Shown here: positions 1 to 54,644 of the stretch, piece by piece
How the letters are laid out: each line of letters starts with the position of its first letter
Numbering within the stretch: the first letter of the stretch is position 1
Translations under genes and position numbers: made by a program
Notes under the pieces: model-generated
Databases searched by the model: none
What the model saw: only the letters and a program-made list of their open reading frames with translations
Told to the model about the DNA's origin: nothing
DNA from: Candidatus Omnitrophota bacterium
GTDB lineage: Bacteria > Hinthialibacterota > Hinthialibacteria > Hinthialibacterales > JAKPRU01
NCBI GenBank assembly: GCA_029570205.1
Contig: JAKQSI010000013.1
Location: forward strand, 1 to 54,644
Reading direction: 5' to 3'
Length of the DNA: 54,644 bases

Positions 1-1
1 A

Positions 2-207
2 GGACAGGCCTCTGTGCCTGTCGAAAGAAGATAAACGGTGGGACAGGCCTCTGTGCCTGTCGAAAGAAGATAAACGGTAGGACAGGCCTCTGTGCCTGTC
101 GAAAGAAGATAAACGGTGGGACAGGCCTCTGTGCCTGTCGATGAGCATTCGGTAGCTGCCAGGCAGAGACGCCTGGCCTACTGGTAGGACAGGCCTCTGT
201 GCCTGTC
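2..207. repeat. Tandem 39-bp hairpin repeat
   Basis: Four 39-bp units start at 2, 41, 80 and 119, and a fifth copy of the 21-base core lies at 187-207. Each core holds GACAGGC, a 6-base loop and GCCTGTC (7-bp stem). Between the fourth and fifth copies is a second hairpin, CCAGGC/GCCTGG, at 159-176. The units abut with no unique spacers, so this is a tandem hairpin array and not a CRISPR. The same composite recurs inverted near 10.4 kb. Confidence 0.9.
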
Positions 208-236
208 GATAGGCTCGATCTCTCCCAGGAGAACTT

Positions 237-278
237 ATGACCGATCCCCTGACTGTCGGCCGCGCTGCGCTAGAATAG
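237..278 (+). CDS. Possible 13-codon leader or truncated gene start
   Basis: A strong AGGAGAA lies just before an ATG at 237 that opens 13 codons (MTDPLTVGRAALE) and then TAG. It could be a leader peptide for the next gene or the stub of a gene cut short. The only support is the ribosome-binding site and spacing. Confidence 0.2.
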   Translation: MTDPLTVGRAALE

Positions 279-340
279 ATACGCTGGTTTCTCAGCAGCA
301 ACATCATTAAGTTTTCCAACAGAGAATGAGGGTACTACAG

Positions 341-694
341 ATGGATGTGGAAGAAATCAAGGACGCTCTTCGGGAAGTGATTCAAGAAGAACTGGATTTG
401 GGATACTATCCTCTCGGTGACCGCTGGATCGGTGGGACATTGATTTTGCAGCCACGGGACAAGTCTCTCCAGGCCAGGGAAGTTCCCATCGAGGTGTTTT
501 TTCACAAGATCGTTATGGTTCGTGACCGATTGCGGGTCCTGGAGCAGAAGATCAATCAGCACCCGAAGCTGGATGATGCCGACAAAGTCAATTTGCAGCA
601 GTATATCACCGGCATATACGGCTCATTGACAACGTTCAACATCCTGTTCCGCGACAGGACCCAGCATTTCGTCGGGGTCAAAGGCAGGGAATAA
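341..694 (+). CDS. Small protein of unknown function (117 aa)
   Basis: I do not recognise this family. The product is a soluble, charged protein with no signal peptide or membrane segment. It has an acidic N-terminal helix (MDVEEIKDALREVIQEELD), a central part ending in VPIEVFFHKIVMVRDRLRVLEQKI that looks helical, and a helical C-terminal part. I chose the ATG at 341 because GAGGG sits about 8 bases upstream; an in-frame ATG at 326 has a weaker site. It stands alone between the tandem hairpins and a separate oxidoreductase gene. Coding quality looks good (no frame break, natural composition), but no function can be given. Confidence 0.65.
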   Translation: MDVEEIKDALREVIQEELDLGYYPLGDRWIGGTLILQPRDKSLQAREVPIEVFFHKIVMVRDRLRVLEQKINQHPKLDDADKVNLQQYITGIYGSLTTFNILFRDRTQHFVGVKGRE

Positions 695-860
695 CCCGGT
701 CTGACTGGATTTGTTTCTGTGAACAGGGAACAACGAAAGCAAACAGAGTTCCCTTTCGTCACGATGAAAACTCTGTCACCTGTGTCTCCGGCCTATACAA
801 GATGAGAGCGAGGCGGAGATCAACATAAAAATCATCATAAGAGATCGGGAGGATAGGCAG

Positions 861-2096
861 ATGGACACAACAGTCGCAACGCAAAGCCATCGGAGATCCT
901 TTCTTGCCACGGTGTCGGCAGGAATGGCAGGTCTGGTGTTGGCAAAGCCGAAAACAGTATTCGGCAGTTCGGCCAATTCAAGAATCACCTTCGGGATCAT
1001 CGGCACGGGAGGCCGGGGAGTTTTTGTGTGGAAGAAATTTCGACAGAACACCCCGGATAATGTTCAATTGATTTCGATTTGCGATTATTTCCAGGATCGA
1101 ATGGATTTCTTTCAGGAAAGGTTTCCCGACGATCATCCGAAAGTCTTTCGTGGCCTGCACAGCTACCGTCAGGTGTTGAATTCGGACATCGACGCGGTTG
1201 TCATTACGACGCCTCCCTATTTTCACCCGGAACAGGCGGCCGCCGCGGTCGAGGCCGGAAAGCACCTCTGGCTGGCAAAGCCGGTTGCGGTCGATGTTCC
1301 CGGCTGTACGAGTATCAAAGAGAGCGGCAAGAAAGCCGAGGGAAAGACGGCATTTCTTGTCGATTTTCAATCCCGCAACAGCCCGTTCTTCGTCGAGGCC
1401 GTGCAACGTGTTCGTGGAGGGGCTATCGGCGAGATGGTCTCCGGCGAGGCATTTAACCATTTCCCGGCCGCAGGAAAACCGGACCGGGGAGGATTGACGG
1501 AATCCGAATACCGTCTCCGGTGCTATCCGACGGACCGAGTTCTTTCCGGGGATGATATTGTCGATCAGGCGGTCCATGCCATGGATATCATGGACTGGAT
1601 TATTGGAACGCATCCCACAAAAGCCTATGGAACCGGCGGGTTGAAAGTCCGTCTGAACAACGGCAACAATTGGGATCATTTCACCGTAACCTATTGGTAC
1701 GGGAACGGCCCGGTGATCGACTTGAATTGCTCCCGGTTTGTAAATCGGTACAACAATCTGGGAGGAAGGGTATTCGGATCGCTGGGCGTTCTTCATGCGC
1801 ATTACTGCTCGGATTCGTGGGGAACCGGCCCGGTCTCAATCGTGGGGGAGATCGGCAAAAACGACTGGGAAGGCACCGAGCACGACAATACCTGGGATAT
1901 CGGCGTCAACAACAACTGCAAGGATTTCATCCGGGCCATTGGTTCGGGCAAATATATGAACCACGCGGAAGATGCTGCCAACAGCACACTGACATCTATT
2001 CTCGGACGCACCGCCTCTTACCAGAACCGGGTGGTAACTTGGGACGAGATGATTGCCGCGAACGAAAAACTGGAGCTGGATTTTCAGCTGGAATGA
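861..2096 (+). CDS. Tat-exported Gfo/Idh/MocA-family oxidoreductase
   Basis: NAD(P)-dependent sugar or inositol oxidoreductase family protein of 411 residues. A twin-arginine signal (RRSF followed by a hydrophobic stretch, residues 11-30) predicts export in folded form. The Rossmann motif GIIGTGGRG follows near residue 45. The usual EKP motif that carries the catalytic lysine reads AKP here (WLAKPVAVD, about residue 140), so the conserved glutamate is replaced while the lysine remains. A GGAGGAT site precedes the ATG. Many polysaccharide-degrading candidate-phylum bacteria encode exported members of this family; their substrates are mostly unknown. It stands alone and is convergent with the Asp-box gene. 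Confidence 0.88.
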   Translation: MDTTVATQSHRRSFLATVSAGMAGLVLAKPKTVFGSSANSRITFGIIGTGGRGVFVWKKFRQNTPDNVQLISICDYFQDRMDFFQERFPDDHPKVFRGLHSYRQVLNSDIDAVVITTPPYFHPEQAAAAVEAGKHLWLAKPVAVDVPGCTSIKESGKKAEGKTAFLVDFQSRNSPFFVEAVQRVRGGAIGEMVSGEAFNHFPAAGKPDRGGLTESEYRLRCYPTDRVLSGDDIVDQAVHAMDIMDWIIGTHPTKAYGTGGLKVRLNNGNNWDHFTVTYWYGNGPVIDLNCSRFVNRYNNLGGRVFGSLGVLHAHYCSDSWGTGPVSIVGEIGKNDWEGTEHDNTWDIGVNNNCKDFIRAIGSGKYMNHAEDAANSTLTSILGRTASYQNRVVTWDEMIAANEKLELDFQLE

Positions 2097-2130
2097 TCCC
2101 GGCGAAAGCACAAAAACTTTCTCCCGCTGA

Positions 2131-2254
2131 GTCCGGGGGAAACGCAGAGGGGCTGAGGCTGCCTGACCTGTCAACCCCCACCTTACCTCCCCCGATCTTC
2201 GGGGGACAGGTTTTGCTTCCCCTCGAAGCTCGGGGGGAATACAAGGGGGGTTGA
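2131..2254. repeat. Dispersed ~125-bp GC-rich repeat (copy 1)
   Basis: A stretch with CCCCCGA-TCT-TCGGGGG at its centre and G/C runs at both ends. It closely resembles 40281-40410, and its head (GGGGGAAACGCAGAGGGG) resembles the repeats at 23300 and 24388. It fills the gap between two convergent genes and could serve as a terminator for both. Confidence 0.75.
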
Positions 2255-2272
2255 GCTCAGGATTGCAGGATT

Positions 2273-4813
2273 TCAGTCGGGTTTCGTGTCAACCCCCGGG
2301 TGGCCTTTCTCAGCAGTCAACCACCATTGTGCCGTTGCCTGCTCATCGGTGATGAACCCATGGTATCGCCCCATCCAGTAAGCGGTCAGGTAACCGATCC
2401 CACCGATTTCCGAGCGGATTGCGCCGTCTCCCTGAAGGATCAGCGATGTGTCCTCCCAGGTTGCGCTCCGGTCATGGCTGACATACATCCCGGCGGGTGT
2501 GCCGACATACACATCGCTGGAGTGGCGCGGTGTCCATAAGGCGCCGACTCGCGGGATATCCAGTCCCTCCGCGCCTTTGGTCCAGGTTTCGCCGTCATCG
2601 TGAGTAACGGCAATCCCGTCATCCATCAGACCGTACCACGTTTTCGGATCGTGTCGATCCACTCGCACATCCCGAATCGGGAACTTGCGGAACTCCGCCA
2701 TCATGGCCATCAATTCCGGCATCGGTATTTCGACGGAGTCTTCTGTCCAGATCACCCAATCCAGGGCGGGCTTCAGTTTCCGCAGGATCGGAGACCACGT
2801 TTTCCCACCATTGTCGCTCACTTCCAGAATCGGGCCGGATGGACCCTCTTCTGATTCGGAAACCTGGACCGCACGAAACAGGCGGTCTTTTTTGCAGTCA
2901 TCCACTCGAATCCACAAGGGCGAACCAACCAACGGTTCCACGCTGGAAAAATCCCTTGTACGGAACATTCGAGCGGGGGCTGTCCATTCCGTATCCCCTT
3001 CCGTTTTCACATACAAACCGTCGCGAGTCAGGAGATAAAGCCGTGCATGTTCACCGCGCGGATCCACGGCAAAGGCCCGTTGCGACTCGCATGGTGTGTA
3101 CCCGCTGATAGAACGCCAGGCTGTGCCGAGATCCCTCTCCCGTGCCTCGGAGCTCTTGAACACACCGTTCGGTCCCACAGCATAAAGCACGTACGAATTG
3201 TCAGGATCGAACTCGATGCTCTCCACCGCTTCCGGGAAAACCTGACCCCAGCCGCGCCCCTGGTCGGTTGTTCGATAGATTCCTCCACTGGTGGCAGCAA
3301 AGGCAATCCAGGGATAGTCTGTGGAAAACAGGAATTTGCGAACAAGCGGCAATCCCCCCATTGCGTGCCAGATCTCCCCGTTCGTGTTGCTCCAGTAGGA
3401 ATAACCGGATGTGTCTGCGGCAAATTGCACATACGGATCGTGGGGCGACACCTCCAACACGGAAACAATTCGGCTCAGCCAGCCATCCAGCTCATAGGGA
3501 CTGATTTTCCATTCATATTCGTTATCGGACGGTCGTTCATAAACCGGCAATGGAGGCAGACTGCGCCCATCCGGGTGCAATTCCAGGTCCTTACGGATGC
3601 TGTTCATCTGCGGCTGGAAAATCCGGCAGGTCGGGTGGCTCTGAAGATTCCAGAGCGATCCTTCCGGGTCCCCGTATTCCTCACCCAATACGGCCCAATA
3701 GACAAAGTTAAACCAGGAATACTTGTCCTCCTTGTGGACCTCCCAGGAATCCTTGACGCATTTTCGATAGAACGACAGCAATTCGGGGTCTTTTTCAATG
3801 AGATTGAGCAAATACAGGTCGCCGAGCAGATGGTCCGTATCGTCATAGTTATCCCGTGCTTTTCCCATAATGCTCTTCGCGGTCATTTCGGGGTTACGGT
3901 ATCCCAGGGCGTCGGTCCATTTTTCGTACAGCCGTTCCACTTTCTCGTTTCCGGTGATTTCGGCGGCGATTTTCAAGCCGGTTGTTGCCATGAGAGAGCT
4001 GCCGGAGGGCCGGTCGGTTCCCTCGAATGCCCGCCAGCCGCCGATCAGGACCGTGCTTTCATGTTTCCCGTCCGCGTGCATGACAACCATGTTGTTCTCG
4101 AGGTGCGCCCAGTCGGACATATCCGCAACAATCTCCCGAATGGCTTCTTTTTGGCGATCGTCGGCAGCGACGAAATAGTACATGCCAAGCCCGCGAAACA
4201 CATGATCGTAATTGTGGTGGCTCGGTCCGCCGCGATACCGAAGGTACGAATACTCACCGGCTCCCTGTGCCCAGAGGTCCCGCGTCCCGACACCGGCCCG
4301 TTCCTCATAAGAAATCCCATGTCCCAGCGCGATTCCACGCGCCAGGAATCCCGGTCGGCCGCTGACCAGAGTAAGAACCCGGAACGCGGAAATCACCTCA
4401 TTGGCTCTCGCGTAGGCTTCCTGATATTCCGGCCTGTCCACTCCATACCTGTCACGCAAGAACGCCACCCGAAACGCTTCGGCTGTCAGGTAGCAGCCGG
4501 TCCAGGAGCTGGTGTGGGCGATATTGGATACTCCTGTGGTCCCATGATCCACAATCCAGCCCGGCGGAAGTTCGCCCGTTTCGACCAGCTGTTTCCAGGC
4601 TCCTTCCTGTGAGCCGGCATAGTGCCTGGGAGGAACCAGCGGCACGCAGGATGGGTAGGAACCAAGGATGTTGTGACGTTCTTTGGTCTGCTTCTCGAAA
4701 CAGAGCGCCTTTTCGTGCAGGCTTTTCTTCCAGCTGCCACGGTCTCGGTACGCCTCGGACGGAGCAACAATCAGGAGGATCAGGAGAGCCATGTAGAACC
4801 ATCGTCTGTTCAT
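2273..4813 (-). CDS. Secreted protein with helical N-domain and C-terminal Asp-box propeller
   Basis: 846-residue exported protein. Residues 1-21 form a Sec signal peptide. Residues of about 25-450 are helix-rich with aromatic and acidic residues, reminiscent of an (alpha/alpha) toroid as in many polysaccharide-active enzymes, but no family signature is certain. The C-terminal 350 residues contain repeated BNR/Asp-box-like motifs (GGIYRTTDQGRGW, VSDNGGKTW, VTHDDGETW, YVSHDRSATW), which mark a beta-propeller of the sialidase/VPS10-like type. The ATG at 4813 follows GAGGTGA. Probable role: binding or hydrolysis of an extracellular glycan. That is inferred from fold and neighbours only. Confidence 0.75.
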   Translation of the reverse strand: MNRRWFYMALLILLIVAPSEAYRDRGSWKKSLHEKALCFEKQTKERHNILGSYPSCVPLVPPRHYAGSQEGAWKQLVETGELPPGWIVDHGTTGVSNIAHTSSWTGCYLTAEAFRVAFLRDRYGVDRPEYQEAYARANEVISAFRVLTLVSGRPGFLARGIALGHGISYEERAGVGTRDLWAQGAGEYSYLRYRGGPSHHNYDHVFRGLGMYYFVAADDRQKEAIREIVADMSDWAHLENNMVVMHADGKHESTVLIGGWRAFEGTDRPSGSSLMATTGLKIAAEITGNEKVERLYEKWTDALGYRNPEMTAKSIMGKARDNYDDTDHLLGDLYLLNLIEKDPELLSFYRKCVKDSWEVHKEDKYSWFNFVYWAVLGEEYGDPEGSLWNLQSHPTCRIFQPQMNSIRKDLELHPDGRSLPPLPVYERPSDNEYEWKISPYELDGWLSRIVSVLEVSPHDPYVQFAADTSGYSYWSNTNGEIWHAMGGLPLVRKFLFSTDYPWIAFAATSGGIYRTTDQGRGWGQVFPEAVESIEFDPDNSYVLYAVGPNGVFKSSEARERDLGTAWRSISGYTPCESQRAFAVDPRGEHARLYLLTRDGLYVKTEGDTEWTAPARMFRTRDFSSVEPLVGSPLWIRVDDCKKDRLFRAVQVSESEEGPSGPILEVSDNGGKTWSPILRKLKPALDWVIWTEDSVEIPMPELMAMMAEFRKFPIRDVRVDRHDPKTWYGLMDDGIAVTHDDGETWTKGAEGLDIPRVGALWTPRHSSDVYVGTPAGMYVSHDRSATWEDTSLILQGDGAIRSEIGGIGYLTAYWMGRYHGFITDEQATAQWWLTAEKGHPGVDTKPD

Positions 4814-4854
4814 GTTTCACCTCTCGGAAGAGAATTCGGATTCCCTCACTCCAA

Positions 4855-4875
4855 CTCTCTCCTGGAGGGAGAGAG
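4855..4875. terminator. Hairpin after nuoD
   Basis: CTCTCTCC (4855-4862) pairs with GGAGAGAG (4868-4875) over a 5-base loop, downstream of nuoD on the minus strand. There is no T-run. The flanking CTCACTCCAAC shows it belongs to the dispersed CTCACCCCAACCCTCTCC repeat family. Confidence 0.4.
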
Positions 4876-4937
4876 AACAGCCTATCCTCCCCCCGTTTAC
4901 AGGGCGATCATGCCGACACTGCGCCCACTCCTGATCC

Positions 4938-6170
4938 CTATCGGTCGCAGTCGCCCAGAACCAGGTCGATACTTCCGATGATCGCCACCACATCGGCGAT
5001 CATCGCGCCCCGGCACATTTCAGGCAACGCGGAGACATTGGCAAAAGACGGGGAACGAATCCGCATCCGAACCGGATGGCCCGTCCCGTCTGCGACCACA
5101 TAGAATCCCAGTTCGCCTTTCGGCGCTTCAATCGCCGAATACACCTCGCCTTCCGGGACTTTGATTCCCTCCGAAATGAGCAGGAAGTGATGAATCAATG
5201 CCTCCATGGAAGTTTTGATCTTTTCTCTGGCAGGAAGAATGACCTTGTGGTTGTCGATTTTGACCGGTCCTCCCGGCAAGTCCCGCAGGCATTGCCGAAT
5301 GATCCGTCGCGACTGCCGCATTTCCTCAATGCGCACCGCGTACCGGTCAAACACATCGCCGTGTTTCCCGACGGGGACATCAAATTCAACCCGGTCGTAA
5401 ACGAGATATGGATCATCCCGCCGAAGGTCCAGGTCCACATTGCTGCCGCGCAGGCTGGGACCGGAGACTCCGTAACTGATGGCGCGCTCCGGGGGGATAA
5501 CTCCCACACCTTCGGTCCGCTTTCGCCAGATGGGATTATTGGTTAAGAGAGTTTCGTATTCATCCACCCGTCTTCCGAACTCATCGATGAAATGAGTAAC
5601 CATCGGAACAAAATGTTCCGGCACATCGACCGACATCCCTCCGATGCGCATATAGGACACGGTAAACCGTGCGCCGCAAACCTCCTCAAAGATATCGTAT
5701 ATTTTTTCACGTTCCCGGAACGTATAGAGGAACACGGTGACCGCTCCAATGTCGAGCGCGGCGGTGCCCAGCCAGAGAAGATGGGAAGAGATCCGGGCCA
5801 GTTCGCAAAGAATCACGCGCAGGTATTGCGCGCGCGGGGTACACTCCACATCCAGCAGTTTCTCCACCGCGAGACAGTAAGCCGTGTTGTTGCTCATCGG
5901 CGAGAGGTAATCCAGCCGATCGGTGTACGGAATAAAGCGGTGGTACCCTTTTTCTTCCGCCAGCTTTTCCATCCCGCGATGCAGATAACCGACATCGGGA
6001 ACACATCGAACCACGGTCTCCCCATCCAATTGGAGTACAAGACGAAGCACGCCATGCGTGCTGGGGTGCTGCGGCCCCATGTTCAGCGCCATTCTTTCAT
6101 GGCCTTCAGGACTCTCTTTGAGGGCCTTGGTAATGCTGGAGTCAGCCTGAAAATCAAGACGGTAAGGCAT
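4938..6170 (-). CDS. nuoD: NADH-quinone oxidoreductase subunit D
   Basis: 49-kDa subunit of the peripheral arm of respiratory complex I; it helps form the quinone site next to NuoB. The 410-residue protein carries the hallmark GPQHPSTHG (about residue 32) and HRGMEKL, and ends in the family-typical VLGDCDR. It is related to [NiFe]-hydrogenase large subunits but lacks their CxxC nickel ligands. It is the last gene of nuoABCD here, starting 9 bases after the nuoC stop. nuoE-N are absent from the window. Confidence 0.97.
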   Translation of the reverse strand: MPYRLDFQADSSITKALKESPEGHERMALNMGPQHPSTHGVLRLVLQLDGETVVRCVPDVGYLHRGMEKLAEEKGYHRFIPYTDRLDYLSPMSNNTAYCLAVEKLLDVECTPRAQYLRVILCELARISSHLLWLGTAALDIGAVTVFLYTFREREKIYDIFEEVCGARFTVSYMRIGGMSVDVPEHFVPMVTHFIDEFGRRVDEYETLLTNNPIWRKRTEGVGVIPPERAISYGVSGPSLRGSNVDLDLRRDDPYLVYDRVEFDVPVGKHGDVFDRYAVRIEEMRQSRRIIRQCLRDLPGGPVKIDNHKVILPAREKIKTSMEALIHHFLLISEGIKVPEGEVYSAIEAPKGELGFYVVADGTGHPVRMRIRSPSFANVSALPEMCRGAMIADVVAIIGSIDLVLGDCDR

Positions 6171-6179
6171 GGTCAGAAC

Positions 6180-6701
6180 TCACTCGTCGGCCAGGCGTTT
6201 GCCCAGGTAGTCGTAGCATTCCTCCTCTGCGGTCTTGTAATCTTTTCGCAGCGGATGTCCCACCCAGTCCTGGTGCAGCATAATCCGGCGCAAATCCGGA
6301 TGATTTCGGAACACCACACCCAACAGGTCCCAGCATTCCCGTTCATCCCAATTGGCGGAAAGCCAGATATCGCAGACCGTATCGATGGAAGGCGGATCAC
6401 CCAGGGCGGCGGCCCGCAAACGGACCCGATGGCGCCGAGTGGTTGAAAACAGGTTGTACACCATAACAAAGCGGGGTTCCTGTCCGAGGAGATCGACCGC
6501 GGTCAGGTCGCTGAGAAAATCAAACCGCAAATCGGGATGATCGCGCAGAAAAACACACAGGGATCGAATCCGCACCGGATCGACGACCAGGGTCAACTCT
6601 CCGTGTGCTTCGTACCATTTCTGCAAGGCGCCGGGGAAATTCGTTTCCAGGAGTTGGACAATCCGATCTCTTACAGCGGGGTGGATGGCTTTTCTCGGCA
6701 T
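6180..6701 (-). CDS. nuoC: NADH-quinone oxidoreductase subunit C
   Basis: 30-kDa subunit of complex I, 173 residues. The family signature ERECWDLLGVVF...HPDLRRI occupies residues 120-140, and PLRKDY residues 150-155. Genes nuoB and nuoC are 8 bases apart and nuoC/nuoD 9 bases apart, so they are co-transcribed. It is a stand-alone subunit, not a NuoCD fusion. Confidence 0.96.
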   Translation of the reverse strand: MPRKAIHPAVRDRIVQLLETNFPGALQKWYEAHGELTLVVDPVRIRSLCVFLRDHPDLRFDFLSDLTAVDLLGQEPRFVMVYNLFSTTRRHRVRLRAAALGDPPSIDTVCDIWLSANWDERECWDLLGVVFRNHPDLRRIMLHQDWVGHPLRKDYKTAEEECYDYLGKRLADE

Positions 6702-6709
6702 GAGCAGAC

Positions 6710-7225
6710 CTAAGTGACTTCCGTCTCAGGCCGGTTGCCCGACGGATTCAATTTCAGCTTCTCGATTTTTTTCTGGAGTTGGACAATTCCATAGAGCAGC
6801 GCCTCCGGACGCGGTGGACATCCGGGAATATACACATCTACCGGAAGGACCTCATCAATCCCCTGGACCACACTGTACACGTTGAACATACCGCCGGAAC
6901 AGGTGCAGGACCCCATGGCAATCACCCACTTCGGTTCGGACATCTGGTCGTACAACTTGCGAACAACCGGGGCCATTTTTTTTGTCATTGTGCCTGCCAC
7001 GATCATCAGGTCTGCCTGGCGGGGAGAGGGCCGAAACACCTCGGCGCCCATACGCGCCATATCGTACCGTGAGGCCCCCGTGGCCATCATCTCAATGGCG
7101 CAACAGGACAATCCAAGCGTCAACGGCCACAAAGAGTTCTTACGTGCCCAGTTAATGGCAGTTTCCATCGTGGTCAGCAAAACGTTTTCGCCCAGCGCCC
7201 GGGCGATTTCATGCTCCAGGCCCAT
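6710..7225 (-). CDS. nuoB: NADH-quinone oxidoreductase subunit B
   Basis: The subunit that binds cluster N2, the last Fe-S centre before quinone in complex I. With the start at 7225 the protein has 171 residues and shows the four cysteine ligands: the C41-C42 pair (LSCCAIEM), C107 (GSCTCSGG) and C136 (PGCPPRP). I chose this ATG because it overlaps the nuoA stop in TGATG and AAGGAGG lies about 10 bases upstream. A longer open frame to 7279 runs into nuoA and has no such site. Confidence 0.97.
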
Positions 7226-7632
7226 CAGGAATCCTCCTTGCGAACCAACGGCCGGCGTTCCCTTACCTCCGGTCCCCAATCCAGAATCCCCGTTCTCCAG
7301 TCATAGGCCAATCCCAAAACCAGGATGGCCAGAAACAATCCCATGGACACCAGGCCGAACAGTCCCAAATCGCGAAAGATCACGGCCCAGGGATACAGAA
7401 AAATAATCTCAATATCGAATATGACAAAAATCATGGCAACCAGAAAAAACTTAACCGGGAATCTCTCATGCGCATCCCCGACCGGAGGCATTCCGCACTC
7501 ATAAGGCTCCTGTTTCGTTTCGGAGGGTTTTCGGATTCCAAAAAGAAAAGAAAGCGCGATGGTCCCCACGGCGAAAAGCGCCGCAATCACGGCAAGAATC
7601 AGAACCGGCAGATAAGCATCCAGCAACGCCAT
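7225..7632 (-). CDS. nuoA: NADH-quinone oxidoreductase subunit A
   Basis: Small membrane subunit of complex I, about 135 residues, with three predicted transmembrane helices (N-terminal, centre, and C-terminal third) and the conserved loop [18 protein letters not shown] between the first two. The ATG at 7632 is preferred over a GTG at 7638 because GGAGAG ends 6 bases before it. First gene of nuoABCD; the operon diverges from the hydrogenase genes. Confidence 0.96.
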
Positions 7633-7798
7633 GAACACTCTCCTGTCGTACCGGACAATTTTGAAGGAAACATAACTGATCCATCTCCAACCCTCAAGGG
7701 CGCGTTCTCGACAAAGCCTGTAGACCTGTGTGGGTATCGCCGCACAGGGATTATGTGAAGGCGTTTGTACAGTGAATCTGTCACCTCCAGATTCCGAC

Positions 7799-7827
7799 TT
7801 GACAGACCCGGTTCTCTTCCTTACTTT
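7799..7827 (+). promoter_or_regulatory. Candidate sigma70-type promoter for the hydrogenase genes
   Basis: TTGACA at 7799-7804, a 17-base spacer, then TACTTT at 7822-7827, 75 bases before the hydrogenase large-subunit start. The -35 box is perfect and the -10 box weak. The 269-base divergent region must also hold a nuoA promoter, which I could not identify. Confidence 0.35.
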
Positions 7828-7901
7828 GAGTTGTCTTGACCAGCGTATCCGGTCCCATGCGGAATTCGGTGCATTTTTATCGTGCCGAGGATCAAAACAT
7901 T

Positions 7902-9416
7902 ATGGCGAAAAAAGTGATGATCGATCCCATCACGAGGATTGAGGGCCATCTGTCTATTCGTCTGGAGGTTGATGCGAACCGCGTAACGGATGCGTACAGC
8001 GCCGGGGAGATGTTTCGCGGATTCGAGATAATTCTGCGCGGACGCGACCCGCTGGACGCCCAACAGATCACACAAAGAATCTGCGGAGTCTGCCCCGTCT
8101 CGCATGGAACGGCATCCGTTCTGGCCCAAGATATGGCTTATGGTGTGACTGTCCCGAAAAATGGTCGGTTGGCTCGAAACCTGATTCTGGGGGCCAACTA
8201 TATTCAATCTCATATCATTCATTTCTACCAGCTTTCGGCGTTCGATTTTGTGGATATGGAGGCGATCACTCAATACCAGGGGAGCGATCCGTTGCTGTGC
8301 GACATGAAAGCCTGGGTGCAGTCGCAGACCTCCACGAATATGGTTTATCCGGCCGCGCCGTTTCTCCCGCGATATGCGGGGCGATACCTGGAAGATCCCC
8401 AGGCGAATATCCTGGCGGTAAAGAATTACCTTCAGGCCCTGGAGATGCGCGCTCTGGCTCATCAAATGGCCGCGATCTTCGGGGGGAAAATCCCCCATGT
8501 TCCCACCCTGGTTCCGGGCGGAGTCACGGAGCGGGTGACAACGCGGCAGATTATTGAATACCAGTCGAAATTGAGAAAACTGCAAACATTTATCAATAAA
8601 TGCTACCTGCCGGATGTTATTGCGGTGGCTTCCGCTTTCCCGGAGTACTTCCAGATCGGTAAAGGCTGTGGCAATTTTCTGGTTTTTGGAGTTTTCGCGA
8701 ATTCCGACGGTTCTCAGTCCACGTTTTTCCCATCCGGTGTTCTTACAAACACGTATCTCCGGTCGTTCGATCACACGAAAATTGCGGAAGATGTGCTGTA
8801 TTCGCTGTTTTCTTCCCCATCGGGCCTGTCTCCCTCCGATGGGGAGACGGTTCCTGCTCCAGGGAAAAGCGGGGCCTATTCCTGGGTTAAGGCTCCACGG
8901 TATGAGGGGATTCCCATGGAAGTCGGACCGCTTGCCAGGATGCTTGTGGCCTGCCGGCAAGGCGATCCACCGCAAGTCAAGGAAGAAATCGACCGTCTGT
9001 TGAGTCGGTTGGGGCAAGGGCCGGATGCACTGTTATCCACCATGGGTCGTCATGCCGCGCGAGCGATTGAATGCAAGATCGTTGCCGACCAATGTGCGCA
9101 ATGGGTGGAGGAACTTGTGCCGGACCAACCGACTTTCCAGGATTTTGAGATTCCCGAATCGACAAGCGGTTATGGATTGACAGAAGCGCCACGGGGCGCA
9201 CTGGGTCACTGGATTACCGTCGAGAACCGCAAGATCGCTCGGTATCAATGTGTCGTGCCCACCACCTGGAACTGCTCTCCAAGGGATGACCGGGGCGTTC
9301 CCGGTCCTATGGAGCAAGCCCTTATCGGGACCCCCATTCAGGATGAGAACAACCCGATTGAAGCCACACGAGTGGTACGCTCTTTCGATCCGTGCCTGGC
9401 CTGCGCCGTTCACTAA
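7902..9416 (+). CDS. [NiFe] hydrogenase large subunit
   Basis: Catalytic subunit of a [NiFe] uptake-type hydrogenase, 504 residues from the ATG at 7902 (GAGGAT upstream). RIEGH is at residues 12-16. The proximal nickel ligands are RICGVCPVSH (C61, C64) and the distal ones DPCLACAVH (C498, C501). The chain stops exactly at this last histidine, so there is no C-terminal extension for a maturation protease to remove, unlike most group 1 enzymes. The overall pattern (MFRGFEIILRGRDP, IARYQCVVPTTWN) resembles group 1 membrane-linked respiratory enzymes. It precedes its small subunit, opposite to the commonest order. The partner Tat signal predicts a periplasmic location. No cytochrome b partner or protease gene is nearby. 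Confidence 0.95.
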   Translation: MAKKVMIDPITRIEGHLSIRLEVDANRVTDAYSAGEMFRGFEIILRGRDPLDAQQITQRICGVCPVSHGTASVLAQDMAYGVTVPKNGRLARNLILGANYIQSHIIHFYQLSAFDFVDMEAITQYQGSDPLLCDMKAWVQSQTSTNMVYPAAPFLPRYAGRYLEDPQANILAVKNYLQALEMRALAHQMAAIFGGKIPHVPTLVPGGVTERVTTRQIIEYQSKLRKLQTFINKCYLPDVIAVASAFPEYFQIGKGCGNFLVFGVFANSDGSQSTFFPSGVLTNTYLRSFDHTKIAEDVLYSLFSSPSGLSPSDGETVPAPGKSGAYSWVKAPRYEGIPMEVGPLARMLVACRQGDPPQVKEEIDRLLSRLGQGPDALLSTMGRHAARAIECKIVADQCAQWVEELVPDQPTFQDFEIPESTSGYGLTEAPRGALGHWITVENRKIARYQCVVPTTWNCSPRDDRGVPGPMEQALIGTPIQDENNPIEATRVVRSFDPCLACAVH

Positions 9417-9433
9417 CCATGGAGAAACGTGTG

Positions 9434-10357
9434 ATGTCGAAACTCAGCCGACGCGAATTTTTGAGTATCAGCACGAAACTGTGCGCCATGATGGGCCTTG
9501 GGGCTGGTGCGGTTCCCCGAATGGCCGAAGCCCTGGGACAGCTCGCCGCCGGCAATCCGCCCGTCCTGTGGCTGCAGGGGCTGAGCTGTTCCGGCTGTTC
9601 CCTGTCGTTTCTCAACTCGGAGGATCCCGGCCCCGGCGAGATTCTCACAAAGTTCATCTCTCTGATCTTCCATTCGACCCTTTCCACTGCGACCGGCGAT
9701 ACGGCGATGAAAATAGTCCAGGAAACTATGCAACGAGGCGGATTTTTTCTGGTGGTCGAGGGAGCCATCCCCGCCGGGATGCCCGAGGCCTGCCTGATGC
9801 GCCATGAACCGGTTTCGGCGCTGGTTTCTCGTGCCGCTCGAAAAGCGCAGATGGTAATCGCCATCGGTTCATGCGCGGCGTTCGGAGGAATCCCTGCCGC
9901 CGACAACAACCCCACGGGTGCGACCAGTGTTCCCGCATTTTTGAAAAATGAAGGGATTACTGTTCCGACGATTGTTCTCCCCGGATGCCCTTGTCATCCC
10001 GATTGGTTCGTCGGCACACTGGCGCACGTCTTGAAATTCGGTGGTCCCGAGCTGGACGATCTCGGACGTCCGAAGGTGTTCTTCAGCAAGATTGTCCATG
10101 AACAATGCCCCCGTTTCACCGACTACGAACGGGAAAAATTTGCCGGGACTTTTTCACAGGATGGGTGCCTGTTCAAACTGGGTTGTCTCGGCCCGAACAC
10201 GCGTGCGGATTGCACATTACGATACTGGAACTCCCGCACCAATACCTGTATCAAGGCCGGATCGCCCTGTATCGGCTGTGCCTCGGAATCGTTCGCGAGA
10301 AAGGCCGAATTCCCGTTCTACACGAAGATCGCCGGAACATCGCTGCCGAAAAAGTAA
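9434..10357 (+). CDS. [NiFe] hydrogenase small subunit, Tat-exported
   Basis: Electron-transfer subunit with three Fe-S clusters, 307 residues. The signal SRREFLS (residues 5-11) with a hydrophobic stretch to about residue 34 is a Tat signal that would carry the folded heterodimer to the periplasm. Proximal-cluster ligands include C52 and C55 (SCSGC), GSCAAFGG and PGCPCHP. Later CLFKLGCLGPNTRADC and SPCIGC bind the distal and medial clusters. I chose the ATG at 9434 because GGAG lies 9 bases upstream, which also puts the twin arginines near the start. There is no C-terminal membrane helix, so the electron acceptor is unclear. Confidence 0.95.
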   Translation: MSKLSRREFLSISTKLCAMMGLGAGAVPRMAEALGQLAAGNPPVLWLQGLSCSGCSLSFLNSEDPGPGEILTKFISLIFHSTLSTATGDTAMKIVQETMQRGGFFLVVEGAIPAGMPEACLMRHEPVSALVSRAARKAQMVIAIGSCAAFGGIPAADNNPTGATSVPAFLKNEGITVPTIVLPGCPCHPDWFVGTLAHVLKFGGPELDDLGRPKVFFSKIVHEQCPRFTDYEREKFAGTFSQDGCLFKLGCLGPNTRADCTLRYWNSRTNTCIKAGSPCIGCASESFARKAEFPFYTKIAGTSLPKK

Positions 10358-10391
10358 TTCCCGGCCTTCTAAGAAATCTCGCCCATCGAAC

Positions 10392-10446
10392 GGCACAGAG
10401 GCCTGTCCCACTGGCCTGTCCCACCAGTAGGCCAGGCGTCCCTGCC
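10392..10446. repeat. Inverted copy of the 1-207 composite hairpin
   Basis: GCACAGAGGCCTGTCC followed by a CCAGTAGGCCAGGCGTC stretch is the reverse complement of the pair of hairpins seen at 154-207. It lies between the hydrogenase and sat, so both hairpins travel together. Confidence 0.7.
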
Positions 10447-10535
10447 CGACGGTTGGCGTGAATACTGGAAAATTTGCACCCCGCGTCGTAACCTGCATTC
10501 CCGGAAATAATTGCCATGAAAGTGAGACAGGTGTA

Positions 10536-11729
10536 ATGATCAAACCCCATGGAACGGATACGTTGAATCCGTTGTATGTTCAAAACGAAAATCAGCGAAA
10601 TGAATTACTGAAGGAGGCCGAATCGCTGCCGTCCCTTGTTGTTTCCTCGGCTGCCGCGGCCAATGCGGTCATGCTGGGGAGCGGGTATTTCAATCCGCTC
10701 AAGGGCTATATGAACCGCGCAGACAGCCTCCGTGTCGCGGAAAACATGCGCACCACCGATGGCCTGTTCTGGCCGGTCCCGATTGTGAACGTGGTAAATA
10801 ACGCCGATGGGATCAAAGGCGCAAAGCGGATCGCCCTGCGAGACCCGAATGTGGATGGAAATCCGGTCCTCGCCATCCAGACCGTGGAAACGATTGAAGA
10901 ATTCACCAATGATGACATGAAGTGGATGACCGAAAAAATCTTTCGGACAACCGATCCAAACCATCCGGGAGTTGCCGCATTCAATTCCGTCGGAAACGTT
11001 GTTATCTCCGGCCCCATTCAAGTTCTCAATTTCTCCTATTTTGGGAAGGAATTTCCGGAGACGTTCCGGACCGCCTGTCAAATCCGCGAAGAAATGAAGA
11101 AGCTCGGCTGGGAAAAAGTCGTCGCGTTCCAGACCCGGAATCCTATGCACCTGGCGCACGAGGAATTGTGCCGCATGGCTCACAAAGCCGTAAACGCGGA
11201 CGGCATTCTGATTCACATGCTTCTCGGCAGACTGAAAAAAGGCGACATTCCGGCGGATGTCCGGGATGCCTGCATTCGTAAAATGGTAGAACTGTATTTC
11301 CCGCCGAATACAGTTCTGGTAACCGGTTATGGATTCGACATGCTCTATGCCGGGCCGCGTGAGGCCGTGCTTCATGCTGTTTTCCGTCAGAACGCGGGCT
11401 GCACTCACCTGATCGTGGGTCGCGATCATGCCGGGGTGGGTGATTACTACGGCCCGTTTGACGCCCAGGCGATTTTCCGGGAGGAGGTCCCGCCGGGAGC
11501 GCTACAGATCAACATTTTCGAGGCCGACCACACGGCCTGGTCCAGGAAACTGGGGCGTGTGGTGATGATGCGCGATGTGCCGGATCACACCAAAGAAGAC
11601 TTTATTTTGCTTTCCGGCACAAAGGTCCGCGAGATGCTCTCCCGGGGCGAGGCTCCACCGCCGGAGTTCTCCCGCCCGGAAGTGGCACAAATCCTGATGC
11701 AGTATTACCGGTCCACACAGGAGCAATAA
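10536..11729 (+). CDS. sat: Sulfate adenylyltransferase (ATP sulfurylase)
   Basis: Makes adenosine 5'-phosphosulfate from ATP and sulfate, the first step of sulfate activation. The 397-residue product is of the single-chain Sat type. It carries the ATP-binding motifs QTRNPMHLAH (residues 199-208) and GRDHAG (295-300), plus a late SGTKVREML. No APS kinase domain is fused. The ATG at 10536 has only a weak AGG upstream; an earlier in-frame start at 10458 lies in repeat DNA. No APS reductase or APS kinase gene is in the window, so the sequence cannot separate assimilation from dissimilation. Confidence 0.95.
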   Translation: MIKPHGTDTLNPLYVQNENQRNELLKEAESLPSLVVSSAAAANAVMLGSGYFNPLKGYMNRADSLRVAENMRTTDGLFWPVPIVNVVNNADGIKGAKRIALRDPNVDGNPVLAIQTVETIEEFTNDDMKWMTEKIFRTTDPNHPGVAAFNSVGNVVISGPIQVLNFSYFGKEFPETFRTACQIREEMKKLGWEKVVAFQTRNPMHLAHEELCRMAHKAVNADGILIHMLLGRLKKGDIPADVRDACIRKMVELYFPPNTVLVTGYGFDMLYAGPREAVLHAVFRQNAGCTHLIVGRDHAGVGDYYGPFDAQAIFREEVPPGALQINIFEADHTAWSRKLGRVVMMRDVPDHTKEDFILLSGTKVREMLSRGEAPPPEFSRPEVAQILMQYYRSTQEQ

Positions 11730-11740
11730 GAACCGGGGGC

Positions 11741-12051
11741 TGGTGTTGTGTAAATGAATAGTCTTGACAGTATCGTCATTTGGAGCCTCGCTCCGGCGGG
11801 ACCGGTGATTGGGTCAAGAAACGGGCTGAAACTGGGGCCACCGGCAAGATGCCGGTGCCACCCGGTAAATCCCCGTTAATCGGGTGGCACAGGCTTCCAG
11901 CCTGTGGTTGTTTCTTAGGAGCGAAGCGTGGCAGTCTCGCCGTTCGAACGAGCAACCCTGAGATCGCCACGTCGCCGCCCTTCGCAGACTCCGGGCGGCT
12001 CCTCGCGATGACGTAACACGCTGTAAAGGCAACTCGGTTACACGACACCAG
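11741..12051. mobile_element. MITE-like element, copy A (interrupted)
   Basis: Starts TGGTGTTGTGTAA and ends TTACACGACACCA, a 13-bp terminal inverted repeat with one mismatch. The interior matches copy B (30826-30982), including CGAAGCGTGGCA, CTCGCCGTTCG and GCAGACTCCGGGCGGCTCCTCG, but about 137 bp of other repeat DNA (11782-11917) interrupts it. No coding capacity. It fills the 350-base gap between sat and the next gene. Confidence 0.75.
11782..11917. repeat. Nested hairpin cluster inside MITE-like copy A
   Basis: Contains GGAGC-CTC-GCTCC, then CACCGGCA-AGA-TGCCGGTG (11839-11857), then CACAGGCT-TCC-AGCCTGTG (11888-11906). The last two form the pair also seen at 42995-43138 and, in inverted order, near 49385-49450. 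Copy B is uninterrupted at the same point, so the cluster inserted later. Confidence 0.75.
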
Positions 12052-12080
12052 ACATAATCCTGGCTTAAGGAGGATCGGCA

Positions 12081-14273
12081 ATGTGGCATTCCAATAGGAC
12101 ACAGAAAACCGGAAAGATTTATTCCGCACTTGTGGCGGGAATCCTGATTTGTCTGGTTCAAATCGCGACCTCCGATCCGACCGCTATCCGCATCAACGGA
12201 AATTTCGAGCAGGTCTTGCCGGACGGTCGGCTGAAGGGATGGACCTGCACAACCGATGGGGAAGACCCCGCCGCCCTGATCGCTTTCGCAACCAATACAG
12301 CCTCCCATGCCATTCGCATTACCTCTCGCGGCCATAACGTGGAATGGGCTTCCGAGAAGATTCCAGTCCCGGCGGACATGGATGCCCGCCTGCGATTTCG
12401 CATTCAGGCGTCTGGCGAACGACATTGGGCCTTCTCCCTCAAGTTATGTGCTTGCGTTCTCACCTTTTTCAACGCCGACGGCGCGGTCATTTCCGATGTC
12501 TCAAAGGAAATCCACCTTCTGCGAACCGATGGCTGGTCCTGTGACGGCTTTCGATTCACCACTCCCAAAGAGACGAATTCAGTGCAAATCTTGTTTCGTT
12601 CTTCCTGGCCGCCTGTGGGAACGCCGGAGGGCGCCGCGTCCGAACTCGCCCGGTTCTGGTATGGAACGGGCGAGGGCCATCCGGGGGAATACCTGATTGA
12701 TGATATTGCTTTCGAACCGCCTCAGAAGTATCTCCCGACTGACCCAAAGAACGGCGTTCTGCGTGTTTACACGGTTGACGGACGAACCGGAGAGGAGATC
12801 CCGGCGCGAATCCTCATTCCAAGTTCCCCAAACCTCAAGCTCGACACATATCAATTCTCCGAGATCAACGGCTTCATCGGACGTGAGCGAGCGCCGATCA
12901 CGGTGGAATTGCCCGCCGGTTTGCACCGAATCCGCGCCGTTCGCGGATTCTTATGCAAACCGGTAGACCAGGAAATCCCCATTGCCGCCGGTGAAACAGC
13001 GGATGCGACTCTTGCCTTCACTGAAGTGGAGCCTGGGAATCGGCGTTGGCATGGGCAATGGCAAGCCGGAGATCATCACCTGCATTTGTTCTTTCACGGT
13101 AACACTCGTTATCCGCTGATGACCATCCCGGATGTGTGTCATATTGCGCAGGCAGAAGGGCTTGACTACATTTCACTTCAAGCCGAAATGGCATGGGTAA
13201 AACAGTATGTGGAGAACAATCCCGACTATGTCTATGACGATCTGATTTGCGAAGTTGCGCATGAGATTACAACGGATTTCTGGGGACATGTGAATTATAT
13301 TAACGTAAAACATATCCCTGATCTTCCGGCGCCCCTCGCGCTCTGGCCCGCAAACTGTACCTTCCGAGAGGAGGTAGAGAAATACGGAGGATTCCTGATA
13401 TACACCCACCCGTTCGGCGACATGACCGATGAGAACACAGCCCGGCAACTGGCCGATCACAGAATCGGCCTCATTGCGCGGGAATTGCCGATTGATTTAT
13501 TATTGGGACAACAGACATTGGTAGACATGCTCTCGAGTGAAGGGGTTTACGACTTGCCATACAAGATGCGGACCCTGGAGCGCCTCTGGAATCTCGGATT
13601 TCGATTCGGTGTAGGAGGCTCTTCCGATTGCTACGTCGATCAGGGCATAATTACTCCCGGCGGATTCCGAACGTATGTCCATGCAGAGAAAAATGATTTC
13701 GATTCTATCGCCCAAGCCTGTCGCGATGGACACACCTTCGCTACAAACGGCCCGTTACTGGATCTGAAAGTAAACAGCCGGATCCCGGGGGACGAGATCC
13801 GCCTCGACTCCCCTGGAAAGGTTGCCGTGCAAGTCACCGCCCATTCCTGGTGGGGCCTTGAAAAACTGGAGATTGTGAATAACGGCAATGTCGTTTTTCA
13901 CCGTGATAGCCCCCAGGAGATAGAAATCGGGCTGAACCACACATTATCTATTAAAGAAAGCGGCTGGATTTACGCGCGTGTGTGGGGACCTCCATCCGAT
14001 GAATTGTGCAACACCCTATCCAATACCCAATTCGCCATGACCAGCCCGATCTGGATTACGGTAGCCGACCGACCACAGGAAATTCATCAGGAGAACGTCG
14101 AATTCTTCCGCGATTGGCTTCATGCAGTCGAGAAAGCGTTGCCGGGATATCGCGAAAGACTCACCGCAGCCGGAGAATTCGGCTCGGAGGAACATTTACG
14201 GAAGTGCGAAGAACAAGCGCGGGAGCTCATCGAGAAGGCAATGGGGAGGTTGGAGGAGATTGCGAGACGCTGA
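12081..14273 (+). CDS. Secreted CehA/McbA-like PHP-family metallohydrolase
   Basis: 730-residue exported protein with a hydrophobic signal at residues 12-31. The first 230 residues look like a beta-sandwich carbohydrate-binding region. A PHP metal-dependent domain follows, with GDHHLHL near residue 330, AEGLDYISLQ after it, and YTHPFGD near 441, in the pattern of CehA/McbA proteins. The C-terminus contains a beta domain (AVQVTAHSWWGLEKLEIVNNG) and a helical tail. AAGGAGGAT precedes the ATG. Likely a hydrolase acting on an extracellular ester or glycan; the true substrate is unknown. Confidence 0.8.
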   Translation: MWHSNRTQKTGKIYSALVAGILICLVQIATSDPTAIRINGNFEQVLPDGRLKGWTCTTDGEDPAALIAFATNTASHAIRITSRGHNVEWASEKIPVPADMDARLRFRIQASGERHWAFSLKLCACVLTFFNADGAVISDVSKEIHLLRTDGWSCDGFRFTTPKETNSVQILFRSSWPPVGTPEGAASELARFWYGTGEGHPGEYLIDDIAFEPPQKYLPTDPKNGVLRVYTVDGRTGEEIPARILIPSSPNLKLDTYQFSEINGFIGRERAPITVELPAGLHRIRAVRGFLCKPVDQEIPIAAGETADATLAFTEVEPGNRRWHGQWQAGDHHLHLFFHGNTRYPLMTIPDVCHIAQAEGLDYISLQAEMAWVKQYVENNPDYVYDDLICEVAHEITTDFWGHVNYINVKHIPDLPAPLALWPANCTFREEVEKYGGFLIYTHPFGDMTDENTARQLADHRIGLIARELPIDLLLGQQTLVDMLSSEGVYDLPYKMRTLERLWNLGFRFGVGGSSDCYVDQGIITPGGFRTYVHAEKNDFDSIAQACRDGHTFATNGPLLDLKVNSRIPGDEIRLDSPGKVAVQVTAHSWWGLEKLEIVNNGNVVFHRDSPQEIEIGLNHTLSIKESGWIYARVWGPPSDELCNTLSNTQFAMTSPIWITVADRPQEIHQENVEFFRDWLHAVEKALPGYRERLTAAGEFGSEEHLRKCEEQARELIEKAMGRLEEIARR

Positions 14274-14280
14274 CTCATCC

Positions 14281-14478
14281 CACCGGCAAGATGCCGGTGC
14301 CACCCGCAAGGGACCCTCACCCCAACCCTTTCCCGGAAACAGAGGGAGAAAGAAAAGGCTCTACCGGTGTAGCGGCAATTCCCATGCGGGCAATTCGTGA
14401 ATTACCTCTACAGCCATCCCTCCGACAAAAGTCATCACCCACGAAACACTCTATCGTCATTCCGGCGAAAGCCGGAAT
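14281..14478. repeat. Hairpin cluster between convergent genes
   Basis: CACCGGCAAGATGCCGGTG at 14281-14299, a CCTCACCCCAACCCTTTCCCGG tract near 14317, and ATTCCGGC-GAAA-GCCGGAAT at 14459-14478. The three families occur in the same order as in other clusters. The rest of the 219-base gap has nothing recognisable. Confidence 0.8.
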
Positions 14479-14492
14479 CCAGGCCGATCTGT

Positions 14493-16154
14493 CTACTTCC
14501 CCCCGACCTTAAAGTCCGCCTCTACAATTTCGCTGTCCTTATACCCCAACCGGCACGCCACGGCTCGGAGATGCACGCTGTTCTCCAGGCGGAACGGCTG
14601 CGAGTAAAGTAGCCAATGGGGTTTCTCGCCGGTGTCCGTTGTATAAGCGATGGAGGAACCTTCTGTGGGGCAGCTGATTTCAACTAACACCGGCTTTTCA
14701 AATGTGCCTCCCGCCGGAACAATTCTCGGCGATTCGGTTACGGACCACACGCCGCCGGGTCGGACACGCTCATTCAATTCATCCTCCGGGACGAATGCGA
14801 GATCGTCGATCCCGTCCATCCATTTCTTCAGCGCCTTCCGCATCCTCTTCAATACGGGACGGCATTCACGCCGAGCCGCGAGGTTGTTGATCTCATGCGG
14901 GTCCTGCGTGATATCGTACAATTCCTCTTTCGGCTTTTCGGGGAGGAAAAACAGTTTTTGCGGTCCCTTCAGTTCGCCGGTTTTATTCAGCAGACGCATT
15001 TCCTGCATCGTCGGCATCTCCTCCATATAATGAATGTACTGCGCATACGGTTTTCCCGGCTGGAAATTGCGGATGTACTTGTACTGTTTGTCGCGGACGG
15101 CGCGAATGATATCGTACGTTTCATCCATGCGGTCCCGTGCGCCATAGATGTACTTGCGTGGAGGCGTGTCCTGTTCGCCGAGAAAGGCCTGCCCCTGCAG
15201 GGTCTTCGGAACGGGAATACCGGCTATTGAAAGAACCGTAGGCGCAAAATCTACAAAACTGACCAGGCGGTCGGATGTGGTTCCCGGCTCGATCACACCC
15301 GGCCAGCGGATAATGAACGGTACATGAAGGCCCGAATCATAAAGCCAGCGTTTCGCCCGAGGTAATCCACGACCGTGATCGCTGAAAAAGAACACAACCG
15401 TATTCTCTGCAAGCCCATCCTCTTCCAATTGCTTCAAAAGGTCGCCAATCTTGTAATCCATCGCCGTAACCAGGTCGTAATACCGTGCCCAGTCATTTCG
15501 AGTAATCGGCGTGTCGGGATAATAGGGGGGAACCCTGGCGTCGTCGGGATTGTGTCGCTCTTCCGGTTTGAGAGCCGCGATATTCTTTGCAAAATCTTCC
15601 GGAGCGGCGCGAATCTCGCTCTCATGAGTAACCGTCTGATTAAACACGGCAAAGAACGGCGTGTTCGCCGGTCGATTGCGCCAGTGGGATACTCGGCTGC
15701 ATTCATCCCACGCCGTGATCGGCGAATCGAAATTGTAGTCGGTCTTGAAATTATTCGTGCAGTAATACCCCGCCGCGCGCAAGTATTCCGGGAAACATTT
15801 CACATAGGAAGGAGGCACACCCTGGCAACGCATAGGATGGGTTCCAATCGAACACGGATACATGCCGGTAATCAATGCGGAGCGACTCGGCGCACAAACC
15901 CCGGCAACGGAAAAAGCATTGCTGTACCGAACCCCCTGTAATGCAAGCCGGTCGATATTCGGAGTGATCGCCCACGTATCCCCGTAGCATCCGAGATCGG
16001 GACTCATATCCTCCGTGGTGAGCCAGAGGATATTGGGGCGGCCGACTTGTTCACTCCGAACACCGGCGGGAGACATCACACTCATTGCCGCCGCGCAGGC
16101 CGTCCCATAAAGAAAATCGCGCCGATTCATCCGAAAACCGTTTTCCTCGTTCAT
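14493..16154 (-). CDS. Tat-exported sulfatase with C-terminal beta domain
   Basis: Arylsulfatase-family enzyme, 553 residues, that removes sulfate esters from a carbohydrate or aryl substrate. Twin-arginine signal NRRDFLYG at residues 10-17. The formylglycine motif CAPSR begins at C87; metal ligands TTEDM (47-50) and FSDHGRGLPRAK fit the alkaline phosphatase-like fold. After about residue 465 the chain resembles the chitobiase/beta-hexosaminidase C-terminal domain (VEISCPTEGSSIAYTTDTGE). The ATG at 16154 has GGAG 8 bases upstream; a GTG directly before it is also in frame. Maturation needs a formylglycine-generating enzyme, not seen here. Confidence 0.93.
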   Translation of the reverse strand: MNEENGFRMNRRDFLYGTACAAAMSVMSPAGVRSEQVGRPNILWLTTEDMSPDLGCYGDTWAITPNIDRLALQGVRYSNAFSVAGVCAPSRSALITGMYPCSIGTHPMRCQGVPPSYVKCFPEYLRAAGYYCTNNFKTDYNFDSPITAWDECSRVSHWRNRPANTPFFAVFNQTVTHESEIRAAPEDFAKNIAALKPEERHNPDDARVPPYYPDTPITRNDWARYYDLVTAMDYKIGDLLKQLEEDGLAENTVVFFFSDHGRGLPRAKRWLYDSGLHVPFIIRWPGVIEPGTTSDRLVSFVDFAPTVLSIAGIPVPKTLQGQAFLGEQDTPPRKYIYGARDRMDETYDIIRAVRDKQYKYIRNFQPGKPYAQYIHYMEEMPTMQEMRLLNKTGELKGPQKLFFLPEKPKEELYDITQDPHEINNLAARRECRPVLKRMRKALKKWMDGIDDLAFVPEDELNERVRPGGVWSVTESPRIVPAGGTFEKPVLVEISCPTEGSSIAYTTDTGEKPHWLLYSQPFRLENSVHLRAVACRLGYKDSEIVEADFKVGGK

Positions 16155-16175
16155 CACGTCATCTCCTGTCCTGTA

Positions 16176-17255
16176 TTAAACCGGTCCGCCCAGAAAGCCC
16201 TCATGGTAAAAGACCGGCCGATAGCCGTGTTCTGTCACAAAACGGATGGCCGCATCCAGACGCTGGGCGTGGTCCGGTATGTAGCTTACGTAGAAAGGCC
16301 AGAAATACTGCTCATGCGTGAACAGGTCCATAATCTCCGCGGTATTCGGATCCTGGCTGAGCGGTTCCAGTGTGGAAACAATTTGCTCAATCGGCACATT
16401 GTTACAAACAACGTCTACTCGTGAGAACACAATTCCACTGTCGAAATCCATTAACGCATCGTGCCGGGAAAGATACTCCGAGCGCACATCATCCAGGCAG
16501 TAATTGACATCCCAGCCTCTGTCGTTCGGAACAAAATAGCCGCTCAGCACACGCACACCCCGCTCATACAGCGGTTTAAACAGCGGCGGCGGAATCATTC
16601 CCCAATGAATCACTGTCGGCGGCGAAAGAGTCTGCTCTCCTGCAAATCGAATAATCTGCTCGCTGACTTGATCCAGATCGCCGATCAGTTGTTTTTCGGA
16701 TGCGTACTGGTACGGACGGTCGGGATCGTTCGCATAGGCATGAAAAGCCAGACGGAGCCAATCGGCATTGTCTTTCCATTCACCTTTGTAGCGATCCGGG
16801 AATTGGAGCAGATCGAATCCGTCTCCTGTCGTGTAATAGATATTCAATACAAAGCGCGCGCCATATCGCTTGTGCAGTCCCCGGAGAATGTTCAGATAGA
16901 AACAGTCGAAAAGAGAAGCATATTGTTTCTGGGCGACATCCCGAAGGAAGAAACTGTTGTCGTCGATGGAGAACCGATAGCGCGGCTTGGAGAACCGATC
17001 CCAGACAACCCTGATTCGATGTTCCTGCCGGCCCAGGCTTCCCTGGGAGACAGCGACGATATCCGTTTCTCGTTCCCGCAGGACGCTATACACAAGGAAT
17101 CGATTCCCCTCCCTGCGTGCCGGAACTCCGTTGACCGTCACGGTATCGCGTAACGGCGCATTCCCGACCACCTGAATCCGCAGGCCACCCTGCGTGTCCT
17201 CGCCGTGCCGATGATTCAACACGGCTCCATGAAAAGGTTCTTCGATTGTCAACAT
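16176..17255 (-). CDS. Polysaccharide deacetylase-like protein with Ig-like N-domain
   Basis: 359 residues from the ATG at 17255 (GGAGG 11 bases upstream). Residues 1-90 read as an Ig-like beta domain (LTIEEPFHGAVLNHRHGE, VTVNGVPARREGNRF). The rest begins RFSIDDNSFFLRD, with the aspartates typical of a NodB/polysaccharide-deacetylase-like barrel, then FVLNIYYTTG and LRLAFHAYAND. The open frame extends upstream with a Tat-like stretch (VRRAVLHCRGFLARAMGTAGF) but no good start in that frame; a well-placed ATG at 17373 is one base out of frame. The true gene may therefore be longer with a frameshift in its signal sequence. It follows the glycan theme of its neighbours. Function is inferred from weak motifs. 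Confidence 0.6.
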   Translation of the reverse strand: MLTIEEPFHGAVLNHRHGEDTQGGLRIQVVGNAPLRDTVTVNGVPARREGNRFLVYSVLRERETDIVAVSQGSLGRQEHRIRVVWDRFSKPRYRFSIDDNSFFLRDVAQKQYASLFDCFYLNILRGLHKRYGARFVLNIYYTTGDGFDLLQFPDRYKGEWKDNADWLRLAFHAYANDPDRPYQYASEKQLIGDLDQVSEQIIRFAGEQTLSPPTVIHWGMIPPPLFKPLYERGVRVLSGYFVPNDRGWDVNYCLDDVRSEYLSRHDALMDFDSGIVFSRVDVVCNNVPIEQIVSTLEPLSQDPNTAEIMDLFTHEQYFWPFYVSYIPDHAQRLDAAIRFVTEHGYRPVFYHEGFLGGPV

Positions 17256-17572
17256 GGGTCCCGATGCCTCCGTGGAGGAAATGAATGTACCGGCCGGTGC
17301 GAATCCGGCTGTGCCCATGGCGCGGGCCAAAAATCCGCGACAATGGAGAACTGCCCGTCGAACCGTCTTGCATCTTCTCCTGTCTGCCGGTTGATTCTCA
17401 AACTGGCGGAGTCGCAAGATCGCTCCGAATAGGATCGAAGGAGCATACCAGATCCGTGAGTGGCATTCCATATTCTCTCAGTGTTCTCTGGGAAGGACCT
17501 TGAACACTAGCCGCATCTGAAAAAATCTGTGAAAGTATCCCCAAAACGTACAATCAAAGGAGTGACCAAGCG
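17256..17572. other. Divergent gap, possible lost signal-peptide region
   Basis: The minus-strand half continues the frame of the deacetylase-like gene up to about 17471 and holds CAGGAG plus an out-of-frame ATG at 17373. The plus-strand half should carry the promoter of the next oxidoreductase. I could not identify -35/-10 boxes with confidence. Confidence 0.4.
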
Positions 17573-18817
17573 ATGGATCGAACCGAGATGAATCGTCGAG
17601 ATTTTATGAACCAAACGGCCAAAACCGCAACTGTCGCCGCATTGGCCGGGATGATTGCAAAACCGGCCTCCTCACGAGTACTCGGGGCCAATGACACCAT
17701 CCGAATCGGGATTATCGGGACCGGCGGGCGCGGTCAATGGGGCATGAGGGAGTGCATCGCGGCGGGCGCGCAGATCGCCGCCGTGTGCGATGTCTGGGAT
17801 GTCCGGCGAAATGCCGCCAAGGCAAAAGCAAAAGAACTGGGCGGCGGCGACCCGGACCCCTACCTGGATTATCAGGACCTTCTCGCCCGGGAAGATATCG
17901 ACGGCGTATACATCGCCGTCCCCGACCACTGGCATCACGATACCCTGATCGATTCGGTCAAAGCGGGCAAAGATGCCTACTGCGAAAAGCCGTTTTCAAA
18001 AACCATTGAGGAAGGCAAGAATATGGTCAAGGAGGTCCGCAAAACCGACCGGATTGTCCAGGTCGGCAATCACCGCCGCAGCGGGGACCACTGGCTTCGC
18101 GCACGGGATCTCATTCGATCCGGCAAAATCGGCAAGGTGGCCTGGGTGCGCGTATTCGACACGCGGGACTGGTCCCGGGGCGACCCGTTCCTCAATGAGG
18201 AATTTCACGGCGAGGTCGACTGGACACGATTCTGCGGCAAAGCGCCGAAGCAGCCGTTCGATGTCAAACGATTCCTTGCCTGGCGTTGGTTCTGGGACTT
18301 CGCCGGCGGCCTGACTACGGATATCGGCGCGCACATGATCGATATTGTCCAATGGTTGATGGATGCCGAAGGACCCAAAAGCGCGGCCTCGAACGGAGGA
18401 AATTACTACTTCGATTTCTGGCAGACTCCCGATGTGGTAAACAATGTTCTTGACTATGGAACGTTCCTGGCGAACTTCGATGTCCAGTTTGTTAACGGCC
18501 ATGACGATGTCGGCGGAACTTTTTACGGTTCCGAAGGAGTCCTTGTAGTCAACGGACATCACCGAGTCTACCTGCGAGTCGACAACAAGGAAACCCCCGA
18601 TATTGATGAGTCAAAACAACCTGTCGAGGAATGGCAGGGACAATACGAGGGACCTGCGCATGTGCGTAATTGGCTCGATTGCATGAGAACCCGCAAGGAA
18701 CCCAATTCGCCGGTGGAAGTAGGCCACAAAGTGATCTGCGCCGCGCATCTTTGCAATCTCTCATACCGGAACGGTAAAACCGTGTTCTATAACCCGGAGA
18801 CTCAGGAGTATTGCTGA
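17573..18817 (+). CDS. Tat-exported Gfo/Idh/MocA-family oxidoreductase
   Basis: 414 residues. Tat signal NRRDFMN (residues 7-13) with a hydrophobic stretch to about 32, Rossmann motif GIIGTGGRGQ near residue 49, and an intact EKP motif (CEKPFSKT, about residue 139). Later DIGAHMIDIVQWL matches the C-terminal sheet domain, with a conserved GAH. GGAGTG precedes the ATG. It sits between deacetylase-like and heparinase-like genes, which suggests a role in processing sugars released outside the cytoplasm. Substrate unknown. Confidence 0.9.
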   Translation: MDRTEMNRRDFMNQTAKTATVAALAGMIAKPASSRVLGANDTIRIGIIGTGGRGQWGMRECIAAGAQIAAVCDVWDVRRNAAKAKAKELGGGDPDPYLDYQDLLAREDIDGVYIAVPDHWHHDTLIDSVKAGKDAYCEKPFSKTIEEGKNMVKEVRKTDRIVQVGNHRRSGDHWLRARDLIRSGKIGKVAWVRVFDTRDWSRGDPFLNEEFHGEVDWTRFCGKAPKQPFDVKRFLAWRWFWDFAGGLTTDIGAHMIDIVQWLMDAEGPKSAASNGGNYYFDFWQTPDVVNNVLDYGTFLANFDVQFVNGHDDVGGTFYGSEGVLVVNGHHRVYLRVDNKETPDIDESKQPVEEWQGQYEGPAHVRNWLDCMRTRKEPNSPVEVGHKVICAAHLCNLSYRNGKTVFYNPETQEYC

Positions 18818-18878
18818 GATTCATCAGCCGACACAGGGTAGCGGTTTCCTCCCGTCGAACCGCTACCCTGAGATTCAT
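18814..18878. repeat. Hairpin flanked by 11-bp direct repeats
   Basis: GGGTAGCGGTT (18836-18846) pairs with AACCGCTACCC (18858-18868): 11-bp stem, 11-base loop. CTGAGATTCAT occurs at 18814-18824 and again at 18868-18878. The first copy contains the stop codon of the oxidoreductase. It may act as a terminator but has no T-run. Confidence 0.6.
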
Positions 18879-18931
18879 AATAGGACTTTCCACGCTACAT
18901 GAATCATTCGTTGAAAGGAAACCGCCCCTCT

Positions 18932-21712
18932 ATGAGAACAGTTTTTGCGTTCCTCCTCGCCGTTGCGCCGATTCTCACCGTACCCGCTGCTGAAACCGCT
19001 ACGGAATACGGCCGGAAAACGGCAAGTGTTCTCTACCCGCGCACTCTCTCCGATAATGCGCTTGCCAACATTCAGAAATACCAATGGGCGAAAGATATCC
19101 GGGAATCCATCGTCAACAAGGCCGAGAAATGGAAAGATGCATCCGATGAGAATCTGTGGAATATGATGTTCGGTTCAACTCTCCACCGATCCTGGATGGT
19201 CTGGTCCGACGGCTTCTGCCCCCAATGCAACAAGGATGTGAAAATGTATTCCTGGAAAATGGACCCCTGGGTGCATCCGTTCAAGGTCCAATGCCCTCAC
19301 TGTAATGCGCTGTTCCCGACCAACGATTTCGCGGCCTATTACCGTTCCGGCATTCATCCGCTCGGACTCGGCGTTTTCGACCCCGGTATGGCGGATCGTT
19401 CGCTTCTGTTCAATGCGGATCATCCCGACCCGGCCGATCCCCTTCACCTCTTCGGAGTAGATGACGGAAACGGTTATATAGACAACGGCAAGAGATGGCG
19501 TTTTATCGCTGCTTACCTGATCTATGGCCAGTGGAAAAGATTAGTCGTTGACGGGATTGTCAATCTGAGCGAAGCCTATTTCGTCACCCAGGACCCCATC
19601 TATGCGCACAAAGCCGCCATCCTGTTAGACCGTGTGGCGGATGTTTACCCATCCTTCGATTTTAAGGAACAGGCGGTCTGCTATGAACGGAAACTCGGCT
19701 CCAACGGGTATGTGTCGATGTGGCATGACGCCTGCGAAGAGGTCCGTGAACTGGCACAGGCCTACGACAGGATTTTTGACGCGCTACCCGGCGATTCCGA
19801 TCTCGTTGCGTTCCTTTCCCGCAAAGCCGCAGAATGCGCATTCCCGAATAACAAAGACTCCTTTGAAAAGATCCAGGACAACATCGAACACCGGATTTTC
19901 CGCGAGACCATTCAGAACGAGTACAAAATTCAATCGAACTACCCGCGAACCCCCTTAGCTGTTCTAACCTTGAAAGCCGTAATCGGTTGGCCGTCGAATC
20001 GCACGGAGGTGCTGGACCTGATCTCGCAGATTATCGACACATCCACGAAAGTGGACGGTGTCACCGGTGAGAAAGGATTGACCGGCTATGGAACCATCGC
20101 GCCGCGCGCTCTGGCGGACATGATCGCCCGATTTGATCGCCTGGGCGGCAACCTGCTCGAAGATGTCTACAAGAAACACCCTGTGCTGTATGACACCTTT
20201 CGCTTCCATATCGACACATGGTGCATGGAACAATACTACCCCGCAATCGGCGATTGCTGCGCCTTCGGCCGGAAAGTAATAAATTATTGCGGCGTATCTT
20301 TCGCTCGTCCCGCCGCCGGGCCGGAACCCTCCATGTACCCATTCCTCTGGCGGCTTTACAAACTCACAGATGATCCCGCGTTTGTCCAGGCGCTATATAT
20401 CGCCAACGACCGGAAGGTTGACGGCCTCCCACATGACCTCTGCTCAGATGATCCCGAACCGTTTCAAAAGCAGGTACAGGAAGCAATCGATACGTTCGGC
20501 TCGGAGATCAGGCTGGGCGATGTCAACAAACAGGGATGGCATGTGGCTATTCTCAGAGCAGGTAAAGGCCCAAACCGGCGGGCCGCCTGGATGGATTATG
20601 ATGCGACCGGAGGCCATGGCCATCGTGACGGCATGAACATCGGCTACATTGCCAAGGGGCTGGACCTCCTCCCCGACTTCGGCTATCCACCCGTCGGCTA
20701 CGGCGGATGGGATTACCCGGAAGCGGTCTGGTACACAATGACAGCGGCTCATAATACCGTTGTAGTAGACTGCAAAAATCAAGAGTGGCGTAACGGAACG
20801 ACTACACTCTGGGGGAGCGGTAAGAGAATCCACTTAGTAAGGGCATCGTGTCCGGAGATGATCGCCGGGGATCGGTATGAGCGAACCCTGGTCATGGTGG
20901 ACCTGTCCGAAGCAGAATCGTATCTACTCGATGTGTTCCGTGTCGTCGGCGGTACGGACCACGCCAAGTTCCTTACCCCGTTCTTCGGAACACCGCAGCC
21001 TGAGGGCCTGAATCTGAAACCCGGTGAGGACTTCGGCCATGACACATTCATGCGAAATACCCAGACCGATCCCGCACCCGAGTCCCCCTGGGCCGTGGAT
21101 TGGGCGATACGAGATTTTTACAACGATCTGCCAAACGACAAAAACATACATTTTCGATACACGGATCTCACCGGTCATGCCGAGGTGTCGCTTTCCGAGT
21201 GTTTTGTAGATGTGGGAGAGAACTTCGGCGGCGGGCAGCAGTGGGTCTCTCGCCTGACGGTTCGCCGAAAAACCGGAACGGCGCCGCTCGCATCGTGCTT
21301 TGTGAGCGTTATGGATGCTTACGAACAGACACCGAATGTCAAACAGGTAAAACGTCTACCGTTAGCAAATTCGGGTGGGCCGCTTCTGGATGAAATGAGC
21401 GGCGCTCTCCTTCTGGATACGACGGACGGGCGGCAGCAGGTATTTGTGTTCGCCGACCGTACCGGGGATGAGACGGTTGTACAACCCGATTTGAAGCTGG
21501 AGTTGTCGGGCGATGCCTGCTTTGTGTCGGGCAAGGACAACCAAATCAATTATCTCGCATTGTTTAACGCCAACTCTCTACGTCTAGGCAACATTGAGAT
21601 TAACCTGGACACGCCGGTGGAATTGTTAGAGATTTCCATTGAGAGTGGGAAGACACAGATCTTGTCCGGGGATGCCGCTCTTGCAGGCAAGGTACGAATC
21701 GGGGGCAAGTAG
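18932..21712 (+). CDS. Secreted heparinase II/III-like polysaccharide lyase
   Basis: 926 residues from the ATG at 18932. This start gives a clean signal peptide (residues 1-20); an in-frame ATG at 18899 adds 11 charged residues before it. Cysteine pairs CPQC (about 95) and CPHC (about 120) look like a small zinc-binding insert. Residues of about 130-530 are the helical toroid. From about 555, GGHGHRDGMNIGY, FGYPPVGYGG and AHNTVVVDCKNQ match the heparinase II/III-like beta domain, whose H and Y residues act in lyase chemistry. A C-terminal beta-sheet region follows. Likely substrate: an acidic or sulfated polysaccharide, consistent with the sulfatase nearby. Confidence 0.85.
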   Translation: MRTVFAFLLAVAPILTVPAAETATEYGRKTASVLYPRTLSDNALANIQKYQWAKDIRESIVNKAEKWKDASDENLWNMMFGSTLHRSWMVWSDGFCPQCNKDVKMYSWKMDPWVHPFKVQCPHCNALFPTNDFAAYYRSGIHPLGLGVFDPGMADRSLLFNADHPDPADPLHLFGVDDGNGYIDNGKRWRFIAAYLIYGQWKRLVVDGIVNLSEAYFVTQDPIYAHKAAILLDRVADVYPSFDFKEQAVCYERKLGSNGYVSMWHDACEEVRELAQAYDRIFDALPGDSDLVAFLSRKAAECAFPNNKDSFEKIQDNIEHRIFRETIQNEYKIQSNYPRTPLAVLTLKAVIGWPSNRTEVLDLISQIIDTSTKVDGVTGEKGLTGYGTIAPRALADMIARFDRLGGNLLEDVYKKHPVLYDTFRFHIDTWCMEQYYPAIGDCCAFGRKVINYCGVSFARPAAGPEPSMYPFLWRLYKLTDDPAFVQALYIANDRKVDGLPHDLCSDDPEPFQKQVQEAIDTFGSEIRLGDVNKQGWHVAILRAGKGPNRRAAWMDYDATGGHGHRDGMNIGYIAKGLDLLPDFGYPPVGYGGWDYPEAVWYTMTAAHNTVVVDCKNQEWRNGTTTLWGSGKRIHLVRASCPEMIAGDRYERTLVMVDLSEAESYLLDVFRVVGGTDHAKFLTPFFGTPQPEGLNLKPGEDFGHDTFMRNTQTDPAPESPWAVDWAIRDFYNDLPNDKNIHFRYTDLTGHAEVSLSECFVDVGENFGGGQQWVSRLTVRRKTGTAPLASCFVSVMDAYEQTPNVKQVKRLPLANSGGPLLDEMSGALLLDTTDGRQQVFVFADRTGDETVVQPDLKLELSGDACFVSGKDNQINYLALFNANSLRLGNIEINLDTPVELLEISIESGKTQILSGDAALAGKVRIGGK

Positions 21713-21743
21713 CAGAAGGCCGTGATATTCTTCAAGCAGCCGT

Positions 21744-22403
21744 TCAGGGAAATGCGGCCCGGTATTGCGCTTGAAGCCACTCCACCCAGCGGTCGATCCC
21801 CTCGCCTGTCTTGCAGCAGACCTCCATCACAGGCAGGTTCGGATTCACCAGGCGGACATTCTTCGTGAACTCGTCACGGTTGAAGTCCGTATACGGGATC
21901 AGGTCCGTCTTGGTTAACACTACAAGCGCACATGCCTGAAACAACGGCGGGTATTTCAGCGGTTTCTCGTCGCCTTCCGGCACGCTCAGCACAGCGACCT
22001 TGGCGTGTTCCCCGATATCGAACTGCGCCGGACACACGAGATTACCGACGTTTTCAATAAAAATCATCCGTCGATTGATCAACCCGATACGGTCCACCGC
22101 CTGCCTGACATGATGGGCGTCAATATGACAGCCGGTTCCGGTAGCAATCTGAACACTGTCTACCCCGCACCGCCCGATTCGGTCCGCATCGCGTGAGGTA
22201 GCGAGGTCTCCCTCGATCACAGCCAGGCCCGACGGATCTCCCAGAAAGGGAATGCTCTTTTCCAACAAGGTTGTCTTGCCGGACCCCGGCGACCCGATCA
22301 GATTCGCACAGAAAATGCGCCGCTCCCGAAACATTCCGCGGATTTCTTCCGCCCAGACTTCATTCGCTTTCAGAACTCGTTCGAGAAGTTTCACTTCAGC
22401 CAT
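21744..22403 (-). CDS. hypB: Hydrogenase nickel-insertion GTPase HypB
   Basis: GTPase that with HypA delivers nickel to the [NiFe] hydrogenase large subunit. 219 residues. The P-loop GSPGSGKT is at residues 37-44, a metal-site motif TGTGCHIDAHH lies near residue 90, and the guanine-specificity motif is TKTD. It lacks the N-terminal histidine-rich stretch and CxxCGC motif of some HypB proteins. The start overlaps the hypA stop in TGATG. It lies about 11 kb from the hydrogenase genes it probably serves. No other hyp genes are in the window. Confidence 0.96.
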   Translation of the reverse strand: MAEVKLLERVLKANEVWAEEIRGMFRERRIFCANLIGSPGSGKTTLLEKSIPFLGDPSGLAVIEGDLATSRDADRIGRCGVDSVQIATGTGCHIDAHHVRQAVDRIGLINRRMIFIENVGNLVCPAQFDIGEHAKVAVLSVPEGDEKPLKYPPLFQACALVVLTKTDLIPYTDFNRDEFTKNVRLVNPNLPVMEVCCKTGEGIDRWVEWLQAQYRAAFP

Positions 22404-22747
22404 CAGTCTTCAATCTCCATGGAATACAACAGCAATTCCTTGCCGGACAGAACTTCGGGGCACAGGCTGCCACACTCGCTGCAGACAAGATAGAGGTCTT
22501 CCATCTCGCGGATTTCATCACATTGCGGGCAGCGCGCCCGGACAGGAATTTCCACAATTTCAATCTCCGCGCCTTCCGCAACGGTATCGGCCAGAATCCA
22601 TTTCAGGCATTCGGCGAGCGTTTCAGGCACAATGGCGCGGTATCGGCCCACGTGAATCTCCAGGCGGAGAATCCGTTTGGCCCCGGCCTTTCGGCCCTCC
22701 TGTGCAATTGCGCCTGCAAACTCCTGGGCAATCGAAAATTCGTGCAT
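22403..22747 (-). CDS. hypA: Hydrogenase nickel metallochaperone HypA
   Basis: 114-residue zinc-and-nickel protein that partners HypB. It begins MHEFSIA, where His2 is the known nickel ligand; this supports the ATG at 22747 over one six codons upstream. CPQC and CSECGSLC form the zinc site. Translationally coupled to hypB by a one-base overlap. Confidence 0.96.
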   Translation of the reverse strand: MHEFSIAQEFAGAIAQEGRKAGAKRILRLEIHVGRYRAIVPETLAECLKWILADTVAEGAEIEIVEIPVRARCPQCDEIREMEDLYLVCSECGSLCPEVLSGKELLLYSMEIED

Positions 22748-22880
22748 AATGCTGCGATTTAACAATAGATGCCACGTCGATCAAAGGCAGCCCGGCTGTT
22801 CAGAAACAAAATTCAATCCGCTCCGTTTACATTTCCGGGGATTGTGCGTCCTATCTGAGTGAGTAGCGAGAACGGTTTTG

Positions 22881-23018
22881 ATGGACTTGTACGACGATCC
22901 GAACAAGGGAAATACCGAGGCGTATGCCCGTCTGTATGACGAGAACGTGACGGCATTGTTCCGTCTGGCCGGGGCGATTGTCTGGAACCGGGAAGAGGCG
23001 GAAAAGATCGTTCAAGAG
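22881..23018 (+). pseudogene. Truncated ECF-type sigma factor
   Basis: 46 residues from the ATG at 22881 match region 2 of an extracytoplasmic-function sigma factor (EAYARLYDENVTALFRLAG, NREEAEKIVQE). Homology ends abruptly where VQEVF or VQEAF would be expected, and the DNA then becomes the antisense of a TPR-protein fragment. Regions 3 and 4 are gone, so it cannot work as a sigma factor. Confidence 0.65.
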
Positions 23019-23019
23019 G

Positions 23020-23239
23020 GCCTTTGCACTTGCCGGAGGGGCTTGCTGCCTCGATGGTATCCAGCGCCGCCAATGCTTTGGGGGTATCGGTCATCCGCCG
23101 CAAGGCACACGGCTTCGCCGAACGGCATCGCCAGCGGACGGCTTTCGGGATCTTTCAACTGCGGGTAGACGGTTTCCATCGCGCGGAAATCAGGAACGAC
23201 CGCACACATTGCACACAGACTATCGAACAGGGGAGACAC
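23020..23239 (-). pseudogene. Decayed fragment of a TPR-protein paralogue
   Basis: Two minus-strand frames together read PQLKDPESRPLA, AVCLAADDRYP and then KALAALDTIEAAS. They align with PQLKESNRRPLA, ALCLSADDRYD and EALTELDQIQAV in the intact protein at 26961-28415. The frame shift falls at a run of five Gs (23080-23084); one base fewer would restore it. About 70 residues survive, and both ends are lost. Confidence 0.75.
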
Positions 23240-23247
23240 CAGGGGAG

Positions 23248-23380
23248 CGGGGGCATCTTGCCCCCGACGGTCCCCGAAAGATTGGCTATCGCCCTGAATC
23301 TGTCGAAGGGGGAAACACAGAGGGGGCTGAAATTGCCGGACACTTCTATCGCGCCCCTCTGGTCTCCCCCGGTATTGCCG
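23248..23380. repeat. Hairpin with altered stem, plus direct-repeat copy 1
   Basis: CGGGGGCA-TCT-TGCCCCCG (23248-23266) is a variant of the CACCGGCATCTTGCCGGTG hairpin, with the loop kept and three stem pairs changed together. From 23300 an 81-bp segment (CTGTCGAAGGGGG to GGTATTGCCG) recurs at 24388-24469. Confidence 0.75.
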
Positions 23381-23452
23381 TAAACGTCGCAGGTCGCGCC
23401 ACAGGTTGAGATAAATACAACCAGCGGTGCCGGTCTCTCACGCCTTCACATG

Positions 23453-24283
23453 TCAAAACCAGTCCAACGGTAGACCGATCGGGATCATCTTGCCACCGTA
23501 GTACTTTGGTATGTAGAAGGCAATTCCGACTCCATCCGTCCACCATGAGATATGCCCCCACCACTGGTTTGAAGCCTCCGACTGGGATTGATCCAGGATT
23601 CTCAGGTCCGGGTGAAGATAGTAAGTCCCGTTCTGATCCTGGACTTTGGCGAGCGAACGCACGAGCAATATCGCTTCGGACTTGTTAAAGAGTATTCGAA
23701 TTGTGTCCGCAACGGTGGACCGGGCCATGTCTGCGCTCATGTCTTCAGCAGGGATCAGCTCGCCCTTCGGCGAACCGCTTCGTGCAAATAACACACATAT
23801 TTCTCCATTGGTCTGGATAATCTGGATATCATATCCCCTATCCGTGCTGTATCGAATGCACGCCGTATCGGACTCGCTATCGGCGCCGTCGAGGAGAATG
23901 ATCCCCGTTACAAGGTCATCAGGCAGATATTCCTGCCTCAGGACAGTCTTGATCCAGTTCGCGGCCATATATCTCGCATCAATTGCATTCACTTTTGTTG
24001 TTGTTCCCCATCGAGGATATGCCTTTTTAGCTTCCGGATAATCCTGGATCTCCTTTGCGCTCGTGGGATGTGCCCTATCCGTGATCACGTTTTGCGCGGG
24101 CCAGGAAAAATACGCTGATTTGCTCTCAAAGATCGGTATGCCTTTGAGTTTCTGTACGTCCAGCAACACAACGTCGGCTGGAACCTCAAGGGTTGCAGCG
24201 GTTGACCCGTGAAGCCCGAAAAAGACCGTGACAGCCACGGCACTCGCCACAAGAGAGAAAGCGCTTCGTTTGTGTGTGTTCAT
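23453..24283 (-). CDS. Secreted protein of unknown function
   Basis: 276 residues from the ATG at 24283 (AAGGAG 8 bases upstream). Signal peptide at residues 1-29. The mature part has no family I recognise; it is mixed alpha/beta with segments such as YMAANWIKTVLRQ and ILLDGADSESDTACIRYSTDRGYDIQ, and a Trp-rich end (WWGHISWWTDG). It is the last gene of a minus-strand run of secreted proteins. The 81-bp repeats at 23300 and 24388 flank it in direct orientation. Confidence 0.65.
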   Translation of the reverse strand: MNTHKRSAFSLVASAVAVTVFFGLHGSTAATLEVPADVVLLDVQKLKGIPIFESKSAYFSWPAQNVITDRAHPTSAKEIQDYPEAKKAYPRWGTTTKVNAIDARYMAANWIKTVLRQEYLPDDLVTGIILLDGADSESDTACIRYSTDRGYDIQIIQTNGEICVLFARSGSPKGELIPAEDMSADMARSTVADTIRILFNKSEAILLVRSLAKVQDQNGTYYLHPDLRILDQSQSEASNQWWGHISWWTDGVGIAFYIPKYYGGKMIPIGLPLDWF

Positions 24284-24387
24284 TTCAAGGTCTCCTTTTC
24301 GGCAAAGAAGAGTCCGACATGCAGCCCGCAAAGTGTCTGCCGCGACTTCCTGAGCTCCGTCATCAAGATCTACAAAGGCAGCTGAGC

Positions 24388-24469
24388 CTGTCGAAGGGGG
24401 AAACACAGAGGGGGTTTGAAACGCCGGACACTTCTATCGCGCCCCTCTGGTCTCCCCCGGTATTACCGT
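24388..24469. repeat. 81-bp direct repeat, copy 2
   Basis: Near-identical to 23300-23380 in the same orientation. Within it GGGGGA and AGAGGGG pair with CCCCTCT and TCCCCC, so it can fold into a long hairpin. It lies between the HEAT gene and the secreted unknown. Confidence 0.8.
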
Positions 24470-24535
24470 GCGCAAATTCAGGACTTTCAAGACAGCAGTA
24501 AACCGACAGACCAATCATACGGACGTAAATCCCCT

Positions 24536-25546
24536 CTACAGGGATTCGAGATACCTCCTTACCTCTTGGATCTGTTCGTCGCTATATCTGAAAGGTTTCG
24601 GAGGAGCAGCACGAAACGAAAATGGACGGTCCGATAGATCTACCACAGCATCGATCGCTATATCACACATCCTGCGGTATTGTGGACTTGCAGCGCCCAG
24701 ATGCCAGGCATACTTCTCGAGTTTCACTTCTCCGTCGTTCTTTACCAAAACCAACAAGTTCCTGAGAAGGTCCTTTCTTGATGCATATATGACTGCCTCT
24801 ACGGCAAATGTCGTGCTCAATGCATCGTCCCCCTCCAAGGCCCCAAGGACTATTCCACTTGCTTCTTCATCATTCATCCTGAAAAGAGCCTTCAGACATG
24901 CATCTTTCATCGCGGGAACAAGGTCCATACGATAGTTCCACACCCCTTCTCGCCTCCAAAGCGATTCTCGGATCTCCGTATCCAATTCCGGGATAACCGC
25001 CTTCCCTAGACCCATTCGCGTTTGCAGTTCAGCGGCCTGTTCCAGGAGTGTCCGGAGGCTCGTTTTGGAGGATTCAAATCCCAAGCGACCTAGCAACAGA
25101 ACAGCGCTGTGGCTCAGTACGTCCCATTCCAATGCGTGCTCCTCAAGTGCCCTTACGGTAACATCTGGGTCGCTTTTCTGTAACGCATCAACCGAACATT
25201 CCGATAACACCCTCATCGCGTACTGCCTGACAACGGCGTCCTTATCTTTCAATCCTTGAATTGCGACCGAAATAACCGCTTTCTCGCTCCTTCCCTGGAC
25301 CGCAGAAAGCACTAACGTTCTGATCTCAGGATTCTCGTTATTGGCGTACCCAAGCAATGCCCGAAGTGTCTCTTCATCATCCAGGTCAGAAGGGGACAGA
25401 CCGACCAGAGATCTGTTGCCCGCCGTGATGCGCTCCATATTTTCCTGGATATAGTTGTCAACACTTACCGAACCAGATCCATACGACCAGACAGTCGCAG
25501 AGAAGGTCAATGCCAGCCACATTCCTGTCGTTTTTATGTTGTTCAT
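24536..25546 (-). CDS. Secreted HEAT-repeat protein
   Basis: 336 residues with a signal peptide at about 1-22. Residues of about 60-190 hold HEAT-like helical repeats (PEIRTLVLSAVQGRSEKAVI, DKDAVVRQYAMRVLSE, VTVRALEEHALEW), a fold for protein-protein contacts. The remainder is also helical. GGAGG lies 12 bases before the ATG. It follows the metalloprotease gene by 45 bases, so they are probably co-transcribed. A scaffold or inhibitor role is possible but unproven. Confidence 0.7.
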   Translation of the reverse strand: MNNIKTTGMWLALTFSATVWSYGSGSVSVDNYIQENMERITAGNRSLVGLSPSDLDDEETLRALLGYANNENPEIRTLVLSAVQGRSEKAVISVAIQGLKDKDAVVRQYAMRVLSECSVDALQKSDPDVTVRALEEHALEWDVLSHSAVLLLGRLGFESSKTSLRTLLEQAAELQTRMGLGKAVIPELDTEIRESLWRREGVWNYRMDLVPAMKDACLKALFRMNDEEASGIVLGALEGDDALSTTFAVEAVIYASRKDLLRNLLVLVKNDGEVKLEKYAWHLGAASPQYRRMCDIAIDAVVDLSDRPFSFRAAPPKPFRYSDEQIQEVRRYLESL

Positions 25547-25591
25547 GATCCAATGTTCCTCCTGAAAATGTTCGTAAGAGACCCGTCACCG

Positions 25592-26944
25592 TTAAGGATT
25601 TGCATAGTGAACCTGCGAATGCAGGATCTTATACCCTCCACTGTTCATGTAATACATCAGTTCGTTGCTCCTTTCCGGATCGTCATAGTCACCGGGAACA
25701 CCAAAGTAGTGTCCAAATTCATGTGCAAGGCAATACGAGCCGCAATCGTCAGCAACAAGTATATCACCCGCGTAATGCGCACCATCGACGTTCTTGTATT
25801 CATCTTCCTCATTGTCCCATCCCTTCATATCCCATACAAAATAAACATCGGGTGCATCCCCATTTCGAAAGGCAACCACAGATGGCCATTCGTTACCGCC
25901 GCCGCACTCCACATAACTTCCCAAATCAGCCTGGATCGTGTCCGTGGCTTTATGAACCGTGTCCGTAAACACCAAGTTGGCTTGTATGCCCCAGGTTGGC
26001 GAATTCAGAGTCGCAAGAAATGAGGTCAAGGAGCTTGCCGTCTTTTCTGTATGATGAGGAGAAGGGGTAGCCGAGTCGTACATGAAATGCGAGTCGAACT
26101 GATACGATTTTCTTACCAGTACGCATATTTCGAGGTCGGCGTACACGTCCCCCGATGTACTTCCCAATCTAGCCTCGATTGTTGTGTGCCCCTTTGCGAT
26201 TCCAAATAGGGTAATTTGCTTCGGTGACGTATCCAGTTGTGACGGGTCAACGCTGGCTTTACCGGCGACATCGAAAGTCAAATATATCAATGAAGCAGCA
26301 TCAGAGGGTGTCACTGTTACGTTGCACGTATTGCACCCGGTCTCCGGAACAACCAGCCAATGAGGATCTACTGTCGCATCGAATCCCGAATTGGCCGAGC
26401 TTTCACTGAATTCGACTTTAATAACATAGATATGCACCGTCACGTCGCCTCCGGTGATGTCATTACCTGAACAGTCATAGCCACGGTGATGGCCGGTGAC
26501 CGTGTAATGGCCCGGATCTTCAAATTCATAATCCGCCCATAGCCCTTCCCCTCCGACCTTGGTGCATCCCCCGGTCGATGACCAGGTTCCCGCAGGCTCG
26601 CGCAAGTCACAGCCACAGTATCCATGTGGCAGCCAGTCCCATGAGGTCCAATACGATTCCATCCACTCTCTCAGAACAAGATCGAATCGTATCGTGTATG
26701 TCCCCCCTGTGTAGGCCTTGTATATCGTATATGGCTCCTGCTCCTCTTCCGTCTTGAAATAATAATCCCCACCTTCCTTGAGCCAAATCGCCCGCACGAG
26801 CGACGCCGGGTTCTGACCCGTCGCGTAGACCGACACCGAAAACTGCGTGAGCGTGCAGAATGCCACAACCAAAATAACGATCAGTTGCCGCGAGAGCAAC
26901 GGACAACGGTTGAATCGACTTTGAGATACGTGGTTCTGAATCAT
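25592..26944 (-). CDS. Secreted metzincin-type metalloprotease
   Basis: 450 residues with a signal peptide ending near 42. Cysteine-rich beta regions (residues 60-190), an Ig-like region (about 200-280, with ASVDPSQLDTSPKQITLFGIAKG in the style of BIG2 domains), then the catalytic part. HEFGHYFGVPGD (about 406-417) is a HExxHxxGxxxD zinc site, and NELMYYMN supplies the downstream methionine turn. The family within metzincins is unclear. The start follows GGGAGG. It begins 16 bases after the TPR gene stop. Confidence 0.8.
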   Translation of the reverse strand: MIQNHVSQSRFNRCPLLSRQLIVILVVAFCTLTQFSVSVYATGQNPASLVRAIWLKEGGDYYFKTEEEQEPYTIYKAYTGGTYTIRFDLVLREWMESYWTSWDWLPHGYCGCDLREPAGTWSSTGGCTKVGGEGLWADYEFEDPGHYTVTGHHRGYDCSGNDITGGDVTVHIYVIKVEFSESSANSGFDATVDPHWLVVPETGCNTCNVTVTPSDAASLIYLTFDVAGKASVDPSQLDTSPKQITLFGIAKGHTTIEARLGSTSGDVYADLEICVLVRKSYQFDSHFMYDSATPSPHHTEKTASSLTSFLATLNSPTWGIQANLVFTDTVHKATDTIQADLGSYVECGGGNEWPSVVAFRNGDAPDVYFVWDMKGWDNEEDEYKNVDGAHYAGDILVADDCGSYCLAHEFGHYFGVPGDYDDPERSNELMYYMNSGGYKILHSQVHYANP

Positions 26945-26960
26945 CGGAAATGCCTCCCTT

Positions 26961-28415
26961 CTATTTGGCGCCTTCAGGGTTCTTGAGTGATGTTGCGGCT
27001 GCCTTGGTTTTCAGCGCATTCTCCAGGCAGCGTTTCAGCGGGCCGCCTTCCGGCAGCGGTCCCACCCGCTCCAGCGTCTCGTTCGTCAACTCCATCGCCT
27101 GGTCGGGATTCTTCTCCCGGAGCGCGATCTGCGCCAGCACCCGCTTGACATGCGGCACAACCCCGTCATACGGCGCGTTCTCCAGGATGTGATTCAACAG
27201 CCGCTTTCCACCGTCGATATCCCCTTTGTCGAGTGCAATATATGCGGCGAAATTCATGGCTGCGTTCGCCCCGGACAGGGTCTGCGGGTAGTATTCGTCC
27301 ATGATCAGCATCGCGATACGGCAGGATTCCTCCGGCTCGAGCCGCCATGCCAGGCTTTCCCGGTGCTTTTCGAGAATGCTTGCGGCGAGATTCTGGGGGA
27401 GTTTTGCCCGCGCCTCTTTGGTCGCCATCAGGTCGCTGTTTACAAGTACTTGCGTGAACTCCGCGATTGTTCTTATTTCATTGGGAGTCTCGTCCATCCC
27501 GTAAGCCAAGTTGCGTGAACGGAATAGGAGATGTTCGGGATCATCGGCGTTCCGCGCCATATACTCCCGAAACGCATCCCGCGCTGCCTCATAATCCTGC
27601 CCCTGGAACAGCAGAACGGCGGTTCGATACAGGGGCAGGTCCTTGCTTTCGTCTCGATCTGAGACAGGCGCGTCCTCAGACGACAGAACGGCCTGGATCT
27701 GATCCAGCTCGGTCAGCGCTTCGTCGTACCGATCATCCGCCGAGAGGCATAACGCCTTCGCAATCCGTCCTGCGAGCGGACGGCGATTGGATTCCTTGAG
27801 TTGGGGCAGAATCTCCTGCACCGCGAGGGAATCCGGCCGGTCTGCGCGCATGGAACGCAAATGGCACAGCACATCAATCAGGTCATCGCCCAGGCCGTGA
27901 AACTCGCGGACCTCATCGCTGTATTCATCGCCTGCCTGACGGTTGTATTCCTCAACCGCCATCAGCGCGAACTGCCCGGTCTCTCCGCACGTCTCAAAGA
28001 ACTCACGGTAGACATTTTTGTCCCAGCATTCGGTGATGGCCGTTTTGAAAATCGCCAGGGCTTCATCTTTTCGGTCCATGCGCGCCAACACACGCGCCTT
28101 GGCGAGATTGCCCCACCGGAAGGTGTACGAACCGGACGGACTCCTTTGGATCAGCGCGTCGATCTCGGCAAGCGCGGCCTGAGCCCGTTCGGGTGTCTTG
28201 GAGAAGCGTGCCAGGTCGCGAGCCGCTTCGCCGACAACTACCTGATCTTCCGAGACTTGCATTGTCTCGCTTGCGCGTTGAATCCGTTCCGCGACGGGCA
28301 GACGTTTGCTCTCCAGGATAAACGCCTGTACTCGTTCGGCATCCGTTTGCGCGACAACTATGGAACAGGGGAATAGAACAATCAGGGTAATGAATAGAGA
28401 TACATGTTTCATCAT
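26961..28415 (-). CDS. Secreted TPR-like protein
   Basis: 484 residues with a signal peptide at 1-22. Rich in helical pairs of the TPR kind (DEALAIFKTAITECW, ADDRYDEALTELDQIQAV, GQDYEAARDAFREYM, NPDQAMELTNETLERV). Such proteins hold other proteins together in the periplasm or at the cell surface. First gene of the minus-strand run TPR-metalloprotease-HEAT-unknown. GGAGG precedes the tandem ATGs. A broken relative lies at 23020-23239, so the locus was once duplicated. Confidence 0.75.
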   Translation of the reverse strand: MMKHVSLFITLIVLFPCSIVVAQTDAERVQAFILESKRLPVAERIQRASETMQVSEDQVVVGEAARDLARFSKTPERAQAALAEIDALIQRSPSGSYTFRWGNLAKARVLARMDRKDEALAIFKTAITECWDKNVYREFFETCGETGQFALMAVEEYNRQAGDEYSDEVREFHGLGDDLIDVLCHLRSMRADRPDSLAVQEILPQLKESNRRPLAGRIAKALCLSADDRYDEALTELDQIQAVLSSEDAPVSDRDESKDLPLYRTAVLLFQGQDYEAARDAFREYMARNADDPEHLLFRSRNLAYGMDETPNEIRTIAEFTQVLVNSDLMATKEARAKLPQNLAASILEKHRESLAWRLEPEESCRIAMLIMDEYYPQTLSGANAAMNFAAYIALDKGDIDGGKRLLNHILENAPYDGVVPHVKRVLAQIALREKNPDQAMELTNETLERVGPLPEGGPLKRCLENALKTKAAATSLKNPEGAK

Positions 28416-28472
28416 CTTCGACCTCCGGACAAACCTGTATCGTCGCCATGTTTCAATGACGCATTCCGGTTA

Positions 28473-28574
28473 CACCGTAGGGGATGGTTCAACCGCGAAG
28501 CGGTAGCCCACCGGTTCCATGCGGTAGCCATTGGTGGGCTAGCCCGCAGAAAGGCTCGAGCCACACCCTACGTG
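28473..28574. repeat. ~100-bp imperfect inverted element
   Basis: CACCGTAGGG near the left end and CCCTACGTG at the right end are near-complementary. Inside, TAGCCCACC (near 28505) pairs with GGTGGGCTA (near 28540). No coding frame. It may be another non-autonomous element. Confidence 0.4.
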
Positions 28575-28781
28575 CTCTTACGCTGCTTTTGTGTTGCCTT
28601 GTTGCAGGGGGGAATGTTAATTCGTGTCCGGCAACCCTCTGCTCCCGTTTTTCATACCCTTTTTTCTCCTTTCATACACCAGGATAAAGAAAAAATCCCA
28701 CTATGCCAATAGTGTATCTCAGCCCAGGGAAACTGTCAAGAAGGTTTCGAAACTTTTTTTGCCCCGACGATGCAGGAGTGT

Positions 28782-28798
28782 CCCCCCCCCCCCCCCCC
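28782..28798. repeat. 17-base poly-C tract
   Basis: Seventeen consecutive Cs followed by AACCCTCCCCGTAAAC, the head of the CTCACCCCAACCCTCCC repeat family (compare 41975). The tract may come from that repeat by slippage, or its length may be a sequencing error. Confidence 0.6.
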
Positions 28799-28835
28799 AA
28801 CCCTCCCCGTAAACGGAGACAGTGCCTCACCCGTC

Positions 28836-28855
28836 ATTCCGGCGAAGGCCGGAAT
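28836..28855. repeat. ATTCCGGC hairpin
   Basis: ATTCCGGC-GAAG-GCCGGAAT, 8-bp stem and 4-base loop, preceded by CCGTC and followed by CCAG. Other copies are at 14459, 37296 (inverted), 40872, 53636 and, degenerate, inside the gene at 45223. It sits 12 bases before the terminal-inverted-repeat element, as at 40872. Confidence 0.85.
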
Positions 28856-28867
28856 CCAGGGACACTA

Positions 28868-28960
28868 TCTGAACCATGATTCGCAGGACTCCAGGATGAG
28901 CATGATGAAGAAAAACGAATCATCAAGGCAATCCCATAATCACGCGAATCATGGTTCAGA
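28868..28960. mobile_element. Small TIR element, copy 1 (93 bp)
   Basis: TCTGAACCATGATTCG at the left end and its exact reverse complement at the right end: a perfect 16-bp terminal inverted repeat. The core GGATGAGCATGATGAAGAA is shared with copies at 40902-40986 and 41884-41968. It cannot encode a protein. Confidence 0.8.
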
Positions 28961-28982
28961 CAATCCAATTACAGTTTAGACT

Positions 28983-30716
28983 TCACCCTTTCGGGATCAC
29001 CGGCAGCAAGATGTGCGACGGGTGGTCCCTGTCGTGATAGATCATTTGGTCGGCTTTGCGTAAATCGACTTCCTGCGCGAAAGGATGCCCGGTGTTCGGG
29101 TTACGGTCGTAGCGTGGGAAATTACTGCTGGAAATCTCTACTCGAACCTTGTGTCCCGCTAGAAAAACATTACTGGTGACCCAGACATCTATTTCATATT
29201 GGTAGATTTTCCCCGGCTCGATCAGTGTAGGATTCTCTACCGATTCGCGGCACCGCGCGCGGATGATCCCATCGCAAAGATTGATCGCCTTCCCATTGGG
29301 ATGCACATCAACCAGTTTCGCGGTCCAGTCGGTGTCCTTTGCGCTGCTGGAGGCATACAAAACTACTTTGATCGGCCCGGTGACTTCGAGTTCTTCTTTC
29401 AGTTCCGCGCTGGTGTAAACCAGGACATCCGCTCGCTCTTCGACCTTGCGCTGGTCGGTGGGACCGGCCGGGCTGGACAGGTTGTTTCCTCCCAGTGTCG
29501 GAACCGGATCATCCGGATGGTAAACATACTCATCCGCCGGTTCGGCGCCGAGCGGCTTTGTACTCAAGACACCATCGCCTTTCAGCGTGTTCGCCGAACC
29601 GTTACTGTGGAAGTAATACGGAATATACTGCGCTCGTGCAAGCGGCCATTCCTGTTCATCCCGCCATTCGTTACGTCCCATGACAAAAATCCGAAACGGC
29701 GCAAGATTCTCCACGCTGGTATCTTTGCCTTTCAGCCAATGCTCAAACCATTTCTCCTGAAGGTCTCCCAGGTCGATAACGGATTGCTTTCCGAAATCCA
29801 TCTGCCCCACCTTGCCGTCCTTGCTGATTCCATGTGTCCAGGGTCCTACGAGGATACGGGCTTGTTTCCGCGCTGCTTCGGATTTCGCGGAATTGCGAAC
29901 CCTGTTGACATTCTCGAGGTCGTTTCGGGAGAAAATGTCATACCACCCCGCGATATTCAGCATCGGGGCCGTGATATCCGCCAGGTGGTCCCTGGCGCTG
30001 CGTTCCACCCAATAGTCGTCATAATAGGTGTGGGTAACCCAATCGCGAAGATACTGGACTTTCCGCCCGGTGACCTTTTCATCCCAGGTAAAAAGCGGCA
30101 GAACCCGGTACGCCTCCGCCCAATCGATCTGAGGGAGTTTTTCATCTTTCTTAGCGGAGACTGCCGCGCCCCAGCCAAACGCCAGAGACAGATTGAACGC
30201 GCCGCCGTCATAACAGGCATCGACGTATGGGTCGATCAACGGAACCACGGGGAACATCGCTTTCACACACTCTGAACCGGGAGCGGAAATCCATTGCGTG
30301 AATCCCAGGTATGACCCGCTGAAGGTTCCGATTTCACCGTTCGACCATGGCTGCTCCACAATCCATTTGTACGTATCGTGCCCATCGTCCCGATCATACT
30401 TGAACGGTTCCCACTCGCCTTCGGAGCGGCCCTTGCCCCGACAGTCTTGGATAATCACGACATACCCCTTCGGTACATAGCGCAACCCGTCGCCCTGCTT
30501 TTCGTCGCCTTTACCATAAGGAGAGCGCGCCAGAAGAACGGGGAATTTGCCGTCCGCTTTCGGACGGAATATGTTTGCGGCGAGTTTCACCCCATCCCGC
30601 ATGGGAATCATCACATCCTTCTCAAACTGAACCTCATACTCGGCCTGAACCGGAATCGCAACCAGAATCCACGCGGCGAGAAGAGTCAATCCTGTGAGGA
30701 TCTTATGTGGTTTCAA
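28983..30716 (-). CDS. CocE/NonD-family hydrolase, secreted
   Basis: 577-residue alpha/beta-hydrolase of the X-Pro dipeptidyl-peptidase/cocaine-esterase type. Signal peptide at 1-25. The nucleophile region reads TFSGSYLGFTQW, with Ser135 as likely catalytic serine; the motifs GWYDIFS and GPWTHG supply the expected Asp and His. A C-terminal jelly-roll (LEVTGPIKVVLYASSS, GHKVRVEISSSNFPRYDRN) fits the family. The start codon is TTG at 30716, with AAAGGA 9 bases upstream; the nearest in-frame ATG would remove the signal peptide. It cleaves an ester or amide; substrate unknown. Confidence 0.9.
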   Translation of the reverse strand: MKPHKILTGLTLLAAWILVAIPVQAEYEVQFEKDVMIPMRDGVKLAANIFRPKADGKFPVLLARSPYGKGDEKQGDGLRYVPKGYVVIIQDCRGKGRSEGEWEPFKYDRDDGHDTYKWIVEQPWSNGEIGTFSGSYLGFTQWISAPGSECVKAMFPVVPLIDPYVDACYDGGAFNLSLAFGWGAAVSAKKDEKLPQIDWAEAYRVLPLFTWDEKVTGRKVQYLRDWVTHTYYDDYWVERSARDHLADITAPMLNIAGWYDIFSRNDLENVNRVRNSAKSEAARKQARILVGPWTHGISKDGKVGQMDFGKQSVIDLGDLQEKWFEHWLKGKDTSVENLAPFRIFVMGRNEWRDEQEWPLARAQYIPYYFHSNGSANTLKGDGVLSTKPLGAEPADEYVYHPDDPVPTLGGNNLSSPAGPTDQRKVEERADVLVYTSAELKEELEVTGPIKVVLYASSSAKDTDWTAKLVDVHPNGKAINLCDGIIRARCRESVENPTLIEPGKIYQYEIDVWVTSNVFLAGHKVRVEISSSNFPRYDRNPNTGHPFAQEVDLRKADQMIYHDRDHPSHILLPVIPKG

Positions 30717-30792
30717 TGGACAGTTTCCTTTCGATGTTAAGATGTGCGCGAATCATAGCACATTCAAGGTGGTCTGTAACCGAAATGCTCCT

Positions 30793-30825
30793 TGGAGTGC
30801 GGCAGCGTCAGCTGCCGCCTTTGCC
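30793..30825. repeat. Single 33-bp hairpin unit abutting MITE-like copy B
   Basis: One unit of the family that forms the array at 54368-54644: GCGGCAGC-GTCA-GCTGCCGC inside a 33-base frame. It ends exactly where the MITE-like element begins. Confidence 0.85.
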
Positions 30826-30982
30826 TGGTGTTGTGTAAATGAATACTCTTGACAATATCGTCATTGCGAGCGAAGCGTGGCAATCTCGCCGTTCGCACGC
30901 GCAACGCCGCCCTTCGCAGACTCCGGGCGGCTCCTCGTGATGACGTGACGCTCTGTAAAAACAATCCGGTTACACAACACTA
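30826..30982. mobile_element. MITE-like element, copy B (157 bp, intact)
   Basis: Ends TGGTGTTGTGTAA and TTACACAACACTA form a 13-bp terminal inverted repeat with one mismatch. The interior matches copy A. Its last three bases are also the stop codon (TAG on the minus strand) of the upstream 1151-residue gene. Confidence 0.8.
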
Positions 30983-33900
30983 ACGGCCTATGCCGAGTTC
31001 AATCTCCGGTTCCTCGAACTTTGTTTTAACAATCAGCCATTTGCGTTCCGGCACGAGCTGATATCCCTGCTGAATCCCTTCAAGATTGTCGGAGATCGGC
31101 AATCCATTCCCGCCAACCTGAACACCGGACACAGAGGCAACCGGCGAGATCAACGTGTACACGGATTCGCCTTTGAAGAACGAAAGCCGCAGCGTCAGAG
31201 ATTGCGCACCGGGAACCGCTTGAACGTTCGCCCCGGATGAAATCGTCAGCTTGTCGCTGCCTTCGCCCACTCGGATCGTTTTGACGGCAGGGTCCAGGCC
31301 CCGCAGGGTAAGCGCATTGACCATGATATCTTCCGGATTGATATCGGGTGGATTGCGCCGGTTCAGCCGGAGATCAAAGCTGTCCGGGTAGCAACCCTTG
31401 CTGGGATGGCTCATTTCGTACTGCTGCCATTCACTGCTGACCGTGATTCCCCTGGCGATGGTTTCCCAGTTGAAAGACTGGTCGAACCGGGCCAATTCCT
31501 GCAACGAATATGCGTACACCAGGCCACACCAGACCACGGGCCGCCCAAACCAGCTATGCGTATAAAATGTTGCGCCGAAAATGGGAATGGTGTTGTAACG
31601 CATGGAGGGAATCGAGTCGATATTCCACAGGTAAATGAACGGCAGCCCGCTCCAGGCCCAATACCGCGCCCGGCTCAGGAAGATATCATCACCTGTCGCC
31701 TGGAATGCCTCCACATTCGCGCGGACCGCGTAAGCCGACGCCAGAATATCCGGCGCGTGAAGTGGGCACTCCCAACCCTGAGCGCCACGCGGCACAGGGT
31801 CTCGCTCAACCGCATCCAGGCCTTTCAGCCCCGCTTGAATCAACACCTCATCCCCCAGAATCCGGCCCAGTTTCAGAAGGAAATACGCCGACCCGGCGCA
31901 TATCCCGTTTGTGGTCTGACCGGGAGTTCCCAAACTCTGATGAGCGGCATCCCGCTTTGGTTCCCATGCCCACGAACCATCCTCGCGCCGGCTTTGAATC
32001 AAGTCCTCGGCCCGTTTCAGCCATTCCTCCAGCGAGGGACGAAGGTACCCGACGTAAAACGGAAACTCCCCTTGCATAATATGACAATTCGTTGCCGTAG
32101 AGAAAAACCCGGGACCATACTGATCCAGGGCCGATTTGACCGCTTCATCAATGCGCTGTTGAATGGTTTGACGAATCTCCGGATTCCGCGTATCAAAGCG
32201 GTCGAAGAGCAACAGGGTCGCCATACCCGGCGCAGGAGCAGGCGACCAGTTCTGCCCGACACAATGACGCCAACCGTGCGCTTCAGGAACCCAGATCGTG
32301 TTCAGCCACGCCTCGCGGGATAGAGCCTTTTCTTCCTCCCAGCTCCTCGGTTCCACCATCGGTTCCGCCAAACCGAAAAGCCGAATGTATTTTTTTAGTG
32401 AAGCAAAAATGAATTCCCCTTCCTGGGAAGATGCGGCCGCGTTCCCGCTACGTGACCGATCCCGGCGTTCCAGGGAGATCACCCCTTGGAGGACAATCGG
32501 ATTATCGGGAGTCAACTCAATCGGAGTGGAAGCCAGTTCGCCGCTTTCAGCGCGCCATTCCGGGGGTGGCGGGACATACAGGCCCATCGAAGAGTATTCC
32601 GTCATGCCGTTTTTTGGAGGCACACTAAACTCCGCGCCGGGCAGTTCCCTGCCCCGTTGCCATTTTTGATGCGGATCCCAAAACATCGCGGCCAGGTTGT
32701 TCTCATATTCCACTGCCATAAGCGGAATGGTGATTTTCATGGGATCCGGTCGCGTCCGTTGCGCAATGGGATTCGCCGCATCCAATGTGCTGGAGGACTC
32801 ATCCTCCGGGCGGAGGTATTCCAGCCCGGGGAACAGCGCAAAACCATGCTTTGCCCCGAAACTACGGTCTCCGAACGCCACTCGTGGCCCGGCAAAATGA
32901 ACCACTTCCCGCGTCCCCTCGGAGATCTCCAAATAAGAGGTGAAACGAAGCGCCGACTTTTCCTTATCGATCAGAAAAGAAACCGACTGTTTCATCGGCG
33001 CATGATCTTCAGAAATATGTATCTCCCGTTCCCCGCCCCACTCGATCGAGTCTCGAATCAGCGGCCAATGGTCCAAACCGTCCCCCCTTTTGCAGATGGC
33101 GCTGGTCAATGGGTAAATCGTCCCGATCTGTTCGTATTCCCCACTCGCCTCACCGCGGTATTCAATCACCGCACCGACATGCAGGTGGTCACACCTGGGG
33201 AACGAGATGCGGTAATCTCCGCAGTTCAGAACAGCCGCCGCCGCTTGAGGAGGATGGTGGAATGTCGGTGCAACCAAGCCGAATACTTGACTCACTCCCT
33301 GTTTCGGCAAACTCACTTTCACCTTTGGAACCTTTATATCATCATGAATCTCGAACGGCCCCCGCCGAAGAACCACGCTTTCCCCCGGAGCCAGATTCGG
33401 CGGGCCTTCCGCCACATACTTGTCCTTGAAGCTGCCGGAACTGTCCATTAGCTCGGAGACACGAAACTCCAGCGGTTCGCCATCCGCAGTGTAGTACCCG
33501 CGCCCTCTGTTCGTGATGCGTAAAGCAAAAATGTTCTGTCCGAAAAAGGGAATCGCATTGACCGGAGCGAATTCCTCAATCGTCAGCGAGGGAATGTATT
33601 GATAAACCTCACATTGCGTCAATGGCCCTGCCAGTGTGACCACATCTACCGACTCGGACCCGGACGGTGTAGTAACCCGGCGGACAATCCAGCCTTTTTC
33701 AGCCCTTTCCGCCGATCCGCCCGGCTCCAAAGTAATCCCGTCTTTCGAGAGCCGTAACGTGGAGATCCCGTCCGGCTCGACCACATTCGCCACCACGACA
33801 AGGGCCATTTCGTTCCCATTTCGGAACCGAAGCCCGTTCGCCGGGCGCTCTGCCTCCGAGGGGCTTCCCCGGAAGGTCAAACGAAGGATTTCGGGATCGC

Positions 33901-34435
33901 CGAAAACCGCCCAGTCGTAATTCGCATTCCCCCGCGCAGAGGTCACGAGGGAGATATCAACCGTTTGTCCGTGGAATATGCTCAGGTCGCATGAAACCGG
34001 TTTCCATCCCGGACTTTCAACCGTCCTGGCCAGAAAGGTTCTGCCGCCAATGCGGATTTGAAAATCCACCCCATTGAAGGGCGGTTGGGAGGGGTCCCCC
34101 CACGGGATTCCATCCCGCAATCCGAGATCACTCACCAGAATCAGCCTTTCTGTCGGCTGAAGTTTCGGAAGAGCAAGAGAAATTCGCCAGACCGCTTCCC
34201 CATCCGGCAGCGGATGCAGGAAAATCCCCGGCGCGGTCACTTTACCGGAGGTTTCCCCCTGAGACGCGCTTGCCTGCAGCGCATTCTCCGCTTTGCCGTT
34301 GCCGAACCGATCGACGAGATCGTAGATCATCTCGGCATCTCCCGTGATCCATTCGGTATCGCCGAAGACGTTCATCGACAATACAAAAGACAGGGTTACG
34401 AGAGCCGCAATTCGCCGGAAAACAAAACGGTACAT
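30980..34435 (-). CDS. Large secreted protein of unknown function (1151 aa)
   Basis: I do not recognise a named family. With the ATG at 34435 (GGAGG 8 bases upstream) it has a signal peptide of about 25 residues. Residues of about 30-190 resemble an NPCBM-like sugar-binding sandwich (WRISLALPKLQPTERLILVSDLGLRDGI, NANYDWAVFGDPEI). The middle third is beta-rich with CARDB-like pieces. Residues of about 680-1000 are helical, with repeated aromatic and Gly motifs as in (alpha/alpha) toroid glycan enzymes (REDGSWAWEPKRD, QTTNGICAGSAYFLLKLG). The TAG stop lies in the end repeat of a MITE-like element, so the original C-terminus may have differed. A carbohydrate-related role is inferred. Confidence 0.7.
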   Translation of the reverse strand: MYRFVFRRIAALVTLSFVLSMNVFGDTEWITGDAEMIYDLVDRFGNGKAENALQASASQGETSGKVTAPGIFLHPLPDGEAVWRISLALPKLQPTERLILVSDLGLRDGIPWGDPSQPPFNGVDFQIRIGGRTFLARTVESPGWKPVSCDLSIFHGQTVDISLVTSARGNANYDWAVFGDPEILRLTFRGSPSEAERPANGLRFRNGNEMALVVVANVVEPDGISTLRLSKDGITLEPGGSAERAEKGWIVRRVTTPSGSESVDVVTLAGPLTQCEVYQYIPSLTIEEFAPVNAIPFFGQNIFALRITNRGRGYYTADGEPLEFRVSELMDSSGSFKDKYVAEGPPNLAPGESVVLRRGPFEIHDDIKVPKVKVSLPKQGVSQVFGLVAPTFHHPPQAAAAVLNCGDYRISFPRCDHLHVGAVIEYRGEASGEYEQIGTIYPLTSAICKRGDGLDHWPLIRDSIEWGGEREIHISEDHAPMKQSVSFLIDKEKSALRFTSYLEISEGTREVVHFAGPRVAFGDRSFGAKHGFALFPGLEYLRPEDESSSTLDAANPIAQRTRPDPMKITIPLMAVEYENNLAAMFWDPHQKWQRGRELPGAEFSVPPKNGMTEYSSMGLYVPPPPEWRAESGELASTPIELTPDNPIVLQGVISLERRDRSRSGNAAASSQEGEFIFASLKKYIRLFGLAEPMVEPRSWEEEKALSREAWLNTIWVPEAHGWRHCVGQNWSPAPAPGMATLLLFDRFDTRNPEIRQTIQQRIDEAVKSALDQYGPGFFSTATNCHIMQGEFPFYVGYLRPSLEEWLKRAEDLIQSRREDGSWAWEPKRDAAHQSLGTPGQTTNGICAGSAYFLLKLGRILGDEVLIQAGLKGLDAVERDPVPRGAQGWECPLHAPDILASAYAVRANVEAFQATGDDIFLSRARYWAWSGLPFIYLWNIDSIPSMRYNTIPIFGATFYTHSWFGRPVVWCGLVYAYSLQELARFDQSFNWETIARGITVSSEWQQYEMSHPSKGCYPDSFDLRLNRRNPPDINPEDIMVNALTLRGLDPAVKTIRVGEGSDKLTISSGANVQAVPGAQSLTLRLSFFKGESVYTLISPVASVSGVQVGGNGLPISDNLEGIQQGYQLVPERKWLIVKTKFEEPEIELGIGR

Positions 34436-34622
34436 CTTCTGTTCCTCCTGCTGGAAATCCACAGAAACCTCTCATTCCATCATGGCGCACCCGAGACCGA
34501 TTGGCAACCGAACCGGAAAGGAGCGTCATTTCTGCGAGAGCAGCCTGCTCTCTTCTCTATGGACATCTTAGTAAATACAATAAACTTTTTCCGCTATTCT
34601 TGTATTGATCCTAAGGATAATC

Positions 34623-37259
34623 ATGCCGAGATCCCCTTACGATTTTGCCGCTATCGAAGCCAAGTGGCAACGATATTGGCTGGAAAATAAGACGTTCAAG
34701 ACCTTCAGCCCCGGTGAGGAAGGCTTTGATGCCTCCCGACCGAAATACTATGTCCTGGACATGTTTCCCTATCCGAGCGGAGCGGGCCTGCATGTGGGCC
34801 ATCCCGAAGGATATACCGCAACGGATATTGTCGCACGATATAAGCGGATGCGAGGATTCAATGTCCTTCACCCGATGGGTTGGGATTCGTTCGGCCTTCC
34901 GGCGGAACAACATGCCGTTAAAACCGGAACCCATCCCGCCATTACCACGCAGAGAAACATCAACACTTTCCGGACTCAGATCCGTTCGCTCGGATTTTCC
35001 TACGATTGGGACCGTGAGCTGGCAACCAGTGACCCCGATTATTATCGCTGGACACAGTGGATTTTCCTTCAACTGTTCAAGAAAGGACTCGCGTATCAGG
35101 CCGAATCCCCGGTCTGGTGGTGTCAACAGCTCGGCACCGTGCTCGCCAATGAGGAGGTAGACAGCGAAGGGCGCTCTGAGGTCGGCGGATTCCCATGCGT
35201 CCGCAAACCCCTGCGCCAGTGGATGCTGCGGATCACTGCGTATGCCGAACGCCTCCTCCAGGGACTGGACCGGGTCGATTGGCCGGAATCGATCAAAAAA
35301 ATGCAGCGAGATTGGATCGGGCGTTCCGAAGGAGCCGACGTGGATTTTGTGGTAGCCGGCGGTCCACAAGCCGGACAGAAGATTCTCATTTACACGACCC
35401 GTCCCGATACCCTGTTCGGTGCAACGTACATGGTCCTCGCCCCGGAACACCCACTGGTGGAAGCGGTCTCCACACCGGAACACCTGGCAGAGGTCCGTGC
35501 TTACAGGGAAACCGCCGCCCGAAAAAGCGAACTGGACCGAACCGCCCTGACCAAAGAAAAAACCGGCGTGTTCACCGGCGGCTATGCAATCAACCCCGTG
35601 AACGATCAGAAAATCCCCATCTGGATTGCCGATTATGTACTCCTGTCTTACGGGACCGGCGCGATTATGGCCGTCCCCGCTCACGATGAACGCGACTTCG
35701 ATTTCGCCATCCGGTTCAATCTCCCCATCGTAGAGGTTGTCCGTCCGCCGTTTATCCCCGACAGCGAAGCGGAGCGCCGGAGAATCGGCCTGGTCCGGGA
35801 AGTAGAGAGGGACGGTAACATCGTTCGTTGTTTTACCGGCGACGGAATCGCGATAAACTCTCCGATTTTTAATAACCAACCCACTGCGCAAGCGAAAGAA
35901 ACAATTACTCGATGGTTGGAGGAACAGGGGAAAGGCGAAAAGGCTATTCGGTACAAATTGCGGGATTGGCTCTTTTCCCGCCAGCGGTACTGGGGCGAGC
36001 CGTTTCCGATTATCTGCTGGGATGACGGAACTGTCGAGCCTCTGGATGAAAACGACCTCCCTCTCACCCTGCCGGAGATAGAGGATTTCAGTCCCACCGG
36101 TGAGATGAAACCGCCTCTATCCAAGGCCGAATCCTGGTGCCGCGTAACCGACCCCAACACCGGCCGCACCGGAATGCGCGAAACCAATGTCATGCCCCAG
36201 TGGGCAGGATCATGCTGGTATTACCTGCGATTTATTGATCCGAAGAACAACCGGCGTTTCGTCGATCCGGCAAAGGAAAAATACTGGATGCCGGTCGATC
36301 TCTATATCGGCGGCGCCGAACACGCCGTTCTCCACCTGCTCTATTCCCGATTCTGGCATAGTGTCCTCTACGATATCGGCGCGGTCTCCACCCCGGAACC
36401 GTTTATGAAATTATTCAACCAGGGCATGATTACCGCCCCCGCTTACCGCACCTCGACGGGCATCACGGTTCCCACGGCGGATGTGGTCTGGGTAGACGAC
36501 AAACCGACCCATCCCAGGACCGGCGAGATTCTTCAAGTAATTAACGCAAAGATGTCCAAGTCATTGGGGAATGTAGTCAATCCCGAAGAGGTCATCGCCG
36601 AATGGGGCGCGGACTCCATGCGCCTCTATGAAATGTACATGGGGCCGCTGGATGCCGGTAAAATCTGGGACACCCGCGCGATTGTCGGAGTAAACCGGTT
36701 CCTGCAGCGCTCCTGGCGTCTGGTAGTCGGCGACGAAAAGGATGAGGGTGACTGCCTCGTTCGCCCGTCTCTCGATGAAAACCGCGCGCCGGACATGGCG
36801 ATAGAAAGGATTCTGCGCCAGACCATTAAAAAGGTAACGCTGGATATCGAATCGCTGGCTTTCAACACGGCTATCGCCCAGTTGATGACCTTTGTCAATG
36901 AAGCGACCAAGAACGCCGACGCGCTCACCCGCTCCCAGGCGGAACGATTTGTATTGGTCCTCTCGCCGTTTGCCCCGCATAGTGCAGAGGAACTATGGGA
37001 ACGCCTGGGCCATACACAATCACTGGCTTATGCATCCTGGCCGACGTATGATGAGGCTCTCTGCGCAACGGATACCATCGAGATCCCCGTGCAGATCAAC
37101 GGAAAAATCCGGGAACGCTTGTACGTATCGCCGGATATTTCCCAAGAGGCATTGCTCGCCCTGGCAAAAGAGGCCGCCGCATCCCGCCTGGAGGGAAAAC
37201 AGATTGTGAAGGAAATTGTCGTCCCCGGACGCCTGGTGAATCTGGTGGTGAAGGGGTAG
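34623..37259 (+). CDS. leuS: Leucyl-tRNA synthetase
   Basis: Charges tRNA-Leu. 878 residues, normal for bacterial LeuS. The class I signatures are HVGHPEGY (the HIGH motif, residues 57-60) and KMSKSLGNV near residue 643. A long CP1 editing domain lies between them, and the C-terminal part shows the usual anticodon-binding helices. I chose the ATG at 34623 with AAGGAT 6 bases upstream; an earlier in-frame start at 34605 lacks one. It faces mutS across a perfect palindrome. Confidence 0.98.
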
Positions 37260-37295
37260 CGCCGCCTAGCTGTGGATTTTCGACAAATCGCCTGG

Positions 37296-37315
37296 ATTCC
37301 GGCTTTCGCCGGAAT
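37296..37315. repeat. ATTCCGGC hairpin, inverted
   Basis: ATTCCGGC-TTTC-GCCGGAAT: the minus-strand form of the dispersed GAAA-loop hairpin, lying in the leuS-mutS gap. Confidence 0.85.
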
Positions 37316-37337
37316 GACGGGGACCATCATGGGGTCC

Positions 37338-37381
37338 TGTAACGTGTAGGGGCGACGCATGCGTCGCCCCTACACGTTACA
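37338..37381. terminator. Perfect 44-bp palindrome between convergent genes
   Basis: The left half TGTAACGTGTAGGGGCGACG plus CA is exactly complementary to the right half, 22 bp with no loop. It lies 79 bases after leuS and 88 bases after the mutS stop on the other strand, suited to stopping both transcripts. Its centre GGGGCGACGCATGCGTCGCC recurs at 45812 inside a gene, so it also belongs to a dispersed family. Confidence 0.6.
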
Positions 37382-37468
37382 AGTCACCGGCGCAGCCCCC
37401 CTCTCCCTCCGGAAGAGGGAATGTACAGACAGCCACCGGTATTTTCCACGCGAGCAATTCACGCACCC

Positions 37469-40129
37469 TTATTGCCTCGCCTCTTCCACCAGCTCCGTCA
37501 ATATCTCAAGCGCCTCATTCGGTGTAATCTCGTTCGGGTCCAGGGCCGCTAACCTGGCGCGTAAAGGTTCCTCTATCAGCGAAAATAGAGAGAGCTGCAT
37601 CTGAGGAACCGCCGACGACTGGTCCCGCAGGTAACCGCCGGACTCCAACTCCCGCAGCACTTGCCTGGCCCGTTTCGTAACCCTGCCCGGAATCCCCGCC
37701 AGCTCGGCGACATGGATTCCATAGGAATGATCGCTGAATCCCCGTTCGATGCGGTATAGAAAAGTAATCTTTCCCTCGTTTTCACTCACCCTCACATGGT
37801 AATTCACCACGCGCTCGAGATGTTTTTCCAGTTCGGCCAGTTCATGGTAATGAGTGGCAAATAATGTCTTAACCCCTCGTTGACGAATCCCATGGAGATA
37901 TTCGACAATGGCCCAGGCCAGGCTGACACCGTCAAACGTGCTGGTTCCGCGCCCGATCTCATCGAGAATCACTAAACTCCGCGGGGTAGCCTCTTTCAGA
38001 ATCAGCGCCGATTCGCTCATTTCCACCATAAAAGTCGATCGCCCCCGCGCCAGGTCATCCGATGCACCCACACGGGAGAACAGCCGGTCGATCACTCCCA
38101 GACGCGCTTCTTTCGCCGGGACAAACGATCCCATCTGCGCCATGACGACAATCAACGCCACCTGGCGGATATAGGTCGACTTCCCGGCCATGTTCGGTCC
38201 GGTAATCACAAGAATCTGCTGGGAAGTATTGTTGATATCCGTGTCGTTCGGAACAAACAGGTCTACCGCAGGCGACTGCTCCAAGACCGGGTGACGGCCT
38301 TCGCGGATCACCATTTCATCGCCGGTATCGACTACCGGCCGCACATAGGAATTCCGGGAGGCGGCCTCGGCCAGCGCAGCAAGCGCATCCAGACGTGCTA
38401 AACGTTGCGCGGTTCGCTGTAGTCGTTCCCCATATCCGGCCACTACTTGGAGCAGTTGTTTCAGCAGGTCGTACTCCAATTCCCGCAGGCGGTCCTCTGC
38501 GTTCAGTACTCTCGCCTCATATTCCTTGAGAGCGGGAGTAATGAACCGCTCGGCATTCGTCAGTGTCTGCTTACGGATGAAATCATCGGGTATTTTATCC
38601 AGATGAGTCTTCGTGACTTCGATATAGTAGCCGAAGACTTTATTGTAGGAGACTTTAAGAGACGGTATCCCCGTCCGGTTCCGTTCCTGTTCCTGTAGTG
38701 CGGCGATGGTTCCCCGCCCGCTCTTCTGGATCTCGCGAAGTGGATCGACTTCTTCATGGTAGCCGTCTCGGATCATCCCCCCCTCGCGAACGCTCAGGGG
38801 CGGATCATCGACTAACGCCGCGTGAAGAAGTTCCCGCAGTTCCCGCACATCGTCCAGTAGACATACGGACTCATCCGGCGCATTCGGAGCCGGTGATTCG
38901 GGGACATCCTGGCCTGCGATCAGCGCGGCAGAAGCAACGGGCTGCAAGTTCCCCTCCCGCAGCAGCATTTCCAGCTTCGGGATTTCATCCAGGGAGCCGC
39001 GCAGAGCAACCAGGTCCCGCGCGTTCGCGTTGCCGAATGTCGCGCGGCCCAGGAGGCGCGGAATATCGTGTACCTGCCTTAACCGTTTGCGCATCTCTTC
39101 CCGCAGAGAGGGACACGCCGCCAGTTTCTCAATCAGGTTCTGACGGTCCTCAATCGCCTCCGGAATCAGTAACGGGCGGAGAATCCAGCTCCGCAGTTCC
39201 CGGCCACCCATCGGAGTAACCGTATGGTCCAACAGTCCGAGCAGGGACCAGCGGCGTCCCGATACGCTGGTCAGCAGGTCCAGGTTGCGCTCCGTGTTCC
39301 GGTCGATCATCATAAATGCCTGACGGCGATAGGCCTCCAGGCGGGAGAGGTACTCGATTGCCTCCCGCTGGGTAGAGAACAGGTAATTCACCAGTGCCCC
39401 CGCTGGGGCCAGAAATAGCGTTCGATCCGACGGGGCCGGGGGAAATTTGAGCCTGGAATAGTCCAGGTCGATCTTTCGATCCTGCAAAACCTCCGCATCG
39501 AAAGAAGAGGCGGGAATGTGGGTAAGGAACGCCGAAGTCTCGGCGGCAATTTGCTTGCGGAATGTCTCATCCTGGTAGGAAATCTCATCTACCAGCAGTT
39601 CGCTGGGGGAAACCTTGGTTAATTCACCCAAAATGGCGCTCCAGGCATCCTGACCGCTTTCCCAAGTCGCGCGGAATTCCCCGGTCGTGATGTCAACATA
39701 CGCCAATCCCCAGCCGTACAGTCCCCCATCATAGAGTGCCGCCAGGAAATTGTTCTCCTTCCCGTCGATCACATCCCCATCGACGATGGTTCCAGGGGTA
39801 ACCGTCCTGACCAGCTCCCGCTCGAACACCTTCTGGCCTTTGCCCGGACGTTCGGTCTGCTCACAGATCGCAACCCGATACCCCGCGCGGGTCAGCCGGT
39901 AAATATATCCCTGGACGGCATGATACGGAACCCCGGCAAGCGGGACCGTCTTGCTCCCGCCCACATATTTCTTTGTGAGGGTAATCCCCAGGACCTCGGA
40001 CGCGATCTGCGCATCCTCCATGAATGTCTCATAAAAATCCCCGCACCGGAACAGCAGGATCGCATCCCCACACTGCTCCTTCATCTCCAGGTACTGCTGC
40101 ATCATGGGAGATGTTTCAGAATTATCCAC
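37469..40129 (-). CDS. mutS: DNA mismatch repair protein MutS
   Basis: Recognises mismatches and loops and starts repair with MutL. 886 residues, MutS1 length. The mismatch-wedge motif is CGDFYETF (about residues 29-36). The ATPase Walker A GPNMAGKSTYIRQ is near residue 640, followed by the ABC-type signature and DEIGRGTSTFDG. The start is GTG at 40129, two turns of helix before PMMQQYLEMK, the usual beginning of the core; its ribosome site is weak. No MutL gene is in the window. Confidence 0.98.
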   Translation of the reverse strand: MDNSETSPMMQQYLEMKEQCGDAILLFRCGDFYETFMEDAQIASEVLGITLTKKYVGGSKTVPLAGVPYHAVQGYIYRLTRAGYRVAICEQTERPGKGQKVFERELVRTVTPGTIVDGDVIDGKENNFLAALYDGGLYGWGLAYVDITTGEFRATWESGQDAWSAILGELTKVSPSELLVDEISYQDETFRKQIAAETSAFLTHIPASSFDAEVLQDRKIDLDYSRLKFPPAPSDRTLFLAPAGALVNYLFSTQREAIEYLSRLEAYRRQAFMMIDRNTERNLDLLTSVSGRRWSLLGLLDHTVTPMGGRELRSWILRPLLIPEAIEDRQNLIEKLAACPSLREEMRKRLRQVHDIPRLLGRATFGNANARDLVALRGSLDEIPKLEMLLREGNLQPVASAALIAGQDVPESPAPNAPDESVCLLDDVRELRELLHAALVDDPPLSVREGGMIRDGYHEEVDPLREIQKSGRGTIAALQEQERNRTGIPSLKVSYNKVFGYYIEVTKTHLDKIPDDFIRKQTLTNAERFITPALKEYEARVLNAEDRLRELEYDLLKQLLQVVAGYGERLQRTAQRLARLDALAALAEAASRNSYVRPVVDTGDEMVIREGRHPVLEQSPAVDLFVPNDTDINNTSQQILVITGPNMAGKSTYIRQVALIVVMAQMGSFVPAKEARLGVIDRLFSRVGASDDLARGRSTFMVEMSESALILKEATPRSLVILDEIGRGTSTFDGVSLAWAIVEYLHGIRQRGVKTLFATHYHELAELEKHLERVVNYHVRVSENEGKITFLYRIERGFSDHSYGIHVAELAGIPGRVTKRARQVLRELESGGYLRDQSSAVPQMQLSLFSLIEEPLRARLAALDPNEITPNEALEILTELVEEARQ

Positions 40130-40280
40130 AATTGCCTGCTGTCACCAACTCCCTTTCACCTCTGAAATTCCAATTCCTCAGAACAGTATGGCATAAGGAT
40201 GCTTCCCTTCAAAGAAACACACCTGCCGAACCCCGCAAGTCAGCGCATGGACTGTTTCCACGAAAATCGGGAGTGTTACG

Positions 40281-40410
40281 GAGGGGATTGAATGTGCCGG
40301 ACTTCTCAACCCCCACCTCAACCTCCCCCGATCTTCGGGGGAGGAATTGTCTCCGGGACACCCATGTACAGCCTTATGCTTCCCCCCGAAAATCAGGGGG
40401 AATACAAGCG
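40281..40410. repeat. Dispersed ~125-bp GC-rich repeat (copy 2)
   Basis: Same order of blocks as 2131-2254: GGACTTCTCAACCCCCACCT-like stretch, CCCCCGA-TCT-TCGGGGG hairpin, then CCCCCCGAAAATCAGGGGG. Copies 1 and 2 diverge between the blocks. Confidence 0.75.
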
Positions 40411-40871
40411 TATGAACCGATCACATGGGTAACAGATTGGCATAGAATAGCAGCCGGAAAGGAGGCTGCCTGGCCCGGATTTCTCACGGGAGCCATTTTT
40501 AAAGCCACCTTTTATGGCATAAATAGCGTGGTGATAAAAACTTATTGTATGCCGACCAGGTGACCTTATGAAAACAGAGTGTACAGGAACGGTATTCGAT
40601 GGGCGTACGCGATCGGGTTGGGGGATGAGGATCTGAACGATCATGAGGCATTGCGCTCACAGAATTATTAACATTCGGCATTATTTCGATATCCTTTCAT
40701 TGTGTATACCCCTCCCAGCGGTTGTTACCCTGGGACCGACGGCCCGTAAGGGGCGTTTATTCTTTTAGCAATCCCCCGGTTTGCAGGATGGACCGAACTA
40801 CAGCGGCTCACCCCCACGGGGCGCCCTTGTCCGGAATGACGGCTGTACCCTGCGCGACTCCTTTCCCCGTC
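40411..40871. other. Gene-free stretch
   Basis: About 460 bases with no coding frame of natural composition, no tRNA fold and no clear promoter. Near 40830 a fragment TTGTCCGGAATGACGG resembles half of the ATTCCGGC hairpin family. Confidence 0.5.
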
Positions 40872-40986
40872 ATTCCGGCGAAAGCCGGAATCCAGCAAGA
40901 AGTCTGAACCCTGATTCGTGGGATTCCAGGATGAACATGATGAAGAATCAAGGCAGTCCTTTAATCGGGCGAATCGGGATTCAGAC
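40872..40986. mobile_element. ATTCCGGC hairpin plus TIR element copy 2
   Basis: Hairpin ATTCCGGC-GAAA-GCCGGAAT at 40872-40891, then an 85-bp element (40902-40986) with GTCTGAACCCTGATTCG and CGAATCGGGATTCAGAC ends, 15 of 17 complementary. Same pairing and spacing as at 28836-28960. Confidence 0.8.
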
Positions 40987-41087
40987 TTCGCACCGTCAAA
41001 GCACTAGGCAGTTTTTGGGGACAGGCTTATGCTATCCGAAGAAGAACAAGCCTTGCCATTTCCTGGGAATCCCGGAAGGAGTCAGTC

Positions 41088-41357
41088 ATGATTCAGGCGA
41101 TCAAAGAGACAGTCCGAATCCAGCCCGGCGGTGTGATTGAAATTCGCCGCCCCCAGCTGCCGGAAGGCGCGTTGGCTGAGGTGATCGTCATGCTCGAAAG
41201 CGACACGCCGATCCGAGATGCTGTATCCTCTGTACCCCGCCTGACGGATTTCTTCGGAGCCTGCAAAGGCCTGTTCGCCTCGGCGACTGAGGCGGATGGG
41301 TTCATTCGCGAACTGCGCGAGGAATGGGAACGACCATGGTATCCCCGGAACGACTGA
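41088..41357 (+). CDS. Antitoxin of a PIN-type toxin-antitoxin pair
   Basis: 89 residues, beginning with a beta-rich region (VRIQPGGVIEIRRPQLPEGALAEVIVML) like AbrB/SpoVT or related small antitoxins that bind DNA and autoregulate, with an acidic C-terminal tail (FIRELREEWERPW) that would wrap the toxin. AAGGAG lies 7 bases before the ATG. The gene overlaps the PIN gene by 22 bases, the usual antitoxin-first order. Confidence 0.75.
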   Translation: MIQAIKETVRIQPGGVIEIRRPQLPEGALAEVIVMLESDTPIRDAVSSVPRLTDFFGACKGLFASATEADGFIRELREEWERPWYPRND

Positions 41358-41782
41358 AGGGCCGGCGTGTCTATCTGGACACCAATGTCTTCATTTACCA
41401 CCTGATTGGTTATCAACCGTTGCGACCCCAACTCGATACCGTTTTTGGGTTGATTGATCGGGAGGAATACCGGGCAGTCACCAGCGAATTGACCCTGGCA
41501 GAAATCCTGGTGAAGCCGTTCCGCGATGGAAATTCGGATCAACAGACACAATGTCGTGCATTGCTGGAGTCAAATTCACAGATTGAACTGCACCCGATCA
41601 CTCGCTCCATCCTGATCTCCGCTGCCCGAATTCGAGCCGAAAGCACGCTCACATTGGCAGACGCGATTCATCTCGCCACGGCGCAGACGGCCGGACGCAC
41701 CATTCTCTTGACAAACGATTCGCGGCTGGGAATGGCGGGTGGCATAGAAGTGGTTCTCCTGCCTGACATTGAGCCGGTTTGA
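41336..41782 (+). CDS. PIN-domain toxin (VapC-like)
   Basis: 148 residues of the PIN RNase fold, typically cutting tRNA or rRNA when free of antitoxin. Acidic metal ligands: D15 (YLDTNVFIY), E51/E56 (SELTLAEIL), D near 109 (LADAIHLAT) and D near 127 (LTNDSRL). Start at 41336 inside the antitoxin gene; an ATG at 41324 lies too close to its ribosome site. Repeat elements bracket the pair on both sides. Confidence 0.85.
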   Translation: MVSPERLKGRRVYLDTNVFIYHLIGYQPLRPQLDTVFGLIDREEYRAVTSELTLAEILVKPFRDGNSDQQTQCRALLESNSQIELHPITRSILISAARIRAESTLTLADAIHLATAQTAGRTILLTNDSRLGMAGGIEVVLLPDIEPV

Positions 41783-41801
41783 AAGATACCCTCTGGATTC
41801 C

Positions 41802-42010
41802 GGATCGCGGCCGCCCGTCGGCCTTGTCCGGAATGACGGTTGGCGGTCCTTTTCAGCGAAGGTCCGAGTTCGCAGCAGAAAAAGTCTGAGCCATGATTCG
41901 CGGGATTACCGGACGACCATGATGAAGAATCAGGGCAATCCCTGAATCAAATGAATCAGGGTTCAGACAACAGCCCCCTCACCCCAACCCTCCCCGTAAA
42001 CAGGCAGGGA
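41802..42010. repeat. Degenerate hairpin, TIR element copy 3 and CTCACCCC tract
   Basis: GGATTCCGGA and TCCGGAATGACGG (41795-41836) are a stretched form of the ATTCCGG hairpin. TIR element copy 3 lies at 41884-41968 (ends GTCTGAGCCATGATTCG and TGAATCAGGGTTCAGAC, 14 of 17 complementary). CCCCTCACCCCAACCCTCC follows near 41973. Nothing else is visible in the 331-base gap. Confidence 0.75.
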
Positions 42011-42113
42011 GTTTTTCCGGCGCAATCCACAATCCGCAATCGTGACAATCATTGACCTTCCAGCCCGGCAGAGCCATGATCGTAAGAAACCAGAATCCGG
42101 GAGGAGATCGGCC

Positions 42114-42992
42114 ATGTTCGACGGTGCGCACACACGGCGGACCTTTCTGAAAGGCGCGACGGCTTTCGGTGGCTCGGTCGCTTTCGGGGGATTGTCTTTG
42201 CCGACATGGGGAGACACAGCGCCGATCCCATCGCGCCTGTTGGGGAAGACCGGGATGTCTGTGCCGGTGTTCGGGATTGGAACCGCATCCCTGGGCTATC
42301 ACATTTCACCTGTGGAATCCCAACGAATCATCCAAAGGGCGCTGGACCTGGGTGCGACTTTTCTCGATACCGCATACGCCTACGGCCATGCGCAAAAAGA
42401 TATTGGTCAGGTGGTGAAACACCGTCGCTGCGAGGCAATCATCGCAACCAAGGTCCACACAAGCGACGGGACAACCGCCCGCTTGCAGCTGGAGGAAAGC
42501 CTGCGACTGCTTGGCACGGAGTATGTGGACCTGCTGTACATCCACAGCGCCGGGATGATGGACCCGGAAAGAACGCTGGGACCGGGCGGAGCGCTGGAGG
42601 CGTTGCTTGCAGCGAAAAAGAATGGTGTAACGCGCGCGATCGGATTTACGGCACATCATTGCTCGGATGTGCTGTTCGATATTCTGGAAACCGATTCCAT
42701 GGATGCTGTGATGGTTCCCGTGAACGACCCGGAGTTTCAAGTGCGCTTTCTTCCCGCCGCTGAGCGAGCGGGTGTGGGAATCATCGGGATAAAAGTATTC
42801 GGAGGGGCAAAGGCTGTTCCGTATGCAAAACACACCGGATGCGGTCTTTGTTCGGATAAAATGGACTCGGCGCTGCGTACCGGTTTCCTTTCCCCGTCGG
42901 TGGCCTCCATCGTTGTCGGGATTGGTAACTCTGAGGAATTGTTGGATAATGTCAAGCGAGTGGGGAGGGTTTTCTACAGTTGCATTATTTGA
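42114..42992 (+). CDS. Tat-exported aldo/keto reductase
   Basis: 292 residues with a Tat signal (TRRTFLKG at residues 7-14). The AKR catalytic tetrad is visible: D85 and Y90 (FLDTAYAYG), K113 (ATKVH) and H144 (YIHS). Such enzymes use NAD(P)H; an exported form would need a cofactor source or be loaded before export. The ATG at 42114 follows GGGAGGAGA; a frame open to 42042 lacks a comparable site. Two more cysteines (GCGLCSD) near residue 245 are unusual. Substrate unknown. Confidence 0.88.
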   Translation: MFDGAHTRRTFLKGATAFGGSVAFGGLSLPTWGDTAPIPSRLLGKTGMSVPVFGIGTASLGYHISPVESQRIIQRALDLGATFLDTAYAYGHAQKDIGQVVKHRRCEAIIATKVHTSDGTTARLQLEESLRLLGTEYVDLLYIHSAGMMDPERTLGPGGALEALLAAKKNGVTRAIGFTAHHCSDVLFDILETDSMDAVMVPVNDPEFQVRFLPAAERAGVGIIGIKVFGGAKAVPYAKHTGCGLCSDKMDSALRTGFLSPSVASIVVGIGNSEELLDNVKRVGRVFYSCII

Positions 42993-42994
42993 AT

Positions 42995-43138
42995 CACCGG
43001 CAAGATGCCGGCGCCACCCGGAATGCCCCTCACTCCCCACCCTCTCCCGGAGCAAGAGGAACAAGATGTCGTTTTCCCGGACTGGAGGAAAGCAAAACAG
43101 GCTCTGCCGGGAGGGGTGGCGCAGGCTTCCAGCCTGTG
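42995..43138. repeat. Paired hairpins between genes
   Basis: CACCGGCA-AGA-TGCCGGCG at 42995-43013, a CCTCACTCCCCACCCTCTCCCGG tract near 43028, and CGCAGGCT-TCC-AGCCTGTG at 43120-43138. Same trio and orientation as in the insert at 11782-11917. Confidence 0.8.
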
Positions 43139-43239
43139 GATGAATGGACCTGTAGAGGAGGTATTCTGTGGGAACTTTTGAGTGACGGGATACCGGAAAA
43201 TCGCTGCGGATTATATTCGGATCAATAGAGGAAATCATC

Positions 43240-44331
43240 ATGCTGAAGATTATGGTATTCATTGACGGAACCTGGCTCTACGCAAACATGCCGAAGCTGG
43301 CGCAACTGAGAGGAGATCCCGACTTTCATATCGACTACGGTCTTCTCCCGAAAACCCTGGCGGATTCGGTAGCCGAACAGATGCGCACCTCGGAACCGGA
43401 CCTGGTTCGGACGTATTTGTTCGGCAGCATCGCCGATAATTATGATCCTCGCGATGAGGACCCGGTGCGCCGTCGCCGGGACTTCTACCGGATGCTGAAA
43501 GAGGAGTTCCACTATGATGTGGAGGTATTTACAGTCAACTACTACGGAAAACGTCTACGACCGGACGACCGTGACCCGAAAGACCGATTTGAGCCGAAAG
43601 AAAAATGTGTCGATATCGCCCTCGCGACAACAGCGCTGTTTTATGCCGCGATGCCCTATGCTTATGATTTTGCGATTGCCGTGGTGGGAGACCGGGATTT
43701 CATTCCGGTGCTCCAGGCCATCCGCCGCCTGGGAAAACGAGTCGCCATCGCGAGCATACGCGGCTGTTGCTCCGGGGAATATGTAGACCAGGAAAATAAG
43801 GACCGCCTGAGAGACCTGGATATGATCTGGCTGGATGATCTGCTGGATCGCCTGGAATTGCGTTACGAAAACCAATGGCTGGAGTGCGAATCCCCGTATC
43901 ACACAGGCAACCGAAAAGTATTGACTACTTTTCGTCCCCGAAAAGGCCAGCGATTCTATTGCGAGGAATGTCGAAAACTATACCAGGCGCAACATGACGG
44001 TATGGCCTGCGGGATCGGCAGGCAAAAGGAATCGGCCCTCTCGCTCGATCCCGTACCGACGGTACAGGATATGCCCGCAATGGAACTGCGAAAAGGAGTC
44101 ATCAAAACTATTAAACGAGATAAAGGATATGGGTTCATCTCCGCCGATGACGGAAACGATTACTTTTTCCACGCCTCCACGCTTTGCGAGGAAGCGGACT
44201 GGGAGACACTCAAAGAAAATGCGCCGGTGCGATTTGCGGTGAAAACGGTTCCCTCGGTAGAGAAAGCCGGGGCCGCCACAAACGTATCGCTGTATCCGGA
44301 AGAATCCGAACATCACGATGGGAACAACTGA
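43240..44331 (+). CDS. NYN-domain nuclease fused to zinc ribbon and cold-shock domain
   Basis: 363 residues. Residues 1-200 form a NYN/LabA-like PIN-fold nuclease, with metal aspartates D9 (VFIDGTWLY), D125 (KCVDIALAT), D151 and D153 (VVGDRDFIPVL). Cysteines near 241-244 (YCEEC) and further on (MACGIG) suggest a small zinc ribbon. From about 285 a cold-shock domain appears (GVIKTIKRDKGYGFISADDG, YFFHAS), a single-strand nucleic-acid binder. The parts together suggest an RNA-processing nuclease. GAGG precedes the ATG. It heads a chain of overlapping genes. Confidence 0.82.
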   Translation: MLKIMVFIDGTWLYANMPKLAQLRGDPDFHIDYGLLPKTLADSVAEQMRTSEPDLVRTYLFGSIADNYDPRDEDPVRRRRDFYRMLKEEFHYDVEVFTVNYYGKRLRPDDRDPKDRFEPKEKCVDIALATTALFYAAMPYAYDFAIAVVGDRDFIPVLQAIRRLGKRVAIASIRGCCSGEYVDQENKDRLRDLDMIWLDDLLDRLELRYENQWLECESPYHTGNRKVLTTFRPRKGQRFYCEECRKLYQAQHDGMACGIGRQKESALSLDPVPTVQDMPAMELRKGVIKTIKRDKGYGFISADDGNDYFFHASTLCEEADWETLKENAPVRFAVKTVPSVEKAGAATNVSLYPEESEHHDGNN

Positions 44332-45218
44332 TGAGCAAGCGACTGGGATATATCGGTATGGGAATCATGGGAAAACCCATGGCCCGTAATCTTCTGAAAG
44401 CCGGATTTTCGCTATCCGTATACAATCGAACACCGGAAAAAACAAAAGACCTTGCGGCACAGGGGGCCTCGGTGTGTTCCTCCCCGAGGGAATTAGCCGA
44501 ACAGGTAGATGTTATTTTTACCAATGTCACCGATACCCCCGATGTGCGTGCGGTTCTTTTCGGCAAAGACGGTGTCGTGGAGGGCTGCCGGGAAGGGCAG
44601 ATCGTGATCGACAACAGTACCATCTCTCCCAGGGAGACTCGTGAAATCGCAAAGATTCTGGCAGCAAAGCGAGTGGCGTTCCTGGATGCGCCGGTGAGCG
44701 GGGGAGATATCGGGGCGCAGAAAGGAACGCTGTCCATTATGGTTGGGGGAGACAAAGCCGTCTTTGAAGCCTGCCTTCCGTATTTCCAGGCGATGGGAAG
44801 TGCCATTACCTGGTGTGGCGAGTCCGGCATGGGACAGATGACTAAACTATGCAACCAGATCCTGTGCGCGGTAAACATGCTGGCCACCTGCGAATGTATC
44901 TCTCTGGCAAAACAGGCGGGGCTGGATGTCCGGACCATGCTGGATGTAGTCACCAAAGGCGCCGGCGGGTCCTGGGCATTAGCCAACCTGGGGCCGAAAA
45001 TCGCACAGGGCGATCTGCAACCCGGGTTCATGGTGCAGCTGATCCAGAAAGATTTGCGTCTGGTAATGGAGGCGGCCCGATCCGTTTCCCTTCCCTTGCC
45101 CGGCACGGCTCTGGCGCAGCAATTATTCACCGCCGTGGAGGCGGAAGGCGGAGGGAAGCTCGGAACGCAGGCGATGATCCGCGCGTTCGAACGCCTGGGG
45201 AAATTCAGCATTCCTTAG
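44331..45218 (+). CDS. 3-hydroxyisobutyrate dehydrogenase-like protein
   Basis: 295-residue beta-hydroxyacid dehydrogenase of the GarR/MmsB/GLYR family, NAD(P)-dependent. Nucleotide site GYIGMGIMGKPMARN at residues 6-20, substrate loop DAPVSGGDIGAQKGT, and catalytic-lysine region GQMTKLCNQIL. The ATG overlaps the preceding stop in TGATG, so translation is coupled to the NYN gene. The substrate could be tartronate semialdehyde, succinate semialdehyde or 3-hydroxyisobutyrate; the sequence does not decide. Confidence 0.92.
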   Translation: MSKRLGYIGMGIMGKPMARNLLKAGFSLSVYNRTPEKTKDLAAQGASVCSSPRELAEQVDVIFTNVTDTPDVRAVLFGKDGVVEGCREGQIVIDNSTISPRETREIAKILAAKRVAFLDAPVSGGDIGAQKGTLSIMVGGDKAVFEACLPYFQAMGSAITWCGESGMGQMTKLCNQILCAVNMLATCECISLAKQAGLDVRTMLDVVTKGAGGSWALANLGPKIAQGDLQPGFMVQLIQKDLRLVMEAARSVSLPLPGTALAQQLFTAVEAEGGGKLGTQAMIRAFERLGKFSIP

Positions 45219-45222
45219 TCCA

Positions 45223-46971
45223 ATGTATTTCTGTCGGAAAATATCTGCCTGGAAGGGCTGCCGGAATCCGCTTCTGATTCTATCGGCAGCGTCGATCGTC
45301 ATTGTTGCCTCTTTCCCCATCGGCGCACATCTCGGATTCGGACTGGTAGATGATGCTTACATCAGTATGCGGTATGCCCGAAACTGGGCGGAGGGTATCG
45401 GGCCGTTTTTCAATTCGGGCGAGCGGGTTGAGGGATACACCAATTTTCTCTGGACAGTCTTTCTGTTCGCAGGGGCACAACAGGGAATCGAACCACCGCA
45501 AATGGCGGAGCAGATGGGACGGGTGTGCCTGGGGCTTGTCATCCCCGTGGCGTTCTCCCTGGCGTTTTGTATCACAAGATCGTGGGCTGTCGCGCTTTTT
45601 GCGGTGGCGCTTGTGCTGAGCGATCCGGGAGTATGGGCCTGGTCCTTATCCGGTTTGGAGACTCCACTGCTGACACTGTTGTTCACGACAGTGTTCACAA
45701 TTTGGATGCGCAAGGGCGGGGGAATACGGAGAGAACTCTGCCTGGCCTTGCTGGTTTCAGCCGCGGCATTGACACGACCGGAGGGAGCAGCCATGTTCGT
45801 GTATATATTAGCCCGTAGGGGCGACGCATGCGTCGCCCCTGCGGGCATGGATGGCCACCGGCAAGATGCCGGCGCCACCCTCACATTTTCTCACCCCGAC
45901 CCTCTCCTGAAGGCAAAGGCGGAAAACATCCCGTCATTCCGCCGAAAGCCGGAAATCAATGGACACGGCCCAGGCGCTGGGGACGACACATGCGTCGCCT
46001 CTGCGATCGTTTTTGTCGGCATATTCATCGCGGTTTTCGGCTCCTGCTTATTATGGCGGCGATGGACGTATGGCTTGTGGCTTCCGAATTCGTTTTATGC
46101 GAAGCATGGATTCGCTGGGCCGGCGCTTTGGTGGCGGGGGGGGCGGTATGTTCTGGATGGTTGTGTGGCGCACCCGTTCTGGTTGTTGATTCCGCTGGGG
46201 TGTTTCCTCGGGGCATGGCGGGATCGGGCATTTATCAGACTGCTTGGTTTCTCGCTGTTCTACCTGATAATTGTAGCTCTTTCGGGCGGCGATCATTACA
46301 CTCTGGGCCGGTTCTGTGTGCCGGTGGTTCCGATCCTTTCGATTCTGGCTGCGATGGGTCTTCAAAACGCTTGCAAGCAGGTATCCCTCGTGCAGAAAGT
46401 CGTCGCGCAACCGGTTTGGAAAGGTCTTCCTGCAACCGTGTCGGTTGTATTCGCCGCGCTGTGTGGAGTATTGAACGCAGGCTGGGGATTCGAGTACCAG
46501 GATGGAGGATATTTCCATCGTTCCCAGATCGGTTGGGCAGAGGGCTGGGGGCGGATCGGAGAGATTTGGCGGGAGGAAGTCGAGCCGGACACAGTGATTG
46601 CGGTGGTCACCGCCGGGGCGCTCCCATACATCTCATCGCTCCCGACCATTGACATCCTGGGTATCAATGACCACCATATTTCTCAGAGAGATGTGCCGAT
46701 CGGGGGCGGAGTCGCCGGGCATGAGAAGGGCGACGCGGATTATGTGCTGCGGCGGAGACCGCAACGAATCCAAATCGCGCCCATGTTGCTTTTCCAACGG
46801 ATCCGAACGCGGTACACGGAGGTTCCGCTCGAGGATGTTCTGACCTATCCGGCCCAGATGGAGTTGGCAAATCATCCGGTTTTTCAGAAATCGTACTCAT
46901 TCGTCACCGAAAAAACCCGTTTCGGCTATCTGTCTTATCACCGATATTCCAACGAAGGAATGAAAAACTGA
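45223..46971 (+). CDS. GT-C-type membrane glycosyltransferase-like protein with in-frame repeat insert
   Basis: 582-residue polytopic membrane protein resembling GT-C glycosyltransferases such as the arabinofuranosyl and mannosyl transferase groups. Signatures: DDAYISMRYARN and EGYTNFLW in the first extracytoplasmic loop, ALTRPEGA in a mid helix, LPNSFYAKHG later, and a soluble C-terminal domain. Residues of about 197-262 (RRGDACVAPAG to DDTCVAS) are encoded by a mosaic of dispersed repeats, which swell a loop between two helices without shifting the frame. Stop overlaps the next ATG (TGATG). It probably adds a sugar to a cell-surface glycan. Confidence 0.8.
   Translation: MYFCRKISAWKGCRNPLLILSAASIVIVASFPIGAHLGFGLVDDAYISMRYARNWAEGIGPFFNSGERVEGYTNFLWTVFLFAGAQQGIEPPQMAEQMGRVCLGLVIPVAFSLAFCITRSWAVALFAVALVLSDPGVWAWSLSGLETPLLTLLFTTVFTIWMRKGGGIRRELCLALLVSAAALTRPEGAAMFVYILARRGDACVAPAGMDGHRQDAGATLTFSHPDPLLKAKAENIPSFRRKPEINGHGPGAGDDTCVASAIVFVGIFIAVFGSCLLWRRWTYGLWLPNSFYAKHGFAGPALWWRGGRYVLDGCVAHPFWLLIPLGCFLGAWRDRAFIRLLGFSLFYLIIVALSGGDHYTLGRFCVPVVPILSILAAMGLQNACKQVSLVQKVVAQPVWKGLPATVSVVFAALCGVLNAGWGFEYQDGGYFHRSQIGWAEGWGRIGEIWREEVEPDTVIAVVTAGALPYISSLPTIDILGINDHHISQRDVPIGGGVAGHEKGDADYVLRRRPQRIQIAPMLLFQRIRTRYTEVPLEDVLTYPAQMELANHPVFQKSYSFVTEKTRFGYLSYHRYSNEGMKN
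45812..46008. repeat. Repeat mosaic inside the GT-C gene
   Basis: In order: a 34-bp palindrome centred on GCATGC (45812-45845) from the leuS-mutS family; CACCGGCA-AGA-TGCCGGCG (45856-45874); CTCACCCCGACCCTCTCC (45891 on); a degenerate ATTCCGCC-GAAA-GCCGGAAAT (45936 on); and a GACACATGCGTCGCC remnant near 45986. Reading frame stays open through all of it. Confidence 0.8.
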
Positions 46972-47939
46972 TGCACAAGCGATACCGGACGTTCGGCGAT
47001 TGGATTCGGGAACGATACGGTTGCCGTGTGCATAAAGTTTGTGTGGATGCCGGATTTACCTGTCCGAATCGCGATGGAACCAGGGCCGTGGGCGGCTGTA
47101 CCTTCTGCAATAACGAGGGATTCAGTTACAACACGCGACGCGGCGCGCGAAGCGTGCGGGAGCAGATACAGGAGGGCATGGAGTTTATACGCAATCGCTA
47201 CAAGGCACAACGCTTTATCGCCTATTTTCAACCCTATTCCAATACCTACGCGCCCATCGAGGTACTTCGGAGCCGCTATGATGAGGCGTTGTCGTTCCCG
47301 GAAGTGGTCGCGCTCTCGGTCGGAACACGCCCGGACTGTGTGTCTCCGGCCGTGTTGGACCTGTTGGAGGGATATGCGCAACAATGGGATGTCTGGATCG
47401 AATACGGGCTTCAGACCGTACACAACCGAACCCTGGTGCGTGTGAATCGTTGCGATACTTATGAGAACTTCGTGCAGATTATCGAGCAAACCGTTCCGCG
47501 CCCGATCCTCATCTGCATTCATGTCATTCTGGGACTGCCGGGGGAATCACGGGCGGATATGATCGAGACAGCCCAGCGGATCGCAAAGTTTCCCTATCAA
47601 AGCCTGAAGATCCATCTGATGCACGTGATGAGAGATACGGCGCTGGCAGATCAGTACCGGCGCGGTGAGGTCTCTGTACTCACCCGTGAAGAATATGCGG
47701 AGCGGGTGGCCGATTTTCTGGAGTATGTTCCGGCGGACGTGGCTCTGCAACGTCTTTCCGCGGATGCGCCCAGAGAGGTCCTGATTGCCCCGGAATGGTG
47801 CCTGAATCGAACCGAGACAGTCAGGGCGATTGAGAACACCCTGGAGCAAAGAAACACGTGGCAAGGAAAGAAACTCGGATTCCCGCCACCCTGGGAATCC
47901 GCTCCCGGTCGTCTGGAATTATCCGGTAGCGTTCGATGA
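46971..47939 (+). CDS. Radical SAM protein, YhcC family
   Basis: 322 residues of the TIGR01212/YhcC group. Cluster cysteines C31, C43 and C46 (CPNRDGTRAVGGCTFC), followed by FQPYSNTYAP and GLQTVHNRTL, both typical. Exact reaction not established for the family. It overlaps the next gene by four bases. Confidence 0.92.
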   Translation: MHKRYRTFGDWIRERYGCRVHKVCVDAGFTCPNRDGTRAVGGCTFCNNEGFSYNTRRGARSVREQIQEGMEFIRNRYKAQRFIAYFQPYSNTYAPIEVLRSRYDEALSFPEVVALSVGTRPDCVSPAVLDLLEGYAQQWDVWIEYGLQTVHNRTLVRVNRCDTYENFVQIIEQTVPRPILICIHVILGLPGESRADMIETAQRIAKFPYQSLKIHLMHVMRDTALADQYRRGEVSVLTREEYAERVADFLEYVPADVALQRLSADAPREVLIAPEWCLNRTETVRAIENTLEQRNTWQGKKLGFPPPWESAPGRLELSGSVR

Positions 47940-48343
47940 CCAAACAGCCGAAAGCCCTCGTGATTGAAGATGACCCCCTGATTTCTCGACTGATCGAGAA
48001 AATCCTCGAAATGGAGGGATTTCAAATTCAAAAAGCCTGGGACGGGGTTGAAGGTTGTTCCCGGGCGGATGAGGAGGATTTCGATCTGATTGTCCTGGAC
48101 TTTCGTCTGCCCGATATAGACGGAACCGAAGTGCTGGAACGTCTTAACAACTCCCCCCATGCCGCAAATACCCCGATTCTGCTCACCACCGCGTATATCA
48201 AAATGCCGTTCGATCCGAGCAAAATGGTCAACCGAAAAATCGCGTTCATTGAAAAACCATTTGAGCGCAGTCATTTCGTGGAAAAGGTCCGTTCAATCAC
48301 CGGACACCGGGACTCTTGCTCTTCCGATTCCAATCTTCAATAG
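47936..48343 (+). CDS. Single-domain response regulator
   Basis: 135 residues that form only a receiver domain: acidic pair D12-D13, phospho-acceptor D55 (VLDFRLPDIDG), TTAY and the K of EKPF. No output domain, so it likely acts through protein contact. ATG overlaps the yhcC-like stop (ATGA). No histidine kinase nearby. Confidence 0.92.
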   Translation: MTKQPKALVIEDDPLISRLIEKILEMEGFQIQKAWDGVEGCSRADEEDFDLIVLDFRLPDIDGTEVLERLNNSPHAANTPILLTTAYIKMPFDPSKMVNRKIAFIEKPFERSHFVEKVRSITGHRDSCSSDSNLQ

Positions 48344-48400
48344 TACCTCCCTTGGCGTTGACTGTATTCACGATACCTTCCAATGGAGCAGGAACGAATT

Positions 48401-49372
48401 ATGGACGAAATATCAAAGATGTCCGAGTATAAACCGAGTCGCCTGGAGAGGGCAATTCGTTCCGGCCAATTTGTTGTGACCTCGGAGCTCGGCCCGCCGA
48501 AATGCGCGGATGCCGAATATGTGCGGCGGAAGACGGATTGCCTGGTGGGTCGAGTGGAAGCGATCAATGTAACGGACAATCAGGGCGCAAATGTCCGCAT
48601 GTGTAACTGGGCAACGGCTTTGTTGATCCTGGAACGCGGGGGGGAGCCCGTGCTGCAATTCACCACGCGCGACAGGAATCGGCTGGCAATTCAAGCAGAC
48701 CTGATCGGCGCATCGGCCCTGGGGATCAAGAACGCCTTTGTGGTTTCGGGGGACCATATCACGCTCGGTCTGCATCGAACGGCTCGCCAGGTTTCGGATG
48801 TGGATCCCATGCACGTCCTGCAAATGGTGAAACGCATGGCAAATCCGGGTGTGCTGGATTCCGGGGAAGAATTGCGCAACAGCCCGAAACAGCCCATTCA
48901 GCCGGTGCGTTTTTTCATCGGAGCGGCGGAGAATCCGTTCTCGGACCCGCAGGAGTTTCGGATCATGCGCCTCGCAAAGAAAATCGCGGCAGGAGCGGAT
49001 TTTATACAGACTCAGTGTGTTTTCGATATCGAACGGTTTCGGGAGTTTATGGCGGAGGTGCGAAACAAAGGGTTGCATGAGAAAGTCGCCATTTTGGGCG
49101 GCATTGTCCTCGCCAGAACCGTGGGCGCACTGACATTCATGAAGACGCGCGTACCCGGAATCAGCATCCCGGAGGAGATCATGCAGCGAATGGAACGGGC
49201 CAAAGAACAGAAACGCTCCGAGGAAGAAGGAATCGCCATTGCAGCAGAGTTGATTCAGCAGTGCCGCAAAATCGAGGGTGTCCGGGGAGTCCACCTGATT
49301 ACATTGGAACGTGAGGAACTGGCTGAGCCGACGCTGCAGAAAGCGGGACTGTTGCCACGGCCTGATTTTTGA
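48401..49372 (+). CDS. Methylenetetrahydrofolate reductase
   Basis: 323-residue MetF-like barrel that reduces methylene-THF to methyl-THF. Early SELGPPK, then INVTDNQGANVRM, CRDRN-type loop (TTRDRNRLA), FVVSGDH, and QTQCVFD late; all conserved. The start at 48401 has AGGA 7 bases upstream; an ATG at 48383 has none. The one-carbon route serves methionine synthesis or an acetyl-CoA-type pathway; the neighbours do not tell which. Confidence 0.92.
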   Translation: MDEISKMSEYKPSRLERAIRSGQFVVTSELGPPKCADAEYVRRKTDCLVGRVEAINVTDNQGANVRMCNWATALLILERGGEPVLQFTTRDRNRLAIQADLIGASALGIKNAFVVSGDHITLGLHRTARQVSDVDPMHVLQMVKRMANPGVLDSGEELRNSPKQPIQPVRFFIGAAENPFSDPQEFRIMRLAKKIAAGADFIQTQCVFDIERFREFMAEVRNKGLHEKVAILGGIVLARTVGALTFMKTRVPGISIPEEIMQRMERAKEQKRSEEEGIAIAAELIQQCRKIEGVRGVHLITLEREELAEPTLQKAGLLPRPDF

Positions 49373-49384
49373 GGTTCCGTAAAT

Positions 49385-49450
49385 CGCAGGCTGGAAGCCA
49401 ATGCCACCCCTGTTGCGGGAGATTCGGGTGGCGCCGGCATCTTGCCGGCG
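49385..49450. repeat. Paired hairpins, inverted
   Basis: CGCAGGCT-GGA-AGCC (49385 on, half of it degraded) and CGCCGGCA-TCT-TGCCGGCG (49432-49450, perfect). Opposite orientation and order to 42995-43138. Confidence 0.75.
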
Positions 49451-49548
49451 TCTTCCAATCTGGGACCGCCTTTTCACCCAATCACCAGCCCCGCCGGAGT
49501 CATACTCGAAATAACGGTTATGAATAAGATTTCTTTGGAGGTTGAATG

Positions 49549-50133
49549 ATGATGAGTGTTTTTTTGCGGGCAGCAGAAAGACGAAAAGCCGCTGAAGGAA
49601 TTCTGGCGGATCTGCAACTGGTCGAACGCTGGGGGCGTTTTGGACGCCCGGTCATCGTGGGGGCGTTGGCATACGATTTGATCGTCGACTTCGATATCGA
49701 CATGGAGATTTATTGTCCGGACCTTCAGATCGATCACGGTTTTCAAGTTCTGCGTGAATGCGCGCAAAACAGCCATGTGACCCACGCGCAATTCCTGAAT
49801 GGACTGAAAACTCCCGACCAGGCCTTGTACTGGCAAATTCGGTATCGGGATGAGGAAAATCGGGATTGGAAAGTCGATATGTGGTCTGCGCCCGAAGACT
49901 ATCCTCTTCCACGCAGCGAACATTTTGTGGAGCCGATGAAAAAGGCGCTCACGAACGAGACGCGAAAGGCTATTCTCGAATTGAAAGAATCCCGGGCAAA
50001 CGACAACACCTTGGCTTGTTTGTCAATTGATCTCTATCGGGCGGTATTGGAGGATGGCGTTCGGTGTGCGGACGATTTACGTCACTGGCTTCAGACACAC
50101 ACGACCGGACAATTGACAAACTGGAAACCGTAA
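49549..50133 (+). CDS. Nucleotidyltransferase-like protein of unknown function
   Basis: 194 residues. VGALAYDLIVDFDIDMEIYCP (about residues 37-57) has the alternating D-x-D look of nucleotidyltransferase folds, and the rest is a helical cap (AILELKESRANDN). Three ATGs follow each other; GGAGG lies 7 bases before the one at 49549. Could be an aminoglycoside-nucleotidyltransferase-like or MNT-type protein. The call rests on one motif. Confidence 0.55.
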   Translation: MMSVFLRAAERRKAAEGILADLQLVERWGRFGRPVIVGALAYDLIVDFDIDMEIYCPDLQIDHGFQVLRECAQNSHVTHAQFLNGLKTPDQALYWQIRYRDEENRDWKVDMWSAPEDYPLPRSEHFVEPMKKALTNETRKAILELKESRANDNTLACLSIDLYRAVLEDGVRCADDLRHWLQTHTTGQLTNWKP

Positions 50134-50185
50134 TGAGAAATGCTTCTCATTACGCTCTATTGCCTTCCGGAAAGGGGAATTCCAA

Positions 50186-50797
50186 TCACATTTCCGTCCG
50201 CAGAGAGAGCGCGGCGGCCAGCGTGGTTTCATCCGCAAATTCCAAATCGCCGCCGGTGGGCAAACCACGGGCAATTCGCGACACACGTACCCCGATAGGA
50301 CGAATCAGGTTCTGCAAATAAAGCGCTGTCGCATCTCCCTCCAATGTAGGATTTGTTGCGAGAATCACCTCGCGGATATCTCCACGCAGCCGTTCCAACA
50401 GGCTTCGGATGCGGATTTCCTCCGGCCCGATCCCGTCAATCGGCGAAAGCGCGCCACCGAGAATGTGATATACTCCATGGAAATCATTGGTTCGCTCAAT
50501 CGCGAAAACATCCTGCGGTTGTTCTACCACACAGATCACACAATGATCCCGACTGTCGGAGGAGCAGATATGGCATGGGTCGGTTTCGGAGAAATAGCCA
50601 CAGATGGAACAGCGTCTGATTTTGGCGTGAAGGTCCTGAAGCGCACGGGAGAGGTTCTCGATTTCAGACCGGTCGCGACGCAATATATGATAAACCAGCC
50701 GCTGCGCCATCCGTGGACCGATTCCGGGCAGCTTGCACAGCTCCGCCACCGCGCGATCCACCGAGGGAATCCCCACCGTACTGCGATTACCGCTCAT
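50186..50797 (-). CDS. recR: Recombination protein RecR
   Basis: Works with RecF/RecO to load RecA at gaps. 203 residues: helix-hairpin-helix LPGIGPRMAQRL (residues 23-34), zinc finger C63, C66, C75, C78 (CSICGYFSETDPCHIC), and a TOPRIM region (VVEQPQDVFAIE, VILATNPTLEGDATALYL). Start at 50797 has GAGAGG 7 bases upstream. No dnaX or ybaB next to it. Confidence 0.97.
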   Translation of the reverse strand: MSGNRSTVGIPSVDRAVAELCKLPGIGPRMAQRLVYHILRRDRSEIENLSRALQDLHAKIRRCSICGYFSETDPCHICSSDSRDHCVICVVEQPQDVFAIERTNDFHGVYHILGGALSPIDGIGPEEIRIRSLLERLRGDIREVILATNPTLEGDATALYLQNLIRPIGVRVSRIARGLPTGGDLEFADETTLAAALSLRTEM

Positions 50798-50860
50798 TGT
50801 CGGACCTCTCTCATCACCATTGCTCACAGGTGGGCCTTACTTTCGTCTCCCTCACCCCAA

Positions 50861-50882
50861 CCCTCTCCCCGGCGGGAGAGGG
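50861..50882. repeat. CCCTCTCCC hairpin
   Basis: CCCTCTCCC (50861-50869), CGGC loop, GGGAGAGGG (50874-50882); 9-bp stem, preceded by CTCACCCCAA. Last unit of the CTCACCCC family seen in the window. It stands between the epimerase and recR, both on the minus strand. Confidence 0.75.
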
Positions 50883-50908
50883 AGAAGAAAGACGACAGAA
50901 ATCGAAAG

Positions 50909-51850
50909 TCAACTATCGAGATATCCTGCTTCCTTCTGCCATTGAACCGCCTTTCTGATCCCTTCCGACAGGGGAGTCCGAGGGTGATAGCCCAGCAATT
51001 CACGGGCCTTGGTCACATCCGCCACATACCGCGTGACCTCTCCCGGCTGGCTTGCCCGATACGACACCTGAGCCTCCACTCCCAGGGCTTCCGCGATAAA
51101 TGTCACCAACTGGTCCAGGCTGTTCCCCTCGCCGTAGGCAAGATTGATCGTCTGATTCTTGACCCGGCCGGAAGTCAGCTTCCGAATACCCGAATAAATC
51201 CCTTGAATACAGTCGTCAATATAGGTGAAATCCAGGACTTTTTCCTTGCCGAAAATAACAATCGGCTCGCCCTGGGCAATTTTGCGGATAAACAGCGGCG
51301 TGACACGCTCCATCCGTTCAAGGTCATTGTCGTATCGCCCGTACACATTGCTGAAGCGGAACACAATATACGGCAGACCGTAGCACTGGGCGAATGAATA
51401 AATAAACGCCTCGCCGGAAATCTTGCTGGCGGAATACGGGCTTTCCGCAACCACAAAATCCGCGCATCCCTCGTTGGTCACATGGCGATGGATATCTCCG
51501 TACACCTCACGGGAACTGCCGAAAATGATGGGAACTCCGGCGAGACGGGCGCTTTCAACCACTTTGAACGTAATCACCACATTTTCAAGCGCACGAGACG
51601 GTTCCACCACCAGCTCATACACTTTCGCGTGCGCCGCCAGGTGGACCACAATGTCGATCTCAAATCCCTTGATCAGCTCGACCAATCGGCCGATGCAGTC
51701 TTTTCGTAAATCAATGGTTCGGAAAGGTATACAATCGGTCCAGGGGTTGTTCCGATAGTCCACTCCCAGCACAGTATGACCATCCTGTATTAAACAAAGC
51801 GCCAGGTTGGTCCCGATCATGCCGCTCGAACCGGTAATGAGAACCTTCAT
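50909..51850 (-). CDS. NAD-dependent epimerase/dehydratase
   Basis: 313-residue extended short-chain dehydrogenase acting on nucleotide sugars. GSSGMIG nucleotide site (7-13), catalytic S112/S113, and YSASK with Y139 and K143. Later RFSNVYGRYD matches the GalE/UDP-glucuronate epimerase group. Probably makes a sugar for surface glycans. GGAGGA precedes the ATG. It diverges from the radical SAM gene. Confidence 0.9.
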   Translation of the reverse strand: MKVLITGSSGMIGTNLALCLIQDGHTVLGVDYRNNPWTDCIPFRTIDLRKDCIGRLVELIKGFEIDIVVHLAAHAKVYELVVEPSRALENVVITFKVVESARLAGVPIIFGSSREVYGDIHRHVTNEGCADFVVAESPYSASKISGEAFIYSFAQCYGLPYIVFRFSNVYGRYDNDLERMERVTPLFIRKIAQGEPIVIFGKEKVLDFTYIDDCIQGIYSGIRKLTSGRVKNQTINLAYGEGNSLDQLVTFIAEALGVEAQVSYRASQPGEVTRYVADVTKARELLGYHPRTPLSEGIRKAVQWQKEAGYLDS

Positions 51851-52047
51851 GGATTGCGTTCTCCTCCCAAACGTCGTATTTTCAAACTTGACATAGTCTC
51901 ACTTCGGAGATCTTCTTTCCAGGGAGAATAAAAAAACGCAGCGCTGGCCGCACGGTCACGGTCGCCTGACCGGACAGATTAAGATTCACGCTCCGAAGGT
52001 CGAAAATAAGAATGCTAAACGACAGACCAATTACAGGGAACGATTCC

Positions 52048-53109
52048 ATGCGCACAGTCGCCGACAAGAAACCCGATGTAAAAATCAATCCATCTTATCA
52101 CGAGCTGCGTCCGGCGGATGGCGGCATGTATCCCTGGGAGAAAGCCTATTCGGACACCTACTGGGAATATCGGCGTAAATGGGCCGAAAACCCGAAAAAT
52201 TTCGTCGTGGAACGATTCCCGATTCACCTGGATATTGAAACAACACGGGTCTGCAACTTGCGCTGCCCCCACTGCCCACGCACACAGGCCCTGCAAAGCG
52301 GAACCCTGGGACCGTTCGGCCATATCTCCTTCGATCTGTTCCGGAAGGTCATCGACGAGGGCGCAGAGAAGGGCCTCTGCTCGGTCAAATACAATTACCT
52401 CGGCGAGCCGCTGCTGCACCCGAAATGCGTCGAGATGGTCCGGTACGCCAGGGAAAAGGGAATCCTGGATGTGATGTTCAACACCAACGCCACCATGCTG
52501 ACCGAACAAAAATCACGACAGCTGATCGAGGCCGGGCTGGACAAGATCATCTTTTCATTTGATGCGCACGATAAAAAACTCTATGAGGAACTTCGCGCAG
52601 GGGCCGACTATGACCAGGTAGTCGGCAATATCCTTCGGTTCCAGAAAATCCGCAACGAGATGGGCAAAATGTTTCCGGTGACACGGGTTTCCATGGTCAA
52701 AATGAAAAACAATGTCGACGACTATGAAAACTTCGTGGCGTTCTGGAAAGACAAAGTTGACCTGGTTTCGACTGTGGATTACCAGAACCCGCTTGGTCTT
52801 GACAAGGTGGATCGCACATCTTCCGAACAGGAAGATACCTTTTTCGCCTGCTCGCAGCTTTGGCAGCGGCTGTTTATCTGGTGGGATGGTTCCGTGCATC
52901 TCTGTTGCGGGGATTACGAAGGCGCGATCAAACTGGGGAATGTGAAAGACAAGACCATTGAGGAAATCTGGCATAGTCCGCAAATTGAGCGGATTCGAAA
53001 TCTGCACCAGACCGGCAAATACCATGTCATCGACATCTGTGCGCGCTGCAATGTGAACCGTATGCGCCCCGGCGGAGGGCTGTATGTGAAGGGAAGGGAG
53101 CTTAGGTAA
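52048..53109 (+). CDS. Radical SAM protein with SPASM domain
   Basis: 353 residues. Radical SAM cluster CNLRCPHC (C69, C73, C76). The C-terminal part carries a SPASM-type region: CSQLWQRLFIWWDGSVHLCCGD and later ICARCNVNR, which bind auxiliary clusters. Related enzymes modify peptides or sugars. ATG at 52048 has GGGA 8 bases upstream; an in-frame ATG at 52012 is possible. Pairs by divergence with the epimerase. Confidence 0.88.
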   Translation: MRTVADKKPDVKINPSYHELRPADGGMYPWEKAYSDTYWEYRRKWAENPKNFVVERFPIHLDIETTRVCNLRCPHCPRTQALQSGTLGPFGHISFDLFRKVIDEGAEKGLCSVKYNYLGEPLLHPKCVEMVRYAREKGILDVMFNTNATMLTEQKSRQLIEAGLDKIIFSFDAHDKKLYEELRAGADYDQVVGNILRFQKIRNEMGKMFPVTRVSMVKMKNNVDDYENFVAFWKDKVDLVSTVDYQNPLGLDKVDRTSSEQEDTFFACSQLWQRLFIWWDGSVHLCCGDYEGAIKLGNVKDKTIEEIWHSPQIERIRNLHQTGKYHVIDICARCNVNRMRPGGGLYVKGRELR

Positions 53110-53152
53110 AGGGACCCTCTGTCCCAACATTCCCTGAAACAACCTCCTGTGA

Positions 53153-53331
53153 GAAATTAGTGTAGAAGCGGAGGCCGTTCTGCAAACCGGAGTCGACAAA
53201 TCCAAAGAAGGACAAGGACTTGTCGCAGAAATAGAAACGCGCCTCCAACAGGGCGATTTGTCAGGAACCGAATGTGCCGGCCTGACCGAGAAAATCGTCC
53301 AGGTTCACCAGGGCGAGACAGGCGCTGGTGT
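53153..53331 (+). pseudogene. Coding remnant without a start
   Basis: An open frame with natural composition (VEAEAVLQTGVDKSKEGQG, LVAEIETRLQQGDLSG) begins right after a stop and has no start codon or ribosome site. It then runs into hairpin repeats. Family unknown. It looks like the middle of a lost gene. Confidence 0.4.
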
Positions 53332-53335
53332 ACCT

Positions 53336-53432
53336 TGGAGTGCGGGAGCGTCAGCTCCCGCCTTTCCTTGGAGTGCGGCAGCGTCAGCTCCCGCCTTTCC
53401 TTGCTCCCGCCTTTCCTTGCTCCCGCCTTTCC
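53336..53432. repeat. 33-bp hairpin units and two half-units
   Basis: Full units at 53336 and 53369, then two 16-base right-half units at 53401 and 53417. The first has GGGAGC/GCTCCC arms; the second mixes GGCAGC with GCTCCC. Same family as the window-end array. Confidence 0.85.
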
Positions 53433-53546
53433 TTGGAACGCGGCAGGCTATTGGTGGTGGCCCACTCTGAGGAAGGCGAAACGATTCGGATTATCAGCGC
53501 ACGCCCCGCGCAAAAAGGAGACCGAAAAATCTATGAAAAAGGCTGA
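53433..53546 (+). pseudogene. Truncated BrnT toxin
   Basis: The frame ends GRLLVVAHSEEGETIRIISA...GDRKIYEKG, the conserved C-terminal half of BrnT (DUF497) ribonuclease toxins. Everything before GRLL is hairpin repeat, so the N-terminal half is lost and the toxin should be dead. Its stop lies inside the BrnA-like gene. Confidence 0.7.

Positions 53547-54644: not shown

Follow-up and report, generated by a model that had tools for sequence, protein, structure and literature searches.

The locus and its mosaic loop

The window, that is, the whole 54,644-nucleotide stretch analysed here, belongs to a 4.39 Mb Omnitrophota MAG of 131 contigs (G000). It carries a putative membrane glycosyltransferase gene, enlarged in one loop by short palindromic elements of four families (F1 to F4), and a downstream radical SAM gene. 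The features are as follows.

45223..46971, + strand: ORF of 582 aa for a predicted GT-C fold membrane glycosyltransferase, host of the insert (translation, profile, structure)
about 45811..46008, + strand: translated mosaic insert of 65 residues, predicted disordered loop (sequence, alignment, model)
45815-45842 (45811..45846 with inverted flanks GCCC/GGGC), no strand assigned: F1 palindrome GTAGGGGCGACGCATGCGTCGCCCCTGC, reads ARRGDACVAPAG (arms of 18, 94% complementary)
45853..45879, - strand: F2 palindrome GGCCACCGGCAAGATGCCGGCGCCACC, reads GHRQDAGAT (family pattern search)
45890..45908, + strand: F3, degenerate, half of the CCCTCACCCCRACCCTCTCCC hairpin, reads SHPDPL (family pattern search)
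45932..45954, + strand: F4, CGTC-1 type REP CGTCATTCCGCCGAAAGCCGGAA, reads PSFRRKPE (family pattern search, REP criteria)
45977..46004, no strand assigned: second F1 copy, decayed, closer to consensus in the congener G002, reads GDDTCVAS (pattern and G002 comparison)
46971..47939, + strand: MnmL/YtqA radical SAM gene, its ATG overlapping the GT-C stop (TGATG)

On the level of predicted structure and sequence, the host ORF is a probable GT-C glycosyltransferase of the AftB/ArnT/OST fold. The AlphaFold2 model (mean pLDDT 75, pTM 0.79) matches AftB, ArnT, OST and ALG12 with Z of 18-24, and the GT-C assignment made by the initial annotation is therefore right. Besides the GT-C membrane fold, the protein has acidic residues conserved in its first loop: D43 and D44 are invariant across nine homologues, and the DD, PN and GGD residues are invariant in the homologue alignment. 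In addition, N-terminal residues 22-88 match the NCBIfam model beta_arabfuran_tase (beta-arabinofuranosyltransferase) with an E value of 2e-8, far below the cut-off of that model. The MnmL/YtqA gene may be translationally coupled to the GT-C gene because its start codon overlaps the GT-C stop.

The insert separates predicted membrane helices 187-204 and 253-283, and loop residues 205-252 are disordered in the model (pLDDT about 41-44). Its DNA is built from five palindromic units, which belong to four dispersed families (F1, F2, F3, F4 and a decayed F1), and the frame of the ORF stays open across 45812-46008; the predicted peptide GDACVAPAGMDGHR is an example of one crossing an insert junction. 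The initial description of at least four hairpin families translated in frame within a GT-C gene, with neither stop nor frame shift, is thus borne out, as the ORF is open throughout and F1 to F4 are all present and recur elsewhere in the window, where shuffled sequence gives no matches. A BLAST search of the tract against its own genome returned 51 matches, itself included, and the tract RNA folds better than all of 200 shuffles (z -4.2). The two F1 copies bound the whole mosaic (45811-46008) in the manner of a composite unit and are paired in the predicted RNA fold, and G002 shows the right one only.

Comparison covered three congeneric species, namely G000, G001 and G002 (Omnitrophota MAG JPNA_maxbin.304_sub), together with order-level relatives. 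Counted from the alignment, the loop spans 65 residues in G000, 35 in G001 and about 14 in the order-level relatives, where it is rich in basic residues; the short basic linker anticipated for normal relatives is present, and its basic residues suggest that the insert loop lies on the cytoplasmic side. The anticipated enlargement by about 65 residues is correct as the length of the tract and too large as a gain, since the loop lengths of the relatives leave a net increase of about 51 residues over the order-level proteins and 30 over G001. The G001 ORF (567 aa) holds a different in-frame mosaic at the same site, F3 followed by F2 (VVEMYPSPQPSPGGRGGIMNGHRQDAGATPSGSRI). In G002 the gene is split over two contigs, the left one ending just before the insert, so that the left units fall outside the comparison; the right one starts inside the mosaic and continues with the F3-F4-F1 series in the frame of G000, without indels and with about 89% nucleotide identity over the right 38 codons. 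The initial annotation had staked its reading against close relatives carrying the same loop with unrelated DNA, and this is half the case: the loop of G001 is enlarged as well, and the DNA that enlarges it forms another mosaic, an observation in favour of repeated insertion at a permissive loop. A near-identical strain with an exact empty site in its GT-C gene was not found.

Element families across genome and genus

The elements, 23-33 bp as single units, comprise F1 (GTAGGGGCGACGCATGCGTCGCCCCTAC), F2 (GGTGGCACCGGCATCTTGCCGGTGGCC), F3 (CCCTCACCCCRACCCTCTCCC with its complement) and F4 (CGTCATTCCGGCGAAAGCCGGAATCCAG). Genome-wide counts in G000, covering F1, F2 and F4 at up to two mismatches, yielded 12, 36 and 97 copies, respectively, and none for reversed control patterns. 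In a search of twelve genomes, F1 and F2 proved restricted to the three of the genus, and F4 occurs in these three and in two of the same class. A literature search on the element core and its encoded peptides found nothing relevant.

F4 fits the CGTC-1 REPs in every published feature that was tested: a CGTC tag left unpaired at one end (flank consensus ..CCGT ahead of CATTCC), an 8-bp stem starting with AT around a 4-base loop (ATTCCGGC-GAAA-GCCGGAAT, seen in the flank consensus and in the 26 exact copies listed for G000), and a short unpaired CCA tail (3' flank consensus CCAGG, 45 copies). F1 ends in GTAG but differs from the GTAG REP families, in which the tag is unpaired, as its GTAG pairs with CTAC within a perfect palindrome. 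A dedicated transposase is absent for CGTC-1 REPs (PMC3733652). G000 encodes three Y1 tyrosine transposases (Y1_Tnp), none of them bracketed by F1-F4, and the neighbouring inverted repeats (exact arms of at least 9, within about 1.5 kb) are other hairpins; mobilisation of these elements as REPs by a RAYT was therefore set aside, Y1 genes being present but without flanking F1-F4. Near a Y1 transposase gene, six tandem 48-bp units each carry the hairpin AAGGCGGGAGCTGACGCTCCCGCCTT (L041:1939-2204, G000 contig 48, near 81.9 kb).

Inverted flanks of 6-10 bp extend beyond the element in 6 of 32 F1 copies, versus 0.29 expected (5000 shuffles, maximum 4), and in none of F2 or F4. The F1 copies centred in longer, copy-specific palindromes lie at window position 37349 and at L042:2352, L048:2535, L233:2054, L234:2068 and L235:483. 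Such flanks could reflect arm extension by template switching, a process described for quasipalindromes in PMC3820800, or insertion at the tips of hairpins. Two of these loci were compared in the congeners and gave no clean empty site, nor is a target duplication readable there because the surrounding DNA is rearranged in the congeners; window positions 37297-37419 likewise gave no empty site.

Elements within genes and constraint on the host

A second intragenic case is found in a Wzy_C/TPR O-antigen ligase (L043:1109-3868, G000 contig 9), which carries F1 and F3 in frame, encoding RGDACVAPTCVMSTARSPLPPGEGRGEG. The G002 orthologue (96% aa identity) is empty at this place, and that of G001 has other in-frame sequence there, containing a CTCCCCCAAGATTGGGGGAG palindrome and a piece resembling half of F1. 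The ligase thus supplies the presence/absence polymorphism that is missing from the GT-C gene. In both genes an in-frame element, its translation predicted, sits in a gene conserved without it, as judged from the open frame and the relatives. An element may also overlap the end of a third gene: F4 lies in frame in the C-terminal tail (RHSGESRNP) of a membrane glycosyltransferase-like ORF (L084:2373-3857, G000 contig 31). Most other long ORFs over elements were discarded as 5' extensions of genes or as lacking a Pfam family match on both sides, and G001 L231, intragenic by hexamer scores, was left out of the count as a likely shadow frame.

Element contexts comprised 53 stretches and the window, and coding was called by hexamer scores, codon log-odds being too weak. 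These 54 stretches of G000 contain 83 element clusters, of which only 2 are intragenic, versus about 45 by random placement (binomial p about 1e-25); in a comparable test on the same DNA, 55% of 5482 systematically spaced sites were flanked on either side by coding sequence in a single open frame. This estimate holds for element-bearing neighbourhoods, since the stretches were chosen around elements, and purging is the simplest reading of the under-representation. The four consensus sequences have 20 of 24 frames open, compared with 20.06 expected from shuffling. A special open-frame property of the elements was therefore rejected: base composition alone explains their read-through, and no special coding property is needed for it. 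Together with the depletion (2/83), this result leaves unsupported the earlier suggestion that these elements possess lengths and frames that coding genes can absorb.

The selection tests that follow were picked post hoc, their p values are uncorrected for multiple testing, and branch changes were polarised with G001 as outgroup. Over 38 codons of the insert, the G000-G002 comparison gives 11N:2S, a ratio that fits neutral drift (binomial p 0.53) and departs from that of the flanks (Fisher p 0.03). Between species the GT-C gene is conserved (dN/dS 0.19-0.23, G000-G001); the part downstream of the insert has a dN/dS of 0.29 in the G000-G002 comparison and of 0.19 in G000-G001. On the G000 branch, however, the GT-C gene shows a near-neutral 21N:12S (p 0.23), compared with 22N:50S for four of its neighbours (p 0.0025 for the difference); on the G002 branch the counts are 9N:15S for the gene and 15N:48S for the neighbours (p 0.28). 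The excess is concentrated behind the insert: window positions 46009-46968 have 14N:6S on the G000 branch versus 3N:12S in G002, with 11N:2S directly after the insert, although three T>G changes (46141, 46142, 46160) fall within G-rich stretches, where they may represent sequencing errors. The GT-C gene therefore appears to be under relaxed constraint in the lineage of the window only, most strongly after the insert, a reason for caution in crediting the enlarged protein with normal function; given the contrast with its neighbours, this protein may be losing function.

The initial proposal that palindromes are tolerated in this loop is upheld, because relatives have only a short basic linker there, the loop is disordered in the model and the insert drifts neutrally. 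Its alternative, that selection retained the insert, is not favoured by the neutral N:S within the insert or by the relaxed constraint on the gene in G000.

Origin of the mosaic and its significance

We consider it very probable that palindromic elements entered a permissive loop of the GT-C gene and that those arriving in frame and open survived as a neutrally drifting, disordered loop. Under this model, unrelated non-coding palindromes dispersed in the genus (a CGTC-1 REP, a GTAG-ended palindrome and two more hairpin families) would have inserted between two membrane helices of the enzyme, successively or as a cluster; frame-breaking insertions would have been lost, and those with a length divisible by three and an open frame would have persisted as the disordered loop that now appears to drift neutrally. 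We infer both the order of the insertions and their nature as transposition-like copying events, and the enlarged protein is presumably made and active.

The most serious competitor, although an unlikely one, is decay of the GT-C gene in G000, where the growing insert would have compromised the enzyme, leaving its open frame as a transient remnant. The near-neutral pattern of the gene, unlike that of its neighbours, and the excess of N changes directly after the insert, where G002 remains constrained downstream, speak for this account; yet the ORF is intact, the motif residues are kept, the changes are mostly conservative (I/V), the three T>G changes may be sequencing errors, and the overlapping MnmL gene may need translation through the GT-C gene. 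Recruitment of the insert for a selected role of the loop or of mRNA hairpins, e.g., in ribosome pausing between helices or operon regulation, is very unlikely: the tract outfolds its shuffles and palindromes occupy the same loop in more than one species, but palindromes fold well by construction, the residues drift neutrally, the mosaics differ between species and the stems decay, as in the second F1 copy. Least probable of all is that misassembly placed intergenic repeats into the gene. Such repeats do confuse assemblers and the G002 contigs end in or beside the tract; nevertheless, two other assemblies have in-frame palindromes at the same place, the frame is intact and the unit order in G002 identical wherever readable, and pure misassembly is improbable because the 38 right-hand codons recur, in frame and free of indels, in the independently assembled G002.

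Within the preferred explanation of repeated entry into a permissive loop, a variant in which F2 was seeded once in the ancestor of G000 and G001, with the rest added later on each side, is quite plausible, if somewhat short of probable. In both genomes F2 lies in the same frame and is preceded by CATGRATGG; however, each copy has the F2 diagnostic base of its own genome (GGCGCC in G000, GGTGCC in G001), and the shared flank is no proof of a single seeding because CATGGA stands at the same offset before other F2 copies too. A broader and rather doubtful extension is that a few protein loops in this genus act as landing and accretion sites where unrelated palindromes repeatedly enter and replace one another, invariably in frame, parasitic DNA thereby building new disordered loops in membrane enzymes of envelope-sugar metabolism, with growth fed by template switching, as the copy-specific inverted flanks of F1 would suggest.

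In-frame insertion of palindromes is already known in a few other bacteria, the closest precedents being in-frame REPs and the RPEs of Rickettsia. REPs lie inside ORFs of several species, grouped inserts encode 43-82 aa, different REPs occur near the same recB site in two Xanthomonas species, and many host genes are DNA-repair genes (Di Nocera, De Gregorio and Rocco, 2013; PMC3733652). The present system resembles these GTAG/CGTC REPs in its in-frame intragenic palindromes, its grouped inserts, the presence of different elements at one site and the CGTC-1 architecture of F4. It differs in uniting four families in one loop, in that F2 and F3 are neither GTAG nor CGTC, in its phylum, Omnitrophota, which PMC3733652 does not name, and in its host gene, a predicted membrane glycosyltransferase. 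RPEs (Ogata 2000, 2002), as described in PMC10969869 and PMC3733652, are in-frame palindromes in unrelated genes whose extra residues are compatible with the host protein. They share this mode of insertion with the elements described here but reportedly measure about 150 bp, versus units of 23-33 bp, and have nearly half of their copies intragenic, versus 2 of 83 clusters. Coding palindromes of Nematomorpha mitochondria also place inverted repeats in coding sequence; in contrast to F1-F4, those reported in PMC6649704 are mitochondrial, long and perfect, and form no dispersed families.

What is new here is the occurrence of four families in one loop, the new phylum, and the measurement of both neutrality of the insert and depletion from genes. 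Moreover, three congeneric species supply a comparative series, comprising an empty site in the Wzy ligase, two mosaics in the GT-C gene and measured neutral drift, which makes it testable how proteins absorb selfish DNA. The results suggest that such cases are rare because of purging, and that their existence requires no special coding property.
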